64,000 bases of DNA from Amniculibacterium aquaticum (GTDB lineage Bacteria > Bacteroidota > Bacteroidia > Flavobacteriales > Weeksellaceae). This document shows, in pieces, positions 1-64,000 of the stretch. Position numbers and translations under genes: made by a program. The stretch's first letter is position 1. Each line of letters starts with the position of its first letter. Under the pieces are notes generated by a model. The model was not told where the DNA came from and made no database searches. It saw only the letters and a program-made list of their open reading frames with translations. The stretch covers positions 1 through 64,000 of the forward strand of contig NZ_REFA01000009.1 in assembly GCF_003852705.1 (NCBI RefSeq), written 5' to 3'.

Positions 1-125
1 TCTTTTGCATAGAGAAATTTGTAGTTATTTTTCCTCTAATATACTGAATACCAGTCTTTTAAACAAATAATTAACGCCTTTTTTTAAAGGTGTTTATCGA
101 TTTTTTTACTTTAAACAAGTTCATT

Positions 126-422
126 ATGAAAAATTTAGCTTTAGGACTGTTACTAACGGTCGGTACAGCAACAAGTGTGTTTGCTGGAAAAATAGAGGAA
201 AAAGAAGTAATTAAAAGTGTGTCTATGGAAAAGGACTGTATCACATATCAACTTAAATCTTCATGTAATCCAAATGTTACGGATTATGATACGATTTGTT
301 ATGGAGGAAACACGGGGATTACAATACAACAAGCACAACAATGCATGATTGAAAATATGGATATGTATCATGAAGCAGCTTGCAGAAAGGTCAAATCTGA
401 ACTGATACAAGACATTAATTAA
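126..422 (+). CDS. Small secreted protein paired with a GLPGLI protein
   Basis: A 98-residue protein of unknown function. The chosen ATG begins a clear signal peptide (Lys at position 3, hydrophobic core, probable cleavage after SVFA near residue 21); an in-frame ATG 36 bases upstream would add a hydrophobic, phenylalanine-rich stretch in front and is less likely. The mature part is about 77 residues, charged, with five Cys, so disulfides are possible after export. The gene ends 23 bases before the GLPGLI gene at 446, so the two probably form one transcript. The same arrangement (small secreted protein, then GLPGLI protein) recurs at 45401-46604 and 46761-47871, but the mature sequences share no obvious similarity. 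No known domain was recognised. Confidence 0.7.
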   Translation: MKNLALGLLLTVGTATSVFAGKIEEKEVIKSVSMEKDCITYQLKSSCNPNVTDYDTICYGGNTGITIQQAQQCMIENMDMYHEAACRKVKSELIQDIN

Positions 423-445
423 TAATTAATCCAAAAAGAACTATT

Positions 446-1255
446 ATGAAGAAGATTCAAGTTTACTTATTATTCGCATTCGTACTGATATCTGGTGTTT
501 TGTATTCACAAAAAATAGATAGTACTTATATGGTTTGTTATTACAAAATGACTTTTCAAAAAGATTCTACCAATCCAAAGTCCAAATACGAAGAACTCAC
601 CGTATTGAAAATAGGTAAAGAATCTTCTATTTTTAGGAGCTATGTAAAAGAGAAGAGTGACTCAATTATCGCAGATCAGGTCAAAAAAGTTTTTGAAAAG
701 GGTTCTAGCGGAGGTATCGCAACATACGATGCAGGAGCAGTTCCTCAATACGATTTTAAACCCGAAGTGTACAGAAATGGGAATAAAATTACTGTTTTTG
801 AGAGGGTAGGAATGGATCGCTTCGCTTTTGAATCTCAAGAAAATATTAAATGGAAATTGCTAAATGAGGAACGGAAAATCTCGAATTTTATTTGCAAAAA
901 AGCCATTGGAAAATACCGCAATAGAACTATTATTGCTTGGTATACTAATGAAATGAATATACCGGAAGGACCTTATAATTTCAAGAATTTACCAGGTCTG
1001 ATTATAGAATTACAAGATGATAAAGATACGATTCATTTTACATTAGCCGGGTTGAAAAAAATGAAACTTCCCATTGAGCAGAAAATGAATGGTATTTACC
1101 TTACCACTTATGAAAAGTTTAAAAGAAATAGAGAAGAGTTTGCAAAAGACCCTATATCTAAATTAGCAAATACGCGAATGTTTAAGTTTCTTACTCATGA
1201 AGATCGAGAAAATTTGTCTAAATCTCTTAAAAGTGAAAACAACCATTTGGATTAA
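446..1255 (+). CDS. GLPGLI family protein
   Basis: A 269-residue exported protein of the Bacteroidetes GLPGLI family, whose function is not established. An N-terminal signal peptide (residues 1-21, ending near VLYSQ) is followed by a beta-rich body. The family signature appears as NLPGLI at about residues 181-186, preceded by the usual pattern of a Lys-Ala near IGKYRNR, an aromatic Ala-Trp-Tyr-Thr strand and a P-x-G-P segment. The related proteins at 45759 and 47077 have the exact GLPGLI motif. It follows a small secreted protein by 23 bases. Location is probably periplasm or outer membrane surface. Family assignment is firm; role is unknown. Confidence 0.85.
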   Translation: MKKIQVYLLFAFVLISGVLYSQKIDSTYMVCYYKMTFQKDSTNPKSKYEELTVLKIGKESSIFRSYVKEKSDSIIADQVKKVFEKGSSGGIATYDAGAVPQYDFKPEVYRNGNKITVFERVGMDRFAFESQENIKWKLLNEERKISNFICKKAIGKYRNRTIIAWYTNEMNIPEGPYNFKNLPGLIIELQDDKDTIHFTLAGLKKMKLPIEQKMNGIYLTTYEKFKRNREEFAKDPISKLANTRMFKFLTHEDRENLSKSLKSENNHLD

Positions 1256-1260
1256 CCCTC

Positions 1261-1295
1261 ATCGTCATAATTATAATGTTGTGACGATTTTTTTA
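1261..1295 (+). terminator. Rho-independent terminator after the GLPGLI gene
   Basis: Inverted repeat ATCGTCA / TGACGAT (1261-1267 and 1282-1288) followed by a run of T. It lies 5 bases after the GLPGLI stop codon and separates this pair from pncB. Confidence 0.7.
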
Positions 1296-1353
1296 GGTTG
1301 AATTTTTAACCAAAAAAATCCTATATTTAACCTATAAATAAAAGGACTGTTCC

Positions 1354-2529
1354 ATGGTTTCCATCATCAATTCCATACTCGACAACGATTTTTATAAAAT
1401 CACCATGCAATGTGCAGTGGTCAAATGTTTCCCCAACGAGAGGGTGAGGTATCAATTCATCAACCGTGGGCATCATGTTTTTCCGGATGGTTTTGCCGAA
1501 AAATTGCAGGAAGCTGTAGCCGAAATGGCCAAGTTGAAAATGACCAATGAAGAAAAAAAATTCTTGCAAAAAACCTGTCCCTACTTGGATTTGCCTTACA
1601 TCGATTTCTTGGAAGGTTACCGTTACGACCCGACAGAAGTGAACATTTCGCAACACGGATCCGAACTTTCGGTAGAGGTAGAAGGGCTTTGGTACAGGAC
1701 CATCCTCTGGGAAGTGCCTTTGCTTTCGATCATCTCCGAAATTTATTACGATCTCACCCATCAACAACGATGCCTGGATCTGGAAGTGAAAAAAATAACG
1801 GAGAAAAAAGCCGAAATTATGGAAAAATTGGGCGTTACCTTTGCCGAATTTGGCACCAGAAGACGGCATTCCTACAAGGTTCAGGATTTGGTGCTCAGTG
1901 AGTTGAGCCAAGAGAAAAACCACTTTTTTATTGGAACTTCCAATGTTCATTTTGCCATGAAATACGGTGTGAAACCCATTGGTACTCATGCCCACGAATG
2001 GTTCATGTTTCATGCAGCCGTTTTTGGTTTCAAAATGGCCAATCAAATGGCGCTGGAAAATTGGGTCAATGTCTATCGCGGAGATCTGGGTGTGGCGCTT
2101 TCCGATACCTACACCTCGGAGGTTTTCTTTAAACAATTTGATAAAAAATTTGCAAAACTTTTTGACGGTGTCCGTCATGACAGCGGAGATCCTTTGAATT
2201 TCGCCGACCAGACCATTAGGCATTACCTTTCGCACGGCATCAATCCCATGCACAAATACATTATTTTTTCGGACGGACTCAACATTCAAAAAGTTCAGGA
2301 CATCACAAAATATTGCCAAGATAAAATCGGAATTTCCTTCGGGATCGGTACGCATTTGACAAACGATGTGGGACTAAAACCCATGAACATTGTGATGAAA
2401 ATGGTTGGGGTAGAGTCTCACAACGGCGGTTGCATCCCCACGGTAAAACTGTCCGATGAAAAAGAAAAATACACCGGAGATCCCAAAATGATAGAGCTTG
2501 CCAAAGTATTTTTAGGCATTAACAATTGA
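1354..2529 (+). CDS. pncB: Nicotinate phosphoribosyltransferase
   Basis: Cytoplasmic enzyme of the NAD salvage (Preiss-Handler) pathway. It joins nicotinate and PRPP with ATP hydrolysis to give nicotinate mononucleotide. The 391-residue length is normal for the bacterial short form. Visible hallmarks are the N-terminal DNDFYKITM segment, the THAHEW motif with the His expected to be phosphorylated (His212), the DSGDPLNF phosphate-binding segment near residue 276, FSDGLN, and the glycine-rich IGTHLTND and SHNGGCIPTVKLS parts near the C-terminus. The start is the first ATG and gives the conserved N-terminus. The next gene begins 9 bases downstream, which suggests co-transcription. Confidence 0.96.
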   Translation: MVSIINSILDNDFYKITMQCAVVKCFPNERVRYQFINRGHHVFPDGFAEKLQEAVAEMAKLKMTNEEKKFLQKTCPYLDLPYIDFLEGYRYDPTEVNISQHGSELSVEVEGLWYRTILWEVPLLSIISEIYYDLTHQQRCLDLEVKKITEKKAEIMEKLGVTFAEFGTRRRHSYKVQDLVLSELSQEKNHFFIGTSNVHFAMKYGVKPIGTHAHEWFMFHAAVFGFKMANQMALENWVNVYRGDLGVALSDTYTSEVFFKQFDKKFAKLFDGVRHDSGDPLNFADQTIRHYLSHGINPMHKYIIFSDGLNIQKVQDITKYCQDKIGISFGIGTHLTNDVGLKPMNIVMKMVGVESHNGGCIPTVKLSDEKEKYTGDPKMIELAKVFLGINN

Positions 2530-2538
2530 TTTTTTAAA

Positions 2539-3120
2539 ATGAATTTTCTGGCACATTCCTTCCTGTCCTTTTCCGACGAGCAAATCGTTGGACAGTTTCT
2601 CAACGATCATATCAAGAACAAAGATCGGTTGACCTTGCCAAAAGGGATTTTTCAAGGGGTCGTTTTGCACAGATCCATCGATTCATTTACCGATAGCCAT
2701 CCGGAAATTTCTGAAGCCAAAAAGATTTTCGCGCCCTTGGTTAGGTTGTATTCCGGAGCTTTTGTCGATGTGGCAATGGATTATTTTTTAGCGAATGATC
2801 CTAAAATTTTTTCGCCTGAAGATTGGAAAAACCATGCGGAAAGGGTCTATGCAGTTTTGGAAAATTATTTGGATTTTTTTCCTGAAAACTTCAAAAACAT
2901 TCTGGATAGGATGAAGTCCGACAATTGGCTGTACAATTACAGAGAAGATTGGGGAATTGAATTTAGCCTAAAAAATGTCTTGAACCGTGCGCGATACTTG
3001 GATCGAGGTCTTCCTGTTTTTAATGTTTTTTTAGAAAACAAACCTCAATTGAAAGAGCATTACGATGCTTTTTTTCCGGACTTACAAAAACACATTTTTG
3101 AGCTGAATGAAAGCTTCTAA
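2539..3120 (+). CDS. ACP phosphodiesterase-like protein (DUF479 family)
   Basis: A 193-residue cytoplasmic protein of the AcpH/DUF479 family. E. coli AcpH removes the 4'-phosphopantetheine arm from acyl carrier protein. Family features are the start MNFLAHSFLS, the GVVLHRSIDSFTDSHP segment (about residues 45-60) with its His/Asp residues, and the FVDVAMDYFLA helix. It starts 9 bases after pncB, so the two are probably co-transcribed; the neighbour link has no obvious metabolic logic beyond cofactor turnover. The 3' end overlaps the converging DUF6702 gene by 4 bases. Family call is good; the exact enzymatic activity is inferred from homologues. Confidence 0.85.
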   Translation: MNFLAHSFLSFSDEQIVGQFLNDHIKNKDRLTLPKGIFQGVVLHRSIDSFTDSHPEISEAKKIFAPLVRLYSGAFVDVAMDYFLANDPKIFSPEDWKNHAERVYAVLENYLDFFPENFKNILDRMKSDNWLYNYREDWGIEFSLKNVLNRARYLDRGLPVFNVFLENKPQLKEHYDAFFPDLQKHIFELNESF

Positions 3121-3620
3121 AAATCCTTTGATAAAAAGGTTTTTGGATAGTTCAGTCTGTCGCTTTTTCTTTTCCCGTTCACGATAATGTGGATGATGTT
3201 CATCTGGTCATCGTATAAATTATAGATAAAATTGGTGCTTACTTCTACCTTTTTTGGTGGGGTAGTTGTGCTGCTTTCCATGTAGATTTCCACACTTTCC
3301 TTGTCTTCTTCATAACCCAAGTAATTTAGGCTGATGTTTTTTTGGTTCGCTTTTATCTTTAATGCATTCAGACAATAGTTTTTTAAAGCCTCGTTCATTT
3401 CTTTTTCGGTTTTTTTATTCTGAAACTGAAGGTGTTTGCCGCTTTTTTCAGACACGGCATTTTCCAGGTCATCAATAAAAAAACGACCGGTGATCTCAAA
3501 CGATTTCGATTTGTTGTTGTAATTTATTTCCACAGACCCCACATGATACGGATGAGGTTGGAACGAAGTTAGCGAAAGACAGAAAAAACCAAAAATAACA
3601 ATTTGAAGGAATCGGAACAT
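3117..3620 (-). CDS. DUF6702 family exported protein
   Basis: A 167-residue protein with an N-terminal signal peptide or anchor (MFRFLQIVIFGFFCLSLTSF) followed by HPYHVGSVEINYN, the characteristic start of the mature domain in the Bacteroidetes DUF6702 family. The rest is predicted beta-rich, with FEITGRFFIDDLE and a C-terminal NLYDDQMNIIHIIVNGKRKS segment. Function is unknown. From general knowledge, genes of this family often sit next to HupE/UreJ-like membrane proteins and M1 metallopeptidases; both are present here (3718 and 5114), though DUF6702 is on the opposite strand. Tail-to-tail overlap of 4 bases with the upstream plus-strand gene. Confidence 0.75.
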   Translation of the reverse strand: MFRFLQIVIFGFFCLSLTSFQPHPYHVGSVEINYNNKSKSFEITGRFFIDDLENAVSEKSGKHLQFQNKKTEKEMNEALKNYCLNALKIKANQKNISLNYLGYEEDKESVEIYMESSTTTPPKKVEVSTNFIYNLYDDQMNIIHIIVNGKRKSDRLNYPKTFLSKDF

Positions 3621-3717
3621 GATGTGGTTATATAAAAAACAAAAATAATCATTATTTTCGTACCCGTTTAAGTAATCAGATCAATTTAAACTCGTATTTT
3701 CATCTAACATCTATTTT

Positions 3718-4296
3718 ATGCAAGATTTCCTCATGTTTCTTCGTTTGGGTTGGGAGCACATCATTTCTATGGATGCTTTGGATCATCAACTTTTTGTTTT
3801 GGTTTTGGTGGCAGTATATTCGTTCTCCGATCTCAAAAAAATATTGATTTTGGTAACGGCTTTCACCATTGGTCACTCCATAACTTTGGCGTTGAGTGTT
3901 ACCGATCTGCTAAGAATTCCAAGCGATTGGGTCGAGTTTCTCATCCCGTTAACCATTGCACTGACCGCCCTAGACAACATCTTGATGCGAAACAAACAAA
4001 ACCAATTGATGAAGCTTAATTATTATTTGGCACTGCTTTTCGGGTTGATCCATGGGATGGGTTTTGCAAACACGGCAAGAATGATGCTTGCTAAAGAGCA
4101 GAGTCTTTTTACTCCGCTTTTGGGCTTTAATATTGGATTGGAGTTGGGTCAGATTTTTGTGGTGGTGATCATCTTAATTGTACTTTTTGTATTGTTAACT
4201 ATTTTTAGAGTCAATAAAAAAGATTGGATCATGTTTGTATCCTCCGGAGTTTTTGCCCTGGCTTTACAAATGTGTTTGGAAAGAATTCCAGCTTAA
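3718..4296 (+). CDS. HupE/UreJ family membrane protein
   Basis: A 192-residue inner membrane protein with about six hydrophobic helices. It has the family hallmarks GWEHIISMDALDHQLF near the N-terminus, FTIGHSITLALS, and LLFGLIHGMGFAN, where the His and Asp residues in and beside the helices are the expected metal ligands. Relatives HupE and UreJ are nickel permeases, and in Bacteroidetes this short form is usually annotated only by family. No hydrogenase or urease gene lies nearby, so nickel as substrate is uncertain here. It is divergently oriented from the DUF6702 gene across a 97-base gap. Confidence 0.85.
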   Translation: MQDFLMFLRLGWEHIISMDALDHQLFVLVLVAVYSFSDLKKILILVTAFTIGHSITLALSVTDLLRIPSDWVEFLIPLTIALTALDNILMRNKQNQLMKLNYYLALLFGLIHGMGFANTARMMLAKEQSLFTPLLGFNIGLELGQIFVVVIILIVLFVLLTIFRVNKKDWIMFVSSGVFALALQMCLERIPA

Positions 4297-4367
4297 TTCA
4301 TTTGAAAGAGGTGTTTTTCCTATTTTAAATAGGTTTTTTGACTGTTTTAATTAAGATGAAAGAGTAG

Positions 4368-4375
4368 TAATTTTG
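4368..4375 (+). promoter_or_regulatory. Candidate -7 box for the lipoprotein gene
   Basis: TAATTTTG matches the Bacteroidetes -7 consensus TAnnTTTG and lies 20 bases before the ATG at 4396. No convincing -33 TTTG at the usual distance was seen, so this is a moderate call. Confidence 0.4.
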
Positions 4376-4395
4376 GTTGTACAAAAACCAATGTT

Positions 4396-4986
4396 ATGAA
4401 AACAACCTTATTTATTTATGCTTTTATGGTCTTGGGATTTTTATCTTCTTGTAGAAGCGATGACCCGACACCTGTGCCTGTTGTTTATCCTGAGGAAAAT
4501 TCATTATCTGGTTTAATGACCTCAACGGGATTTGATCAAAAGAACACCGATATGGGAATTGTTGGTACTTATTTTGAGTACGGAATGGTATTTTCACCAT
4601 CTTATAATGGAGTTTTGAAGTCTTTTGTTATTAATATTCCAAAAGCAGAATCCAATGTACGAATTACTTTGTGGGATACAACAACCATGACCGTAGTTCA
4701 TTCCTTGACAATAGCTTCGGTAGCCGCCAACACAACCACTTATGCTACACCGTCAGGACCCATTGCTTTGGCAAAAGATAAAAAATATACACTGACCATG
4801 AACACCTACTCCTATCATTATCGTGAACGGAACGATGGAGCTTCAATTACCTATCCTATTGCTGTTGGTAGTATCGTTTATCACAATTATGTTTGGGATT
4901 CTGGAAGTGCTCAAGTCTATCCGGCTTCTACGGCAAATTTCTATTACGCAGGAGATTTAAGTTTTATTTACCAAAGAACCAATTAG
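4396..4986 (+). CDS. Lipoprotein, DUF4082-like domain
   Basis: A 196-residue predicted lipoprotein: lipobox LSSC with Cys at residue 19, followed by a short Asp/Pro-rich linker. The body resembles DUF4082-type beta-sandwich domains: TYFEYGMVFSPSYNGVLKSFVI, VRITLWDTTTMTVVHS, YTLTMNTYSY and a Ser/Tyr-rich C-terminus. Such domains are often found in secreted, carbohydrate-associated proteins, but no substrate can be assigned here. It has its own candidate promoter and its own terminator downstream, so it is probably monocistronic. The lipoprotein call is solid; the domain name is less so. Confidence 0.7.
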   Translation: MKTTLFIYAFMVLGFLSSCRSDDPTPVPVVYPEENSLSGLMTSTGFDQKNTDMGIVGTYFEYGMVFSPSYNGVLKSFVINIPKAESNVRITLWDTTTMTVVHSLTIASVAANTTTYATPSGPIALAKDKKYTLTMNTYSYHYRERNDGASITYPIAVGSIVYHNYVWDSGSAQVYPASTANFYYAGDLSFIYQRTN

Positions 4987-5004
4987 AGCTGTATTATAGA
5001 GAGC

Positions 5005-5040
5005 AAAGGCTGTTATCCCATGGGTTTAACAGCTTTTTTT
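5005..5040 (+). terminator. Rho-independent terminator after the lipoprotein gene
   Basis: Stem GCTGTTA / TAACAGC (5009-5015 and 5027-5033), extended by A:T pairs, followed by seven or more T. Confidence 0.7.
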
Positions 5041-5087
5041 ATTGTTACTAAGCCAATATTTACTCATGAGATTTATCATAAATTGTG

Positions 5088-5095
5088 TAGTTTTG
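5088..5095 (+). promoter_or_regulatory. Candidate -7 box for the M1 peptidase gene
   Basis: TAGTTTTG is an exact match to TAnnTTTG and lies 18 bases before the ATG at 5114, giving a very short leader. Confidence 0.5.
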
Positions 5096-5113
5096 TTGTC
5101 TTAATATAATTTT

Positions 5114-7486
5114 ATGAAAATAGCCAATCTGTTAGCAACTTTAATGTTTGTCTATTGCGGAGCGCAAAATATTCAGAACAATCCAGGGAGTAACCATGGA
5201 AATAAATTTGAACAATTGGGAATTATATTACCCACCCCAAATGTTTATCGCTCGGCTTCTGGAGCACCTGGACAAGGGTATTGGCAAAATAGAGCCGATT
5301 ATTCCATAAAAGCCTATTTGGATGAAGATAAAAAAATACTGAAAGGCTCAGAAACCATAACTTATTACAACAATTCACCGGATAATTTGGACTACCTTTG
5401 GTTGCAACTGGATGAAAACCAACAGTCCAATGTTAAAAATGCCGATTTCGGTTTTTCTTCTTATCTACCAAAAGAATCCAATGTCGAAAAACTTAATGTT
5501 TCTCAGCTTCCTGCAAAAGATAACGGCTATGGAGTTAACTTGCACAAAGTCGTAGATGCCAATGGTAACAAATTGCCTTTTGTGGTCAACAAAACCATGA
5601 TGAGAATTGATCTTCCAAAGTCTTTGAAGAAAGGAGATAAATATGTATTTTCTATCGATTGGAGTTATAACATCCCCAACCGTATCGAAAAAGGAGGTCG
5701 TGGAGGCTATGAACATTTTGCTGAAGATGGCAACGATCTTTTTACCATAACCCAATGGTATCCAAGGATGTGTGTGTACAGTGATTTTCAAGGTTGGCAA
5801 AATCATCAGTTTACAGGTAGGGGAGAGTTTGCTTTGGCTTTTGGAGATTTCAAGGTTGAGATGGATGTTCCTGCAGATCATTTGGTGGCCGGAACAGGGG
5901 TTTGTAAAAATTATTCGGAAGTGCTTTCTGCGGCTCAATATTCAAGATATCAGCAAGCTGAAAAATCTTCTGAACCATTGGAGATCGTAACCTTAGAAGA
6001 AGCGAATAAAGCCGAAAAATCCAAATCCAAATCCAGAAAAATATGGAAATTCGAAGCAGATGAGGTTAGAGATTTTGCATGGACTTCCTCCAGAAAATAT
6101 ATTTGGGATGCGATGAAGGTTGTAATCCCTGAAAACAACAATCAGGTGATGGCAATGAGTCTTTATCCAAAAGAAGCTTACGGTTTGTACAGGAAATTCT
6201 CCACTAAAGCTGTGGCACATACCATAAAAACCTATTCGGAATTTACCATTCCATATCCGTATCCTGTAGCGCAATCTATAGAAGCTGCCAACGGAATGGA
6301 GTATCCCATGATTTGTTTTAATTATGGTCGAACGGAGAAAGACGGAACCTATTCCGAAGCCATAAAAAACGGAATGATCGGAGTGATTATCCACGAAGTA
6401 GGACATAATTTTTTCCCGATGATCATCAATTCCGACGAGAGACAATGGTCGTGGATGGACGAAGGCCTCAATACTTTTGTGCAATTTTTAACCGAATACA
6501 CTTGGGATCCAGAATTTCCGTCAAGAAGAGGTCCGGCTTGGGCCATTGTCGATTACATGAAACTTCCAAAAGATCAGTTGGAACCCATCATGAGCAACTC
6601 AGAAAACTTAGCACAATTTGGTCCCAATGCCTATGCAAAACCGGCTACAGGACTTAATATCCTTCGGGAAACCATTATGGGCAGAGAATTGTTCGATTCT
6701 GCATTTAAGACTTATGCCAAACGATGGGCTTTCAGACATCCAGAACCGGCAGATTTTTTCAGAACCATGGAAGATGCCAGCGGCGAAGACTTGGATTGGT
6801 TCTGGAGAGGTTGGTTTTTCGGTACCGATCCGGTCGATATTTCTATCGATAAAGTAAGCGTAGCAACACCGGATTTGGCAACCGTACCAAGGGAGGCTAG
6901 AACGATAAAATATAAAGTAGAAGGGCCACAGAGAAACAATTTCGAGGACATTTCTAAAAAAAGAAATTTGGCCGATAAAAATCTCAAATATTATGTAGAT
7001 GAAAATAAAGATCTTCAGGATTTCTACTATCAATACATGAGAGGCCAGAAAAAAGTGGATGCCAACAAAGAGTATTCTTTTGAAACGGAAGCTTCTTCTC
7101 CATTGACCAAAGCAGATCAAAAAAAGTTTGAAAACATTCGTGCTTATCAGATAGACTTCACCAACAAAGGAGGGATGGTAATGCCAATTATTTTGGAATT
7201 TACTTTTGACGACGGTTCAAAACTTTATGACAAATCGTCGGCACAAATCTGGAGACACAACGAGCAGAAAGTTTCTAAAACCTATGTTTTCGATAAAAAA
7301 CTGAAATCGGTGCAGTTGGATCCCATGAGGGAGACCGCAGATATTGATATCAATAATAATTTTTGGTCCAATGATGGATTGGACGAAGCCAACGCTTCGA
7401 AATTCAAACTCTTTAAGCAAAAGCAACAAAATGCTGCAAGAGGAGCTTCCAACGGAAAAATTAATCCTATGCAAGCTGGGAAATAG
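5114..7486 (+). CDS. M1 family metallopeptidase
   Basis: A 790-residue exported zinc aminopeptidase-like protein. The signal peptide ends near CGAQ (about residue 18). An M1-type N-terminal beta domain leads to the catalytic domain with HEVGHN: His427, Glu428 and His431, with the third zinc ligand Glu450 exactly 19 residues after His431 (HExxH-x18-E). The exopeptidase motif usually written GxMEN appears as NGMEYP just upstream, as in the Bacteroidetes secreted branch of M1. The C-terminal third (about residues 590-790) is a long, charged region with no T9SS sorting tail. It probably acts in the periplasm on peptides. Single gene with its own promoter and terminator. Confidence 0.92.
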   Translation: MKIANLLATLMFVYCGAQNIQNNPGSNHGNKFEQLGIILPTPNVYRSASGAPGQGYWQNRADYSIKAYLDEDKKILKGSETITYYNNSPDNLDYLWLQLDENQQSNVKNADFGFSSYLPKESNVEKLNVSQLPAKDNGYGVNLHKVVDANGNKLPFVVNKTMMRIDLPKSLKKGDKYVFSIDWSYNIPNRIEKGGRGGYEHFAEDGNDLFTITQWYPRMCVYSDFQGWQNHQFTGRGEFALAFGDFKVEMDVPADHLVAGTGVCKNYSEVLSAAQYSRYQQAEKSSEPLEIVTLEEANKAEKSKSKSRKIWKFEADEVRDFAWTSSRKYIWDAMKVVIPENNNQVMAMSLYPKEAYGLYRKFSTKAVAHTIKTYSEFTIPYPYPVAQSIEAANGMEYPMICFNYGRTEKDGTYSEAIKNGMIGVIIHEVGHNFFPMIINSDERQWSWMDEGLNTFVQFLTEYTWDPEFPSRRGPAWAIVDYMKLPKDQLEPIMSNSENLAQFGPNAYAKPATGLNILRETIMGRELFDSAFKTYAKRWAFRHPEPADFFRTMEDASGEDLDWFWRGWFFGTDPVDISIDKVSVATPDLATVPREARTIKYKVEGPQRNNFEDISKKRNLADKNLKYYVDENKDLQDFYYQYMRGQKKVDANKEYSFETEASSPLTKADQKKFENIRAYQIDFTNKGGMVMPIILEFTFDDGSKLYDKSSAQIWRHNEQKVSKTYVFDKKLKSVQLDPMRETADIDINNNFWSNDGLDEANASKFKLFKQKQQNAARGASNGKINPMQAGK

Positions 7487-7491
7487 TAAAG

Positions 7492-7523
7492 ATAAAACCG
7501 CTACTTTTTGATAGCGGTTTTAT
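7492..7523. terminator. Bidirectional terminator
   Basis: Perfect 12-bp inverted repeat ATAAAACCGCTA / TAGCGGTTTTAT (7492-7503 and 7512-7523). It sits between the M1 peptidase stop and the converging gene ending at 7549, so it can serve both strands. Confidence 0.75.
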
Positions 7524-7548
7524 TATTATTAGTGGCTTAGTTCTTGAA

Positions 7549-9657
7549 TCAGTCTTTTAAACAAAATGCTTGATTAAGGTGTATTGGGCTTAGCATATAT
7601 GCGCTATCAACAACTGTTTTCATCTCCATCACCAATGTAATATTTCCACAATTTTTGGTTGTAGATGTGATGACTTTAAAATCACCATTAGTAACATTGG
7701 TGGTTCTCACGATCGATGTGGATTCTGAAGGATTAATTATTTGTGGGGCTCCATCCAATTTGAGCTCAGTAAATGTTCCTCCTGATATACCTAATGTATA
7801 TTTGTACATGAAATTGTCCACTGCAGAGAATTTTCCTAAAATAGGATCTCCTTTTTTGAAGTGTACACACTCACCTTCGTCATTAATTTTCAATGAAATT
7901 GAAGGTATTGTATTGTCCATTTGAATTATTTGTGAGTCCAAACTTCCATCTTCATGTTCAATGACAATATTCAATCGATCGCTGGATCCTGGTGAGAATA
8001 ATGCCAATTGACTGGTAATGTTTAGATTGTATGGTTGATAGGTGTAATAATGTGTTGTTGGATCTGGATTGATTACAGAATGAACAATATTGCCAGAGGC
8101 ATCATAGCCTATAAGGTTCAGAGGATCATTGATATAATTAAATGAACCATTGGTCATGTTGATAACTTTTATTCTGTACTTCATTCCTGTAAATGGTGCA
8201 GAAACACCATGAATGGCAATTTTACCCATAAATCGGCTTCCGCTGATCACTGGATTTTGGTTGATTTCAAATTTAGCTGAAGGTAGTGTGAGTCCAGTTA
8301 CGCTGTCGATATTGTCTGCAGAGATACCACCTACAAGGATAAGTTTAGGATTCTTGCCAATCCAATTTTTAGGAGAAAGTTGAATGTACGATTCTTTAAA
8401 GTTTCCCCAATATGGAGTGTCTAAACCTGTAGGTTCCACATTCCATGATAATACAGCTCTTACTTTCACTACTTTTGGATTTTGACAAACTTGCTTAAAG
8501 CTTGAAAAATCATAGGGTAAAATGGCAGAATAATTCAGCCCTTTGTGATCGGGAATGTCATGCAGGTTCACTATAGAAGTGCCAATTTTTTTCCAAGTAC
8601 AATGGGTAAGTTCATCCTGAATCCAAAAGGTTACATATTCTTTACTACCATTGCTACAAAGATTTCCTCCATAACCAAAATTTTTCTTGGCTGTAAATGT
8701 AGCAATCAAAGCTTCATTATGATAGTCCAAAGCAACACAGCCTATTTCTTCGTAGGAAGTATTGCCTTTTGATGCCAGAAGATCAGTTAAGGCTTTTGTA
8801 TAATCCAATTTGTTTTCTGAAAATACCAAAGAAGAATTTTTGATCAAATTGACATCTTTTGTGAAAATTGCTTCTGCCAAAAATTTGAAACCAGCTCGTT
8901 GGGGTTCTACATTTGCTTTCGCAGTTTTGTACTCCGATATGAGTTGACTAAAACTGGTTTTGTTTGCTGTTAATAAGGCATTGGCTTCTTTAAGGCTTTT
9001 GGTTGCGAGTGGATTGTTTGCTACCAAAGTTTTCAATGGAATGGTTGGGTTTAAAATGGATTTTTCAAGTATCGCTGTAATGTTCGGATTGATGGTTATC
9101 AATTTTATAGGTTTAATTTGAATTTGAGCTTCCTTAACATTGCCCCAAACATATCCAGGTTGTGCCAAATTAGGATCGTTTGCAGGAGGTATCGTTTGCC
9201 AAAGTAAGACCGCTTTCATTTTTGGTAAAAATGGTTTGGCGCAGCCTTGGTTTTTTGGGTTGATTTTTAAGCGAACTGCAAACTCAATAGGTTTCTCTAT
9301 TTTTTTATCACAATCATTGGTGTCCAAGATATCGTGTACATTTACACCAATATATCCTTGATCTTGGTATCCTCCACCAAAGTCAACATAGAATCTAACA
9401 TATTCTATAGATCCCTTGGTGCATAGGTTTCCACTATATCCTGATGATTTTTTAATTTTAATAATGGCTGTTAGTTCTTCAGAATTAGGATTGTAGCCTA
9501 TGCAACTCAGTTCTTCATAATCTGTATTGAATTTTTGTTCGAAAAATGCAATAGGAGTTAAAAGATTTAGTTTAGTCTTGGATGCAATATTGGCCATAAA
9601 CATTGGCGTCTCAATTCTTGCATCAATCAATTGTTTTTCGTTTAGTTTAGTTGGCAT
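7549..9657 (-). CDS. Large protein with an internally duplicated domain, unknown function
   Basis: A 702-residue protein with no signal peptide or transmembrane segment, not recognised as a known family. It contains two copies of a module of about 135 residues (residues about 46-183 and 301-430). Shared landmarks are YEE(L/I)xC, GY(S/G)GNLC followed by (T/S)xGSxEYVxF, N(V/L)HDI, a K(A/V)xAVLxW strand and WGNxKExxIQxxP. Each copy has conserved Cys residues, which is unusual for a cytoplasmic protein and hints at metal binding or export by another route. The C-terminal 270 residues look beta-rich, Ig-like or carbohydrate-binding in style. Monocistronic, convergent with the M1 gene. Confidence 0.65.
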   Translation of the reverse strand: MPTKLNEKQLIDARIETPMFMANIASKTKLNLLTPIAFFEQKFNTDYEELSCIGYNPNSEELTAIIKIKKSSGYSGNLCTKGSIEYVRFYVDFGGGYQDQGYIGVNVHDILDTNDCDKKIEKPIEFAVRLKINPKNQGCAKPFLPKMKAVLLWQTIPPANDPNLAQPGYVWGNVKEAQIQIKPIKLITINPNITAILEKSILNPTIPLKTLVANNPLATKSLKEANALLTANKTSFSQLISEYKTAKANVEPQRAGFKFLAEAIFTKDVNLIKNSSLVFSENKLDYTKALTDLLASKGNTSYEEIGCVALDYHNEALIATFTAKKNFGYGGNLCSNGSKEYVTFWIQDELTHCTWKKIGTSIVNLHDIPDHKGLNYSAILPYDFSSFKQVCQNPKVVKVRAVLSWNVEPTGLDTPYWGNFKESYIQLSPKNWIGKNPKLILVGGISADNIDSVTGLTLPSAKFEINQNPVISGSRFMGKIAIHGVSAPFTGMKYRIKVINMTNGSFNYINDPLNLIGYDASGNIVHSVINPDPTTHYYTYQPYNLNITSQLALFSPGSSDRLNIVIEHEDGSLDSQIIQMDNTIPSISLKINDEGECVHFKKGDPILGKFSAVDNFMYKYTLGISGGTFTELKLDGAPQIINPSESTSIVRTTNVTNGDFKVITSTTKNCGNITLVMEMKTVVDSAYMLSPIHLNQAFCLKD

Positions 9658-9969
9658 TGTGTTTTTCTTTTAAATGTTATGCTTGATTTGTATGTGTTTT
9701 AGCGCTCACATTTTATTTCGAGAAACAAAGTTAGTGGATTTAGAAAGGGTATAAAAAGTGTTTTTAACGGTTTTGATATCGTGAAATCACCCATTGTTAG
9801 GATTGTTTTTTTGGTATAAAAGTGAAGAAGAAATATGAAAAACTGCCAAAATTTCACTTTTGCATTTTGTTTTTCTGCCAAATAGTGTAGTAGTTTGGGA
9901 CTTATTTTTATGGCATGGATTTAGAGAATTACTGCACAGAAAATTTAATTTAACAAAAAAAGATAATAT
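9658..9969. other. Intergenic region before groES
   Basis: 312 bases without a supported gene. It carries the divergent control regions of the 702-residue protein and groESL. Two direct copies of CTGCCAAA lie at 9843-9850 and 9875-9882, 32 bases apart (about three helical turns). These could be a binding site or chance. A 60-codon minus-strand open frame here has no supporting feature. Confidence 0.4.
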
Positions 9970-10248
9970 ATGTCAGTAAATTTTAAACCATTAGCAGATA
10001 GAGTGTTGGTAGAGCCTGTAGCTGCAGAAACGAAAACCGCTTCTGGAATCATCATTCCGGATACTGCAAAAGAAAAACCACAAGAAGGGATTGTTGTTGC
10101 GGTGGGTCCTGGTAAAAAAGACGAACCAACGACTGTGAAAGTAGGCGATAAAGTGCTTTATGGTAAATATGCAGGTTCTGAATTGAAACTCGAAGGTAAA
10201 GATTATCTGATTGTGAAAGAAGGAGACCTACTAGGAATTTTGGGATAA
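9970..10248 (+). CDS. groES: Co-chaperonin GroES
   Basis: A 92-residue co-chaperonin that caps the GroEL barrel as a heptameric lid. It has the family start [12 protein letters not shown], the mobile loop (about residues 17-32, [17 protein letters not shown]), VGPGKK, and the C-terminal [16 protein letters not shown] strand. Full length. It is followed 108 bases later by groEL in the standard order. No CIRCE (HrcA) inverted repeat was found upstream, so heat-shock control here is by some other means. Confidence 0.97.
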
Positions 10249-10305
10249 AATTGTACCGTGTACAAAGTGAAATGTACATTGTATTTAAGGAAAATTAAAA
10301 TTTAA

Positions 10306-11985
<1,680 letters not shown>

Positions 11986-12008
11986 AATATACCTCAAAAA
12001 CAAAATAA

Positions 12009-12041
12009 AAAATCCGTTCTGTAACAACGGAGCGGATTTTT
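12009..12041 (+). terminator. groESL terminator
   Basis: Stem AAAATCCG / CGGATTTT (12009-12016 and 12033-12040), extended inward by further pairs, then T residues. Confidence 0.75.
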
Positions 12042-12083
12042 ACCCACTTAAAAAATTTCAAAACCAATTATAAAATAATTAAA

Positions 12084-12584
12084 ATGAGCATCGAAAACAA
12101 TCATGTAGTGACCCTACACTACACTTTGAATACCGTAAACGAAAACGGAGAAAAAACCTTTATCGAAGAAACTAAAAAAGAACAACCTCTTACCTTTTTA
12201 TACGGTGTGGGAATGATGTTGCCAAAATTTGAAACCGAAATAAACGGAATGGCAGCAGGTGAAAAAAAATCATTCACCGTTTCTCCAGCGGAAGGCTATG
12301 GCGAAAGAGTAGAAAACGCATTTACACAATTGCCGGTAGAAATGTTCGAACAATCCGGAATGCCACCGGTAGGGGTAATCTTGCCTTTGCAAGACCAAAA
12401 CGGAAACCATGTTTCGGCAACTGTTTTGGAGGTGACGGACGCTGCAGTTACTGTAGATCTTAACCACCCAATGGCGGGTAAAACCCTTAATTTCGACATC
12501 GAAATCGTAGATCATAGACCGGCAACAGAGGAAGAACTTTCTCACGGTCATGCTCACGGAATTGATGGTCAATCGGGACACTAA
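12084..12584 (+). CDS. FKBP-type peptidyl-prolyl isomerase, SlyD-like
   Basis: A 166-residue protein with the FKBP fold interrupted by an inserted flap domain, as in SlyD: VTLHYTLNT at the start, PLTFLYGVGMMLPKFETEINGM, GEKKSFTVSPAEGYGER, the insert-in-flap part (about residues 75-125), and LNHPMAGKTLNFDIEIVDHR. The C-terminal tail is short and has four His (SHGHAHGIDGQSGH), a reduced version of the metal-binding SlyD tail. It catalyses cis-trans isomerisation at proline and acts as a folding helper, consistent with its place after groESL, from which it is separated by a terminator. Confidence 0.92.
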   Translation: MSIENNHVVTLHYTLNTVNENGEKTFIEETKKEQPLTFLYGVGMMLPKFETEINGMAAGEKKSFTVSPAEGYGERVENAFTQLPVEMFEQSGMPPVGVILPLQDQNGNHVSATVLEVTDAAVTVDLNHPMAGKTLNFDIEIVDHRPATEEELSHGHAHGIDGQSGH

Positions 12585-12603
12585 TTATCGCTTAATCACA
12601 TTT

Positions 12604-12647
12604 AAAATCTGCATAAAATTTAATTTTTATGCAGATTTTTTTTATTT
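12604..12647. terminator. Terminator after the SlyD-like gene
   Basis: Perfect 15-bp inverted repeat AAAATCTGCATAAAA / TTTTATGCAGATTTT (12604-12618 and 12625-12639) followed by a T run. It can also end the converging GNAT transcript. Confidence 0.8.
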
Positions 12648-12667
12648 TATTCGGGTTATGAAATGCT

Positions 12668-13117
12668 TTATTCCAGCTTCATAAAGTACAAATCAATTTC
12701 GTTAGCCCAAAAATCTTTTTTTATTTCTAAGAGCTTGAATCCTTGTTTTTCATAAAATTTATATGCAAACTGAGAAGTTCTCACTGTAATTTGTTCAAGG
12801 GTATTTATAGACTTCAGCAATTGTATTCTATGGTCTAACAATTGTTTTCCCAACCCTTTTCCATGGTAATCCACTTGGATGAAGTCCCAACTTATTTTGC
12901 CAATCTTCATATCTGAAGAGAAGTTGATGCCGCCAGCACCTATTATTTTATCATCTTGTTCTATTACAAAATATTTTTCAATTTTATTGTCGAGATATTC
13001 TTTATAGTCCTCAATTTCGGTTTCGTCAAAATACTGTGGTACATTGCTTTTTAAAATGTTGATCAGGATTTCTTTATCATGAATTGTGTATTCCCGAATG
13101 AGTGCGCGGTCTTTCAT
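12668..13117 (-). CDS. GNAT family N-acetyltransferase
   Basis: A 149-residue acetyl-CoA-dependent transferase. The acetyl-CoA-binding motif A appears as HGKGLGKQLLDHRI (about residues 90-103), after a beta-bulge strand and IIGAGGINF. The end FYEKQGFKLLEIKKDFW is the usual motif B region. Substrate unknown. It is the last gene of a minus-strand run that starts at 15568; a 43-base gap separates it from the SRPBCC gene, so co-transcription is possible but less certain than for the others. Confidence 0.9.
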   Translation of the reverse strand: MKDRALIREYTIHDKEILINILKSNVPQYFDETEIEDYKEYLDNKIEKYFVIEQDDKIIGAGGINFSSDMKIGKISWDFIQVDYHGKGLGKQLLDHRIQLLKSINTLEQITVRTSQFAYKFYEKQGFKLLEIKKDFWANEIDLYFMKLE

Positions 13118-13160
13118 AGATTTTTTAGTGTAATTTTTTTCAGAATACCGTTGTCGGATT

Positions 13161-13571
13161 CTAGTGGTTTTCGGTATAATTTTTAAAATTGTTCAATATG
13201 GCTTGCCAACCTTGTTGTTGTAATTCAAGACTATTTTCAGCTTCCGGGTCGAAAAGTATTTCTACAAATGTTTCAGCCCCTTGTTCTTTAAAAGTAACTG
13301 TTGCATGTCTACCACCAAACTCATACGAAAAATTTTGTTTGGGATTTACCGCTGTGTAAACCGCTTCAAAATCGAACCCAAAACTACCATCTTTGGCTTC
13401 CATTCTTGACTTATAAATACCTCCAATTTTCATATCATTTTCTGCAATTGGGCAGTGCCAGCTTGGATCGGCAAAGTTCCAATTGACTATATGTTTCGGA
13501 CTGTTGTAATAGTCCCAAACCTTATCCAATCCTGCTTTTATATGGGTTTGAACTTTGATTTTATTTTCCAT
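13161..13571 (-). CDS. SRPBCC (AHSA1-like) domain protein
   Basis: A 136-residue single-domain protein of the START/Bet v1-like SRPBCC fold. Typical features are the N-terminal strand IKVQTHIKAGLDKVWDYYNSPKHIVNWNFA, the middle GGIYKSRMEAKDGS.FGFDF strands, and the C-terminal helix WQAILNNFKNYTE. These proteins bind small hydrophobic ligands or act as co-chaperone-like modules; the ligand cannot be read from sequence. It lies 11 bases downstream of a VOC gene in the same direction, with another SRPBCC gene beyond. Confidence 0.88.
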   Translation of the reverse strand: MENKIKVQTHIKAGLDKVWDYYNSPKHIVNWNFADPSWHCPIAENDMKIGGIYKSRMEAKDGSFGFDFEAVYTAVNPKQNFSYEFGGRHATVTFKEQGAETFVEILFDPEAENSLELQQQGWQAILNNFKNYTENH

Positions 13572-13582
13572 CTTTTTTTATT

Positions 13583-14032
13583 TTAGTTTGAAACCTGACC
13601 TTTGCAGTTTGGATTGTAATCTATCATCCATTCTATGCCGTATTGATCTCTAAACATTCCGAAATACGAACCCCAAGGGCTATCATCCATTGGGCATTCT
13701 ATAGCACCACCGGCGGAAAGTCCGTTGAATAATCGATCGGCTTCTTCTTTACTTTCAGTAGCAAGAGAAAGTTTGCTTCGATTTTCATTTTCATTGACTG
13801 TTCCCATGAATGTAGGAACATCGTTGCCCATGAGTACATTGTGTTTTCCGATAGGCAAAGCAATGTGCATAATTTTGTCTGCTTCTTCTGGATTGCTGGG
13901 CATATCCGGATTACTGGGTAAATCTTTGAAACGAACCAGAACGGCAAATTCGCCACCAAAAACAGATTTGTAAAAATTAAATGCTTCTTCGGCATTGCCG
14001 TTGAAGTTGATGTGTGGATTGATTAAAGGCAT
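13583..14032 (-). CDS. VOC family protein (PhnB-like)
   Basis: A 149-residue glyoxalase/bleomycin-resistance-fold protein of the PhnB-like branch. It starts with a beta strand and INFNGNAEEAFNFYKSVFGGEF, the family signature, and ends with WGSYFGMFRDQYGIEWMIDYN. The conserved metal-ligand positions of catalytic VOC enzymes are only partly kept, as is usual for this branch, so activity is unknown. A paralogue at 18880-19311 shares FNFYKSVFGGEF and the same C-terminal pattern. It is flanked by SRPBCC genes on both sides. Confidence 0.88.
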   Translation of the reverse strand: MPLINPHINFNGNAEEAFNFYKSVFGGEFAVLVRFKDLPSNPDMPSNPEEADKIMHIALPIGKHNVLMGNDVPTFMGTVNENENRSKLSLATESKEEADRLFNGLSAGGAIECPMDDSPWGSYFGMFRDQYGIEWMIDYNPNCKGQVSN

Positions 14033-14059
14033 TGTTCTATTTTTTATAGTTAATGAATA

Positions 14060-14506
14060 TTAAGCATCCGGGATATTGGGTTCTACCAATTTTTTTAGCT
14101 TGTCTAAACACTCTTGCCAACCTAAATAGCAGAACGCAACAGGGATAGCATCAGGAATATTTTCTTGAAGAATATTAATTTCAGTTCCACAAATGACGGG
14201 ATTAAAGGTTATAGTGGTGATCATTTGACCGGGAAGATTGGGATCATCAAACTGGTCAACAAATTTTATGATTTTATACTTCTCGATTTCCAAATACTCC
14301 CCATGAAATGGTTGCTTACTCCCTGTAGAGAAATTGGTGAAAGCCATTCTGAATTTTCCTCCCACTTTAAAATCCATTTCTTGTATCGTACAAATAAATC
14401 CATAAGGAGGATACCATGCAGCTAAAGCATCGGCATTACTAAATGCTTTAAAAACTTTTTCTACTGGAGAGAGAAACACTCGATGCAACTGAACTTGATT
14501 TTTCAT
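14060..14506 (-). CDS. SRPBCC family protein
   Basis: A 148-residue START-like domain protein: QLHRVFLSPVEKVFKAFSNADALAAWYPPYGF, GGKFRMAFTNFSTGSKQPFHGEYLEIEKYKIIKFVDQF, then a C-terminal helix (WQECLDKLKKLVE). These are the standard AHSA1-type elements. Ligand and role are unknown. The gene follows DUF2200 by 12 bases and precedes the VOC gene by 27 bases, so it belongs to the same transcript. Confidence 0.88.
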   Translation of the reverse strand: MKNQVQLHRVFLSPVEKVFKAFSNADALAAWYPPYGFICTIQEMDFKVGGKFRMAFTNFSTGSKQPFHGEYLEIEKYKIIKFVDQFDDPNLPGQMITTITFNPVICGTEINILQENIPDAIPVAFCYLGWQECLDKLKKLVEPNIPDA

Positions 14507-14518
14507 TTTTTCATTTTT

Positions 14519-14881
14519 TTATTTCCGCAAAATTTTTTCCATTTTTCTTCCTTTTGCCAATTCATCAACAAGTTTGTCCAAATATCTGGCTTTTCGGGTA
14601 AGTGGATTTTCTATTTCTTCTATTCTGTATCCGCAAATGGTTCCGGTGATTAATGAGGCATTAGGATTCAATTGAGCATGGTCAAAAAAAGATTGAAATG
14701 TAAGTTTTTCATCAATCAATTCTTGAATTTTTGTGGCGTTAAACCCCGTGAGCCATTCTATCACTTCGTGCAATTCCTCAACCGTTCTGCCCTTTTTTTC
14801 TACTTTGCTTACATAATGTGGATAGACCGATGCAAAGGTCATCTTGGCAATTCTTTCGTTATGTTCCGGTGTTGTTTTCAT
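14519..14881 (-). CDS. DUF2200 domain protein
   Basis: A 120-residue protein that matches the DUF2200 family along its whole length: NERIAKMTFASVYPHYVSKVEKKGRT, ELHEVIEWLTGF, FFDHAQLNPNA, ITGTICGYRIEEIENPL and MRYLDKLVDELAKGRKMEKILR-type C-terminus. No catalytic function is known for the family. Its start overlaps the end of the upstream DUF1801 gene by 23 bases, which indicates translational coupling. Confidence 0.88.
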   Translation of the reverse strand: MKTTPEHNERIAKMTFASVYPHYVSKVEKKGRTVEELHEVIEWLTGFNATKIQELIDEKLTFQSFFDHAQLNPNASLITGTICGYRIEEIENPLTRKARYLDKLVDELAKGRKMEKILRK

Positions 14882-15284
14882 TTTCTTTGTCGAGGTTTAT
14901 TTTTTCTAATTTTCCTTTCCTCTTTACCAAATTTTTATAATCCCACTGTATGTTTTTGGATTTCTCTAACCAGCGTTGGAGTTCCTGCTCATCAATTTCA
15001 TTACTATTGTTGTAGAAGATTGAGGCATCTTTAAATTTACCTGTACCCATTTTCAATTTTTCTTCTTCGAAATCTGCTCCACTCCAAAACATCAATCTGA
15101 TCCCTGCTTTTTGTTTGCTATATCCCACGATAGGATTACCATTTATAAACCATACCGGGTGGGCATGCCAGATTTTAAAATCAGCCATGGTTAAGTTTTG
15201 CCGGATGATACGCTCCAATAAATTACAAAGAATTTGGTCATCATCAGATAAGTTTTCTACATAAGATTTTAGGGTATTGGACAT
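14859..15284 (-). CDS. DUF1801 domain protein
   Basis: A 141-residue protein of the YdhG/DUF1801 type (a Cys-poor alpha/beta fold of unknown activity). Landmarks are TMADFKIWHAHPVWFINGNPIVGYSKQKAGIRLMFW in the first half and a Lys-rich C-terminus. The open frame extends upstream to 15446, but the ATG at 15284 gives the family-like start MSNTLKSYVENL and only a short overlap (16 bases) with the preceding YdeI-like gene. It overlaps DUF2200 by 23 bases. Confidence 0.8.
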   Translation of the reverse strand: MSNTLKSYVENLSDDDQILCNLLERIIRQNLTMADFKIWHAHPVWFINGNPIVGYSKQKAGIRLMFWSGADFEEEKLKMGTGKFKDASIFYNNSNEIDEQELQRWLEKSKNIQWDYKNLVKRKGKLEKINLDKENENNTGT

Positions 15285-15568
15285 TGGTCTAAATTTTTGA
15301 ACCATTTTGCATTTTTGGGATTTCTGTGTGGGCAACCCGGCCAACAGCAAGGTTTCTTTTTGCCATCTTTCAAATCTGCTACCATTCTTTCCAGATGTTC
15401 TTCTCTGGTTTCTTGTTTTTTTACAAGGCTTACCCAACAAATCCATTCATTGCGTTGTATGGGTGTGAGCGTATTCCAAAGTTCGACTAAGGACTGGTCT
15501 TGCGAGAGCATTTCCTCAATATCTTTGGGTATTTCATGAAAAATACTTGGGGAAAGAGATCGGTTCAT
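15269..15568 (-). CDS. YdeI/OmpD-associated-like small protein
   Basis: A 99-residue protein resembling the C-terminal helical module of YdeI/OmpD-associated proteins: LWNTLTPIQRNEWICWVSLVKKQETREEHLERMVADLKDGKKKPCCWPGCPHR. The middle ATG (15568) was preferred over an upstream in-frame ATG at 15586 because it gives the family-like start MNRSLSPSIFHEIP. The C-terminal CCWPGCPHR is Cys-rich and could bind metal. It is the first gene of the minus-strand cluster running down to 13161 or 12668. Confidence 0.72.
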   Translation of the reverse strand: MNRSLSPSIFHEIPKDIEEMLSQDQSLVELWNTLTPIQRNEWICWVSLVKKQETREEHLERMVADLKDGKKKPCCWPGCPHRNPKNAKWFKNLDQCPIP

Positions 15569-15656
15569 GATGATATATTTAATCAAAATTACTAATTAAT
15601 TGCTTTATTTAACTGAATTATTTTAATAAAAGCGTCGTATTGAGAGGCTGTTTTTA

Positions 15657-15664
15657 TATTTTTG
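15657..15664 (+). promoter_or_regulatory. Candidate -7 box for the outer-membrane protein gene
   Basis: TATTTTTG matches TAnnTTTG, 26 bases before the ATG at 15691. Confidence 0.45.
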
Positions 15665-15690
15665 CGATAACTAACTATAAACAAAAATTT

Positions 15691-16458
15691 ATGAAGAAAT
15701 TGTTATTTTCTGTCGGTATATTGCTGTGTGCACAAAGTAATGCTCAACAAAACAATGAAGTTGAGTCTGCCGAAAAACAAAAAATGAACATCATCAAGTC
15801 CAATGTAACTGCTTATGCTTTCAGAAATATCAATTTATCCTATGAAAGAGCGATAACCTCATGGTTTTCAGTTAATGTAGGATTTGGGACAATGCCAGAA
15901 GGGGAAATTCCGTTTTCATCATCCTTTTTAAAGGGAGAAGCCGAAAAGGAGATACAAAATGTAAAAGTTGGCCTTACCCACTTTACAGTGGAGCCTCGTT
16001 TTTACATAGGAAAAGGCTATGGAAAAGGGTTTTACTTTGCGCCATATTTTAGACATAGTAATTTTTCTACCAACGATTTTCATTTTGAATACGATTATGA
16101 AGCCGCTCCAGGAATCTCATATACTGTTCCTTTAACTGCTAAAGGAAAAGCATCAGGAAATTCAGCAGGCTTAATGGTTGGAGCACAATTTTTCCTTAAT
16201 AAAAAACAAAATTTTGTATTGGATTTTTGGATCTTAGGGGCGCATTACGGTAGTGGAAATGGCGATTTTACTTTGGTGAATGCTCTAGGTCGTCCGCTAA
16301 CTCCACAAGAGCAACAACAGTTGAAATCAGAGTTGGAAAATTTAGATATTCCGATGGTGAAGTATAAAGTGACCACAAATGCCAACGGTGCAGATGTCGC
16401 TTTGGATGGTCCATGGGCGGGGTTTAGATCTGGACTTTCTTTAGGGTATAGATTTTAA
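15691..16458 (+). CDS. Outer-membrane beta-barrel protein, DUF3575-like
   Basis: A 255-residue exported protein. The ATG at 15691 starts a clean signal peptide (MKKLLFSVGILLCAQSNAQ); an in-frame upstream ATG at 15640 would put 17 extra residues before it. The mature part has alternating strands of outer-membrane barrel type: VTAYAFRNINLSYERAITSWFSVNVGFG, TVEPRFYIGKGYGKGFYFAPYFRHSNF, and ends GLSLGYRF with a terminal Phe, typical of barrel proteins. The pattern resembles DUF3575 proteins. No transport function can be assigned. Confidence 0.75.
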   Translation: MKKLLFSVGILLCAQSNAQQNNEVESAEKQKMNIIKSNVTAYAFRNINLSYERAITSWFSVNVGFGTMPEGEIPFSSSFLKGEAEKEIQNVKVGLTHFTVEPRFYIGKGYGKGFYFAPYFRHSNFSTNDFHFEYDYEAAPGISYTVPLTAKGKASGNSAGLMVGAQFFLNKKQNFVLDFWILGAHYGSGNGDFTLVNALGRPLTPQEQQQLKSELENLDIPMVKYKVTTNANGADVALDGPWAGFRSGLSLGYRF

Positions 16459-16613
16459 TTCTTTTTATTAACTAATTTTAGAAAAAGCCATGAATTAATT
16501 TCGTGGTTTTTTATAATTGTGTTAATATTACTTTGTTTGCTTTTCTGAATTTGTTAACTTAGATTCATCAATTGGATTCTTTAGTACAATCATTAATTCT
16601 AAAATTATCTTCT

Positions 16614-18419
16614 ATGAAAAGTCAAGTTGTTTTGCTTTGTTCTACCTTGGTTTGGAGCATTGCTGTACCCGCTCAAGTGCGATTAAATAATTCGAATAAG
16701 GTAGAAAGGATAAAGAATGCTAACGAAATACGATTAAGTTCACCCCAAATTACGAATCTCAAAAATCAGTTTGATGTCGGTGTTTCTGAATTTTATTTTG
16801 CCAGTCAGAGTATTTCAGACCCGGATTGTAAAGGGGCGCATTGTTGGGTTTGGAGCTATGAAACCTCTGTTTGGCGTAATCTAGATAAAGATACAAACAA
16901 TAAAGACTGGACCGAGATGGTTTTTTGGAGGAAAATCCCCAAAACAGCAGTGTATGGAAAGTTCGAAATCTCTACTTCTCCTTTTTCTGGTAATGATGAT
17001 ACTATTGTACAATCAGGAATTGTTGAAACCAATGGGCAAAATGAACTGAAATTCAATATTCCATATTCCGTAAGTAATGAAAGGAAAAGTACTCCAAAAC
17101 CCGGTGATCAGGTTACGAGAGTCAAGCCAGGAGAGAACCAAGAGATCAAGCTTTCTAATGTATATAAAAATCTTATCAAAAACAATCCGTCTCCAATAGT
17201 TAATCCCGTGTACTTTGTGAGGATAACTCCTTTGGATGCCTCTAAAAATCCTATCGGCATTAGCTCTAACAGCATCAGTCTCACTCAAGTATTATACAAG
17301 TTTTACAATCCTCCTAAAATAACCTATGATCGCTATAAAGATTATGTAATAACCGGGATTAACTATGTACCGGTACAACAGCCTAATGGGAATTTTATGG
17401 GTTGCAACATTGTGACAAGCTATAATCCGGATTATTTTGGAAATAGTCCTGTTGGTATTAATTTCGCCAGAGATTTTCAAAAAGCATTTCCTATTGGAAG
17501 TATGATATGCCCTGATCATTCCAGAGAAGAATCTTCTTGGTATGAAAAAGCATTTAATGGGGTGACGGGTTTTGCCATTAGTCTTGTCAATGGTGCAGCG
17601 GAATTTTATAACAGTTCTAAAAATTATGTAAAAGGAGAAATTGCATCTTCGGTTTGTTCTGTGGCACCTTCTGGTGTACAATCGGAATGCGAATTTGCTG
17701 CCGGTGCAGCTTTTGACGGAGCTATGATTGCTGCGGGAATTCCGCCATCTTTACCCAATACCGACGATCTTATCCAAATGGCAGAAGGACAAATTGTAGA
17801 TTTGGCTTGTGACCAAATTGAACAACAATATTCATTTCCTATTCCGGAATATGCCAGAGAAAAAGTAAAGAATGAATTTCACCAAGAACTGAAAAATTCT
17901 GCCAGTAAAGGAACGGTCAATTGTGGTTTTCTAAATGTTAAACCTCATCCTGAGAGTCAATTTAGAACGGCCTATTTAGTAATAGAAGTGACCAAAGTGA
18001 GCAATCGCTTTCCAGATACTAAAAATATTGTTTTCTCAATTGAAAATCAAAGCGAAAGAAAAGATATTTATTGTGAAAATTGCAGTCCTGGATTTAGTTC
18101 TAATACTTTGAAATTCAATCAGTTCGAGGAGGCGTTTGTTAGGGTTCCAAACTTGGAGAATGTTGGGGACAAAACCAAAATTTTAGTGGTATTAAAACCA
18201 CAAGAAAGTTGGGTGGATAGAGATCCTAAAACCAATAAAATACGATCGATTGGGAAACCATTGCCATATAACGAATTTGTGACTCCTGTCAGTCCTACTT
18301 ATGAAGGGGCAACCCATTCTGAGGGGTTTTACACTCTCAATACCAAAAGTCAACTGACTTTCAAAATAAGTAATTTGAAAATAGCAGATGGTGTAAATAC
18401 GGTTTTCAATCAACCTTAA
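16614..18419 (+). CDS. Secreted protein, unknown function
   Basis: A 601-residue exported protein, family not recognised. The ATG at 16614 begins the signal peptide MKSQVVLLCSTLVWSIAVPAQ; the open frame reaches back to 16572 but that start would bury it. The body is Asn/Lys/Ser-rich and beta-like. It has a notable Cys pair in DCKGAHCWVW (mature N-terminal part), further Cys around residues 350-385 (SSVCSVAPSGVQSECEF), and CENCSPGF in the C-terminal third. No T9SS sorting tail is seen. A strong terminator follows directly. Confidence 0.65.
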   Translation: MKSQVVLLCSTLVWSIAVPAQVRLNNSNKVERIKNANEIRLSSPQITNLKNQFDVGVSEFYFASQSISDPDCKGAHCWVWSYETSVWRNLDKDTNNKDWTEMVFWRKIPKTAVYGKFEISTSPFSGNDDTIVQSGIVETNGQNELKFNIPYSVSNERKSTPKPGDQVTRVKPGENQEIKLSNVYKNLIKNNPSPIVNPVYFVRITPLDASKNPIGISSNSISLTQVLYKFYNPPKITYDRYKDYVITGINYVPVQQPNGNFMGCNIVTSYNPDYFGNSPVGINFARDFQKAFPIGSMICPDHSREESSWYEKAFNGVTGFAISLVNGAAEFYNSSKNYVKGEIASSVCSVAPSGVQSECEFAAGAAFDGAMIAAGIPPSLPNTDDLIQMAEGQIVDLACDQIEQQYSFPIPEYAREKVKNEFHQELKNSASKGTVNCGFLNVKPHPESQFRTAYLVIEVTKVSNRFPDTKNIVFSIENQSERKDIYCENCSPGFSSNTLKFNQFEEAFVRVPNLENVGDKTKILVVLKPQESWVDRDPKTNKIRSIGKPLPYNEFVTPVSPTYEGATHSEGFYTLNTKSQLTFKISNLKIADGVNTVFNQP

Positions 18420-18424
18420 AAAAA

Positions 18425-18456
18425 ATAACAACCCTTTCTTTGGAGAGGGTTGTTAT
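18425..18456. terminator. Terminator between converging genes
   Basis: Stem ATAACAACCC / GGGTTGTTAT (18425-18434 and 18447-18456), preceded by an A run, so it can act for the minus-strand gene as well as the plus-strand one. Confidence 0.65.
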
Positions 18457-18477
18457 CTGTTGCGCTACCGTGTAGGC

Positions 18478-18765
18478 TTAGTTGTGTTTTTTTCTGTAAA
18501 TGGTTCTGTCCAATTGCCGGTCTTGTTTTGCTATTTTAGCCCGTTCAACTCTTGTTATGTGTCCATCTTTCAAAGCTGATTTTTTAGCTTGTTTCACATC
18601 TTTAGCTTGCTTATTGATGGCCACGACTTCTTTAGGTTTTAGTTCGCCGGATTTTATCCCTTGTGCTACTCTGTGTCGTTCACCTCTCAAGTTGAGGTCT
18701 TCTTTTTGTTGAGCAAAATTCATTATCGAAGATAATAAAGCAATGCTTAAAATTAAATTTTTCAT
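18478..18765 (-). CDS. Small secreted basic protein
   Basis: A 95-residue exported protein, no known family named with confidence. The ATG at 18765 begins MKNLILSIALLSSIMNFAQ, a good signal peptide; an upstream in-frame ATG adds 8 residues. The mature part is rich in Lys, Arg and Ala with two similar helical units (GIKSGELKPKEVVAINKQAKDV and ALKDGHITRVERAKIAKQDRQL), each with a turn (SGEL / DGHI) followed by a helix. This looks like a paired EF-hand-like or helical-hairpin layout. Role unknown. Confidence 0.65.
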   Translation of the reverse strand: MKNLILSIALLSSIMNFAQQKEDLNLRGERHRVAQGIKSGELKPKEVVAINKQAKDVKQAKKSALKDGHITRVERAKIAKQDRQLDRTIYRKKHN

Positions 18766-18829
18766 AATAGTTGATGTTTTGGTTTTCAATTAATATGATG
18801 AACGATGCAAGTTAAAGTTAAATTGTTTT

Positions 18830-18859
18830 AAAAAAAAAACTGAGCAAAAAGCTCAGTTT
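18830..18859 (-). terminator. Terminator for the VOC gene at 18880
   Basis: Stem AAACTGAGC / GCTCAGTTT (18837-18845 and 18851-18859) with, on the minus strand, a following T run. Confidence 0.75.
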
Positions 18860-18879
18860 ATCGTTGTGGAACAATTAGG

Positions 18880-19311
18880 TTAATGTCCTTGTTCATTGAA
18901 ACTGATCATCCAATTGATGCCAAATTGATCGGTAAACATTCCGAAATAGTCCCCCCAAAATGTGTTTTCCATAGGCATGGTGACCAGTCCATTGGCGGAG
19001 AGTCCTGTGAAAAGTTTATCCGCTTCTTCTTTTGATTCTGCCGTTACAGAAACTGAAAAATTATTGCCTTGTACAAATTTCGGTGCCCATTCTCCTCCAG
19101 TGTCACTTCCCATTAGAATAGAAGTACCAATAGGTAAGCTTACATGCATAATCTTGTTTTGGTCCTCATCAGAGATTTTGCATTCTTCATTTTCAGGCAT
19201 TTCTCCAAATTTTCCCATGAAGGTAAATTCACCACCGAAAACAGATTTGTAAAAGTTAAATGCATCTTCGCAGTTGCCATTAAAGGTTAAGTAAGTGTTA
19301 GTTGTTGCCAT
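18880..19311 (-). CDS. VOC family protein (PhnB-like)
   Basis: A 143-residue PhnB-like VOC protein, paralogue of the one at 13583-14032: FNGNCEDAFNFYKSVFGGEF near the start, MHVSLPIGTSILMGSD in the middle, and FWGDYFGMFTDQFGINWMISFNEQGH at the end. Enzymatic activity unknown. It follows an SRPBCC gene by 31 bases, repeating the SRPBCC-VOC pairing of the 13-15 kb cluster. Terminator directly downstream. Confidence 0.88.
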   Translation of the reverse strand: MATTNTYLTFNGNCEDAFNFYKSVFGGEFTFMGKFGEMPENEECKISDEDQNKIMHVSLPIGTSILMGSDTGGEWAPKFVQGNNFSVSVTAESKEEADKLFTGLSANGLVTMPMENTFWGDYFGMFTDQFGINWMISFNEQGH

Positions 19312-19342
19312 ATTATTTGTTTTTTGATTGTTGCAGTTTTAT

Positions 19343-19783
19343 TTAAGCTTCGGATATTCTTTTTAGTTCATCCAGTGCAAGTGGAAACGATTGATCCATG
19401 TATTCGGAATATTCGTCTAAAATCTCCATAGTGATGCAGAGTTCACAATAAGTACCATGATGGATTATTTCATATTTTTCTAGAGCATTGGTCCATTTTT
19501 CAGATTCAGAGTCTAGAGGCATTTCCTCAAAATTTTTTATTTCACCAATGTGCAAAAAAGAGACTTCTCGATTTGGAATTAAAGAATTTATGGTACTGTA
19601 CATTCCGCCACCTTCAGGATTTAGAAAGTGTATTCTATTTCCCACTTCCATTGCTTTGGTTTTGTAATAGGAACCGGGGCAAAATGGAGCCGTCCATATT
19701 TTATATTTTTCTTCATCCAAAAGACAGTTCCAAATTTTTTCTGGACTTGCATTTATATTTGTTTTGTAAGTTAATGTTTTCAT
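19343..19783 (-). CDS. SRPBCC domain protein
   Basis: A 146-residue AHSA1-like START-fold protein: TYKTNINASPEKIWNCLLDEEKYKIWTAPFCPGSYYKTKAMEVGNRIHFLNPEGGG, then a C-terminal helix SFPLALDELKRISEA. Its ATG overlaps the stop codon of the upstream DUF4199 gene (ATGA overlap), so the two are translationally coupled. Downstream VOC gene is 31 bases away. Ligand unknown. Confidence 0.88.
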   Translation of the reverse strand: MKTLTYKTNINASPEKIWNCLLDEEKYKIWTAPFCPGSYYKTKAMEVGNRIHFLNPEGGGMYSTINSLIPNREVSFLHIGEIKNFEEMPLDSESEKWTNALEKYEIIHHGTYCELCITMEILDEYSEYMDQSFPLALDELKRISEA

Positions 19784-20274
19784 ATTTTTTCATTTTTAGA
19801 TTTTAAAAATAACATGGCAATCGCCACGGTAATTATTCCCATGCCGATTGCACCGATAGCGCCTTGTATGGCATAGTTTTTATAATTAAATTGTTCTTGT
19901 GCTGCCTCTGTTGTCGGGTAATAACCTAATTCAACCGATCGTTTGATCACATTTGGGAAGTATTCGGGACTGATTGCATAAGAGGTGAACCATTGAGTAA
20001 TTGGACTTAATAAAGCAATAAATATTGAAAGTATCAAGCCGGAAACAAAGCCTTGCCTGTAAGTCATTTCTCCTTCGTAAAAATTTTTCTTTTTATCCTT
20101 CAATTCCCCAATCATCATTAAAATTGCTGGAATCGCAAATAGGTTGGTGAGGTACAAGTGATAGTCGATGTATTGATCGTGTAGGCCGGAAGCCTTCTCT
20201 AGTACCATCCAGATCAAACCCACAATAGAAAATAGTACGGCCCATTTTATTTCAATTGAGATATTTTTTAACAT
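19780..20274 (-). CDS. DUF4199 membrane protein
   Basis: A 164-residue inner-membrane protein of the Bacteroidetes DUF4199 family, with four predicted helices: EIKWAVLFSIVGLIWMVLE, YHLYLTNLFAIPAILMMIG, the family segment GEMTYRQGFVSGLILSIFIALLSPITQW, and a C-terminal GAIGAIGMGIITVAIAMLFLK. Function unknown. First gene of a three-gene run with SRPBCC and VOC, which suggests a small membrane/ligand-binding unit. Confidence 0.88.
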   Translation of the reverse strand: MLKNISIEIKWAVLFSIVGLIWMVLEKASGLHDQYIDYHLYLTNLFAIPAILMMIGELKDKKKNFYEGEMTYRQGFVSGLILSIFIALLSPITQWFTSYAISPEYFPNVIKRSVELGYYPTTEAAQEQFNYKNYAIQGAIGAIGMGIITVAIAMLFLKSKNEKI

Positions 20275-20490
20275 AGTTCTTTTAAGTGTAAAAATAGTGA
20301 TAAATTAAACAGTATTTGATTTTTTTTTGATTTTTTCTGCAACACGCGTTTTCAGCAGCTTTGTTTATCGATTCATATTTTACTTCATTTTTTTTGTTTT
20401 CGGTTCGTTTATTTTATTCAAGCCTACCAATTTTAGGTGTTTTGAATGGCTTTTTGGACTTGTTGTCACAGCGTGTTATTTTTGTTTATA

Positions 20491-22785
20491 TTATTTAAAA
20501 TGATATCGAAAGCCAAAGAAAAATCGTATTCCTTGGTTTGATGCATAAACATAAGACGGGTCGAAACTTAAAGCATAAGGATTGAGTGGGGTAGAGACAA
20601 TTTGTCCTTGTGCATCATAATTAACATTCTGATCAAATGGGTCTTCGCTTCTAGAAATGATGAAATCGGTATTTTTAACTTTTGCGGGTGTCCAATTTAA
20701 TATGTTTTTTATCCCACTGTACACTTCAAAGTTCTTGAAGCCGTTATAAGTGAATTGTATATTTTGTACCGACCACCATGGTGAGAATTCGGGTCTAGGA
20801 TCCAATTTCCCTAATAATGGCAATTGCATCGGGCTGTAGAGGTTTCCGGTGTAATCTACAGTCGTGTTGATGGCGAATATTTTATACGAAGCCGTCCAAG
20901 TTCCGGTAAATTTTTCGGTGAGAAGTGGCCTTCTTTTTTCTTTGCCTTCGGTAATGGTATTGTCCATCCAAGTAGCACCCAATATTAGTTTGATGCCACA
21001 GTTCCAATTGAGATCCAAATTTGCACTCAAGCCTTTGCTTTCGGCATGTCCAGACAGATTTGTGTAGATGATTTTGTTGGGATCTGTAGAATAATCGGGT
21101 ACAATTTTATTGTTGAAGTAGGTGTAAAAAACAGTAGCATCCAGATTGATGGAACTTCCTGCTCCCAGTTGTACTTTACGAACATAGTTCAGGTTGAGGT
21201 TGTACGATTTTTCGGGTTTTAAATCTTCCAAAATAAGAACATCTCTTGATCCGGTGAGCGCCGCATGATCTTCGGTGAATAAATTCACCACCCGAAATCC
21301 TGTTCCCGCATTTAGGCGAATCATATTTTGGTTAAATTTCCATTTATAAGCCAATCGAGGAGTGAAAATGGAACCGTGATGATTGTTGTAATCGTATCGA
21401 GCGCCTAAAAGGAATTGATGATTGGGGTTGAGTTTAATTTCATCTTGAATAAAAATTCCCGGAAGCCAAGTTTTTTCGGGCTGATTTTCAAAATTTATAC
21501 TTGCCGTTGCTGGACTGTTGTCATCGTAATACGAGTATCGAAGAGCGGCTCCGCCCAAAAGATCATGTTTTCCAATTGTTTTGTCCCAAGTTATTTGGTT
21601 AAATACAATTTTCTGATCGGCATCAAATACCGTAGTTCCATATCGGCTATCTTGTAGATGGTTGATGATGGAAAATCCCCAAAAAAGTTTCTCGTTGGTC
21701 GGCAGTTGATAATTTCCCAATACTTCTACACGATTGGTGTAGATGCTTTCCCCATAAATTTTATTGCCACCACGATAGGACTTGTTCCAGCGGACATCGC
21801 CTCCCCAACGATCTTCGTAGGAATAACGAGCAGCCAATGAAAATAAACGGTTTTCTTTTCGTTCAAAATTCCATTTCTGAAAAATAGAAATTCGATCTTG
21901 CAAGGTAACATCGGTGAAACGATCGTTGTTTTTATCGTAAATATTTTGAAAATTAAAATAGTTAACTCCTGTTAATACATTTATTTTTTTGTTGAATTTA
22001 AACTGAAAACCAAGATCCACATTGTATTCGCCCCAAGAAGTAGCCATAATGTCTGTAGAAATATTGTTTTTGTTACCCGGTTTTTTGGTGATGATGTTGA
22101 TGAGTCCTCCCACAGCCTCGCTTCCATAGAGTGAAGATGCAGGTCCTTTTACCACCTCCACCCGTTCTATCAAAGAATTGGGTATGCCCGAAAGTCCATA
22201 GACCGATCCCAACGCCGAAACAATGGGCATCCCGTCGATCAAAACCATGGTGTACGGACCTTCCAATCCATTGATGTGTATGTCGCCTGTACTGCAAATG
22301 TTGCAGTTGAGCTGAGGTCTGACTCCGTTGATGTTTTGTAAGGCATCGAATAGGCTGGGACTTGGATTTTTTTTGAAAAATGTAGCGTTGTATATTTCTA
22401 CCGGAACGGGACTGTCCAATCGTTTCACAGGTTTTAAGGTTCCTGAGATGACCACTTCATCAACTTCTGAAGTTTTTTCTTTTTTTTGAAAGTTGAAATT
22501 CTCCGTTTTTATTTCATTGGGTTTCAATACAACGGTCTTGTTGATGTTTTCAAACCCTTCCATTTCGGCTTTTAATTGATAGATTCCAGGCTCTAGATTT
22601 TCAAAACGATAAAATCCTAAACGGTCCGAAGTTGTTGAATCTACACTTGAATTTAGTGTAATTTTTACCGATCCACTTTGATCTGCTTCGGCTATTAATT
22701 GTCCCTTTATGCTTGCATTTTGTGCAAATAAAATAGAATACGCAAGTGAAATAATGAACAGAATTAATTTTTGAGAGGGTTTCAT
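20491..22785 (-). CDS. TonB-dependent receptor
   Basis: A 764-residue outer-membrane receptor. The ATG at 22785 starts the signal peptide (MKPSQKLILFIISLAYSILFAQ); the open frame extends 54 bases further but into the promoter. Then come a carboxypeptidase-regulatory-like beta domain (about residues 22-100), a TonB-box-like EVDEVVISG, the plug domain (about 115-230) with VLIDGMPIVSALGSVYGLSG and RVEVVKGPASSLYGSEAVGGLINIIT, and a 22-strand barrel ending in Phe-Lys. The plug carries a CxxC (NCNICSTGDIHING), unusual for siderophore receptors. The substrate is not readable; a metal or metal complex is possible. See the operator-like palindrome at 22822. Confidence 0.93.
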   Translation of the reverse strand: MKPSQKLILFIISLAYSILFAQNASIKGQLIAEADQSGSVKITLNSSVDSTTSDRLGFYRFENLEPGIYQLKAEMEGFENINKTVVLKPNEIKTENFNFQKKEKTSEVDEVVISGTLKPVKRLDSPVPVEIYNATFFKKNPSPSLFDALQNINGVRPQLNCNICSTGDIHINGLEGPYTMVLIDGMPIVSALGSVYGLSGIPNSLIERVEVVKGPASSLYGSEAVGGLINIITKKPGNKNNISTDIMATSWGEYNVDLGFQFKFNKKINVLTGVNYFNFQNIYDKNNDRFTDVTLQDRISIFQKWNFERKENRLFSLAARYSYEDRWGGDVRWNKSYRGGNKIYGESIYTNRVEVLGNYQLPTNEKLFWGFSIINHLQDSRYGTTVFDADQKIVFNQITWDKTIGKHDLLGGAALRYSYYDDNSPATASINFENQPEKTWLPGIFIQDEIKLNPNHQFLLGARYDYNNHHGSIFTPRLAYKWKFNQNMIRLNAGTGFRVVNLFTEDHAALTGSRDVLILEDLKPEKSYNLNLNYVRKVQLGAGSSINLDATVFYTYFNNKIVPDYSTDPNKIIYTNLSGHAESKGLSANLDLNWNCGIKLILGATWMDNTITEGKEKRRPLLTEKFTGTWTASYKIFAINTTVDYTGNLYSPMQLPLLGKLDPRPEFSPWWSVQNIQFTYNGFKNFEVYSGIKNILNWTPAKVKNTDFIISRSEDPFDQNVNYDAQGQIVSTPLNPYALSFDPSYVYASNQGIRFFFGFRYHFK

Positions 22786-22808
22786 TTGTTTGTCTTTAGT
22801 TTCATTTG

Positions 22809-22840
22809 CAAAACTAATAAAGTTAGATAAATCTAACAAA
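22809..22840 (-). promoter_or_regulatory. Promoter of the TonB receptor with an embedded palindrome
   Basis: On the minus strand a -33 TTTG (22837-22840) and an exact -7 TAGTTTTG (22809-22816) are 20 bases apart. Between them lies the 7-2-7 palindrome GTTAGATAAATCTAAC (22822-22837). This is the classic position for a repressor. The shape resembles DtxR/MntR-type metal-regulator sites, but that link is an inference. Confidence 0.6.
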
Positions 22841-22862
22841 TGTTTTTTTATTGAAACTATAT

Positions 22863-22895
22863 AAAAAAATCCGCCTCATTTCTGAAACGGATTTT
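22863..22895 (-). terminator. Terminator after the 184-residue secreted protein gene
   Basis: Arms AAAATCCG / CGGATTTT (22866-22873 and 22888-22895); on the minus strand the stem is followed by a T run. It separates this transcript from the TonB receptor promoter. Confidence 0.65.
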
Positions 22896-22916
22896 GTGAA
22901 TTGAATTTAGAGAAAA

Positions 22917-23471
22917 TTAAGGTTTCCAATAGGACCATACCGAACCGTTGAATACGGCCAATCTTTTGGCGCCGTCTTTTTTAATGTACACCATCATCCC
23001 AGGTGCCGGACTGATGATGTCGTTGGTGCTTTCTACCTGAGGCAATACCATAGCTTTTGTTGATGATTCCAAAACCAGAACACCGTTGGCTGTTGTAGAG
23101 CTCGATCCAATGATGGCTCCTTTGGTTGTGGACTCAGTAATGGTGTTGGGTTGTATGTTCAACGCGGTTCCAAGATTTCCATCTCTGCCACTCAGGTCAG
23201 TCCAGCTGGTGCCGTTGTAGAATTTTACTCTGGTGTTAGAAGGGTTTCTAGCGTCCAAAGCAATGGTTCCGGCTTCCATTTTGGCATTTACCGCCGGAGC
23301 GGTCAGGTCTTCTGTGATGTAAGGCAAAATGATGCCTTTGTTTTGGTTGGCCGCAAACTCTAGCAATACCGATGTTTTGTTAGATGCCGTGCCGGTTTGA
23401 TCCCCAATGATGACTTGTGAAAAAGCCATTCCGGAAATCATGAGTGATATGCTTAATATTAAATTTTTCAT
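22917..23471 (-). CDS. Secreted protein, unknown function
   Basis: A 184-residue exported protein with signal peptide MKNLILSISLMISGMAFSQ. The mature part has SNKTSVLLEFAANQNKGIILPYI, GTIALDARNPSNTRVKFYNGTSW and a C-terminal unit ending GMMVYIKKDGAKRLAVFNGSVWSYW. The same layout (LES..K..VxP..., P..GM(I/M)(I/V)Y, K.L..F, W) closes the 869-residue protein encoded just upstream, so the two share a C-terminal module. Such modules are common in Bacteroidetes cell-surface proteins. The two genes are 117 bases apart in the same direction without a clear terminator between them. Confidence 0.7.
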   Translation of the reverse strand: MKNLILSISLMISGMAFSQVIIGDQTGTASNKTSVLLEFAANQNKGIILPYITEDLTAPAVNAKMEAGTIALDARNPSNTRVKFYNGTSWTDLSGRDGNLGTALNIQPNTITESTTKGAIIGSSSTTANGVLVLESSTKAMVLPQVESTNDIISPAPGMMVYIKKDGAKRLAVFNGSVWSYWKP

Positions 23472-23588
23472 TTTTTTTTATTTTAAATAATAAAATGTCA
23501 TTTGTATAAAGTTGAAGCACAATGTACAATGATTTTTAAATTCGGTTCTAGCTGTTGGTTGAATTGTGAAACCAACAATCAACAACCA

Positions 23589-26198
23589 TTAAGGACAGGC
23601 TGGTGTGCTGAAACAATTCCAGCTTCCTACAGCGTCAGCATTGTTTTTAACAAAAATTTTCAAACACTTGGCTGTGGTGTCGTAGATGATCATTCCGTCT
23701 TGTGGATTGGTAATGTTGGCCAAATCTGCCGTTGCCATTCTGGTTGGCACAAAACCTTGCTTGTTGGATTCCAAAGCGATGTGACCGCCTTTTCTCACCA
23801 TTGGCCAGTTTTCTCCATTTGCTCCTGATCCTGCTCTTTTTAGTAAAGTAATACCTGCTTTGGTGTCTAGCACTGTTCCGGTAGTGTTGGCTGGGTTGTA
23901 GCAGATACAAGAATTCACTGATGCGTCATTCGAAGAACCTACGCTTTGTCCAGTTGCATTGTTGTATCCTATTGGTGTCGGTGTTAGTTGAGGTACACCA
24001 TTAGCGTCAACACAAGTTCCATTGGCGCAAAGATTTTGGTTGGCAGCTGTAGATCCTGTTCCTACGGTTACCGTTCCGCCTGCTGTTACCAATTGGGAAT
24101 TGTCTATGGATGCTCCACCTTCGATAGCGTCGGTACAACCGTCGTTGTCAGAGTCTAGATCCAAGCTGTTTTTGATACCGTCATTGTCTTTGTCGCAGTA
24201 TAGTAGAGGTGTTAAAACAATGTTGTCTATTCCAATATCATTTCCCGAACTTCCGTTAGGTTGGAAATTGTTTATTAAAATGTTAATTGCGGTAGAGGTT
24301 GCTTGGAAATTTAACATAATTCTTTTCCATACATCATCATTTTGAAGATTAAGTGCTGTGGTGTCGTATGAAGCAAGTTCGACATTGGTTGTGGCATCTT
24401 GTATCACCAATTTGAAATTTGGTTTATCTGAACAACTGTTACACAATCCAGCAACATCAATTCTGAATCGATAGTATTTTCCAGTATTTACCGCAATGTT
24501 ATTTTTTCTCCAAATGGCTTTGTCGATAAAATTTGGTGAATCGATATTGATGGCTAAGTACCTTCCTGCGGTGCTTCCATTGGTTATGTCTGGATTACCT
24601 GCATCTTTATGACCTGTTAAATCGGTTTGTAACCAAGAGCCACCAAAGCTAGAAGACGATCCTACGGCATAATAACCGTCTCCTGGAGTAGGAGTTGTGT
24701 AGGTATGTCCAATTACATCTGAGTTTGTTGTAAATCCTCCGGTTCCAAAATCTTCTAAGAATAAATGGGTTCCTTCTGTCATTTCGTTTAGGGAGCAATT
24801 GTCTTCATTGGTATCCAAGATCCCATCATTGTCATCGTCCAAGTCTATGTTGTCCGGTACGCCATCACCATCGGAGTCCAAGCAATCATTAGCGGATGCG
24901 TTTTTTGCTAAACCAGCGGGTTGTCCCGTTGCTCCATCATTGTCCGCTGCTCCTCCAGGATTGACCAAATTGGGTACTCCTGTCGCATTGATGCCACCGT
25001 GTGCGTTGATGTTGATGCTTCCATCTGGGTTTAGTTGGTTGAGGCTTACATGATCATTTCCTTCGATAGCATCAAAACAACCGTCACCATCGGAGTCCAA
25101 GTCGTAAGCATCAGGATATCCGTCTTTGTCGGTGTCAAAATTGTCATTAACTCCATCGTTATTGGAATCTACAAATCCCGGAAAGTTAGGATCCGAATAG
25201 TTGGGTGTACCATCGGTGTCATCATCTCCGTCTGGGCTGTATCCGTTGTGTCCTTCATTAATATCGAGGATACCATCGTTGTCATCATCCAAATCTACGG
25301 AATCTCTTAGTCCATCGCCATCCCAATCCAGTAGGTCGTACATGAGCTCGCACCCAAAGCCATCATTGGAACCGCTTGCATTGGCTGTAAAAACTTTGTA
25401 GAAATTAACTGTGGAATTGTTGAAATTGTTTTCAATATCATCGACACGGAAGATCTCACCACTGCCGTTGTTGAAAGCGTAAAAATTACCATTTAGATCT
25501 TGCCAAGTAGCACCCCAAGCGCCGCTTATCGCAGGAGCAGTACCGCTGTGTCCGGTTAAGTTTGGGATTTTAGTAGTTACTGTTCCGGGGCTGTTGATGT
25601 TAACTCTTGTGATTGTCCCATTGGTTCCAGATACGCCATATACATTGTTTCCAACTCTGGAAAAGTCGTTTCCTAATACGGATGCCGTCAATGTAATTTG
25701 TTTGTTTGGCGAGGTGCTTACATTTAGATTATGCCTTGTTGTTGGTGTAGCAAAAGTTAACCCAGTTACATCAAACATGGTAAGCATATTTCCATTGATG
25801 AAACCAACGAAATTGTCATAAGCAAATAGGGTTTGGTTAAAGTCAACAGTTCCATTGATGGCGATCTCTCCAATTTTTGCAAAATTATTGGCAGGATCAA
25901 AAACATATAAAACTTTAGATAAGGAACCACCTCCAGGGTTAGAATACACCAATTGAGTTTTGTAATTGTATGCTGAGTTATCAGAACTTGAGTTATCTAC
26001 TCCTTGCAAAGTACCTATTGTGGTAAATGTTCTCGTAAATTGATTGAATTTTCTGACATCTGTTTTAGATGTAGTCGTATTTCCAGCAGTTTGGTACAGT
26101 GTTCTCACGGGACCACAAATTGCAGGTGCATTTTGGGCTTTTGCATTGATCGCAGAAACGAGCAAGATACTCGAATAGAGAATAAGTTTCTTTTTCAT
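23589..26198 (-). CDS. Secreted protein with thrombospondin type 3 calcium-binding repeats
   Basis: An 869-residue exported protein. Signal peptide residues 1-21 (ending INAKAQ). An N-terminal domain of about 270 residues with beta-propeller-like strands (FNNGSGEIFRVDDIE) is followed by three blocks of Asp-rich TSP type 3 repeats (DWDGDGLRDSVDLDDDNDGI, DKDGYPDAYDLDSDGDGCFD, DSDGDGVPDNIDLDDDNDGI). After an intervening beta domain with carbohydrate-binding-like strands (LFLEDFGTGGF) there is one more TSP3 block and a C-terminal module shared with the neighbouring 184-residue protein. No standard T9SS sorting tail is visible. Likely a calcium-stabilised surface or matrix protein. Confidence 0.8.
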   Translation of the reverse strand: MKKKLILYSSILLVSAINAKAQNAPAICGPVRTLYQTAGNTTTSKTDVRKFNQFTRTFTTIGTLQGVDNSSSDNSAYNYKTQLVYSNPGGGSLSKVLYVFDPANNFAKIGEIAINGTVDFNQTLFAYDNFVGFINGNMLTMFDVTGLTFATPTTRHNLNVSTSPNKQITLTASVLGNDFSRVGNNVYGVSGTNGTITRVNINSPGTVTTKIPNLTGHSGTAPAISGAWGATWQDLNGNFYAFNNGSGEIFRVDDIENNFNNSTVNFYKVFTANASGSNDGFGCELMYDLLDWDGDGLRDSVDLDDDNDGILDINEGHNGYSPDGDDDTDGTPNYSDPNFPGFVDSNNDGVNDNFDTDKDGYPDAYDLDSDGDGCFDAIEGNDHVSLNQLNPDGSININAHGGINATGVPNLVNPGGAADNDGATGQPAGLAKNASANDCLDSDGDGVPDNIDLDDDNDGILDTNEDNCSLNEMTEGTHLFLEDFGTGGFTTNSDVIGHTYTTPTPGDGYYAVGSSSSFGGSWLQTDLTGHKDAGNPDITNGSTAGRYLAINIDSPNFIDKAIWRKNNIAVNTGKYYRFRIDVAGLCNSCSDKPNFKLVIQDATTNVELASYDTTALNLQNDDVWKRIMLNFQATSTAINILINNFQPNGSSGNDIGIDNIVLTPLLYCDKDNDGIKNSLDLDSDNDGCTDAIEGGASIDNSQLVTAGGTVTVGTGSTAANQNLCANGTCVDANGVPQLTPTPIGYNNATGQSVGSSNDASVNSCICYNPANTTGTVLDTKAGITLLKRAGSGANGENWPMVRKGGHIALESNKQGFVPTRMATADLANITNPQDGMIIYDTTAKCLKIFVKNNADAVGSWNCFSTPACP

Positions 26199-26505
26199 TG
26201 ATTATTTAAGTTATAGTTTAATTTTTTTTATTTTTTCTAGTTTATTACTTTATTTGAGATGGATATTTCCATTTCAAAAAAAACAGATTCACTCCATCAA
26301 AGAAATCACTCGGTGTTACTGAGTGTATTTTTTTTGATGTTCAATTTGTGTTTGTTATAGAAAAATTATTGAATACAGCAAGCAAACAATAGTTTTGCAA
26401 AAATAATGAATTATTATTGTTTTTTCAGTATATTAATTTTAAAAATCCACTGGAGTTCCTCTGTAAAATATTTTATAAATTTGCAAATTCACGGAAACGA
26501 ACATT
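26199..26505. other. Divergent intergenic region with an unassigned hairpin
   Basis: 307 bases between the TSP3 gene and hisS. It contains a hairpin CACTC / GAGTG (26307-26311 and 26321-26325) followed on the plus strand by about ten T, although no plus-strand gene ends here, and a second imperfect palindrome at about 26256-26275. The hisS promoter box is at 26476. No gene is supported. Confidence 0.45.
26476..26483 (+). promoter_or_regulatory. Candidate -7 box for hisS
   Basis: TAAATTTG is an exact match to TAnnTTTG, 22 bases before the ATG at 26506. The -33 element is not clear. Confidence 0.5.
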
Positions 26506-27855
26506 ATGAAACCCAGTCTGGCAAAAGGAACAAGAGATTTTTCGGCTACAGAAGTTAGTAGAAGACAATACATCATCAATACATTAAAAAATAATTTCGA
26601 AATTTTTGGTTTTCAACCTTTGGAAACGCCAAGTTTTGAAAATCTTTCTACACTCACAGGGAAGTACGGAGAAGAAGGAGATCGTTTGATCTTCAAAATT
26701 CTTAATTCTGGTGACTTTTTGGATAAAATTTCTGAGCAAGAACTCATGGCCAAAAATTCCAAATCTATTACACCAAAAATTTCGGAAAAAGCCCTTCGAT
26801 ACGACCTTACCGTACCGTTTGCACGGTATGTAGCCATGAATCAGAACAACCTGGTTTTTCCTTTTAAAAGGTACCAAATCCAACCGGTTTGGCGTGCAGA
26901 TCGCCCTCAGAAAGGAAGATACAGAGAGTTTTACCAATGCGATGCCGATGTGGTAGGTAGCGAAAGCCTTTGGCTGGAAGTAGATTTGGTACAGTTGTAT
27001 ATTAAATCGTTCCAAGATTTGGGAATTCCTGTTGCTTTGCACCTTAACAATAGAAAGGTGTTGTCCGGTTTGGCGGAGTTCGCCGGTATTGCAGATCAAC
27101 TTATTGATTTTACTGTGGCGTTAGACAAGTTGGACAAAATTGGAAAAGAAGGGGTTGTGAAGGAATTGATTGAAAAAAACATTCCTCAATCTGCCATTGA
27201 AAAGCTTGATTTTCTTTTCCATCAATCCGATGATGCTTTGCAAAATTTAACCTTACTGAAAGAAAAATTTCAGGGCATAGAAGTGGGACAAAAAGGAGTG
27301 GAAGAGTTGGAATTCGTTATCAATCAATCTTTGGCTCTGGGAATTAATTCAGATGTTTTAAAATTTGATATCACCCTGGCTAGAGGTTTGGATTATTACA
27401 CCGGAGCAATTTTCGAAGTGAAAGCTCAATCCGTACAAATGGGATCTATAGGCGGTGGCGGTAGATACGACAACCTGACGGAAGTATTCGGAGTGAAAAA
27501 CATACCGGGAATTGGGATTTCTTTCGGACTGGACAGGATCTATCTCGTGATGGAAGAATTGGGGCTTTTTCCAGAAACATCGGCTTCAAAAATAGAATAT
27601 TTGTTTGCCAATTATGGCGAGAAAGAAGCCTTGGCCTCCTTGAAAATTATTGCAAAACTGAGACAAAAAGGGATTAAAGCCGAGCTGTACTCAGAATCCG
27701 GAAAGATGAAAAAATTCTTCGCTTACAGCGAAAAAAGAGGAGTAGAGAATTTGGTGTTCTACGGAGAAAGCGAAATAGAAAACCAAACCATCACCATCAA
27801 AAATCAGGAAAGTGGAGAGCAAGTGAACATTCCGTTGTCCGAATTTTTAAGCTGA
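26506..27855 (+). CDS. hisS: Histidine-tRNA ligase
   Basis: A 449-residue class II aminoacyl-tRNA synthetase that charges tRNA-His. It has the N-terminal [17 protein letters not shown], motif 2 with [25 protein letters not shown] (about residues 120-145), the histidine-specific [15 protein letters not shown] and GGGGRYDNL, motif 3 [14 protein letters not shown], and an anticodon-binding domain at the C-terminus. Cytoplasmic and essential. It is monocistronic, with a candidate promoter and a good terminator. Confidence 0.97.
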
Positions 27856-27873
27856 AAACAATAGAAATAACAA

Positions 27874-27905
27874 AAAATACCGTCCAAAATGGGCGGTATT
27901 TTCTG
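27874..27905. terminator. hisS terminator
   Basis: Stem AAAATACCGTCC / GGGCGGTATTTT (27874-27885 and 27891-27902, one G:U pair) followed by T. A-rich on the other side, so it may also act for the converging small gene at 27946. Confidence 0.75.
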
Positions 27906-27945
27906 TAAAAAAACTATATGAATGTAAAACTAAAGTCTTTGTTGT

Positions 27946-28179
27946 CTAAGGATTTACCTTATCTTTATTTTGAAGGTCGTTCAATTTTTCTTGAGCCTGC
28001 GATGCAAGATCTTCAGCCTTCTCTTTCAAGTCATTCCCGAATTTATTCAGGTTGTCTTTCGCAGAGTTCAACTTGTCTTTTATCGCTTGTTGCTCTTCAG
28101 GAGTAGATTTTTTATATTTCCAAAATGCTAAAGCTCCTAGGCCCAATAATGCCAATAATCCTTTTGTTTTGTTTCCCAT
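27946..28179 (-). CDS. Small YtxH-like membrane-anchored protein
   Basis: A 77-residue protein: an N-terminal hydrophobic segment (GLLALLGLGALAFW, residues 7-20), a basic stop (KYKKS), then a long amphipathic, charged helix (about residues 24-77; Lys/Glu/Gln/Asn-rich with heptad-like spacing). This layout resembles YtxH-type or envelope stress small proteins. No specific function. It lies convergent with hisS. Confidence 0.65.
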   Translation of the reverse strand: MGNKTKGLLALLGLGALAFWKYKKSTPEEQQAIKDKLNSAKDNLNKFGNDLKEKAEDLASQAQEKLNDLQNKDKVNP

Positions 28180-28295
28180 GATTTAATGTTTTAATTGTTT
28201 TATATCCACTACAATGTAAAATCTGTGCCAAAAAAACAATTGAAACCATAAACTTATGTTAAATTTTTCTTAACAGCATCACAATTCTTCCTCGT

Positions 28296-28395
28296 TTCAC
28301 CACCCGTCCAGCTGTCCACTCTATCTTTTGCTTCCCGCCCACATCCCAAGGCGCAGCAAAAGGATGCCGTTCCCATCTGGGCTATAACATCTGGG
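28296..28395 (-). repeat. GC-rich hairpin element, probable dispersed flavobacterial repeat
   Basis: Within the 340-base gap before typA lies about 100 bases of distinctly higher GC. On the minus strand it reads roughly TATAGCCCAGATGGG, then GGCATCCTTTTGCT, a loop, GCAAAAGATAGAGTGG and ACAGCTGG. The arms AGCAAAAG / CTTTTGCT (28325-28332 and 28355-28362) form a hairpin. From memory, elements of this form (AGCCC..GATGG..CATCCTTTT..AAAAGATA..) are scattered through Bacteroidetes intergenic regions. It has no coding potential that I trust. The rest of the gap (28180-28295 and 28396-28494) shows nothing else except the typA promoter box. Confidence 0.5.
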
Positions 28396-28494
28396 TTTGC
28401 ATCGTTTCACACTTGCCCAGCATGGCACTTTTTGCATTAACTCATTCATTTATAATAAATTTAAAAAAAATACGGATACTTTTTCAGAAATTTG

Positions 28495-28502
28495 TACTTT
28501 TG
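28495..28502 (+). promoter_or_regulatory. Candidate -7 box for typA
   Basis: TACTTTTG is an exact match to TAnnTTTG, 17 bases before the ATG at 28520. It also argues against the longer upstream start at 28397. Confidence 0.55.
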
Positions 28503-28519
28503 CAACCGAAAATTTACCT

Positions 28520-30325
28520 ATGCAAAACATTAGAAATATTGCGATTATTGCGCATGTCGATCACGGAAAAACAACCTTGGTTGATAAAATTATCCATGCA
28601 ACCAGCATTTTCAGAGAGAATCAGGAAAGTGGAGAACTGATTATGGACAACAACGATTTGGAAAGAGAAAGAGGTATTACCATCCTTTCCAAAAACATTT
28701 CCGTAACCTACAAAGACACCAAAATCAATGTTATCGACACTCCTGGTCACGCCGATTTCGGTGGAGAAGTAGAGAGAGTTTTGAAAATGGCGGATGGGGT
28801 AATCCTTTTGGTGGATGCTTTTGAAGGACCAATGCCACAGACCCGTTTCGTTTTGCACAAGGCATTGCAATTGGGACTAAAGCCGATTGTCGTTATTAAC
28901 AAAGTGGACAAAGAAAACTGCCGTCCGGACGAAGTTCATGATAAAGTTTTCGACCTTTTCTTTGCTTTAGATGCTACCGAAGAACAGTTGGATTTCCCAA
29001 CTTTCTACGGATCTTCTAAACAAGGTTGGTTCAATACCAGTCTAGAGCCTACAGATAGCATCTTGCCACTATTGGACGGTGTTCTACAATATGTTCCGGA
29101 ACCAAAAGTGGAAGAAGGAACTTTGCAAATGCAAATTACTTCTTTGGATTTCTCTTCTTTCTTAGGAAGAATCGCAATCGGAAAAGTAACCCGAGGTACA
29201 TTGAAAGAATCTCAATGGATTGGACTTGCACAAGAAGAAGGTAAAATCGTAAAAGGAAAAGTTAAAGAACTATATGTTTTTGAAGGACTTGGAAAGAAAA
29301 AAGTAACCGAAGTTGGGGCAGGAGATATCTGTGCTGTCGTTGGTTTTGATGCTTTCCAAATTGGAGATTCTTTTGTAGATCTAGAAAATCCAGAACCTTT
29401 GCCAAGAACAGCCATTGATGAGCCTACGCTGAACATGACTTTCTCCATCAACAACTCTCCTTTCTTTGGGAAAGATGGTAAATATGTTACCTCTAACCAC
29501 CTGAAAGAAAGATTGACCAAAGAATTGGAAAAAAATCTTGCACTAAGAGTTCAGCAAACAGACGATGCCAATACTTTCTTGGTGTTCGGTAGAGGTATTC
29601 TTCACTTGTCGGTTTTAATTGAAACCATGAGAAGAGAAGGGTACGAAATGACCATCGGTCAGCCACAAGTAATCCTAAAAGAGGTGGATGGCGTAAGCTG
29701 CGAACCTTATGAATCTTTGGTGGTAGATGTTCCGGAAGAGTTTGCTTCCAGAGTTATCGATTTGGCAACTCAAAGAAAAGGAGATCTGCACATCATGGAA
29801 ACCAAAGGAGAAATGCAACACATGGAGTTCGAAATTCCTTCAAGAGGTCTGATCGGTCTTCGTTCTCAAATGCTTACAGCAACTGCAGGAGAAGCCATCA
29901 TGGCTCATAGATTCACGGAATACAAACCGTTCAAAGGAGCAATTCCTGGTAGAAACAACGGGGTGTTGGTGAGCAAAGGAACCGGACCGGCTACGGAATA
30001 TTCCATCAATAAATTGCAAGACAGAGGCAAGTTCTTCGTAGATCCGGGAGAGGAAATCTACACCGGAATGATTATCGGTGAGCAAAACAAACCTGGAGAT
30101 TTGGTTGTGAATATTGTTGAAGCTAAACAATTGAATAACATGAGAGCTGCAGGTAAAGATAAAGATACAGGAGTGGCACCAAAAATCTTGTTCTCACTGG
30201 AAGAATGTATGGAGTACATCCAAGGTGACGAAGCCATCGAGGTGACGCCTAACTTTATCCGTATGCGTAAAAAAATCTTATCCGAAGAGGATAGAAAAAG
30301 AGCAGAAAGAATGTTGAAAGACTAA
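28520..30325 (+). CDS. typA: Ribosome-associated GTPase TypA/BipA
   Basis: A 601-residue translational GTPase that binds the 70S ribosome and assists 50S assembly and stress adaptation. The start at 28520 gives the family N-terminus [20 protein letters not shown] with the P-loop (G1) at about residues 11-18; an upstream in-frame ATG at 28397 would add 41 residues and lies before the promoter. Further motifs are RERGITI (G2), [14 protein letters not shown] (G3) and [13 protein letters not shown] (G4), then the EF-G-like domains and the BipA-specific C-terminal part with GNTATTN-type loop replaced by the local [13 protein letters not shown]. Confidence 0.96.
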
Positions 30326-30347
30326 TTTCTCCTCCAATACTAATTTT

Positions 30348-30384
30348 AAAACCGAATGCCCAAAGCGTTCGGTTTTATTTTTTT
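30348..30384 (+). terminator. typA terminator
   Basis: Stem AAAACCGAA / TTCGGTTTT (30348-30356 and 30368-30376) followed by a long T run. Confidence 0.8.
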
Positions 30385-30421
30385 TAGATGTATAAAAATC
30401 CCTAATTTTGGAACTTGAAAA

Positions 30422-32182
30422 ATGGGAAATTCAACTAACAATAAAAAAGCAGAAAAAGACAAGACTTGGACTATTGTCAAACGGTTGTTTGTCATCGGGA
30501 TGAAATTCAGATCTTGGTTTGTCTTTACACTATTCGTATCCATACTCTTGGCGGTCGTTTCTACCTACAGACCTATTCTGACCAAAGAAGTGGTGGATGT
30601 TGCCATTATCAAATTAGGAAGTAGGGAAGAGTTGATGCATCAGGTGTACATTTTGGTAGCACTTGTTTTTGCTGAAAGTTTTCTCAATTTTTTCTTGGTT
30701 TATTTTTCCAATTTTATTTCACAGAATGTCATCCGGGATATTCGGGAAAGGCTGTATCATAAATTGCTGTATTTCCGAACCTCCTTTTTTGATAAAACAC
30801 CCATTGGACAGTTGGTGACCCGTGCCGTGGGCGATGTAGAAACCATTGCCACCGTTTATACCGACGGTTTTCTGATGGTCTTTGGAGATGTTCTTCGTGT
30901 TGGTATGGTCATTTTTGCGATGTTTCAAACGGATTTTCATCTCAGTTTGATCACTTTGGCAATCCTTCCCATCATGCTGTGGAGCACCCGGTTTTTTCAA
31001 AAAAAATTAAAAAAAGCCTTTGGCGAAGAAAGGGCTTGGGTAGCCAATCAAAATTCTTTTGTGCAAGAGCGATTGGCAGGCATGTCTTTGATACAGGTTT
31101 TTAACAGACAACAGGCCGAGTTCGAAAAGTTTGACCAAATCAACATTACTCTGAAAGCCGCATTGCTGAAGACTGTATTTGTGTTTTCATTGTTTTTTCC
31201 GGTGGTCGAGCTTATTTCCTCGGTTTTTTTAGGATTGATACTTTTTTATGCCGGATTTATCGAGGTTACTCCCGGGACTATTGTTGCCTTTGTTACATTT
31301 ATTTCCATGCTTATTCGTCCTTTGCGACAGATTGCAGACCGATTCAACAACATACAAAGAGGGATTGTTGGTGCCGAAAGGGTGTTGGGTATTATGGATG
31401 AAAAAATGACCACGGAAAATGACGGTGATTTTGTGAAAAATCATTTCGATGGGAAAATTGAGTTTCAAAATGTTCATTTTTCTTATGATGAAAAACAGGA
31501 GGTGCTCAAGGGAATCGATTTTCTTGTTAACCCTGGAGAAACGGTAGCAATAGTTGGCGCAACCGGGGCAGGGAAGTCCACCATTATTTCTTTGGTCACT
31601 CGTTTGTACGAAATCAATTCCGGTAAGATTTTTATTGATGATGTCTTGTTGGAGGATTATGAATTGCATAACCTGAGGCGACATATTGGTGTGGTCTTGC
31701 AAGATGTCTTTCTTTTCCACGGCAGTATTTTCGAGAATTTGACTTTTGGAAATAAAGAGATTACCCTAAACCAAGTTCGACAGGCAGCTCAAGAAATAGA
31801 GATTGATGATTTTATAATGTCGCTTCCCGGAGGCTATGATTTTGTGGTGAGCGAGAGAGGCGCGTCCATGTCTTTGGGGCAAAGGCAGTTGTTGTCATTC
31901 CTTCGGGCGTATCTTTCCAAACCTCAAATATTAATTTTAGACGAGGCTACTTCGTCCATTGATCCGGAAAGCGAAATGCTCATACAAAAGGCAACAGAGA
32001 AAATTACAAAAGAGAGAACATCAATCGTTATTGCGCACCGACTTTCTACCGTAGAAAAAGCGGATAAGATCATTGTCATGGAAAAAGGTGAGATTGTGGA
32101 GGAAGGTGTACATGAAGAATTGTTGGAGAAAAATGGGTATTATGCCAAATTGTATAAAGTGCAATCGAAAGGGAAAATGTAA
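30422..32182 (+). CDS. ABC transporter, fused permease and ATPase (MsbA/MdlB-like exporter)
   Basis: A 586-residue inner-membrane half-transporter, expected to work as a dimer. The N-terminal domain has six predicted helices (about residues 28-310) with the usual coupling region. The nucleotide-binding domain follows with Walker A GATGAGKST (379-387), a Q-loop (VVLQDVFLF), the signature SLGQRQL (LSGGQ variant, with Leu in place of the third-position Gly), Walker B ILILDEATSSID and H-loop IAHRLST. Substrate unknown; relatives export lipids or drugs. An overlapping, antisense open frame set is a shadow. A small gene follows 40 bases later. Confidence 0.93.
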   Translation: MGNSTNNKKAEKDKTWTIVKRLFVIGMKFRSWFVFTLFVSILLAVVSTYRPILTKEVVDVAIIKLGSREELMHQVYILVALVFAESFLNFFLVYFSNFISQNVIRDIRERLYHKLLYFRTSFFDKTPIGQLVTRAVGDVETIATVYTDGFLMVFGDVLRVGMVIFAMFQTDFHLSLITLAILPIMLWSTRFFQKKLKKAFGEERAWVANQNSFVQERLAGMSLIQVFNRQQAEFEKFDQINITLKAALLKTVFVFSLFFPVVELISSVFLGLILFYAGFIEVTPGTIVAFVTFISMLIRPLRQIADRFNNIQRGIVGAERVLGIMDEKMTTENDGDFVKNHFDGKIEFQNVHFSYDEKQEVLKGIDFLVNPGETVAIVGATGAGKSTIISLVTRLYEINSGKIFIDDVLLEDYELHNLRRHIGVVLQDVFLFHGSIFENLTFGNKEITLNQVRQAAQEIEIDDFIMSLPGGYDFVVSERGASMSLGQRQLLSFLRAYLSKPQILILDEATSSIDPESEMLIQKATEKITKERTSIVIAHRLSTVEKADKIIVMEKGEIVEEGVHEELLEKNGYYAKLYKVQSKGKM

Positions 32183-32222
32183 CAATCGTGGGAAATAGCA
32201 ATCATAAAATGAACGCAATATT

Positions 32223-32438
32223 ATGGAGGTAAATATTCAGTCGGAATTTCAAGACTTTAAAAATGAACTTAAAAAATTAGGAATAGAAGTCCAAAAAATT
32301 GTAAAAGTTGGAAATGGGAGCATGGATTTTCATGAGGTCTTTTACAAATCCCCAAAGTACGATGAGGTAAAATCTGTTTTTGTACAAAGACATGGATTAG
32401 ATGAACTTCTGAAAAAATTCAAAGAACAGTACAATTAG
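32223..32438 (+). CDS. Small conserved-looking protein, unknown function
   Basis: A 71-residue soluble protein, no signal peptide, no family recognised. Charged, with predicted helix-strand-helix (SEFQDFKNELKKLGIEVQ, then KVGNGSMDFHEVFYKSPKY, then DELLKKFKEQYN). It begins 40 bases after the ABC transporter stop, so it may be co-transcribed. Coding status rests on length, codon usage and position only. Confidence 0.5.
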   Translation: MEVNIQSEFQDFKNELKKLGIEVQKIVKVGNGSMDFHEVFYKSPKYDEVKSVFVQRHGLDELLKKFKEQYN

Positions 32439-32504
32439 TTTTTAAGAATTTAATTTCAATGCAGATATAAAAAAATGTAATGTGTTTAAAATCAAAACAT
32501 TAAC

Positions 32505-32652
32505 CACATAGGCGCATAGTTATTTGTATTATATATGCTTTGAAAGTTTCATAGACCACCTTAGGTGGTATAGTTTTGTTGAGCGATATGTTTCACCAAA
32601 GGTGTAAACTATACAAAACGAATAAATAATATAAAAGCTATACACTTATGTG
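32505..32652. repeat. Imperfect inverted-repeat element (MITE-like)
   Basis: The outer arms CACATAGGCGCATAG (32505-32519) and CTATACACTTATGTG (32638-32652) are complementary at 11 of 15 positions. Inside are ACCACC/GGTGGT and GTATAGTTTT/AAACTATAC inverted pairs. No coding potential. It could be a MITE-like element or a structured RNA; sequences of this kind (accacatag...ctatgtg) recur in Chryseobacterium-type intergenic DNA as far as I recall. Confidence 0.4.
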
Positions 32653-32700
32653 ATTTAAAATCAGTCATTTGTGTTTTTGTTGTGTGCTAAAGAATTTAAT

Positions 32701-33254
32701 ATAAAAAACCTTGGTTATCTTATGACAACCAAGGTTTTTTTGTGAAAAGCATTTTTAAATTCAGATTTTGTAAAAGTATTTTTTTTAAATAGATACTCAC
32801 AGATTCAGAAAAGTCCCGTAGGGACGGAGCTGTTAATAGAAAATGAGTGTGTGTGTAAGTTAAGCTCTGTAGGAGCGACCTCATTTTAATGCTGAACTCT
32901 TTAACAGGTCGCTCCTACGGAGCTTTCCAAAATCAACCTATCCATGCCTTTGCTCCTTCGGAGCTAAAACTAGCACTAAAAACCTTCTCAATGTGTCTCG
33001 TTTTAAGAATAAAGTGACGGAGATTTTCGTCCGTTCGAGTAGGATTTTTATGAAGTGAAACGAGATAAAAAATCTGTATCGAGAACGGTTAAACCAAAAC
33101 TTCTCGATACGCATGGCTAAAGCTTTGTTGAACGGATTTGAAACTGAGAATTTATGATGTTGAATTTAATTTTCACAAAATCAATGTGTTAAAAATAGTT
33201 AAATGTTTATTTTGTTTCGTGAAAAACTTGCATAATTTTAATTTTAATTTTAGA
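32701..33254 (+). repeat. Composite repeat, copy 1 (hairpins plus promoter block)
   Basis: First of three copies (others at 35264-35829 and 37678-38025). In order: a terminator-like hairpin AACCTTGG / CCAAGGTT with a T tail (32703-32741); a small GTCCC-GTA-GGGAC palindrome; a long inverted repeat AAGCTCYGTAGGAGCGACCT / AGGTCGCTCCTACGGAGCTT (32862-32881 and 32906-32925, one mismatch); GCTCC-TTC-GGAGC; a TATCGAGAA / TTCTCGATA hairpin; and an AT-rich promoter-like block ending in TTTTA repeats just before the next gene. Together with the element at 32505 this accounts for the gap 32439-33277. Confidence 0.75.
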
Positions 33255-33277
33255 CATTAATAATAAAAATCATAATC

Positions 33278-33376
33278 ATGAGAAGAAAAATTCTTTTTGC
33301 TTTTGCAGTATCAACATTCTTATTTTCGTGTCAAACCGAACAAAAAGTTTACAAACGAAAAACGATTTACAAATAA
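33278..33376 (+). CDS. Tiny lipoprotein-like open frame (32 codons)
   Basis: ATG at 33278, stop at 33376. Encodes a Lys/Arg start, hydrophobic core and lipobox LFSC (Cys at residue 18), then only 14 more residues, Lys-rich. It sits directly behind the promoter block of repeat copy 1 where copy 2 has the full T9SS gene. It is either a true mini-lipoprotein, or the remains of a larger lipoprotein gene cut off by rearrangement; the second seems more likely. Confidence 0.35.
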   Translation: MRRKILFAFAVSTFLFSCQTEQKVYKRKTIYK

Positions 33377-33434
33377 CTTCCGGCGGAACAGATTACACAT
33401 TTCTTCAAGTTTATTAATTTTTAAATTTAATATT

Positions 33435-35244
33435 ATGAATAAATCAATTGTTACACTATTCTTTTTGTTGTTTATAAAAATGTTTCAAGCTCAAGGGAAT
33501 TTTCCGTACATGCAACAATGGGGGACTTTCGTAGGTGGGGTTGGTACAAACTTATCCGATTTCCATAACAATAATGGGTTATTACTGGATTCTCAAAATA
33601 ATATTTATTTAAGTGGTATTACCACTTACAATAGCCAGCTTCCCAACTCATACTATAACCAATTTATTATGGGTGGTGGGGTGGTAAACAATACCTCATC
33701 AGATCTCATTCTAGATTATATGGCAAAGTTTACTGTAATTGGCCTTATGACTTATGGCTCTTATACTTCAACCGGGATACAATTAAGCTTGGCTACGGAA
33801 AAAATAATTGGGATAGATCATTTGGACAATAAATATATTGTGAATAGTCGTCCGGGTACAGTACCTAACCTTGCTACTCCCGGTGCTTGGCTTATGCAAC
33901 CACCACCACCAGATGCTACTGATCCTTTTACCTATACTCTAAGCAAATACAGTCCATCGGGTAATTTGCTTTGGACTACTTATACCCCCTTCAGCAATAC
34001 ATAATTTTTCATTGGATGAAAATAATAATTCTTTTTTTTCGTTTCCTGTAAAACAAGAGATCGTTGGCTTTTCAACAGCGGGAACATTTCAACCTAATTT
34101 TGTTGCACAATCTAATAATTTATTAAGTTCGGGGATAATAAAATTTTCGCCAATGGGACAGAAAATTTGGGCAACTTATTGTCTAGCAAGTGTAAGCTTA
34201 TTATCATACCATAATGGAGCATTGTATTTTGCAACGGGTTACGATGCCAACGCTCCATGGGCTCCTACTACTGCCGGAACTTTTCAGCCCACAGCTCCTG
34301 CAGATACTATTATTATGAAATGGGATGCCAATACCGGACAAAGAGTTTGGAGTACTTTTTATGGCACTTACAATGTTTTTGATCTCATGGGTGTTTATGG
34401 CCTAAAAGCTACCGATAGTGGCTTGTATATTAGCGGCAGCAGTGGCAATGCTAGTTACCCCACCTATTACGCAACACCAGGAGCACATAAAACACAATTG
34501 GCCGGAGAAGAAGACCTTTTCCTTAGCAAATTCGATATGCAAACAGGACGAAGGATATGGAGTACCTATTTTGGTAGTGATGGTTACGATACCATTATGG
34601 GGAGCCAAAATATTGATGTATGGGGAGAAAGGATTGTAATAACCGGTAACCAATTTGGAGCTAATGGAAATATTGCTACCCCGGGAGCTTTTCTTACTAC
34701 TCCACAGAGTACCGCTCCTCATTTGTCCAATAAATTTTTTGCTGAATTTGAAGCAGAGGGCGGTAGTTTGGTTTGGGCCTCATATTTCGGTGGGGTAACA
34801 AGTGGAGCTTCTCCGGAAGAAATAAATCCAAAGTTTTTAAACGATGGCACTCTTCTACTCTGGGGAGATACAAGTTCTATGACCGGTGTTACCACGGCAA
34901 ATGGGTATTTTCCAACAAAAATTCTGTCTAGCGAAACAATAGGTTTCCTTACTCGTTTTGCATTTAATAACATGGCTACCCAAGAATCCAATGCTTCACA
35001 AGATTTACAATTGTACGACAATCCCAATAATGGTAATTTTAGTCTTGTAGGTAACGCTCTTGCCCAGAAAAATCTACAATTAAAATTGTATGATGCTTCG
35101 GGTAGATTGGTAATAACAAGAAAATTAAACAATGAGAAAAAACAATCTTTTGAGTTTCAATATCTTTTGAGCAAAGGGAATTATATCATAGAAGTCTCCC
35201 GAAATAAAACTACCCTAAAAACCTTTAAAATGATTGTAAAATAG
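33435..35244 (+). pseudogene. T9SS-secreted beta-propeller-like protein, single-base frameshift
   Basis: The gene starts at 33435 with a signal peptide (MNKSIVTLFFLLFIKMFQAQ) and reads to a premature stop at 34004; the rest continues in another frame to 35244. The break lies at a run of five C (33985-33989); removing one C restores a 602-residue protein, against 601 for the intact paralogue at 35851. The restored reading TYTPSAIHNFSLDENNN aligns with TYLPHSEGVVNITHDSTGN of the paralogue. Repeated WxTYFG and ATPGAF units suggest an SBBP-like propeller. The last 75 residues are a type A T9SS sorting domain, nearly identical to the paralogue. It could be a sequencing error or an on/off slip site. 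Confidence 0.75.
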
Positions 35245-35263
35245 AAAACAAAATTCTATACTT

Positions 35264-35829
35264 ATAAAAAAAACCTTGGTTATCTTATGACAACCAAGGT
35301 TTTTTGTGAAAAGCATTTTTAAATTCAGATTTTGTAAAAGTATTTTTTTTAAATAGATACTCACAGATTCAGAAAAGTCCCGTAGGGACGGAGCTGTTAA
35401 TAGAAAATGAGTGTGTGTAAGTTAAGCTCCGTAGGAGCGACCTCGTTTTAATGCTGAACTCTTTAATAGGTCGCTCCTACGGAGCTTTCCAAAATCAACC
35501 TATCCATGCCCTATTAACAGTTTGCTCCTTCGGAGCTAAACTAGCACTAAAAACCTTCTCAATGTGTCTCGTTTTAAGAACAAAGTGACGGAGATTTTCG
35601 TCAGTTCGAGTAGGATTTTTATGAAATGAAACGAAATAAAAAATCTATATCGAGAACGGTTAAACCAAAACTTTTCGATACACTTCGCTAAAGCTTTGTT
35701 GAACGGATTTGAAGCTGAGAATTTATGATGTTGAATTTAATTTTCACAAAATCAATGTGTTAAAAATAGTTAAATGTTTGTTTTGTTTCGTGAAAAACTT
35801 GCATAATTTTAATTTTAATTTTAGACATT
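35264..35829 (+). repeat. Composite repeat, copy 2
   Basis: Second and full copy, filling the gap between the two T9SS paralogues. The long inverted repeat AAGCTCCGTAGGAGCGACCT / AGGTCGCTCCTACGGAGCTT is perfect here (35424-35443 and 35468-35487, 24-base spacer). The terminator-like hairpin is at about 35270-35306. The promoter-like block (about 35755-35829: GTGTTAAA, GTTAAAT, TTTTGTTTC, AACTTGCATAATTTTA) precedes the ATG at 35851. It includes TTTG / 18 nt / TAATTTTA. Confidence 0.8.
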
Positions 35830-35850
35830 AAACAAGTTCTATTTAAAAAA

Positions 35851-37656
35851 ATGAAAATAAATAAAATAATCATATTCCTGTTTTTTATCTCTTTTGGGAT
35901 AAAAGCTCAAGTGTTTGATAGGGTTTGGGGTACTTATTTAGGCCCTGCTGGTACTAATTTAGCATCTTCTCTTGGTTATTGGGACAATAGTTTTGATGCT
36001 GATGAAAATTTATGTTTATTAGGTCTTGTTTCAACTGAAAACAACTATAATATAGCGTATTATAATCAATTTGTAACATCTGGACCTAGTTATGATACCA
36101 GCCAAAATTCTAATTTTTTCATGACTAAAATTAGCCCAACAGGTAGTATAATAGGGTCTAATTATGACAGTCCATTGGTGTATTCCTATCCCAATATGTC
36201 GTATGATACTTTGGGTAATCGATATGAGTTTTTGTTTAATAATGCTGGAAATACCGGTAATGCTACATCGGGAACTTGGATGCCATCTACTATTGCGAAT
36301 GAAAACAAGTATATGCTTTTAAAATATTCCACTAACTCTATTATGCAGTGGAAAACATATCTGCCACACTCGGAAGGTGTAGTAAATATAACGCATGATT
36401 CAACAGGTAATACCTATATTTCTGGTGATACCAAACAGCAAAGTAATTTTACCACTCCTAATGTTTTCAGAGAAAATTTTGAAATTCTTTATAATGGAAA
36501 TCAATTATTGCCCAATAATTATATTGTCAAACTGGATCCTAACGGTGTTTTAATTTGGGCTACTTATTTTCCGACAGCTATTTATAAATTACAATATTAT
36601 AATGGAGCTCTTTATGTTTTAGGTAGTTCGGATGATAATCAAAACGCCTCTGTTCTGGCTACAACCGGTGCTTTCGAAACACAAAAAGCTCAAGCGAGCA
36701 TTACTAAATTAGATGCCAATACAGGAAATAGACTGTGGGGGACTTATTATGGATTGTCGTATTCACAAGGTAGTCAGTTTACAAGTGATTTGAAGGTAAA
36801 TGCTTCGGGTATTTATGTGTTGGGTGATGTTTCAAGCTATACGAATGCAACAAATTCTTATTTTGGTACTATAGAAAGTCATCAGCCTGTAGAATCGGGA
36901 AATTACGATTTATATTTATCAAAATTTAATCATTCGGGCAATAGATTATGGAGTACTTATTTTGGTAGTCCTGGTGGTGAAATGTCTTCTTTCGCATCAT
37001 CGCCAATGGCTTTGGTGGGGGATAATGTGGTGATTACATTGTTGCAATATCAAAATGTTGGGACTGCTAATCTTGCAACACCAGGTGCATTTGTGAGTAC
37101 CATGCCTACTACTACCTATTTCAATGGTGGGACTAATATGATGTTTGCCGAATTCACAGAAGACGGTGTTTTGTCTTGGGCTTCATACTATGGTGGTGCT
37201 AATAATAATGATAATCAAGTGAATAACCCGTCTATTAATGTGGCGTCTCCAAATGCGAATACATTTTATTTGTTTGGCAATGTTTCAGCCGATACGGGAT
37301 TTACAACGCCTGGTGCAGCCCAAACCGCAAAATTACCAAATATGCGAACGGGTTTTGTTGCAAGATTTGACAAAAAATCCCAAATGGGAACTACAGAAAC
37401 GGAGCAAGACAATTCTCTTGTCTTGTACGACAATCCCAATAACGGAAATTTTAGTCTTGTAGGTAACGCTCTTGCCCAGAAAAATCTACAATTAAAATTG
37501 TACGATGCTTCGGGTAGATTGGTAATAACAAGAAAATTAAACAATGAGAAAAAACAATCTTTTGAGTTTCAAAATCTTTTGAGCAAAGGGAATTATATCA
37601 TAGAAGTCTCCCGAAATAAAACTACCCTAAAAACCTTTAAAATGATTGTAAAATAG
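35851..37656 (+). CDS. T9SS type A sorting domain protein, beta-propeller-like
   Basis: A 601-residue secreted protein, the intact paralogue of the frameshifted gene at 33435. Signal peptide MKINKIIIFLFFISFGIKAQ. The body has repeated units with W(G/S)TY(F/Y/L)G, LSKF...GNRLWSTYFGS and LATPGAFV, consistent with an SBBP-type beta-propeller. The C-terminal 75 residues (LYDNPNNGNFSLVGN to KTFKMIVK) are a T9SS type A sorting domain, which directs export across the outer membrane and surface attachment. The 3' 230 bases are almost identical to the first copy while the rest is diverged, which points to gene conversion or a recent segmental duplication. Confidence 0.85.
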   Translation: MKINKIIIFLFFISFGIKAQVFDRVWGTYLGPAGTNLASSLGYWDNSFDADENLCLLGLVSTENNYNIAYYNQFVTSGPSYDTSQNSNFFMTKISPTGSIIGSNYDSPLVYSYPNMSYDTLGNRYEFLFNNAGNTGNATSGTWMPSTIANENKYMLLKYSTNSIMQWKTYLPHSEGVVNITHDSTGNTYISGDTKQQSNFTTPNVFRENFEILYNGNQLLPNNYIVKLDPNGVLIWATYFPTAIYKLQYYNGALYVLGSSDDNQNASVLATTGAFETQKAQASITKLDANTGNRLWGTYYGLSYSQGSQFTSDLKVNASGIYVLGDVSSYTNATNSYFGTIESHQPVESGNYDLYLSKFNHSGNRLWSTYFGSPGGEMSSFASSPMALVGDNVVITLLQYQNVGTANLATPGAFVSTMPTTTYFNGGTNMMFAEFTEDGVLSWASYYGGANNNDNQVNNPSINVASPNANTFYLFGNVSADTGFTTPGAAQTAKLPNMRTGFVARFDKKSQMGTTETEQDNSLVLYDNPNNGNFSLVGNALAQKNLQLKLYDASGRLVITRKLNNEKKQSFEFQNLLSKGNYIIEVSRNKTTLKTFKMIVK

Positions 37657-37677
37657 AAAACAAAATTCTATACTTAT

Positions 37678-38025
37678 AAAAAAAACCTTGGTTATCTTAT
37701 GACAACCAAGGTTTTTTTGTGAAAAGCATTTTTAAAATTCAGATTTTGTAAAAGTAATTTTTTAAAATTGATACTCACAGATTCAGAAAAGTCCCGTAGG
37801 GACGGAGCTGTTAATAGAAAATGAGTGTGTATGGAAATTAAGCTCCGTAGGAGCGACCTCATTTTAATGCTGAACTCTTTAATAGGTCGCTCCTACGGAG
37901 CTTTCCACAATCAACCTATCCATGCCCTATTAACAGTTTGCTCCTTCGGAGCTAAATCTAGCACTAAAAACTTTCTCAATGTGTCTCGTTTTAAGAACAA
38001 AGTGACGGAGATTTTCGTCCGTTCG
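37678..38025 (+). repeat. Composite repeat, copy 3 (truncated)
   Basis: Third copy, same terminator hairpin and the perfect 20-bp inverted repeat (37840-37859 and 37884-37903), ending abruptly at about 38025 where unrelated sequence leading into dps begins. The hairpin at the start can terminate the T9SS gene. The region 37657-38067 contains no gene. Confidence 0.8.
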
Positions 38026-38067
38026 CTTACTGCTTTTAGCCTACTGCTCATAGCCAACAGTTTAGGT

Positions 38068-38544
38068 TTATTTTCCAAGATATGCAGAATACATCCAAAC
38101 TTCTTTTTCTTGTTCGGTAATGTAACCACTCATCAAAGAGTTGGTGCCTTCGTCACCAATTTTGTCGCTGAGATCCAATAATTCTCTTTGCAGTTCGATA
38201 ACCGTTTGGAAAGAGTCTAAGATATTTTCCACACATTTTGTTCCATCGCTTACTTCTTTGCTTTCTTTTATGGAAGATGCTTTCAGGTAGTCGCTGTAGT
38301 TGTGGTTGGGTGTTGCACCAAGAGTGAGGATTCTTTCTGCAATTTCATCAATTTTCAGAACCAAGCTGTTGTATAGTTCTTCAAATTTTGGATGCAGGGT
38401 GAAGAATTGCTCTCCCTTTATGTTCCAATGTGCCCCTCTTGTGTTTTGGTAAAATATAGAATAGTTTGCCAAAAGGACATTTAGTTTTTCGGACATTTTT
38501 GCACAGTCTTCCTTTTTCAAGCCAATGATGTTGGATTTTTTCAT
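38068..38544 (-). CDS. Dps family ferritin-like DNA-protecting protein
   Basis: A 158-residue four-helix protein that forms a 12-mer, oxidises Fe(II) with peroxide and stores iron. The ferroxidase ligands are all present with family spacing: His39, His51, Asp66 and Glu70 (GAHWNIKG...LHPKFEELYN...KIDEIAERI). The C-terminus is short, without the Lys-rich DNA-binding tail of E. coli Dps. A 14-bp palindrome TTCTTAAATAAGAA lies 23 bases upstream of its start. It faces a divergent membrane protein gene. Confidence 0.93.
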   Translation of the reverse strand: MKKSNIIGLKKEDCAKMSEKLNVLLANYSIFYQNTRGAHWNIKGEQFFTLHPKFEELYNSLVLKIDEIAERILTLGATPNHNYSDYLKASSIKESKEVSDGTKCVENILDSFQTVIELQRELLDLSDKIGDEGTNSLMSGYITEQEKEVWMYSAYLGK

Positions 38545-38566
38545 TTTTATATATTTGTAAGTTAAT

Positions 38567-38580
38567 TTCTTAAATAAGAA
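38567..38580 (-). promoter_or_regulatory. Palindrome upstream of dps
   Basis: Perfect 6-2-6 palindrome TTCTTAAATAAGAA in the dps upstream region. The position suggests an operator for a peroxide or iron sensor, but the sequence is AT-rich and could be chance. Confidence 0.35.
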
Positions 38581-38724
38581 TTGATTGCTGAAATCGTTTA
38601 TTATTTTGTAAAATTAAGACTTATAAATCTGTATAAATAATTTTTCAGGATGACTTTTTTTATCTTTTGATTAGATGAAATCAATTGTTATTTATATCAT
38701 CAATCAATATTTCAATTTCAATAG

Positions 38725-40098
38725 ATGTTTAAATATAAAGTTTTAGCGTTTTTTATCGTGGTCGTTTACTTTTTTCAGTCTCTTTTTCTGCCTTATGGTG
38801 GGATAGGAGCGGACGGTCTTTCTTACTTTGGGATGGCTTCGGATTTTCCAAAATTAAAAACCAATCTTTTCCCTTTGATTTATCCTGCTTTGTTGAGGTT
38901 TTTTTATGAAAGTTTGGGCGATTATTTTTGGGCGTATAAGGTCGTTAACTTTTTGATGGTTGTGGTGCTCCTTATATTTTCTTGGTTTCGGAAATTTTAT
39001 TTTAAAGAAACGGTGTTGTTGTTCACCGGCAAATCCTTGTTTTTTGCTATGAACGGAGCCGTGTCCGAAAGTCTGTTCATTTTTATTTTTTACTTTTTAC
39101 TTTATGTCGTTCATTCTTTTTTAAGTGAAAAATTAAAAGCTGCTTCGTTTGTTTTTTGGGCATCGTTGCTTGTGGTGTTGATGTTTGGCGTTCGTTATTC
39201 CGGGATTTTCATCTATATGTCTTTGGTTCTCTTTGGGTTTTGGCTGTGGTTAGAGCGGGTGAGGGTAGAGCAATTGCGCATCTATCTTGCTTTTCTACTT
39301 CTGTCGGGGTTGGGGATTTTTGCGTACTTGGGATTTAACCAAATGTATTTCGGAAGTTTTACAGGAGAGCATTTGCGAGGTGGTAGAGGTGAGTTTCAGT
39401 TTGTTTATCTCTTCAGGGATTTTCTCGGGATGACCAATGTTGTGGATCCTTTTATCGGGATAAAACCCGCATCCAATGGCTATTTGAGTTTGATGTTTCA
39501 GGTTGTTTTGATGCTTGTTGATGTTTTTCTGTTTTTCAAATTCGTAAAATGGTATCGATCAAATAAAATTAATTTTAAAGGAAGTTTTCCTAAATTATTA
39601 TGGATTGTGACGATCGTTTATACTGTTGGCTTATTTGTCTCCGGATTGTTTCAGCAAATCGAAGAGATGAATGTCAGGATGTTGGCAATCGCTAATTTTG
39701 CTTTCTTTTTCTCTGCTTTGGTGTTGTATTTTCAAGTTCAAAAAAAAGATCAGCTTGTTTTCAGAATCTCGTTTTTCTTTTTTCTTTTTTTAACCGCTTA
39801 CAACTGGAAAGATGCAGGAAGTTTTCTAGATTACAAATCGCAAATGGTGCCACAATTGTCTCGTTTTAAACATAAAAAATATTTGTACAATAACGAGAAA
39901 TCCATGGTGACCACAACTGTTTACGAAGTCCCAATCATTAATAAAGAAGTGAAATACCAACATACCAATAAACAAATTGGAGAACTAAAGCAAACGGTTA
40001 TTGGGGCCATCAACCCGCAAATAAAATGGCTGAAGTACGATACCGTAAGGGATAAATCCCAGGTTTTGTACACTTCTCAATTGAAGCTGAAGAATTAG
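38725..40098 (+). CDS. Polytopic membrane protein, possibly a GT-C type glycosyltransferase
   Basis: A 457-residue integral membrane protein with about ten hydrophobic segments over residues 1-360 and a soluble, charged C-terminal part (about 370-457). Near the N-terminus, after the first helix, is LPYGGIGADGLSYFGMASDFP, an acidic first periplasmic loop reminiscent of GT39/GT-C dolichyl-type glycosyltransferases, followed by LFPLIYPALLRFFYE. No motif is strong enough to name a family. Likely role in envelope glycan assembly, as inference only. It precedes the ribosomal str operon, which has its own promoter. Confidence 0.65.
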   Translation: MFKYKVLAFFIVVVYFFQSLFLPYGGIGADGLSYFGMASDFPKLKTNLFPLIYPALLRFFYESLGDYFWAYKVVNFLMVVVLLIFSWFRKFYFKETVLLFTGKSLFFAMNGAVSESLFIFIFYFLLYVVHSFLSEKLKAASFVFWASLLVVLMFGVRYSGIFIYMSLVLFGFWLWLERVRVEQLRIYLAFLLLSGLGIFAYLGFNQMYFGSFTGEHLRGGRGEFQFVYLFRDFLGMTNVVDPFIGIKPASNGYLSLMFQVVLMLVDVFLFFKFVKWYRSNKINFKGSFPKLLWIVTIVYTVGLFVSGLFQQIEEMNVRMLAIANFAFFFSALVLYFQVQKKDQLVFRISFFFFLFLTAYNWKDAGSFLDYKSQMVPQLSRFKHKKYLYNNEKSMVTTTVYEVPIINKEVKYQHTNKQIGELKQTVIGAINPQIKWLKYDTVRDKSQVLYTSQLKLKN

Positions 40099-40156
40099 TT
40101 GAGGATTAAAATATTTCGTAATTCCGTGATTTACTGAAAAATATTTATAATAATTG

Positions 40157-40186
40157 TTTGCGTGTCAAAAATTAATTGTACTTTTG
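40157..40186 (+). promoter_or_regulatory. Promoter of the rpsL-rpsG-fusA-rpsJ operon
   Basis: -33 TTTG (40157-40160) and exact -7 TACTTTTG (40179-40186), 18 bases apart; the rpsL ATG follows 27 bases later. A good fit to the Bacteroidetes housekeeping promoter. Confidence 0.65.
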
Positions 40187-40213
40187 CACCCTAAATTTAT
40201 ATAAAGCAATCAA

Positions 40214-40624
40214 ATGCCTACTATTCAACAATTAGTAAGAAAAGGAAGAGCCACACTTGCCAAGAAGAGCAAATCGGCTGCACTTGATTCCTGTCCACAA
40301 AGACGAGGAGTATGTACAAGAGTATATACAACCACTCCTAAGAAACCGAACTCTGCACTTAGAAAAGTTGCAAGGGTAAGACTTTCTAACGGAAAAGAAG
40401 TCAACGCTTATATCCCGGGCGAAGGACACAATCTTCAAGAGCACTCGATAGTATTGGTAAGAGGCGGAAGGGTGAAAGACCTACCGGGAGTTAGATATCA
40501 CATTGTTCGTGGTGCTTTGGATACCGCAGGAGTGAACGGAAGAACTCAAAGAAGATCTAAGTACGGTGCTAAGAGACCAAAACCAGGTCAAGTAGCTGCA
40601 CCTGCAAAAGGTAAGAAAAAGTAA
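40214..40624 (+). CDS. rpsL: 30S ribosomal protein S12
   Basis: A 136-residue uS12 protein at the decoding centre of the small subunit. Motifs [15 protein letters not shown] and [14 protein letters not shown] are intact; the Lys in TPKKPNSA and the Lys in VKDLPG are the sites where streptomycin-resistance changes occur in other bacteria, and both look wild type. Pro-rich, Lys-rich C-terminal tail (APAKGKKK). First gene of the str operon; rpsG follows by 25 bases. Confidence 0.98.
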
Positions 40625-40649
40625 TCATTAAATTTTAAGAAACGAAACA

Positions 40650-41126
40650 ATGAGAAAGACAAAAGCTAAAAAAAGACCTTTGTTACCGGATCCGAAATTT
40701 AATGATCAATTGGTAACAAGATTTGTAAATAACTTGATGTTGGATGGTAAAAAATCCATCGCTTTTAAGATTTTCTACGATGCATTGGATGTTGTAGAAG
40801 CTAAAAAAGGAGAGACTGAAAAGACTTCTCTTGAAATTTGGAAGGATGCTCTTACCAATGTAATGCCTCATGTAGAAGTGCGTTCTAGAAGAGTAGGTGG
40901 TGCTAACTACCAAATCCCAATGCCAATCAGAGCGGATAGAAAAATCTCTATGGCTATGAAATGGTTAATTAAATATGCCAAATTGAGAAACGATAAGTCC
41001 ATGGCGTCTAAGCTTTCTGCTGAGATCATCGCTGCTTCTAGAGAAGAAGGTGCTGCTTTCAAAAAGAAATCCGATACCCACAAAATGGCTGAAGCTAACA
41101 AAGCATTCTCTCACTTTAAATTCTAA
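40650..41126 (+). CDS. rpsG: 30S ribosomal protein S7
   Basis: A 158-residue uS7 protein that nucleates assembly of the 30S head. Full-length, with the conserved [45 protein letters not shown] and the C-terminal [14 protein letters not shown]. Sits between rpsL and fusA; fusA starts 6 bases downstream. Confidence 0.98.
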
Positions 41127-41132
41127 TCTGAA

Positions 41133-43250
41133 ATGGCAAGAGATCTTAAATTCACAAGAAATATCGGTATTGCTGCTCACATTGATGCAGGTAAAACCAC
41201 CACTACAGAAAGAATTTTGTTTTACACAGGTAAAACACATAAAATTGGTGAAACTCACGAAGGTGCATCTCAGATGGACTGGATGGAGCAAGAAGCTGAA
41301 AGAGGGATTACCATTACCTCTGCTGCTACAACTTGTTCTTGGAATTTCCCAACAGACCAAGGTAAATCTTTACCAGATACTAAGCCGTATCACTTCAACA
41401 TCATCGATACACCGGGACACGTTGACTTTACCGTAGAGGTAAACCGTTCTCTAAGAGTATTGGATGGTCTTGTTTTCTTATTCTCTGCAGTTGACGGAGT
41501 AGAGCCACAATCCGAAACCAACTGGAGATTGGCGGATAACTACAAAGTTGCCAGAATGGGATTCGTAAACAAAATGGACAGATCCGGAGCTGATTTCTTA
41601 AAGGTTGTAAACCAAGTAAAAGAAATGCTAGGTTCTAACGCAGTGCCTATCGTACTTCCTATCGGTTCTGAAGAAGACTTCAAAGGAGTGGTAGATTTGA
41701 TTAAGAACAGAGCTATCGTTTGGGACGAAGCCGGTCAAGGTCAAACTTTCGAAGTAGTTCCAATCCCTGAAGATATGAAGGATGAAGTATTGGAATACAG
41801 AGAAAAATTGGTAGAAGCCGTAGCGGACTACGATGAAACTTTGATGGAGAAATTCTTCGAAGATCCAGATTCAATTTCTGAAGAAGAAATCAACGAAGCA
41901 CTTAGAAAAGCAACCATCGATCTATCCATCATCCCAATGACTTGTGGTTCTTCTTTCAAAAACAAAGGAGTACAATTCATGCTAGATGCTGTATGTAAAT
42001 ACCTTCCTTCTCCAATGGATAAAGAAAGTATTAAAGGTACAGATCCTCATACAGATGCAGACATCGAAAGAAAACCAGATGTAAAAGAGCCTTTCTCTGC
42101 TCTTGCTTTCAAAATCGCTACTGACCCATTCGTAGGTCGTTTGGCTTTCTTTAGAGCATATTCTGGTAGACTGGATGCTGGTTCTTATGTAATGAATACA
42201 AGATCTGGAAACAAAGAAAGAATTTCTAGAATCTATCAAATGCACGCCAACAAACAAAATCCAGTTGAGTACATCGAGGCTGGAGATATCGGTGCTGCTG
42301 TAGGTTTTAAAGATATTAAAACAGGAGATACGCTTTGCGACGAGAAAAACCAAATCGTATTGGAATCTATGATCTTCCCAGATCCGGTAATCGGTATCGC
42401 AGTTGAGCCTAAAACTAAGGCCGACCAAGATAAAATGGGTAACGCTCTTGCTAAATTGGCAGAAGAAGATCCTACTTTCCAAGTGAAAACCGATGAGGCT
42501 TCTGGTCAAACCATCATCTCCGGAATGGGTGAGCTTCACTTGGACATCATCGTAGATCGTATGAGAAGAGAGTTTAAAGTAGAAGTTAACCAAGGTCAAC
42601 CTCAGGTAGAGTACAAAGAAGCTCTTACTGCAGTTGCTAACCACAGAGAAGTTTACAAAAAACAATCCGGTGGTCGTGGTAAATTCGCAGACATCGTATT
42701 CGAAATCGGTCCTGCTGACGAAGGTAAAACCGGTCTTGAATTCGTGAACGAAATCAAAGGTGGTAACATTCCTAAAGAATTTATCCCTTCGGTTGAAAAA
42801 GGTTTCAAAGAATCTATGAAAAACGGTCCATTGGCTGGTTTCGAAGTAGAAGCTATGAAAGTTACCTTGAAAGATGGATCTTTCCACGCGGTGGACTCCG
42901 ATCAGTTGTCTTTCGAATTGGCTGCTAAAATGGGATTCAAAGAATCCGGTAAGAAGGCCAAAGCAGTTATCATGGAACCAATCATGAAATTGGAAGTGGT
43001 AACTCCGGAAGAATACATGGGAGATATCGTAGGTGACCTTAACAGAAGAAGAGGTACCATCAACGGTATGGACGATAGAAATAACGCAAAAGTAATCAAA
43101 GCTTTTGTTCCTCTATCCGAAATGTTTGGTTATGTAACTTCACTTAGAACACTTTCTTCTGGTAGAGCTACCTCTTCCATGGAGTTTGAAAAATATGAAG
43201 CTGCACCTCAAAATGTCGCTGAAGATGTAATTACTAAAGCGAAAGGTTAA
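41133..43250 (+). CDS. fusA: Elongation factor G
   Basis: A 705-residue translocation GTPase. G motifs: [19 protein letters not shown] (P-loop), [31 protein letters not shown]. Domains II to V follow, with [18 protein letters not shown] and the domain IV tip region. Only one fusA-like gene is seen in the window besides typA. It moves tRNA-mRNA after peptide bond formation and, with RRF, recycles ribosomes. rpsJ starts 17 bases later. Confidence 0.98.
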
Positions 43251-43267
43251 TCTTTAAAATTTTAGAA

Positions 43268-43573
43268 ATGTCACAAAGAATCAGAATAAAACTAAAATCT
43301 TACGATTACAATTTGGTAGATAAATCTGCTGAGAAAATCGTAAAAACTGTAAAGGCAACCGGAGCTGTAGTAAACGGACCAATCCCATTGCCAACCCACA
43401 AGAGAATCTTTACTGTACTAAGATCTCCGCATGTTAACAAGAAAGCAAGAGAGCAGTTCCAATTATCAGCTCACAAGAGATTGATGGACATCTACTCTTC
43501 TTCTTCCAAAACGGTTGATGCTCTAATGAAGTTAGAACTTCCTTCTGGTGTAGAAGTAGAAATCAAAGTGTGA
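43268..43573 (+). CDS. rpsJ: 30S ribosomal protein S10
   Basis: A 101-residue uS10 protein, also the NusE transcription factor partner. [69 protein letters not shown] and the C-terminal VEVEIKV are normal. In most bacteria it is directly followed by rplC; here a terminator follows within 50 bases and rplC lies 4.5 kb away. The last 132 bases of the gene are duplicated at 45074-45205. Confidence 0.98.
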
Positions 43574-43619
43574 TAACCAGGGCTTAGGCCTTAACAAAGC
43601 ATTTTGCTAGTATATGAAC

Positions 43620-43654
43620 TCCCTTTTCTTAATTGAAAAGGGAATTTTTATTTT
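43620..43654 (+). terminator. Terminator after rpsJ
   Basis: Stem TCCCTTTTC / GAAAAGGGA (43620-43628 and 43635-43643) with a T-rich tail. It ends the str operon here. Confidence 0.85.
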
Positions 43655-43710
43655 CATAAAAGTGTTAAATTCTGTTAAATTCAATTGTTTTTCACACAAA
43701 AACTTGCACA

Positions 43711-43746
43711 GTTTTAGTTTTAGTTTTAGTTTTAGTTTTAGTTTTA
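43711..43746 (+). repeat. Tandem hexamer GTTTTA x6 in a promoter/leader
   Basis: Six perfect GTTTTA units, 27 bases before the lipoprotein ATG. Each junction reads TAGTTTTA, one base off the -7 consensus TAnnTTTG. The same array has 5 units at 45343 and 3 units at 46715. Confidence 0.9.
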
Positions 43747-43772
43747 GTAGCACTAATTAAAAAAAATCGAAT

Positions 43773-44768
43773 ATGAAAAAGTTTGTTTTGTATTTTTCAT
43801 TGGTGCTACTATTTATAAATTGTAGTACTAATTCTGTAGAAGAAATTTCAGATGGTATTCCAAACGAAATTTCGATGTATAGAACGATGAGTAATCAGTC
43901 TGAAAATGCTTTGAATTACGAAGTAAGCGACGAACAATTTGTTTTGAGGCTTTATTCTGATATTGATGGAAGTGAATTTAAAAGTATAGTAGAGGTTTTG
44001 TCTGTTGTTAATGATAGTGCAAAACTTTTTGAATTAGATTATACTTTTGACACTTCTGAAACCCATTGGAAAATTAAGCAAAAAGAAAGAGTTCTTGCAT
44101 TAGCAGACAATTTGCGAGAAAAAAATATTGATATTGGAGTTTTAAGAGATTTGTCCGAATTTATTGATGGGTATGTTCTGGCGATATATCAAAAGTCTGT
44201 TGTTGATGGAGGAAAAAATGTTGATTTATTTTCATCTATATATTATTATCAATCAAGTATTGATGCCCTAGTGAGAGCAGAAAATTCAAATAGTCCTTTA
44301 AATGGAACCCTACACCCTGGTTTTTTAGCAGGCAAAGATTTTTTTGTGTTTCAAGAGGATCAGTTCATTGACTTAAGTTTAGTTGATTTGAGCACACTTA
44401 ATAATTATATTCATAGCACTAAAGATGAAAATTTGAAAGAATTTATTAAAAGTAATAGTATGTCTAAAGTACCATTTACTGTAATAAATGAATTTTATGG
44501 TAGTGCGGCAGAATTTGAAAACTTTATTGAAAATGTTCAATACCAACCTATGGGGTGTTCCAGTTGGTGTTTTATTGGATGTGGATCAGATACGGGTTGC
44601 TGTGGAAATTATTCAGGATGTTGTGTTTATTCTTCTTTAGCGTGTTATGTTCATGATGTTCAATGTGCTTCTTGTATACCGCCTAAAGGACTTCCATCCT
44701 GGTATTGCGGACCTGGCTGTAAACCCGGTCTAGGAAAACCAGTTAAGATAATAACTAATATCATTTAA
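43773..44768 (+). CDS. Lipoprotein with a Cys-rich C-terminal domain
   Basis: A 331-residue predicted lipoprotein (MKKFVLYFSLVLLFINC, Cys17). Residues about 30-260 are helical and charged, with no recognised domain. The C-terminal 70 residues hold 12 Cys in GCSSWCFIGCGSDTG, CCGNYSGCC, LACYVHDVQCASC and YCGPGC. The CYVHDVQC pattern (Cys three before a His-Asp pair, Cys three after) resembles the CCxxHDxC catalytic segment of phospholipase A2-type folds. That is a suggestion, not an identification. The gene is followed by a small membrane protein 11 bases later and is flanked by direct repeats of the rpsJ 3' end. Confidence 0.75.
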   Translation: MKKFVLYFSLVLLFINCSTNSVEEISDGIPNEISMYRTMSNQSENALNYEVSDEQFVLRLYSDIDGSEFKSIVEVLSVVNDSAKLFELDYTFDTSETHWKIKQKERVLALADNLREKNIDIGVLRDLSEFIDGYVLAIYQKSVVDGGKNVDLFSSIYYYQSSIDALVRAENSNSPLNGTLHPGFLAGKDFFVFQEDQFIDLSLVDLSTLNNYIHSTKDENLKEFIKSNSMSKVPFTVINEFYGSAAEFENFIENVQYQPMGCSSWCFIGCGSDTGCCGNYSGCCVYSSLACYVHDVQCASCIPPKGLPSWYCGPGCKPGLGKPVKIITNII

Positions 44769-44779
44769 ATTGATTAATA

Positions 44780-45061
44780 ATGGAAAAGTTTCATAAAATT
44801 ATCATAGTAGTAAGTTTGCTAGTTCTTATTAATATTATTTTGCAAGCGTATTATTTCTATCAAAATAAATTAGGAAATGAAATTGCAGATGCATTAATGC
44901 AAGCAATTACATTTCTTGCAAATTTTAATTTTATTACAGTTTTAATTCTACCCTTTTTATTAATGATTTATTCTATAATAGCAATGGTTCAAAAAAGAAA
45001 ATATGGAATTATTTTACTCTTGATTAATATTTGTAATTGTGTGCTGATTTTTTTTACATAA
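44780..45061 (+). CDS. Small membrane protein, unknown function
   Basis: A 93-residue protein with three hydrophobic stretches (IIIVVSLLVLINIILQAYYF, FNFITVLILPFLLMIYSIIAMV, GIILLLINICNCVLIFF). It begins 11 bases after the Cys-rich lipoprotein gene, so it is probably co-transcribed with it. A partner, processing or protection role for the lipoprotein is possible but not shown. Very AT-rich compared with the ribosomal genes around it. Confidence 0.65.
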   Translation: MEKFHKIIIVVSLLVLINIILQAYYFYQNKLGNEIADALMQAITFLANFNFITVLILPFLLMIYSIIAMVQKRKYGIILLLINICNCVLIFFT

Positions 45062-45073
45062 TTCATAAATAAT

Positions 45074-45205
45074 AAAGCAAGAGAGCATTTCCAATTATCA
45101 GCTCACAAGAGATTGATGGACATCTACTCTTCTTCTTCCAAAACGGTTGATGCTCTAATGAAGTTAGAACTTCCATCTGGTGTAGAAGTAGAAATCAAAG
45201 TGTGA
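45074..45205 (+). pseudogene. Duplicated 3' fragment of rpsJ
   Basis: The last 43 codons and stop of rpsJ, in frame but without a start (stop codons directly upstream). It differs from the parent by two base changes in the coding part, one of them giving His for Gln (REHFQLS for REQFQLS). It is the coding part of the 300-base direct repeat and marks an insertion or duplication endpoint. Confidence 0.9.
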
Positions 45206-45251
45206 TAACCAGGGCTTAGGCCTTAACAAAGCATTTTGCTAGTATATGAAT

Positions 45252-45286
45252 TCCCTTTTCTTAATTGAAAAGGGAATTTTTATTTT
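45252..45286 (+). terminator. Terminator, duplicate of the rpsJ terminator
   Basis: Same stem as at 43620 with one base change (stem TTCCCTTTTC / GAAAAGGGAA) and the same T tail. It can end the lipoprotein/membrane protein transcript. Confidence 0.8.
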
Positions 45287-45342
45287 CATAAAAGTGTTAA
45301 ATTCTGCTAAATTCAATTGTTTCTAACACAAAAACTTGCACA

Positions 45343-45372
45343 GTTTTAGTTTTAGTTTTAGTTTTAGTTTTA
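45343..45372 (+). repeat. Tandem hexamer GTTTTA x5 in a promoter/leader
   Basis: Five perfect units, followed directly by CCTCATTAAC, the start of the leader that can pair with the start codon at 45401. Confidence 0.9.
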
Positions 45373-45406
45373 CCTCATTAACAAATAAAAACAAAAAGTT
45401 ATGAGG
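45373..45406 (+). promoter_or_regulatory. Leader hairpin covering the start codon
   Basis: CCTCAT (45373-45378) and AAC (45380-45382) are complementary to GTT (45398-45400) and ATGAGG (45401-45406), with one bulged T and a 15-base A-rich loop. The start codon would lie in the stem. The same leader occurs at 46733-46766. Confidence 0.55.
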
Positions 45407-45718
45407 AAATTATTTTTAGTAGCAGCCCTAGGAGTTGCTGGATTGATGAGTGCAAAAGAACAAATTGTAAAAAACATTTGTATGATAAGTTCTGAAAGCG
45501 TTATCGAATCAGAAAGCATGAATACATTGTTGGTAGAGGGGCATACTTGGATTGCAATTGATTCTGGCTGTGGACAACAGTATTTTTTGGATCTGAATCA
45601 TTATTCTGATGATGTGGCAGGTTTGAAAGCATTTCAAGATGATATAGCTTTTTTTAGTGAGCAGAAATGTAGGGGAGCGCAGGCCGCCGCTAACCAACAA
45701 TCCAGCAGTTTTGTTTAA
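45401..45718 (+). CDS. Small secreted protein paired with a GLPGLI protein
   Basis: A 105-residue exported protein. The first 20 residues (beginning MRKLFLVAALGVAG) form a signal peptide identical to that of the protein at 46761; the mature parts are unrelated. Mature sequence has three Cys, an acidic core (HTWIAIDSGCGQQYFLDLNHYSDD) and a Gln/Ala/Ser-rich tail. Function unknown. It is the first gene of a pair with the GLPGLI gene 40 bases downstream. Its promoter/leader block, hexamer repeat and start-codon hairpin are shared with the next module. Confidence 0.75.
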   Translation: MRKLFLVAALGVAGLMSAKEQIVKNICMISSESVIESESMNTLLVEGHTWIAIDSGCGQQYFLDLNHYSDDVAGLKAFQDDIAFFSEQKCRGAQAAANQQSSSFV

Positions 45719-45758
45719 TTTCTGTATATCAATATATTAATAATCTAGTTTGTTTTTC

Positions 45759-46604
45759 ATGAAATATAGTATTGTAATTTTTACTTTTATATCAACCTTA
45801 TTACTTTCTCAAGAAGTCAAATTTTCTAAAGTATTTAAACTAAATAAGAATGATAATGCAAGTAAGCTGTTTGAAAACAGTGATATAAATATCTATTATG
45901 AATTCTCGAGTAATGATAAGGATAATTCATCAGGAAAAACATACAAATCCATCTGTGTTTTGCAAAAAGGACATAATTTTTCTAAGTTTGTAGATGTTGA
46001 AAAGCTTAAGTCGGACTCTCTAACCCAAGTGTTTTCGCAACAAGGTTACGCAGGTGCAAAAGAAGTTAACCAATTGCTTCGCCATAAGCCATTATGGTCT
46101 GGGATTGTTTTGAAAAAATCTAAAAATGATAGTTTAGTTAGGCAAAATTTAGTTGCAAGTAAGATTTGTCAATATGAAGAAATTCCGCCTCGTTTGGATT
46201 GGAAGCTTGTAAATGAAACAAAAGATGTTCTTGGATATCCGTGTAGAAAAGCAACAGTAACCTATCGAGGAAGGTATTATACAGCATGGTACACTAATAA
46301 ACTTGCTTTAAATGACGGTCCATATATTTTTAAAGGTCTTCCTGGTTTAATTCTGGAGATTGAAGACGCAGACCAATATATTCATTTTAAAGCCATAGGA
46401 ATTGATAAAAAGGCTACGATGATTTTTCTAGATAATTCCAGTATATTAATAAAAACAACAAGAGAAAAATGTCGCAAATTTCAGGAAAACTATTTTTATA
46501 ATCCGGGTGCATTTACGCAGGGTAAAGCATATAATGTAGATGGTACTCTTTTTGTCCCAAGGGCAATAACGGATAAAAAATACAATCCAGTGGAATTGGA
46601 ATAG
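45759..46604 (+). CDS. GLPGLI family protein
   Basis: A 281-residue exported protein of the GLPGLI family. The ATG at 45759 gives the signal peptide MKYSIVIFTFISTLLLSQ. A reading that begins with TTG nine bases upstream is unlikely. The signature GLPGLI is at residues 193-198, followed by LEIED as usual, and preceded by CRKATVTYRGRYYTAWYTNKLALNDGPYIF. Second gene of its module. Family function unknown. Confidence 0.85.
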   Translation: MKYSIVIFTFISTLLLSQEVKFSKVFKLNKNDNASKLFENSDINIYYEFSSNDKDNSSGKTYKSICVLQKGHNFSKFVDVEKLKSDSLTQVFSQQGYAGAKEVNQLLRHKPLWSGIVLKKSKNDSLVRQNLVASKICQYEEIPPRLDWKLVNETKDVLGYPCRKATVTYRGRYYTAWYTNKLALNDGPYIFKGLPGLILEIEDADQYIHFKAIGIDKKATMIFLDNSSILIKTTREKCRKFQENYFYNPGAFTQGKAYNVDGTLFVPRAITDKKYNPVELE

Positions 46605-46626
46605 AAAATTGATTTTTTTATATTTG

Positions 46627-46658
46627 AAAAATCTCCTTGCAGGTCGAGGAGATTTTTT
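46627..46658 (+). terminator. Terminator after the second GLPGLI gene
   Basis: Stem AAAAATCTCCT / AGGAGATTTTT (46627-46637 and 46647-46657) and T. Confidence 0.8.
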
Positions 46659-46714
46659 CATTAAAATGTTAAACTTTGTTAAAGTCCATCGTTTTTCACA
46701 CAAAAACTTGCACA

Positions 46715-46732
46715 GTTTTAGTTTTAGTTTTA
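46715..46732 (+). repeat. Tandem hexamer GTTTTA x3 in a promoter/leader
   Basis: Three units in the otherwise same block as at 43711 and 45343, followed by the same CCTCATTAAC leader. Confidence 0.9.
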
Positions 46733-46760
46733 CCTCATTAACAAATAAAAACAAAAAGTT

Positions 46761-47069
46761 ATGAGGAAATTATTTTTAGTTGCAGCCCTAGGAGTTGCTG
46801 GATTGATGAGTGCAAAAGAGAAAAGTACTTTATTGTTACCCAAAAACTTTTCGGTATCAAACACTCAATTAAAATTAAATAAATTAGCACCACCATTAGA
46901 AGGTAGATATATTCGGGTTACCATAAAAACAACATGTGGTAAAGAGTTTTCACAGATAATGTGGTTCGATACCGATCCGGATCAAGCGTATTATGAGTAT
47001 TTAGGAAATATGATAAATTTTTCTCTTTGTGGTCCCGTAGATGAAGATATAGTATGGGATATCAATTAA
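46761..47069 (+). CDS. Small secreted protein paired with a GLPGLI protein
   Basis: A 102-residue exported protein whose first 20 residues match the protein at 45401 exactly. The mature part differs: basic and hydrophobic start (KSTLLLPKNFSVSNTQL), then RYIRVTIKTTCGKEFSQIMWFDTDPDQAYYEYLG, two Cys. A GLPGLI gene starts 7 bases after its stop. Such a conserved leader with a variable payload suggests module shuffling or diversifying selection. Function unknown. Confidence 0.75.
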   Translation: MRKLFLVAALGVAGLMSAKEKSTLLLPKNFSVSNTQLKLNKLAPPLEGRYIRVTIKTTCGKEFSQIMWFDTDPDQAYYEYLGNMINFSLCGPVDEDIVWDIN

Positions 47070-47076
47070 AATATAT

Positions 47077-47871
47077 ATGTACAAAATTGTTTTATTATTT
47101 CTTTTTTTTAGTTTAAACTTTGTAGTTGGGCAGGGTTTTCAATCAGAATTTAGGGCGAATTACAGAATGACCTACATCTTAGACTCCTTAACTAGAAAGG
47201 CTAAAGTTGAAGATTTTAAACTGTTTTTTAATAGAAATCAGTCGTATTTTTTGTCCGATAAAAGTATTCTTTCAGACTTTTATGAAGTTAAAGGTGAAGT
47301 GTTAGACATGAAGCAGTTGCAAAGTAAAAGAACACTGTTTTTAGATCGGATTAGCTATGATGCTACCAAAAAAGATTTTTCAGTTTATTTGAACGAAGGT
47401 AAAACATACTATAAATATAAACAAAATGCTGAGCTGATTTGGAATATTACAAACGAAACCAAAACCATTAATAATATCGTGTGTAAAAAAGCAACCACTG
47501 CAGCTTTTGGGAGAAAATGGATTGCTTATTTTTCTACCGATTATACTTTTCCATTTGGCCCTTTCAAAATAAATGGACTTCCTGGACTTATAGTTTCTGT
47601 CGAAGACGATAGAAAAACCATTCGTTTTGTGTTGGATGAAATTGAAAAGCATCATAAGTTTATCCAAATTCCATCAAATGTCAAAGCGGTTTCCAAAGAG
47701 CAGTATTTTAAGTTGTATGATAATTTGGTATTCAATCTTAGCATTCTTAACCATGTTACTTTTGTTGAAGATCCGAGTTTTAAACAAAAATTAATCAATT
47801 CTGTCATGGAGAGAAAACGGATGATGAACAATTTCCCAATGGATCTGGATATGAAATCCATTATGAAATAA
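47077..47871 (+). CDS. GLPGLI family protein
   Basis: A 264-residue exported family member with signal peptide MYKIVLLFLFFSLNFVVGQ and GLPGLI at residues 167-172 in KINGLPGLIVSVEDDRKTIRFV. Upstream are NIVCKKATTAAFGRKWIAYFSTDYTFPFGPF, the usual family strands. It is the last gene of the accessory insert before rplC. The three GLPGLI proteins of this window are clearly different from one another outside the signature region, so they are old paralogues or were gained separately. Confidence 0.85.
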   Translation: MYKIVLLFLFFSLNFVVGQGFQSEFRANYRMTYILDSLTRKAKVEDFKLFFNRNQSYFLSDKSILSDFYEVKGEVLDMKQLQSKRTLFLDRISYDATKKDFSVYLNEGKTYYKYKQNAELIWNITNETKTINNIVCKKATTAAFGRKWIAYFSTDYTFPFGPFKINGLPGLIVSVEDDRKTIRFVLDEIEKHHKFIQIPSNVKAVSKEQYFKLYDNLVFNLSILNHVTFVEDPSFKQKLINSVMERKRMMNNFPMDLDMKSIMK

Positions 47872-47968
47872 TCCCCCAATCAATATTCAATATCGAGTTA
47901 TGGCCATTTGTAATGAATGGTCTTTTTTTTCTTTAAACCCCTCATTTTCAAATTATTTTTCAAGAAAA

Positions 47969-47999
47969 TTTGCAGTTTACAAAAATCTTCATATATTTG
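47969..47999 (+). promoter_or_regulatory. Promoter of the rplC (S10/spc/alpha) operon
   Basis: -33 TTTG (47969-47972), exactly 19 bases, then -7 TATATTTG (47992-47999): a full consensus Bacteroidetes promoter. It gives the rplC operon independence from rpsJ. Confidence 0.75.
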
Positions 48000-48026
48000 C
48001 ACACTCATTTTAGGGGTATGGTGTGC
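47999..48026 (+). promoter_or_regulatory. Hairpin in the rplC leader
   Basis: GCACAC (47999-48004) pairs with GTGTGC (48021-48026) near the expected 5' end of an about 100-base leader. It could be part of a ribosomal-protein autoregulatory site; this is an inference. Confidence 0.35.
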
Positions 48027-48106
48027 CTAATTCAACCTTAGAAATCACGAATGACTTCAGAGAAATGAGCATTAAAAAGATAAATTTTATATATATTTTA
48101 TAAACA

Positions 48107-48730
48107 ATGTCAGGTATTATTGGAAAAAAAATCGGTATGACATCTTTGTTTGACGAAAACGGGAAGAATATTCCTTGTACCGTTATTCAAGCTGGTCCAT
48201 GCTCGGTTTTACAGGTCAGAACCGAAGAGGTTGACGGATATGTTGCCGTACAACTAGGTTTCGATGACAAGAGTGAGAAGAATGTCGGTAAGGCATTAGC
48301 CGGTCATTTCAAAAAGGCTGGTTCAACTCCTAAAGCGAAATTGGTAGAATTCCACCACGGATTCGAAGATTTGAAATTAGGTGATGAAGTAACTGTTAAT
48401 TTATTCACAGAAGGTGAGTATATTGATGTAACTGGAACTTCAAAAGGTAAAGGTTTCCAAGGGGTTGTGAAAAGACATAACTTCGGTGGGGTAATGCAAG
48501 CTACACACGGTCAGCACAACAGACTTAGAGCTCCAGGTTCTATCGGTGCAGGATCCGATCCTTCTAGAGTATTCAAAGGAATGAGAATGGCAGGAAGAAT
48601 GGGTGGTAAGCAAGTTACCGTACAAAACCTTCAAGTGTTGAAAGTAGATGAGGAACAAAATCTTTTAGTAGTAAAAGGGGCTATTCCTGGGGCTAAAAAT
48701 TCATATGTAATTGTAAGAAGATGGAACTAG
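48107..48730 (+). CDS. rplC: 50S ribosomal protein L3
   Basis: A 207-residue uL3 protein that helps start 50S assembly. [35 protein letters not shown] and the [15 protein letters not shown] segment are intact. First gene of the large operon with its own promoter. Its last codons overlap the rplD start by 10 bases, indicating coupled translation. Confidence 0.98.
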
Positions 48731-49350
48731 TAGTATTAAATACCTTAGGAAAAGAAACCGGAAGAAAAGTTTCGTTAGATGCATCTGTATTCGGAATTGA
48801 GCCTAACCAACACGCGGTTTATTTAGAAGTAAAACAATTCCTTGCTGCACAAAGACAAGGGACGCATAAGTCAAAAGAAAGAAGCGAAATTACCGCTTCT
48901 ACTAAAAAACTTAAGAAGCAAAAAGGATCTGGATCTGCAAGATACGGGGATATCAAATCTCCAACTTTCAGAGGTGGAGGTAGAGTTTTCGGTCCAAAGC
49001 CAAGAGACTACAGATTCAAATTGAACAAAGCGCTTAAGAGATTGGCTAAAAAATCTGTTCTTTCTCAAAAAATGAGAGACAACAGCATCAAAGTGATGGA
49101 AGATATGAGCATGAACGCTCCAAAAACCAAAGAATTCATCAGCGTATTGAACGCATTGGAACTAAACGGTAAAAAAGCGTTGTTCATCTTAGCTGAAGCC
49201 AATCAGAATGTATATCTTTCTTCAAGAAACTTGCCTAAGACAAGAGTATTGAATTATAACGAAATTTCTTCTTATGATTTGGTAAACGCAGGTGAGATCG
49301 TATTCTTCGAAGGAGCAGTAGATAAATTCACAGAAATCTTAAAAAAATAA
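48721..49350 (+). CDS. rplD: 50S ribosomal protein L4
   Basis: A 209-residue uL4 protein lining the exit tunnel. The extended loop carries [33 protein letters not shown]; no insertion or deletion is obvious at macrolide-relevant positions. In many bacteria L4 is the autoregulator of this operon. Overlaps rplC by 10 bases; rplW follows after 3 bases. Confidence 0.98.
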
Positions 49351-49353
49351 ATC

Positions 49354-49641
49354 ATGTCAGTAATCATCAAACCGGTAATTTCAGAAAAAGCAAACTACCT
49401 TACAGATTTGAGAGGGACTTATAGCTTCTTGGTAAACACGAAAGCCAATAAAATCCAAATCAAAAATGCGGTAGAAGCAGCTTATGGTGTTAAGGTAGCG
49501 GATGTAAACACTATGGTTTATGCACCAAAGGTTTCTTCGAAATACACCAAAAAAGGACTTCAAGTTGGTAAAACAAACAAATTGAAAAAAGCAGTCGTAA
49601 AACTTAACGAAGGAGAAGTTATCGACATCTTTGCAGTATAA
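49354..49641 (+). CDS. rplW: 50S ribosomal protein L23
   Basis: A 95-residue uL23 protein at the tunnel exit, docking site for trigger factor and SRP. IIKPVISEKANYLTD, YSFLVNTKANKIQIKNAVEAAYGVKVADVNTM and the YTKKGLQVGKTNKLKKAVVKL tail are typical. A 78-base gap with a hairpin and heptamer repeats separates it from rplB. Confidence 0.97.
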   Translation: MSVIIKPVISEKANYLTDLRGTYSFLVNTKANKIQIKNAVEAAYGVKVADVNTMVYAPKVSSKYTKKGLQVGKTNKLKKAVVKLNEGEVIDIFAV

Positions 49642-49649
49642 AAGTGCTT

Positions 49650-49692
49650 GGCTTTTAGTTTTTTGCTAAAAGCCATTAGCCATTATCCATTA
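49650..49692 (+). repeat. Hairpin plus heptamer repeat in the rplW-rplB gap
   Basis: Stem GGCTTTTAG / CTAAAAGCC (49650-49658 and 49666-49674), then three heptamers (GCCATTA, GCCATTA, TCCATTA; 49672-49692). No T tail after the stem, so termination is not expected. Confidence 0.6.
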
Positions 49693-49719
49693 ATAACAAG
49701 TATAATATAAACAATAGTA

Positions 49720-50541
49720 ATGTCTGTTAGAAAATTAAAACCTATCACCCCGGGACAGAGATTCAGAGTTGTAAATAACTTTGAAGAAATTACTACCAAC
49801 AAACCAGAGAAATCTCTAACCGTTGGTATTAGTAAGTCAGGTGGGCGTAACCAAACTGGTAAAATGACCATGCGTTACACCGGAGGTGGACACAAAAAGA
49901 AATACAGAATCATCGACTTCAAAAGAAACAAAGCAAATGTTGAAGCGACTGTAAAAACTGTAGAGTACGATCCAAACAGAACTGCATTCATCGCATTAGT
50001 AGAGTATGCAGACGGAGAGAAGAGATACATCATCGCTCCAAACGGAATTAAAGTAGATCAGAAAATCGTTTCCGGCGATAGCGTAGAGCCGAATGTAGGA
50101 AACGCAATGAAATTGAAAAACATTCCTTTGGGTACCGTAATTTCTTGTATCGAACTAAAGCCTGGTCAAGGTGCTATCCTAGCTAGAAGTGCAGGATCTT
50201 CTGCTCAATTAACTTCTAGAGATGGTAAGTATGCGATCATTAAATTGCCTTCTGGAGAATCTAGAATGATCCTTACAGAATGTATGGCAATGATCGGATC
50301 TGTATCTAACTCTGATCACCAACTTACCGTATCCGGTAAAGCAGGTAGAAGCAGATGGTTAGGTAGAAGACCAAGAACCAGAGCCGTAGTAATGAACCCA
50401 GTAGATCACCCAATGGGTGGTGGTGAAGGTAGATCTTCAGGAGGTCACCCAAGATCCAGAAATGGTAAACCAGCAAAAGGTTACAAAACAAGAAAGAAAA
50501 ACAAAGCGTCTAACCGTTATATCGTATCTAAAAGAAAATAA
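49720..50541 (+). CDS. rplB: 50S ribosomal protein L2
   Basis: A 273-residue uL2 protein needed for peptidyl transfer and subunit association. [33 protein letters not shown], and the C-terminal [23 protein letters not shown] with the conserved His are intact. rpsS starts 2 bases after its stop. Confidence 0.98.
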
Positions 50542-50543
50542 TT

Positions 50544-50822
50544 ATGGCAAGATCACTTAAGAAAGGACCTTTCATTCATCATTCTTTAGATAAGAAGGTT
50601 CAGGCAAATATTGCATCAGACAAAAAGACTGTTATCAAAACTTGGTCCAGAGCATCAATGATTTCTCCGGACTTCGTAGGACAAACCATCGCAGTACACA
50701 ACGGGAAATCTTTTATCCCAGTTTATGTAACAGAAAACATGGTAGGTCACAAGTTAGGCGAATTTTCTCCGACAAGATCTTTCAGAGGTCACGGTGGTAA
50801 CAAAAATAAAGGAAGTAGATAA
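50544..50822 (+). CDS. rpsS: 30S ribosomal protein S19
   Basis: A 92-residue uS19 protein of the 30S head. [34 protein letters not shown] and [20 protein letters not shown] are canonical. 2-base spacings on both sides (rplB, rplV). Confidence 0.98.
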
Positions 50823-50824
50823 TT

Positions 50825-51226
50825 ATGGGAACAAGAAAACAAGATAGCGCACTCGCTAGAAAGGAAGCAAACAGAGATGTTGTAAAAGCTAAACTTAACG
50901 ATTGTCCTTCTTCTCCTAGAAAAATGAGATTGGTTGCCGATATCATCCGTGGAGAAGGTGTAGCAAAAGCTCTTTATATCCTTAAGTACTCTAAAAAAGA
51001 TGCTTCTAACAAGTTAGAAAAACTTCTTCTTTCTGCTATGGCGAACTGGCAAACAAAGAACGAAGGAAAGGATATCGAAGAAGCTAACCTAATCGTTAAA
51101 GAAATTTTCGTGGATAGCGCAAGACAATTGAAGAGACTAAGACCAGCACCACAAGGTAGAGGGTACAGAATCAGAAAAAGATCTAACCACGTTACAATCA
51201 TTTTAGACTCTAAAGATAACAAATAA
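50825..51226 (+). CDS. rplV: 50S ribosomal protein L22
   Basis: A 133-residue uL22 protein with the tunnel-lining beta hairpin [26 protein letters not shown]. Full length; followed by rpsC after 8 bases. Order rplB-rpsS-rplV-rpsC is standard. Confidence 0.98.
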
Positions 51227-51234
51227 TTCAAGGT

Positions 51235-51966
51235 ATGGGACAGAAGACAAATCCAATTGGAAACAGATTAGGAATCATCAGAGGTTGGGATTCTAACTGG
51301 TTTGGTGGAAACGATTACGGTGACCGTATCGCTGAAGACTACAAAATCAGAAGATATCTTGAAGCTAGATTATCTAAAGGAGGTATCTCAAGAATCTACA
51401 TCGAGAGAACACTAAAATTAGTAACAGTAACCATCACAACTGCAAGACCTGGTTTGATCATCGGGAAAGGCGGTCAAGAGGTTGATAAATTAAAAGAAGA
51501 GTTGAAAAAACTTACTGGTAAAGAAGTTCAAATCAACATCTTCGAAATCAAAAGACCAGAACTAGACGCTATCTTAGTAGCTCAAAGTATTGCAAAGCAA
51601 ATTGAAAACAGAATTTCTTACAGAAGAGCTGTTAAAATGGCAATCGCATCTACAATGAGAATGGGAGCTGAAGGGATCAAAGTAATGATCTCAGGTCGTT
51701 TGAACGGTGCTGAAATGGCAAGAAGCGAGTCTTTCAAAGAAGGAAGAATCCCATTGTCAACTTTCAGAGCTGATATCGATTACCACTGGGCAGAAGCTCA
51801 TACTGCTTACGGAAGATTAGGTGTAAAAGTTTGGATTATGAAAGGAGAAGTGTACGGTAAAAGAGACCTTACTCCACTAGTAGGACAACAACAAAAAAAA
51901 TCACCAGCCGGAGGTAGAAACGAAAGAAGTGGTGACAGAAAACCAAGAAGAAATAACAATAATTAA
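51235..51966 (+). CDS. rpsC: 30S ribosomal protein S3
   Basis: A 243-residue uS3 protein at the mRNA entry channel. KH domain with [25 protein letters not shown], then [50 protein letters not shown]. The C-terminus carries a Gln/Lys/Arg/Asn-rich tail. A 103-base gap with heptamer arrays separates it from rplP. Confidence 0.98.
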
Positions 51967-52064
51967 TCAGAAGTTAGAAACGAGAAATTAGAAATTAGAA
52001 CTTCCGTTACAAGAACTGATTTAAAATTTATCTAAACATCTAACATCTAACATCTAACATCTAA
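51965..52064 (+). repeat. Two heptamer arrays in the rpsC-rplP gap
   Basis: Array 1: five units of the form AANNAGA (AATCAGA, AGTTAGA, AACGAGA, AATTAGA, AATTAGA; 51965-51999). Array 2: CATCTAA x4, perfect (52037-52064), ending 5 bases before the rplP ATG. Confidence 0.75.
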
Positions 52065-52069
52065 AAATT

Positions 52070-52495
52070 ATGTTACAACCAAAAAGAGTAAAGTTTCGTC
52101 GTGTTCATAAAATGAAGATGAAAGGAAATGCGCAAAGAGGATCTCAACTTGCGTACGGTACTTTCGGAATCAAAGCGATTGACGGAGCTTGGATTACAGC
52201 AAGACAAATCGAGGCGGCTCGTATTGCTGCAACCAGATATATGAAAAGAGAAGGTCAACTATGGATCAAAATATTCCCAGATAAACCAATCACCAAAAAA
52301 CCAGCCGAAGTAAGGATGGGTAAAGGTAAAGGTGCTGTAGAATATTGGGTAGCTGTAGTAAAACCTGGAAAAGTAATGTTCGAAGTAGGTGGAGTACCTT
52401 ACGAAGTAGCTAAAGAAGCTCTTCGTCTTGCCGCTCAAAAACTACCAATCGTAACGAAATTTGTAGTAGCTAACGATTTTGTTAAACCTCTTTAA
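52070..52495 (+). CDS. rplP: 50S ribosomal protein L16
   Basis: A 141-residue uL16 protein near the A site. [64 protein letters not shown] and [22 protein letters not shown] are canonical. rpmC follows by 11 bases. Confidence 0.98.
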
Positions 52496-52506
52496 TCTTT
52501 TATAAA

Positions 52507-52695
52507 ATGAAACAAGCTGATATCAAAAATTTAAGCGTTGAGGATTTAAAAGTACAATTAGCTGAAGCTAAAGTAAACTATAACAAGTTGAAATTGGCTC
52601 ACAAAATCAGCCCAATTGAAAATCCTATCCAAGTTAGAGATTTAAGAAGAGCAATCGCTAGACTTAATACAGAATTAACCGCAAAACAACAATAA
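52507..52695 (+). CDS. rpmC: 50S ribosomal protein L29
   Basis: A 62-residue uL29 protein, two helices: MKQADIKNLSVEDLKVQLAEAKVNYNKLKLAHKISPIENPIQVRDLRRAIARLNTEL in overview. Position between rplP and rpsQ is standard. Confidence 0.95.
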   Translation: MKQADIKNLSVEDLKVQLAEAKVNYNKLKLAHKISPIENPIQVRDLRRAIARLNTELTAKQQ

Positions 52696-52707
52696 TTTCG
52701 TTTTATT

Positions 52708-52962
52708 ATGGAAAGAAATTTAAGAAAAGAAAGAATCGGAATCGTTTCCAGCAATAAAATGGAAAAGACCATTGTTGTAAGCGAAACTACAAGAATCAAG
52801 CACCCAATGTACGGTAAGTTCGTTTTGAAAACGAAAAAATATACCGCTCACGACGAGAAAAATGAGTGCCAAGAAGGGGATAGAGTTCTTATCCAAGAAA
52901 CTAGACCAATGAGTAAGAGTAAGAGATGGAGATTAGTAAGAATCATTGAAAAAGCTAAATAA
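52708..52962 (+). CDS. rpsQ: 30S ribosomal protein S17
   Basis: An 84-residue uS17 protein, OB fold. [34 protein letters not shown] and [27 protein letters not shown] are canonical. rplN starts 2 bases after its stop. Confidence 0.97.
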
Positions 52963-52964
52963 TA

Positions 52965-53333
52965 ATGTTACAAACAGAATCAAGACTAAAAGTAGCTGAT
53001 AACACTGGTGCTAAAGAAGTATTGGTAATCAGAGTTCTAGGAGGAACAAGAAGAAGATATGCTTCAGTAGGTGATAAAATCGTTGTAACCATCAAAGAAT
53101 CATCACCATCTGGTAATGCAAAAAAAGGACAAGTTTCTAAAGCAGTAGTGGTAAGAACTAAAAAAGCAGTTAGAAGAAAAGACGGTTCTTATATCAAGTT
53201 TGATGACAATGCATGTGTATTGCTTAACGCAAACGGTGATATGAGAGGTACTCGTGTTTTCGGACCAGTTGCTCGTGAGCTTAGAGACAAAGAATACATG
53301 AAAGTCATTTCATTAGCTCCAGAAGTACTTTAA
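52965..53333 (+). CDS. rplN: 50S ribosomal protein L14
   Basis: A 122-residue uL14 protein, target of the RsfS silencing factor in other bacteria. [27 protein letters not shown], and [24 protein letters not shown] are canonical. Contains one Cys only. Confidence 0.98.
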
Positions 53334-53352
53334 TTTTTAAAATTTAGAAAAG

Positions 53353-53673
53353 ATGACAAAAGTTAAAATAAAAAGAGGAGATAGCGTAATCGTTACTACC
53401 GGTAAAAACAAAGGAAGTAAAGGTGAAGTACTAGAAGTGATTAAAAAAGAAGGTAAAGATCCAAGAGTGATCGTAGCTGGTGTTAATGTTGTGAAAAAAC
53501 ACACAAAACCATCTGCTTCTAATCCTCAAGGTGGTATTGTAGAGAAAGAAGCTTCTATCCATATTTCCAATGTATCTCTTATGGATGCAAACGGAAAAGC
53601 TACTAAAGTAGGTTACCAAATGGAAGGAGACAAGAAAGTAAGAGTTGCTAAAACCACCGGAAAAACTTTATAA
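53353..53673 (+). CDS. rplX: 50S ribosomal protein L24
   Basis: A 106-residue uL24 protein, KOW motif near the start (KIKRGDSVIVTTGKNKGSKGEVLEVI), then NVVKKHTKPSASNPQGGIVEKEASIHISNV. Assembly initiator of the 50S subunit. Confidence 0.97.
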   Translation: MTKVKIKRGDSVIVTTGKNKGSKGEVLEVIKKEGKDPRVIVAGVNVVKKHTKPSASNPQGGIVEKEASIHISNVSLMDANGKATKVGYQMEGDKKVRVAKTTGKTL

Positions 53674-53685
53674 TTTAAAAAGAAC

Positions 53686-54237
53686 ATGGAATATATAGCA
53701 AGACCCAAGAAAGACTATAAAGAAAAAGTTGTTCCTGCAATGATGGAAGAATTTGGGTACAAGTCAGTAATGCAAGTACCTAAATTGTTGAAAATCGTTA
53801 TTTCCCAAGGTTTAGGAGCTGCAACTGCCGACAAAAAAATCGTTGATTACGCTGTTGAAGAATTAACAGCAATTACCGGTCAAAAAGCAGTTGGTACAAT
53901 TTCTAAGAAAGACGAAGCAGCTTTCAAACTAAGAAAAGGAATGCCAGTAGGAGCAAGAGTTACTCTAAGAGACAACAAAATGTATGAATTCTTAGATCGT
54001 TTAACTTCTTCAGCTTTGCCAAGAATCAGAGATTTCTCTGGTATCAAAGCTGACGGTTTCGACGGTAGAGGTAACTATAACTTAGGTATTACAGAACAGA
54101 TCATTTTCCCAGAAATCGTTATCGACAAAGTGAAAAAAATCCAAGGGATGGACATTACCTTCGTAACTTCTGCTAACACAGACAAAGAAGCTAAAGCATT
54201 ATTAACTCACTTCGGTTTACCGTTCAAAAAGAACTAA
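53686..54237 (+). CDS. rplE: 50S ribosomal protein L5
   Basis: A 183-residue uL5 protein binding 5S r[47 protein letters not shown] and [19 protein letters not shown] are canonical. rpsN starts after 3 bases. Confidence 0.98.
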
Positions 54238-54240
54238 GAC

Positions 54241-54510
54241 ATGGCTAAAGAATCAATGAAAGCGCGTGAGCGCAAAAGAGAAGCACTAGTTGCTAAATAT
54301 GCTGCTAAAAGACAAGCTCTAAAAGAAGCTGGTGATTACGAAGCATTGCAACATTTGCCAAAAAATGCTTCTCCTGTAAGATTGCATAACAGATGCAAAC
54401 TAACAGGAAGACCAAGAGGATACATGAGAACTTTCGGTATCTCCAGAGTAACTTTCCGTGAAATGGCTAACAACGGTCTTATCCCAGGAGTTAAAAAAGC
54501 AAGTTGGTAA
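54241..54510 (+). CDS. rpsN: 30S ribosomal protein S14, zinc-free form
   Basis: An 89-residue uS14 protein. It is the C-minus form: longer than the zinc form and with a single Cys ([28 protein letters not shown]), lacking CxxC pairs. Located in the standard place between rplE and rpsH. A 111-base gap follows. Confidence 0.97.
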
Positions 54511-54545
54511 CAATTTGAATAATCGAGACAACACAGTTGCTTATA

Positions 54546-54574
54546 GCAGTTAGCTATACCCTATAGCTAACTGC
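54546..54574. repeat. 13-bp inverted repeat in the rpsN-rpsH gap
   Basis: Perfect stem GCAGTTAGCTATA / TATAGCTAACTGC (54546-54558 and 54562-54574) with a CCC loop. No T tail. It could be an mRNA processing site, a pause hairpin, or a dispersed palindrome. Confidence 0.7.
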
Positions 54575-54621
54575 CATTTGCAATACTAGTTGTCATTAAC
54601 CAATAATAACAAAAAAGAAAA

Positions 54622-55020
54622 ATGGTAACAGATCCAATTTCAGATTTCCTAACTAGAGTAAGGAACGCACAAAGCGCAGGCCACAAAGTGGTGGAAATTC
54701 CTGCATCGAAAATCAAAAAAGAGATTACTAAAATCCTTTTCGACCAAGGGTTTATCTTGAACTACAAGTTCGAAGATAACTCCGTACAAGGTTCAATCAA
54801 AATCGCTTTGAAATACGATAAGCAAACCAACAAACCAGCGATCAAATTGATCCAAAGAGCTTCTAAGCCAGGTTTGAGATATTATGCAGGATCAGCAGAT
54901 CTTCCAAGAGTATTGAACGGTTTGGGTATCGCAATCATCTCTACATCTAAAGGTGTAATGACGGATAAGAAAGCTAGAGAAGAGAAAGTAGGTGGAGAAG
55001 TAATCTGCTATATTTATTAA
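54622..55020 (+). CDS. rpsH: 30S ribosomal protein S8
   Basis: A 132-residue uS8 protein, in many bacteria the repressor of the spc operon. [33 protein letters not shown] and [31 protein letters not shown] are canonical. rplF follows after 17 bases. Confidence 0.98.
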
Positions 55021-55037
55021 TTTTTAATCAAAGGAAA

Positions 55038-55583
55038 ATGTCAAGAATTGGTAAAGCAATTATAAACATTCCTGCGGGAGTTACCATTACTGAAAAGGAT
55101 GGTTTAGTTACAGTGAAAGGAGCTAAAGGCGAGCTTTCTCAACAACTAACCGAAGGAATCACTATGAATATTGAAGACAATGTACTAACCGTATCTCGTC
55201 CTTCAGATTCTAAAACACATAGAGCGTTACACGGTCTATACAGAGCTCTTATCAACAACATGATTGTTGGGACTACACAAGGTTTCGAAAAGAAACTAGA
55301 ATTGGTAGGGGTAGGATACAGAGCTTCTCACGCTGGTCAGAAACTAGAATTATCTCTTGGTTTCTCTCACGGTATCGTTGTTGATCTTCCAAAAGAAATC
55401 ACACTAGATACATTGACTGAAAAAGGTAAAAACCCAATTATTACTTTGTCATCTCACGACAAACAACTTCTAGGAATGGTGGTAGCAAAAATCCGTTCAT
55501 TCAGAAAACCAGAGCCGTATAAAGGTAAAGGTATCAAGTTCGTAGGTGAAATATTAAGACGTAAAGCTGGTAAATCTGCTTAA
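55038..55583 (+). CDS. rplF: 50S ribosomal protein L6
   Basis: A 181-residue uL6 protein, two related domains. [31 protein letters not shown] and the C-terminal [29 protein letters not shown] are canonical. Confidence 0.98.
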
Positions 55584-55597
55584 TAAAATTTAAGAAA

Positions 55598-55945
55598 ATG
55601 GCATTAAATAAAGAACAAAAAAGAATTAGAATCAAAAGAAGAGTAAGAGGGAAAATCTCTGGCTCTGCTGAATTGCCAAGATTGTCCGTTTACAGAAGTA
55701 ATAAGGAAATTTACGCACAGTTAATCGATGATAAAGACGGTAAAACTTTAGCTTCTGCATCTTCCAGAGCATTGAATGCTAAAGGTACCAAAGTAGAAAT
55801 ATCTGCTGAAGTTGGTAAAGCAATCGCCGAAAAAGCAAAAGCTGCAGGAATTGAAGCTGTAGTTTTCGACAGAAACGGTTTTGTATATCACGGTAGAGTA
55901 AAAGCTCTTGCTGACGGTGCAAGAGAAGGTGGATTAAAATTCTAA
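55598..55945 (+). CDS. rplR: 50S ribosomal protein L18
   Basis: A 115-residue uL18 protein binding 5S r[37 protein letters not shown] and [26 protein letters not shown] are canonical. Confidence 0.98.
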
Positions 55946-55964
55946 TCATTAAAATTTCGGAAAT

Positions 55965-56486
55965 ATGTTAGGACTAGATAATATAGAAAAAGTAAAACCG
56001 GGAGGATTAGAATTGAAAGATCGTCTCGTAGCTGTTAACAGAGTAACTAAAGTTACCAAAGGTGGTCGTGCTTTCGGATTCTCAGCTATCGTAGTGGTAG
56101 GTGACGAAGACGGAACCATCGGTTTTGGTCTTGGTAAATCTAAAGAAGTAGCTTCTGCTATTTCTAAAGCAGTTGAAGAAGCTAAGAAAAATTTAGTGAA
56201 AGTTCCTGTAGTTAACGGAACTATCCACCACCAAGTATCTGCAAGATACGGAGGTGCTGATGTCTTCTTAAGACCAGCATCTCACGGTACAGGGGTTATC
56301 GCTGGTAACACCGTGCGTATCGTTGTAGAATCTGCAGGGATCAAAGATATTCTTTCAAAATCTAAAGGTTCTTCTAACCCTCACAATGTAGTGAAAGCTA
56401 CTTTCAAAGCGTTGTTGGATATCAGAAGACCAGAAGAAATCGCTAGAATGAGAGGTATTTCATTAAGTAAAGTGTTTAACGGATAA
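55965..56486 (+). CDS. rpsE: 30S ribosomal protein S5
   Basis: A 173-residue uS5 protein involved in accuracy and mRNA unwinding. [35 protein letters not shown] and the C-terminal S5 domain ([43 protein letters not shown]) are canonical. Confidence 0.98.
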
Positions 56487-56497
56487 TAATAATCTCA

Positions 56498-56674
56498 ATG
56501 GCAACAATTAAAGTAAAACAAGTAAGAAGCGCTATCGGGAGAACAAAAACCCAAAAAAGAACGCTTGAAGCATTAGGATTTAAAAAACTTCACCAAGTAA
56601 TTGAACATGAGGCTACTCCTTCCATCTTAGGAATGATAAAATCAGTAGGACACTTACTAGAAGTTCAAAAATAA
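56498..56674 (+). CDS. rpmD: 50S ribosomal protein L30
   Basis: A 58-residue uL30 protein between rpsE and rplO. It reads MATIKVKQVRSAIGRTK, then RTLEALGFKKLHQVIEHEAT, and ends GMIKSVGHLLEVQK: complete by comparison with the family. ATG 11 bases after the rpsE stop. Confidence 0.96.
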   Translation: MATIKVKQVRSAIGRTKTQKRTLEALGFKKLHQVIEHEATPSILGMIKSVGHLLEVQK

Positions 56675-56693
56675 TTTGAAAAAGAAGTTAGAC

Positions 56694-56734
56694 GATTAAA
56701 AATCAGACCTAATTTTTAAGTCTGATTTTTAATC
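56694..56734. repeat. 15-bp inverted repeat in the rpmD-rplO gap
   Basis: Perfect arms GATTAAAAATCAGAC / GTCTGATTTTTAATC (56694-56708 and 56720-56734) with an 11-base loop. A partial terminator is possible, since the second arm contains five T, but no T run follows. Confidence 0.7.
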
Positions 56735-56738
56735 CAAA

Positions 56739-56766
56739 ATCTAACCTCTAACATCTAAAATCTAAA
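56739..56766 (+). repeat. Heptamer array before rplO
   Basis: Four imperfect heptamers (ATCTAAC, CTCTAAC, ATCTAAA, ATCTAAA) ending 5 bases before the rplO ATG. Same unit family as at 52037 and 59788. Confidence 0.75.
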
Positions 56767-56771
56767 AAACA

Positions 56772-57221
56772 ATGAAATTAAATAACATTCAACCAGCATC
56801 AGGTTCTACTCACAATTCAAAAAGAATTGGTAGAGGACAAGGAAGCGGAAAAGGTGGAACTTCTACAAAAGGTCATAAAGGTCAAAAAGCCAGAGCCGGT
56901 TATTCTCAGAAAATCGGTTTCGAAGGTGGACAAATGCCTTTGCAAAGAAGATTGCCTAAATTCGGTTTCAAAAACATCAACAGAAAAGAATTTAGAGCCA
57001 TCAACCTAGATAGCATCCAAACTTTAATTGATACTAAAAACATCGCAGGAGAAATCACTAAAGATGTTTTGGTAGCAAACGGTTTGGCTTCTAAAAACGA
57101 ATTGGTTAAAATCATGGGTAGAGGTGAGTTGAAATCTGGTGTTTCTATCTCTGCTGATAAATTTACCAAATCTGCTGAAGAACTGATCGCTAAAGCTGGA
57201 GGTAAAGCAATTACTCTTTAA
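56772..57221 (+). CDS. rplO: 50S ribosomal protein L15
   Basis: A 149-residue uL15 protein. The Gly-rich N-terminal arm (KRIGRGQGSGKGGTSTKGHKGQKARAGY) and the MPLQRRLPKFGFKN segment are canonical. secY starts 9 bases after its stop. Confidence 0.98.
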   Translation: MKLNNIQPASGSTHNSKRIGRGQGSGKGGTSTKGHKGQKARAGYSQKIGFEGGQMPLQRRLPKFGFKNINRKEFRAINLDSIQTLIDTKNIAGEITKDVLVANGLASKNELVKIMGRGELKSGVSISADKFTKSAEELIAKAGGKAITL

Positions 57222-57230
57222 AATTAACGA

Positions 57231-58610
57231 ATGAAAGGATTTATACAAACACTTAACAACATTTGGAACCTGAAGGAACTAAGAGAAAAAATTCTCTTCA
57301 CTTTAGGGATCATTTTAGTGTATAGATTCGCATCTTATATCTCACTTCCGGCAATTAACTTGGCGGAAGTTGGAGATTTATTAGAACATTATAAAAATAA
57401 CGGTGGAAACAAGCAAGGAGCAGGACTTCTTGGCTTGCTTTCCTCGTTTACAGGAGGCGCGTTTAGTCATGCTTCTGTAATGGCTCTAGGGATTATGCCT
57501 TACATTTCTGCTTCTATTATTGTGCAGCTGATGGGGATGGCTATTCCGTATCTTCAAAAATTACAAAAAGATGGAGAATCCGGTAGAAATACTTTGAACC
57601 AAATCACAAGATGGCTTACCATTGGAGTTTGTCTCGTACAAGCACCATCGTATCTAACTTCGATTACTCAAATGTTTTTACCTTATGCACAATTCTCTTC
57701 TGCATACTATATAGAACCGAACTCTATTATGTTCTGGTTGCCAAGTATCGTGATACTTACAGCAGGTTCTGTATTTGCAATGTGGTTGGGAGAAAAAATT
57801 ACCGACAAAGGAATTGGTAATGGTATTTCAATACTAATTATGGTGGGAATCCTTTCCAGATTACCAGAGTCTTTCATGCAAGAAGTAGCAACACAAACCG
57901 GAAAAGGCGGCTTAGGATCTATCATGATCCTAGTCGAAGTTATTTTCTGGATGTTGGTGGTATTGCTAGCAATTATACTTTCTGTAGCTGTAAGAAAAAT
58001 TCCGATTCAATATGTGAGTCGTGCTCAGGCTAGAGGTGGTGTAAACAAAAACCTTATGCAAGGTGCAAGACAATGGATCCCTTTGAAAGTAAATGCAGCT
58101 GGAGTAATGCCTATTATCTTCGCTCAAGCATTAATGTTCGTACCTGGTTTATTAACAAAATTTGACGAATCCAATACCTTCTTGGCCGGATTCAAAAATG
58201 TATTCTCTTGGCAGTACAATTTATTGTATGCGCTTCTTATTATCATCTTCTCATTCTTCTATACTGCGATTACCATTCCGGTAAATCAAATGGCAGATGA
58301 CTTGAAAAGAAATGGAGGCCTAATACCTAAAGTAAGACCAGGAAAAGACACTTCCGATTATTTGGATGATATTTTGTCAAAAATTACTTTGCCAGGATCA
58401 ATATTTTTAGCTATCTTTGCAGTCCTTCCTGCATTTGTGCACGGAACGATTGTTCAAACTGATGGATTTGCCCTATTTTTCGGGGGAACATCACTTTTGA
58501 TTATGGTAGGAGTGGTACTGGATACCGTTCAACAAATCAATACTTATTTGTTGAATCATCATTATGATGGTCTTATGAAATCAAAATTATCAAGAACGAG
58601 CGGATTATAA
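57231..58610 (+). CDS. secY: Preprotein translocase subunit SecY
   Basis: A 459-residue channel subunit of the Sec translocon in the inner membrane, with ten predicted helices. Motifs include MALGIMPYISASIIVQLMGM, the cytoplasmic loop KLQKDGESGRNTLNQITRW, and FYTAITIPVNQMADDLKRNGGLIPKVRPGKDT. Longer than E. coli SecY by about 16 residues, as usual in Bacteroidetes. infA starts 3 bases later. Confidence 0.98.
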   Translation: MKGFIQTLNNIWNLKELREKILFTLGIILVYRFASYISLPAINLAEVGDLLEHYKNNGGNKQGAGLLGLLSSFTGGAFSHASVMALGIMPYISASIIVQLMGMAIPYLQKLQKDGESGRNTLNQITRWLTIGVCLVQAPSYLTSITQMFLPYAQFSSAYYIEPNSIMFWLPSIVILTAGSVFAMWLGEKITDKGIGNGISILIMVGILSRLPESFMQEVATQTGKGGLGSIMILVEVIFWMLVVLLAIILSVAVRKIPIQYVSRAQARGGVNKNLMQGARQWIPLKVNAAGVMPIIFAQALMFVPGLLTKFDESNTFLAGFKNVFSWQYNLLYALLIIIFSFFYTAITIPVNQMADDLKRNGGLIPKVRPGKDTSDYLDDILSKITLPGSIFLAIFAVLPAFVHGTIVQTDGFALFFGGTSLLIMVGVVLDTVQQINTYLLNHHYDGLMKSKLSRTSGL

Positions 58611-58613
58611 TAT

Positions 58614-58829
58614 ATGGCAAAACAAAAACATATCGAACAAGATGGCGTTATAGTGGAATCACTATCTAACGCCATGTTTCGTGTAGAATTAGAAAATGGG
58701 CATGTGCTTATTGCCCATATTTCTGGAAAGATGCGTATGCATTACATAAAACTCCTTCCGGGGGATAAGGTAAAGTTGGAGATGTCTCCGTACGACCTTA
58801 CAAAAGGAAGAATAACATTTAGATATTAA
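58614..58829 (+). CDS. infA: Translation initiation factor IF-1
   Basis: A 71-residue OB-fold factor that occupies the A site during initiation. [68 protein letters not shown] is recognisable in pieces: [10 protein letters not shown] core and KGRI(T)FR end. Standard place after secY. Confidence 0.98.
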
Positions 58830-58845
58830 ATACACAGTAACTATA

Positions 58846-58962
58846 ATGAAAGTTAGAGCATCTATTAAAAAAAGAAGTGCTGATTGCAAAATCGTACGCA
58901 GAAAAGGAGTACTTTTCGTAATCAACAAGAAGAACCCAAAATTTAAACAAAGACAAGGCTAA
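58846..58962 (+). CDS. rpmJ: 50S ribosomal protein L36, zinc-free form
   Basis: A 38-residue bL36 protein. It keeps the family start [10 protein letters not shown] and end KFKQRQG. Of the zinc ligands Cys-Cys-Cys-His of the usual form only Cys14 remains (positions 11, 27 and 32 or 33 are Ser, Asn and Lys), so it should not bind zinc. 16 bases after infA, 9 bases before rpsM. Confidence 0.96.
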
Positions 58963-58971
58963 AATTAAATT

Positions 58972-59349
58972 ATGGCGAGAATTTCAGGTATTGATTTACC
59001 AAAAAACAAAAGAGGCGTTATCGGCTTAACTTACATCTACGGAATTGGAAGAAGTACTTCTTCAGAAATCCTTAAAGCAGCCGGTATCAGCGAAGACAAG
59101 AAAGTCAACGAATGGAATGACGATGAATTGGCAGCAATCAGAACTTACATCTCCGAAAATGTAAAAGTAGAAGGAGAATTGCGTTCTGAAATCCAATTGA
59201 ACATCAAAAGATTGATGGATATTGGATGTCAACGAGGAATACGTCACAGACTAGGATTACCTTTAAGAGGCCAAAGAACTAAAAACAATTCTAGAACCCG
59301 TAAAGGAAGAAGAAAAACTGTTGCTAACAAGAAAAAAGCAAGTAAATAA
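58972..59349 (+). CDS. rpsM: 30S ribosomal protein S13
   Basis: A 125-residue uS13 protein. [29 protein letters not shown] and [34 protein letters not shown] are canonical. Confidence 0.98.
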
Positions 59350-59365
59350 TCTTTAGATTAGAATT

Positions 59366-59755
59366 ATGGCAAAACAAACAAAAGTAGTAAAAAAGAGAAA
59401 AGTAAAAGTTGAAGCTATTGGTGAAGCGCATATCCAAGCGTCTTTCAATAACATCATCATTTCTTTGACAAATAAAAATGGAGAGGTTATTTCTTGGGCA
59501 TCTGCAGGTAAAATGGGCTTCAGAGGTTCTAAAAAGAATACCCCTTTCGCTGCTCAAATGGCCGCTGAAAACTGCGCAGCAGTTGCACACGAAGCAGGTC
59601 TAAGAAGAGTAAAAGTTTTCGTTAAAGGTCCAGGTCAAGGTAGAGAGTCTGCGATCAGATCAATTCATAACTCTGGTATTGAAGTAAGTGAAATCGTTGA
59701 TGTGACTCCTATGCCACACAACGGATGTAGACCACCAAAAAGAAGAAGAGTATAA
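59366..59755 (+). CDS. rpsK: 30S ribosomal protein S11
   Basis: A 129-residue uS11 protein of the platform. [43 protein letters not shown] and [18 protein letters not shown] are canonical. Confidence 0.98.
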
Positions 59756-59787
59756 TCTGATATTTTAAATTTTTAATTTCATTTACG

Positions 59788-59815
59788 AAATCTAAAATCT
59801 AAAATCTAAAATCTA
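59788..59815 (+). repeat. Heptamer array before rpsD
   Basis: AAATCTA x4, perfect, ending 5 bases before the rpsD ATG. Same unit family and same position relative to the start codon as at 52037 and 56739. Confidence 0.75.
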
Positions 59816-59820
59816 TTACA

Positions 59821-60429
59821 ATGGCAAGATATATAGGACCTAAAACTAAAATTGCAAGAAAATTTGGTGTTGCAATTTACGGAGACGATAAGAACTTCGA
59901 AAAAAGAAAAAATCAACCACCAGGACAACACGGACCTAACAAAAGAAGAGGGGCTAAGAAGTCTGAATATGCAAACCAGTTAACTGAAAAACAAAAAGCA
60001 AAATACACTTACGGTATTCTTGAAAGACAATTTGCTAACCTTTATGTAAAGGCGCAAAGAGCTAAAGGGGTTACCGGTGAAGTATTGCTTCAACTTTGCG
60101 AGTCCAGATTGGATAATGTTGTGTACAGAATTGGTTTCGCAAAAACCAGAGCTGCAGCAAGACAGTTGGTATCTCACAGACACATCACTGTTAACGGTGA
60201 GTTGGTAAACATCCCTTCTTATACTTTGAAGGCTGGTGATGTTATCGCAGTTAGAGAAAAATCAAAATCACTAGAAGTTGTAACCGATGCTTTGGCTTCT
60301 AAGTCAAACTACGAGTGGTTGCAATTTAACGACGAGAAGAAAGAAGCGACTTTCGTTTCTGCTCCAGAAAGAATTCAGATTCCTGAAGACATCAAGGAGA
60401 ACTTAATCGTCGAACTTTACTCTAAATAA
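59821..60429 (+). CDS. rpsD: 30S ribosomal protein S4, zinc-free form
   Basis: A 202-residue uS4 protein, assembly initiator of the 30S subunit. The N-terminal part has no CxxC motif (zinc-free form). The S4 RNA-binding domain [39 protein letters not shown] is intact. In many bacteria S4 is the repressor of the alpha operon. Confidence 0.98.
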
Positions 60430-60460
60430 TTTTAATCAAATTTTTGCTCAACCCAACAAT

Positions 60461-61453
60461 ATGGCAATATTACAATTCATAAAACCCGATAAAGTAATTC
60501 TATTAAATTCAGATGAATTCAAAGGTCAATTCGAATTCAGACCTCTAGAACCTGGTTTTGGACTTACCATCGGAAATGCATTGAGAAGAGTTTTACTTTC
60601 TTCTCTTGAAGGATATGCAATTTCATCTATCAAAATTGAAGGTGTAGAGCACGAGTTTTCTACAATTCCTGGAGTAATTGAAGATGTAACTGAGATTATT
60701 CTTAATCTTAAGCAATTAAGATTAAAAGCAAACGCAGAAAATCAAGCCAATGAGCAAGTGGTTGCTAAAGTATCCGGACAAACAGTAGTAACTGCCGGTG
60801 ACCTAGGTAAAACCATCAACGGGTTTGAAATACTAAATCCTGATTTGGTAATTTGTAATATGACTAAGGATGTAAAATTCGAAATCACATTCAATATCGA
60901 GAAAGGAAGAGGATATGTGCCAAGCGAACAAAATAAATCTCACAATGCTCCTGTAGGAACCATCGCCATCGACTCTATTTTTACGCCAATTAAAAAAGTA
61001 AAATATGCAGTTGAGAACTATCGTGTAGAGCAAAAAACAGACTACGAAAAATTAGTATTGGACATCGAAACCGATGGATCTATCAGCCCTCAGAACGCTT
61101 TAACAGAAGCTTCTAAGATCTTGATCTATCACTTCATGTTGTTCTCTGATGAAAGAATTACTCTTGAAACAGAAGCCGTGAAAGCATCCGTTCAGTACGA
61201 TGAAGAAACCCTACATACAAGACAACTATTGAAGTCTAAATTAACAGATATGGATCTTTCCGTAAGAGCCCTTAACTGTCTAAAAGCTGCTGAAGTAGAA
61301 ACTCTTGGAGAATTGGTATCTTTCAGTAAGTCTGATTTGATGAAATTCAGAAATTTCGGTAAGAAATCTTTGACAGAATTAGAAGAATTAGTACATTCAA
61401 AAGGTCTTAACTTCGGTTTTGATGTAGCAAAATATAAGTTAGACGCAGAATAA
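60461..61453 (+). CDS. rpoA: RNA polymerase subunit alpha
   Basis: A 330-residue alpha subunit. N-terminal domain with [31 protein letters not shown], linker, and C-terminal DNA-contacting domain [50 protein letters not shown]. It scaffolds RNA polymerase. Standard location between rpsD and rplQ. Confidence 0.98.
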
Positions 61454-61466
61454 TTAAAACAAAACA

Positions 61467-61955
61467 ATGAGACACGGTAAAAAAATAAATCACCTAGGAA
61501 GAACTGCTTCTCACAGAAAAGCAATGCTTTCCAATATGGCTTGTTCTCTTATCCTTCATAAAAGAATCAATACAACAGTAGCTAAAGCGAAAGCTTTAAG
61601 AGTTTATATTGAACCACTTTTGACGAAGTCTAAGAACGATACAACTCACAACAGAAGAACAGTTTTCGCTTATTTGCAAGATAAAGAAGCCGTTACTGAA
61701 CTTTTCAGAACCATCGCTCCTAAAATCGCAGAAAGAAACGGAGGTTATACTAGAATCATCAAAACTGGTTTCAGATTGGGTGATGCTGCTGATATGGCTC
61801 TTATCGAATTGGTTGACTTCAACGAACTTTACAATCCTAAAGCTGAAGAGAAGAAAACTACGAGAAGAAGTAGAAAACCAGCTGCTAAGAAAGAAGTTGC
61901 TCCTGCAACTGAAACTCCAGCAGTTGAAACTCCAGAAGCTTCTACTGAAGAATAA
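61467..61955 (+). CDS. rplQ: 50S ribosomal protein L17
   Basis: A 162-residue bL17 protein. [28 protein letters not shown] is canonical. As usual in Bacteroidetes, it carries a C-terminal extension of about 40 residues, rich in Lys, Ala, Glu, Pro and Thr ([20 protein letters not shown]). Last gene of the cluster; terminator 22 bases downstream. Confidence 0.98.
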
Positions 61956-61977
61956 GAAATTTATATTTCTAAATACT

Positions 61978-62004
61978 AAGCCACCTTTTTTAGGTGGCTT
62001 TTTT
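61978..62004 (+). terminator. Terminator of the ribosomal cluster
   Basis: Stem AAGCCACC / GGTGGCTT (61978-61985 and 61993-62000) followed by T. Confidence 0.85.
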
Positions 62005-62044
62005 GTTATATTTTTTTATTTTTGAATTTCAAAAAACTTATTCT

Positions 62045-63910
62045 ATGACCATGCGCCTTTATATTGCGTTACTAACTTTATTCTGTACTTTATTTTCGTT
62101 TGGGCAGAATACTTCCTCCACTTTTGAAATTAAAAATGGAGAATTTTATTTAAACAATAAAGAATTCAAAATCCATTCTGGTGAACTGCACTATTCCAGA
62201 GTTCCTAAAGAATATTGGAAACATCGATTGCTCATGATGAAAGCAATGGGTCTGAATGCTGTTACCACCTATGTTTTTTGGAATTACCATGAAGAAGCTC
62301 CCGGAAAATGGAATTGGTCCGGTGAAAAAGATTTAAAGAAATTCATTAAAACAGCACAAGAAATTGGGCTTTTTGTAATCATTCGTCCTGGACCTTATGT
62401 CTGTGCCGAATGGGATTTTGGGGGGTATCCATGGTGGTTACAAAATGATAAAAACTTGGAAATCCGAACCGATAACCAGGCTTTTTTAGAAGAATGTAAC
62501 AAGTACATTGTGCAATTGGCTAAACAAATTAAACCTCTTGAAATTCAAAATGGTGGCCCGGTAATAATGGTTCAGGTGGAAAATGAGTTCGGTTCTTATG
62601 CCGTTCAAAGACCCGACATTTCTTTGGATCAGCACAGGACTTATTCCCATAAAATTAAAAAGATGATTGTTGACGCCGGTATTCAGTCCAAATTGTTTAC
62701 TTCTGATGCCAGTTCTCTTTTCAAAGAAGGATCGGTTTTAGGCGCTTTGCCAACAGCCAATGGTGAAGATGATGTCGATAGACTAAAAAAATCAGTAAAC
62801 CAATATCACAACAGGCAGGGTCCGTACATGGTTGCAGAGTACTATCCGGGTTGGCTGGATCATTGGGCAGAACCTTTTCCTAGAGTTTCCACAGAAAAGG
62901 TAGTGGCTCAGTCCAAAAAATATTTGGACAATGGCGTTTCATTCAATTATTATATGGTACACGGTGGGACTAATTTTGCATTTTGGGCTGGAGCTAATTA
63001 TGATAATAACCACGACATACAACCCGACCTTACGAGCTACGATTACGATGCACCCATTTCTGAAGCCGGTTGGGCAACTCCTAAATACAATGCACTTAGA
63101 GCATTATTTCAATCAAAATCGTCTGAAAAATTCATAGAAGTTCCTAAAGCACAGCCTTTAATTGAGTTTAAAGATATTAAATTCACCAAGTCATTACCCA
63201 TTTTTGATTTCGTAAAAACCATTAAACCTGTGGTTGCTGCTCAACCTTTGACCTTCGAAACTTTAGGCCAAGGTTACGGTTTCGTTTTGTACAGAACGAC
63301 CGTAAAAAAATCGGAACAAGGAAAATTATTGATCAAAGGACTTAGGGATTATGCCAACATTTATGTAAACGGAAAATGGGTGGGCGAAGTAAACCGCTAC
63401 TATAAAAAATACGATTTGGATGTACAAATCCCTGCCAATGCACAATTGGACATCTTGGTAGAAAATATGGGCAGAATAAATTGGGGTGCCGAAATTGTAA
63501 ACAATCTTAAAGGAATAATTTCACCGGTTTTGTTGAACGATACACCAATTGACGGGCATTGGGAAATGTACCGTTTGCCTTTTGATAAAATGCCAAAAAT
63601 GAATACCAATATTCAAGCGTTTGAGGCTCATCAACCCATTATAAAAGAAGCTACTTTTACCTTAAAAGAAGTGGGAGATACCTTCTTGGATATGCGAAAT
63701 TTTGGTAAAGGTATTGTCTTTGTAAATGGCAGAAACATTGGAAGGTATTGGTCTAAAGTCGGCCCACAATTGACTTTGTATGTGCCGGGAGTATGGTTGA
63801 AAAATGGTAAAAATACCGTACAAATTTTCGAACAGATCAACGATACGGATCAAACCTCAATTTCCAGTCAAAAAGAACATATAGTAGATCAATTGGTTTC
63901 TAAAAAATAA
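62045..63910 (+). CDS. Glycoside hydrolase family 35 beta-galactosidase
   Basis: A 621-residue exported enzyme. The ATG at 62045 gives MTMRLYIALLTLFCTLFSFGQ, a signal peptide; the open frame reaches back to 61994 into the terminator. The TIM barrel has HSGELHYSRVPKEYWKHRL at the start, the acid/base Glu181 in QVENEFGSY, and the nucleophile Glu265 in VAEYYPGWLDHW; YMVHGGTNFAFWAGAN and YDYDAPISEAGW follow. C-terminal jelly-roll domains carry DYANIYVNGKWVG and GIVFVNGRNIGRYW. It removes terminal beta-galactose, probably in the periplasm, from plant or host glycans. No SusC/D partner is nearby. Confidence 0.95.
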   Translation: MTMRLYIALLTLFCTLFSFGQNTSSTFEIKNGEFYLNNKEFKIHSGELHYSRVPKEYWKHRLLMMKAMGLNAVTTYVFWNYHEEAPGKWNWSGEKDLKKFIKTAQEIGLFVIIRPGPYVCAEWDFGGYPWWLQNDKNLEIRTDNQAFLEECNKYIVQLAKQIKPLEIQNGGPVIMVQVENEFGSYAVQRPDISLDQHRTYSHKIKKMIVDAGIQSKLFTSDASSLFKEGSVLGALPTANGEDDVDRLKKSVNQYHNRQGPYMVAEYYPGWLDHWAEPFPRVSTEKVVAQSKKYLDNGVSFNYYMVHGGTNFAFWAGANYDNNHDIQPDLTSYDYDAPISEAGWATPKYNALRALFQSKSSEKFIEVPKAQPLIEFKDIKFTKSLPIFDFVKTIKPVVAAQPLTFETLGQGYGFVLYRTTVKKSEQGKLLIKGLRDYANIYVNGKWVGEVNRYYKKYDLDVQIPANAQLDILVENMGRINWGAEIVNNLKGIISPVLLNDTPIDGHWEMYRLPFDKMPKMNTNIQAFEAHQPIIKEATFTLKEVGDTFLDMRNFGKGIVFVNGRNIGRYWSKVGPQLTLYVPGVWLKNGKNTVQIFEQINDTDQTSISSQKEHIVDQLVSKK

Positions 63911-63914
63911 AAGT

Positions 63915-63949
63915 AAACACCCGCCTAATCGATGATTGGACGGGTGTTT
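63915..63949 (+). terminator. Terminator after the GH35 gene
   Basis: Stem AAACACCCG / CGGGTGTTT (63915-63923 and 63941-63949), with further pairs inside. Confidence 0.75.
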
Positions 63950-64000
63950 TGAAAAACAACTATAGGATCATGAATAAGGATTCTAACTTTTACAATGCTT

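Follow-up and report, generated by a model that had tools for sequence, protein, structure and literature searches.

We identified in Amniculibacterium aquaticum a two-gene cassette that is best explained, at a probability of about one half, as a bacteriocin-like exported peptide with its cognate GLPGLI immunity or binding protein, exchangeable and probably phase-variable. The two genes are adjacent and co-diverge, the payload is replaced together with the GLPGLI gene behind a copied promoter and leader, leaders are switched, decay is one-sided, and the promoters carry repeats. We infer toxicity, binding, immunity and promoter switching. The first gene would encode a precursor with an export leader, mostly Sec but double-glycine in some cases, and a Cys-containing core of about 40 residues, the two often separated by a disordered linker; the second would encode the matching GLPGLI protein, which carries a Sec leader of its own. 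The exported core would act as a bacteriocin-like effector against relatives without the module, and its cassette partner, the GLPGLI protein, would bind this core in the periplasm and so protect the producer. To our knowledge, the GLPGLI family has no assigned function.

Pairs of small secreted proteins and GLPGLI proteins

The window is the whole stretch of 64,000 nucleotides analyzed. The three pairs of a small secreted protein and a GLPGLI protein predicted in it were confirmed by their coordinates (Table 1) and by TIGR01200 scores of 148, 165 and 129 bits, all above the curated cut-off of 50. Two of these GLPGLI proteins also pass the 27.6-bit cut-off of PF22252, the N-terminal domain of PNGase F-II (446-1255 at 29.3 bits and 45759-46604 at 36.8 bits), and a profile search gave no PF22252 match for 47077-47871. 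None of the three small proteins reaches any Pfam or NCBIfam cut-off, nor does the lipoprotein-like open reading frame at 43773-44768. Signal peptides were assigned by a heuristic of our own. The 2.5-Mb genome contains 28 GLPGLI genes.

Table 1 Modules and neighboring features in the window
Feature	Position	Strand	Remarks
Small secreted protein of first pair	126..422	+	98 aa; payload type C
GLPGLI protein of first pair	446..1255	+	269 aa; TIGR01200 E 3e-43; gap after small gene 23
Same promoter type, before lipoprotein-like gene	43704..43748	+	6.5 copies
Lipoprotein-like ORF	43773..44768	+	331 aa; Cys-rich C-terminus; module-type promoter
Second copy of 43436-43735	45068..45367	+	97%; rpsJ 3' end and region up to promoter
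Module promoter TTGCACAG and hexamer repeat, before small protein 1	45336..45372	+	5.2 copies by TRF
Small secreted protein 1	45401..45718	+	105 aa; payload type B
Sec signal peptide of small protein 1 (constant leader)	45401..45454	+	Cleavage site by heuristic; leader also in 46761 copy
Payload core of small protein 1	45548..45670	+	Residues about 50-90; two strands and helix; C57 and C90
GLPGLI protein 1, partner of small protein 1	45759..46604	+	281 aa; TIGR01200 E 2e-48; gap 40; type-B clade
Module promoter TTGCACAG and hexamer repeat, before small protein 2	46708..46732	+	3.2 copies
Small secreted protein 2	46761..47069	+	102 aa; leader as small protein 1, payload different
GLPGLI protein 2	47077..47871	+	264 aa; TIGR01200 E 3e-37; gap 7

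The second and third pairs share a near-identical promoter and signal peptide, as predicted: 45354-45464 and 46714-46824 are 97% identical over 111 nt, the first 20 residues of small proteins 1 and 2 are identical, and the 18 leader codons differ by one silent change. Where the signal peptide ends, the DNA identity of the two small genes drops from 97-100% to chance. The mature parts were said to be unrelated, and likeness over the whole sequence is indeed undetectable, although a common strand-[ST]xCG...C pattern can be seen by eye. The first pair has a different leader and does not have the hexamer promoter; a relative of its small protein (L126) occurs in another genus, where a GLPGLI gene follows as well.

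Payload families and their GLPGLI neighbors

Using the mature parts as the only query, we searched 296 genomes of the same bacterial family. The payload of the 45401 gene, which had been described as variable, belongs to a well-defined family, type B, with 43 matches in 36 of the 296 genomes, 38 of which have a GLPGLI gene directly downstream. For type A, the figure is 23 of 24 matches, with two GLPGLI genes in 19. Four type-B genes with a double-glycine leader, all from a single lineage (L357, L364-L366), are not followed by a GLPGLI gene. Type B matched in at least 7 of 395 genomes sampled across the order (109 genera), although some may be missed since no more than 17 candidates were scored per genome; all of these matches lie in its own family, and a spread of type B beyond that family was not borne out. 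A scan of named genomes gave two loci, both carried by one metagenome-assembled genome.

An upstream partner of this kind is not a general attribute of GLPGLI genes, and here the wording of the original prediction was not upheld: by a strict rule only 31 of 138 have one in 8 fully sampled genomes, and in one of the 8 none of 17 does. In the A. aquaticum genome the strict scan found a partner for 11 of 27 GLPGLI genes, versus about 14-15 of 28 by eye. Among 44 control genes encoding secreted proteins, none has such a small neighbor.

Decay of the pair is one-sided. Among 61 modules with a GLPGLI gene, the small gene is broken or leaderless in 7, where the GLPGLI gene is full-length, and no clear reverse case (intact small gene, broken GLPGLI gene) was seen; at L284 the GLPGLI gene is short and the start of the small gene doubtful. 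One row, L303, was placed at an incorrect offset both in this count and in the type-B neighbor count; this A. aquaticum pair was observed separately (L056).

Co-divergence and selection

We collected 85 pairs, of which 73 were used for tree labels and 67 for Mantel tests. The 12 left out comprised truncated genes, lipoproteins, Cys-free proteins, unlikely frames and three small secreted proteins of a different look (from L245, L233 and L215); the Mantel set also omits six double-glycine rows. The mature payload correlates with the GLPGLI protein at r = 0.86 and the leader at 0.36, and on a quick LG+G4 tree of 117 GLPGLI rows the payload labels require 37 changes, compared with a mean of 76.3 after shuffling (0/200 shuffles as low); as the modules are related to one another and the tree, Mantel and Fisher statistics treat each as separate, these values overstate independence. 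One supported clade of 28 rows takes in 25 of the 27 type-B partners; the small types, D with 4 rows and C with 2, form no cluster on this tree. The view of the pair as a functional unit thus gains support from adjacency (38/43 and 23/24), from co-divergence in the large payload types and from cassette behavior.

The original prediction had the pair copied and diversified and proposed a comparison of substitution rates between signal peptide and mature part. In 11 orthologue comparisons, some of which share sequences, pN/pS was lowest in the core (0.18), followed by the GLPGLI protein (0.21), the leader (0.33) and the linker (0.58). Within the precursor the constraint is thus tightest on the core, and a payload made hypervariable by rapid mutation was rejected.

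Replacement behind copied leaders

Instead, the variable payload is the replacement of the whole payload and GLPGLI cassette behind copied leaders, and within a type the core is conserved. In 11 of 13 comparisons between paralogues, from four genomes and two genera, DNA identity drops in one step, either at the leader or within it, the exceptions (p51-p53 of G007 and p3-p39 of A. aquaticum itself) showing a gradual fall or less similar leaders; the early step in p77-p79 is caused by a difference in leader length. Leader DNA is at least 85% identical in 9 of 99 pairs with different payloads inside one genome, in 2 of 1684 pairs with different payloads from different genomes, and in 11 of 419 pairs with the same payload from different genomes. 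The proposal that the pair is copied and diversified has support in part, the diversity coming from the exchange of payload and GLPGLI gene behind copied leaders and not from fast divergence of the core.

Leader types and export

One and the same payload occurs with a Sec or a double-glycine leader, with 3 changes on the tree of the GLPGLI partners. NF047798 (leader_Chryseo, 'bacteriocin-like protein') is an NCBIfam model of the 18-residue double-glycine leader domain only, with a cut-off of 23.5 bits; it matches neither the small proteins of the window, which have Sec leaders, nor anything else in the A. aquaticum genome. Of five double-glycine type-B versions tested, three pass it (L287, L291 and L298) and two stand at 23.3 bits, 0.2 short (L292 and L296). 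At least four NF047798 rows are type-B modules with a GLPGLI gene (G218:C6, G268:C1:1334080, G216:C111:923637 and G056:C1:3125927). A double-glycine leader alone is no predictor of the pair, since 0 of the best 30 such loci from 7 genomes have a GLPGLI gene directly downstream; two neighboring matches among them (L330 and L341) have one upstream. A general pairing of double-glycine leader proteins with GLPGLI was rejected on this count.

A dedicated exporter adjoining the module was likewise not borne out: no C39 exporter was found within 18 kb around five double-glycine modules; each of their genomes has 2-3 C39 matches elsewhere, one of them a weak fragment. A Sec leader alone would strand the peptide in the periplasm of the producer. 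A putative toxin or bacteriocin action gains from the double-glycine leader that the type-B payload carries in other genera.

Promoter repeats

Short tandem repeats were found in 32 of 71 module promoters versus 7 of 245 stricter control promoters; further controls gave 12 of 702 genes and 7 of 97 with a signal peptide. Two of the 7 repeat-bearing controls are the lipoprotein gene with the module-type promoter. A resampled null of 19.7/71 was not relied on because it was trained on the repeat-rich sequences. The repeats suggest phase variation; paralogues, from one genome per species, differ in them (2-6 hexamer copies, T9 versus T16, one versus four heptamers). Among the titles listed on phase-variable promoters in Flavobacterium or Bacteroidetes, none was pertinent.

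Predicted structures

In the AlphaFold model of the type-B small protein, block means are 90-94 for residues 51-90 and below 50 for residues 18-44. The core is predicted to be beta-beta-alpha with a disulfide; in 25 rows C57, G58 and Y68 are invariant and C90 nearly so. The best Foldseek match in the PDB has an E of 2.8, which does not prove a new fold. The GLPGLI model (pLDDT 92.6) matches the N-terminal domain of PNGase F-II at Z 16 and LolA, LolB and RseB at Z 6-9.4, where LolA is best at 9.4, behind an uncharacterised protein at 9.8, and the tool itself rates values near 8 as weak. The models point to a fold that is akin to the PNGase F-II domain and may be moderately like LolA.

Comparison with known systems

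Class II bacteriocins, which have immunity genes, include Sec-dependent class IIa members, according to PMC3546714. As described there, they resemble the modules in a small Cys-containing peptide with a conserved leader, and in double-glycine and Sec leaders within one group; the modules likewise have either leader on a short Cys-containing core. The modules differ in that no relative of their core family was found here, the partner is a GLPGLI protein of 260-280 aa with a signal peptide, the cluster has no C39-peptidase ABC exporter within the 18 kb searched around five double-glycine modules, and killing would be the peptide's presumed action.

SitA/SitI are, according to PMC5562445, myxobacterial toxin-immunity cassettes that share with the modules a polymorphic envelope-targeted product, a downstream immunity gene and several alleles per genome. 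The likeness is one of organization, and homology is not claimed; by the same source, SitA proteins are lipoproteins that carry a toxin domain at the C-terminus, in one case a predicted tRNase, and are transferred by outer membrane exchange. As to PNGase F-II, the larger window proteins are all TIGR01200 members, two of the three pass the profile of its N-terminal domain and the fold match to it is Z 16; they have no catalytic domain and are paired with a small exported peptide.

Alternative explanations

The small protein might instead serve the GLPGLI protein as a ligand, subunit or cargo without being toxic, for example in a LolA/RseB-like periplasmic carrier or sensor complex, the module as a whole then having an envelope function. 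This is a somewhat doubtful reading, though one to be taken seriously, given the structural matches above, the Sec leaders usual on both proteins, which make a meeting in the periplasm expected, and the fact that any binding pair would fit the co-divergence. It fits less well with the modules in which the small gene has decayed and the GLPGLI gene is intact, without a clear reverse, and with a recurrent double-glycine export leader. Cassette swapping, moreover, is typical of conflict systems.

It is unlikely that the modules provide variable factors, secreted or on the surface, that face phages, predators or hosts, in which variety and not toxicity is selected. The frequent promoter repeats, the paralogues with near-identical leaders and the hot-spot location would suit such factors, but the core is under purifying selection within a type, unlike an antigen, and the small proteins of the clustered types have no obvious surface anchor. 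That the pairs are chance neighbors or unexpressed frames is highly improbable: a neighbor is present for a minority of GLPGLI genes, yet the control genes have none, the association is reciprocal for types B and A, and the core is under purifying selection.

Implications

Beyond the bacteriocin-like cassette itself, we tentatively suggest that some GLPGLI proteins form, in the periplasm, an immunity or receptor scaffold for a class of polymorphic, phase-variable exported disulfide peptides, whose cassettes would cross species with conserved genes such as rpsJ serving as homology arms, insert behind the promoter and leader already in place, and change between the Sec and double-glycine routes. 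GLPGLI genes are abundant in these bacteria, and a matching, co-diverging exported partner offers a lead to their function that a single experiment, co-purification or competition, could test. The switch of leader on a payload that is otherwise conserved amounts to a natural experiment in export, and new antibacterial peptides may come from the modules.

Pairing of small secreted-protein genes with GLPGLI genes

As originally predicted, three pairs of a small secreted-protein gene and a GLPGLI (TIGR01200) gene were present in the window. The larger proteins of all three are GLPGLI members by score, and none of the small proteins rose above any family cut-off.

Features of the window
Positions	Feature	Details
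126-1255	Small-protein + GLPGLI pair	Type C payload
33222-33269; 35793-35823	Promoter-like sequences, TTTTAA repeats	Precede two regions whose long secreted-protein ORFs have near-identical C-termini
43436-43735; 45068-45367	rpsJ 3' end and following region; its recurrence	1632 nt apart, 97% identity
43574-48106	rpsJ-rplC junction	
43773-44768	331-aa lipoprotein-like ORF, Cys-rich C-terminus	Hexamer promoter with 6.5 copies; adjoins 93-aa membrane protein; 98% identical region in G001
45401-46604	Small-protein + GLPGLI pair	Type B payload
45759-46601	GLPGLI protein modeled	
46761-47871	Small-protein + GLPGLI pair	

The window's own genome contains 28 GLPGLI genes, and a small signal-peptide ORF was read by eye upstream of about 14-15 of them. 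Strict criteria for a partner (ATG start, leader, length of 55-130 aa, at least two Cys, no longer ORF between) gave one at 31/138 GLPGLI genes from eight fully sampled genomes versus 0/44 control genes for secreted proteins, with the highest rate in the own genome (11/27) and the lowest in genome G003 (0/17). On these counts, the small partner is a minority trait among GLPGLI genes.

Read from the small gene, a downstream GLPGLI gene is nearly obligatory. Profiles built from mature parts only were run against 296 genomes. Type B gave 43 matches (36 genomes, 8 genera) with GLPGLI directly 3' in 38; of the other five, four form one double-glycine lineage and L363 is an apparent false match. Type A gave 24 matches (22 genomes, 14 genera), of which 23 were followed by GLPGLI, in 19/23 cases as a tandem pair of GLPGLI genes (loci L300-L323). 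These second copies belong to other GLPGLI clades. In an order-wide search, type B was found in 7/395 genomes, all from one family (f1). The literature search, which covered only a minority of subscription papers and no bioRxiv preprints, did not find the pair described, nor papers with GLPGLI-family accessions. GLPGLI genes belong to the set that changes in a phoP mutant of Riemerella (PMC9603813).

Payload types and co-divergence with GLPGLI

The mature parts of 85 collected pairs clustered into types B (27), A (19), F (5), D (4), E (4), G (3), and C (2), plus singletons. In type B, CG and a Tyr are invariant and the last Cys is nearly so. Its AlphaFold model (25-row alignment, mean pLDDT 67.8) is of low confidence at residues 18-44 and confident in the core (51-90, block means 90-94), where a helix accompanies two strands; C57 sits on the hairpin, and the helix carries C90. 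A PDB fold search with this model gave no match. Type A, from a reading of its pattern only, may have the same layout.

Of the 117 GLPGLI proteins placed on a tree, 73 are partners, 25 are unpaired, and 19 are second copies. One supported clade of 28 rows contained 25/27 type-B partners. Of its extra rows, L289 and L284 lie downstream of type-B small genes missed by the scan as broken or without a clear start; the remaining one, L128, follows an esterase-like ORF. The payload labels need 37 changes on this tree versus a mean of 76.3 after shuffling. Types A, B, F, and G clustered clearly, and types D and C showed no clustering. Over 67 Sec-leader pairs, similarity correlated with that of GLPGLI at r=0.86 for the mature part and 0.36 for the leader (0.76 vs 0.34 within type A, 0.85 vs 0.64 within type B).

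Apparent cassette exchange behind copied leaders

The near-identity of leader and promoter predicted for the 45401 and 46761 modules was confirmed, with 111 nt in common at 97%; in an alignment from the start codon, the DNA of the two is 97-100% identical over -40 to +50 and at chance level beyond. Such an identity step fell at or inside the leader in 11/13 paralogue pairs compared (four genomes, two genera). Because the leaders in ten such pairs have 0-2 differences among 10-15 silent sites and 0-3 replacements, their DNA must be a recent copy. Leader DNA at least 85% identical before different payloads was found in 9/99 same-genome pairs versus 2/1684 different-genome pairs; with the same payload in different genomes, the count was 11/419. 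In eleven orthologue comparisons, pN/pS was 0.18 for the core, 0.21 for GLPGLI, 0.33 for the leader, and 0.58 for the linker, so the payload core does not diverge fast, contrary to the original prediction. Together, the identity steps, the leader-copy counts, and the low core value argue for cassette exchange rather than hypermutation: new payload and GLPGLI units seem to join behind resident promoter and leader DNA, the payload itself being conserved.

The 45401 and 46761 modules are located between rpsJ and rplC. In a survey of 59 genomes (L111-L168 and the window), the fetched stretch reached rplC in 38 and not in 21; among the 38, the spacing was 76-534 nt in 13 and 1.3-10.5 kb in 25. Family-wide, the junction is a hot spot for insertions. 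GLPGLI ORFs occur there in 18/59 genomes; they lie between the two genes or, in stretches without rplC, at most about 5.5 kb from rpsJ. The count leaves out L138, whose match is 10 kb away. Here, identity with the sister genome G001 is 98% until the duplicated rpsJ tail ends; other cargo then follows in G001, and identity resumes at 89% just before rplC, which suggests that cargo may be imported by recombination anchored in rpsJ. A partial rpsJ 3'-end duplication around inserted cassettes was also seen in G001, at equal spacing, and in G048, from another genus (L126).

Leader switching

A double-glycine-type leader stands directly before the type-B core at L287, L289, L291, L292, L293, L296, L298, L356, and L358. 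Three of five tested versions passed the NCBIfam "bacteriocin-like protein" leader model NF047798, and the other two were 0.2 bits short. In a carefully built phylogeny of GLPGLI proteins from the B clade, three changes between Sec and double-glycine leaders are needed, two on well-supported branches (L298 with L297, 100/99; L291, L287, and L289 with L295, 99/97) and one with weaker support (87/76). The linker before the core is usually long in Sec versions and absent in double-glycine versions, suggesting that the active part of the small protein is its core. C39 matches numbered 2-3 in each of five genomes with double-glycine type B, none in the Sec-only G007 and G015, and 1-4 in the Sec-type own genome, G001, G002, G265, and G168; no exporter was found within 18 kb around five double-glycine modules. 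NF047798 had 27-64 matches per genome in G041, G056, G073, G107, G216, G218, and G268, several standing in tandem, each with a different Cys-rich core. Literature searches on the Chryseobacterium "bacteriocin-like protein" and on double-glycine leaders with signal peptides in Bacteroidetes found nothing.

Repeats in the promoters

The motif TTGCAYAG followed by at least two TTTTAG units, searched as a 20-mer, gave 15 sites in 7/8 genomes searched and all five genera, and its reversed control gave zero. Twelve sites lie upstream of GLPGLI modules, two before the lipoprotein-like gene 43773 and its G001 copy, and one before a lipoprotein-like ORF of C1. Other modules are preceded by T tracts or by TTTTAGA, TTTA, or TAT repeats. 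Overall, promoter repeats were found at 32/71 modules versus 7/245 control genes and 7/97 signal-peptide controls. Copy numbers vary among paralogues (3.2, 5.2, and 6.5 in the window; T9 vs T16 in C15), and in L354 (G002), which is related to the 45401 module, the units read TTTTAA instead of TTTTAG. Bacteroidota promoters have TTG at -33 and TAnnTTTG at -7. By analogy with this consensus, the module repeats would occupy the promoter spacer, and we infer that promoters may switch through them.

GLPGLI fold and decay of the modules

The AlphaFold model of the 45401 GLPGLI protein (73 rows, pLDDT 92.6, pTM 0.87) best matched two N-terminal domains in the PDB, one from PNGase F-II (Z 16.0) and one from a Bacteroides PNGase (Z 14.7), followed by an uncharacterised Thermus protein (Z 9.8) and LolA, VioE, EPDR1, LolB, and RseB (Z 6-9.4). 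PNGF-II was also matched by the GLPGLI sequence profile (E 1e-6). GLPGLI thus shares its fold with the N-terminal bowl domain of PNGase F-II, and the match to LolA-type proteins is moderate. The Bacteroides PNGase paper describes the N-terminal domain of that enzyme as unique, its function being unknown (PMC9522356). Peptide binding would be consistent with a LolA-like cup, although the fold proves nothing.

Among 61 GLPGLI-bearing modules, seven have a damaged small gene beside a full-length or nearly full-length GLPGLI gene, either interrupted (L276, L289, L297, L313) or lacking a recognisable leader (L294, L315, L362); no module showed the converse, with GLPGLI clearly broken and the small gene intact. 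These calls leave aside L284, which has a short GLPGLI and a doubtful start, three loci whose start is unclear (L308, L309, L316), and L354, which lies at a contig end. Modules were detected via the small gene, a bias that runs against observing its loss. Such one-sided decay, here in a small count, is a prediction of an effector-immunity pair.
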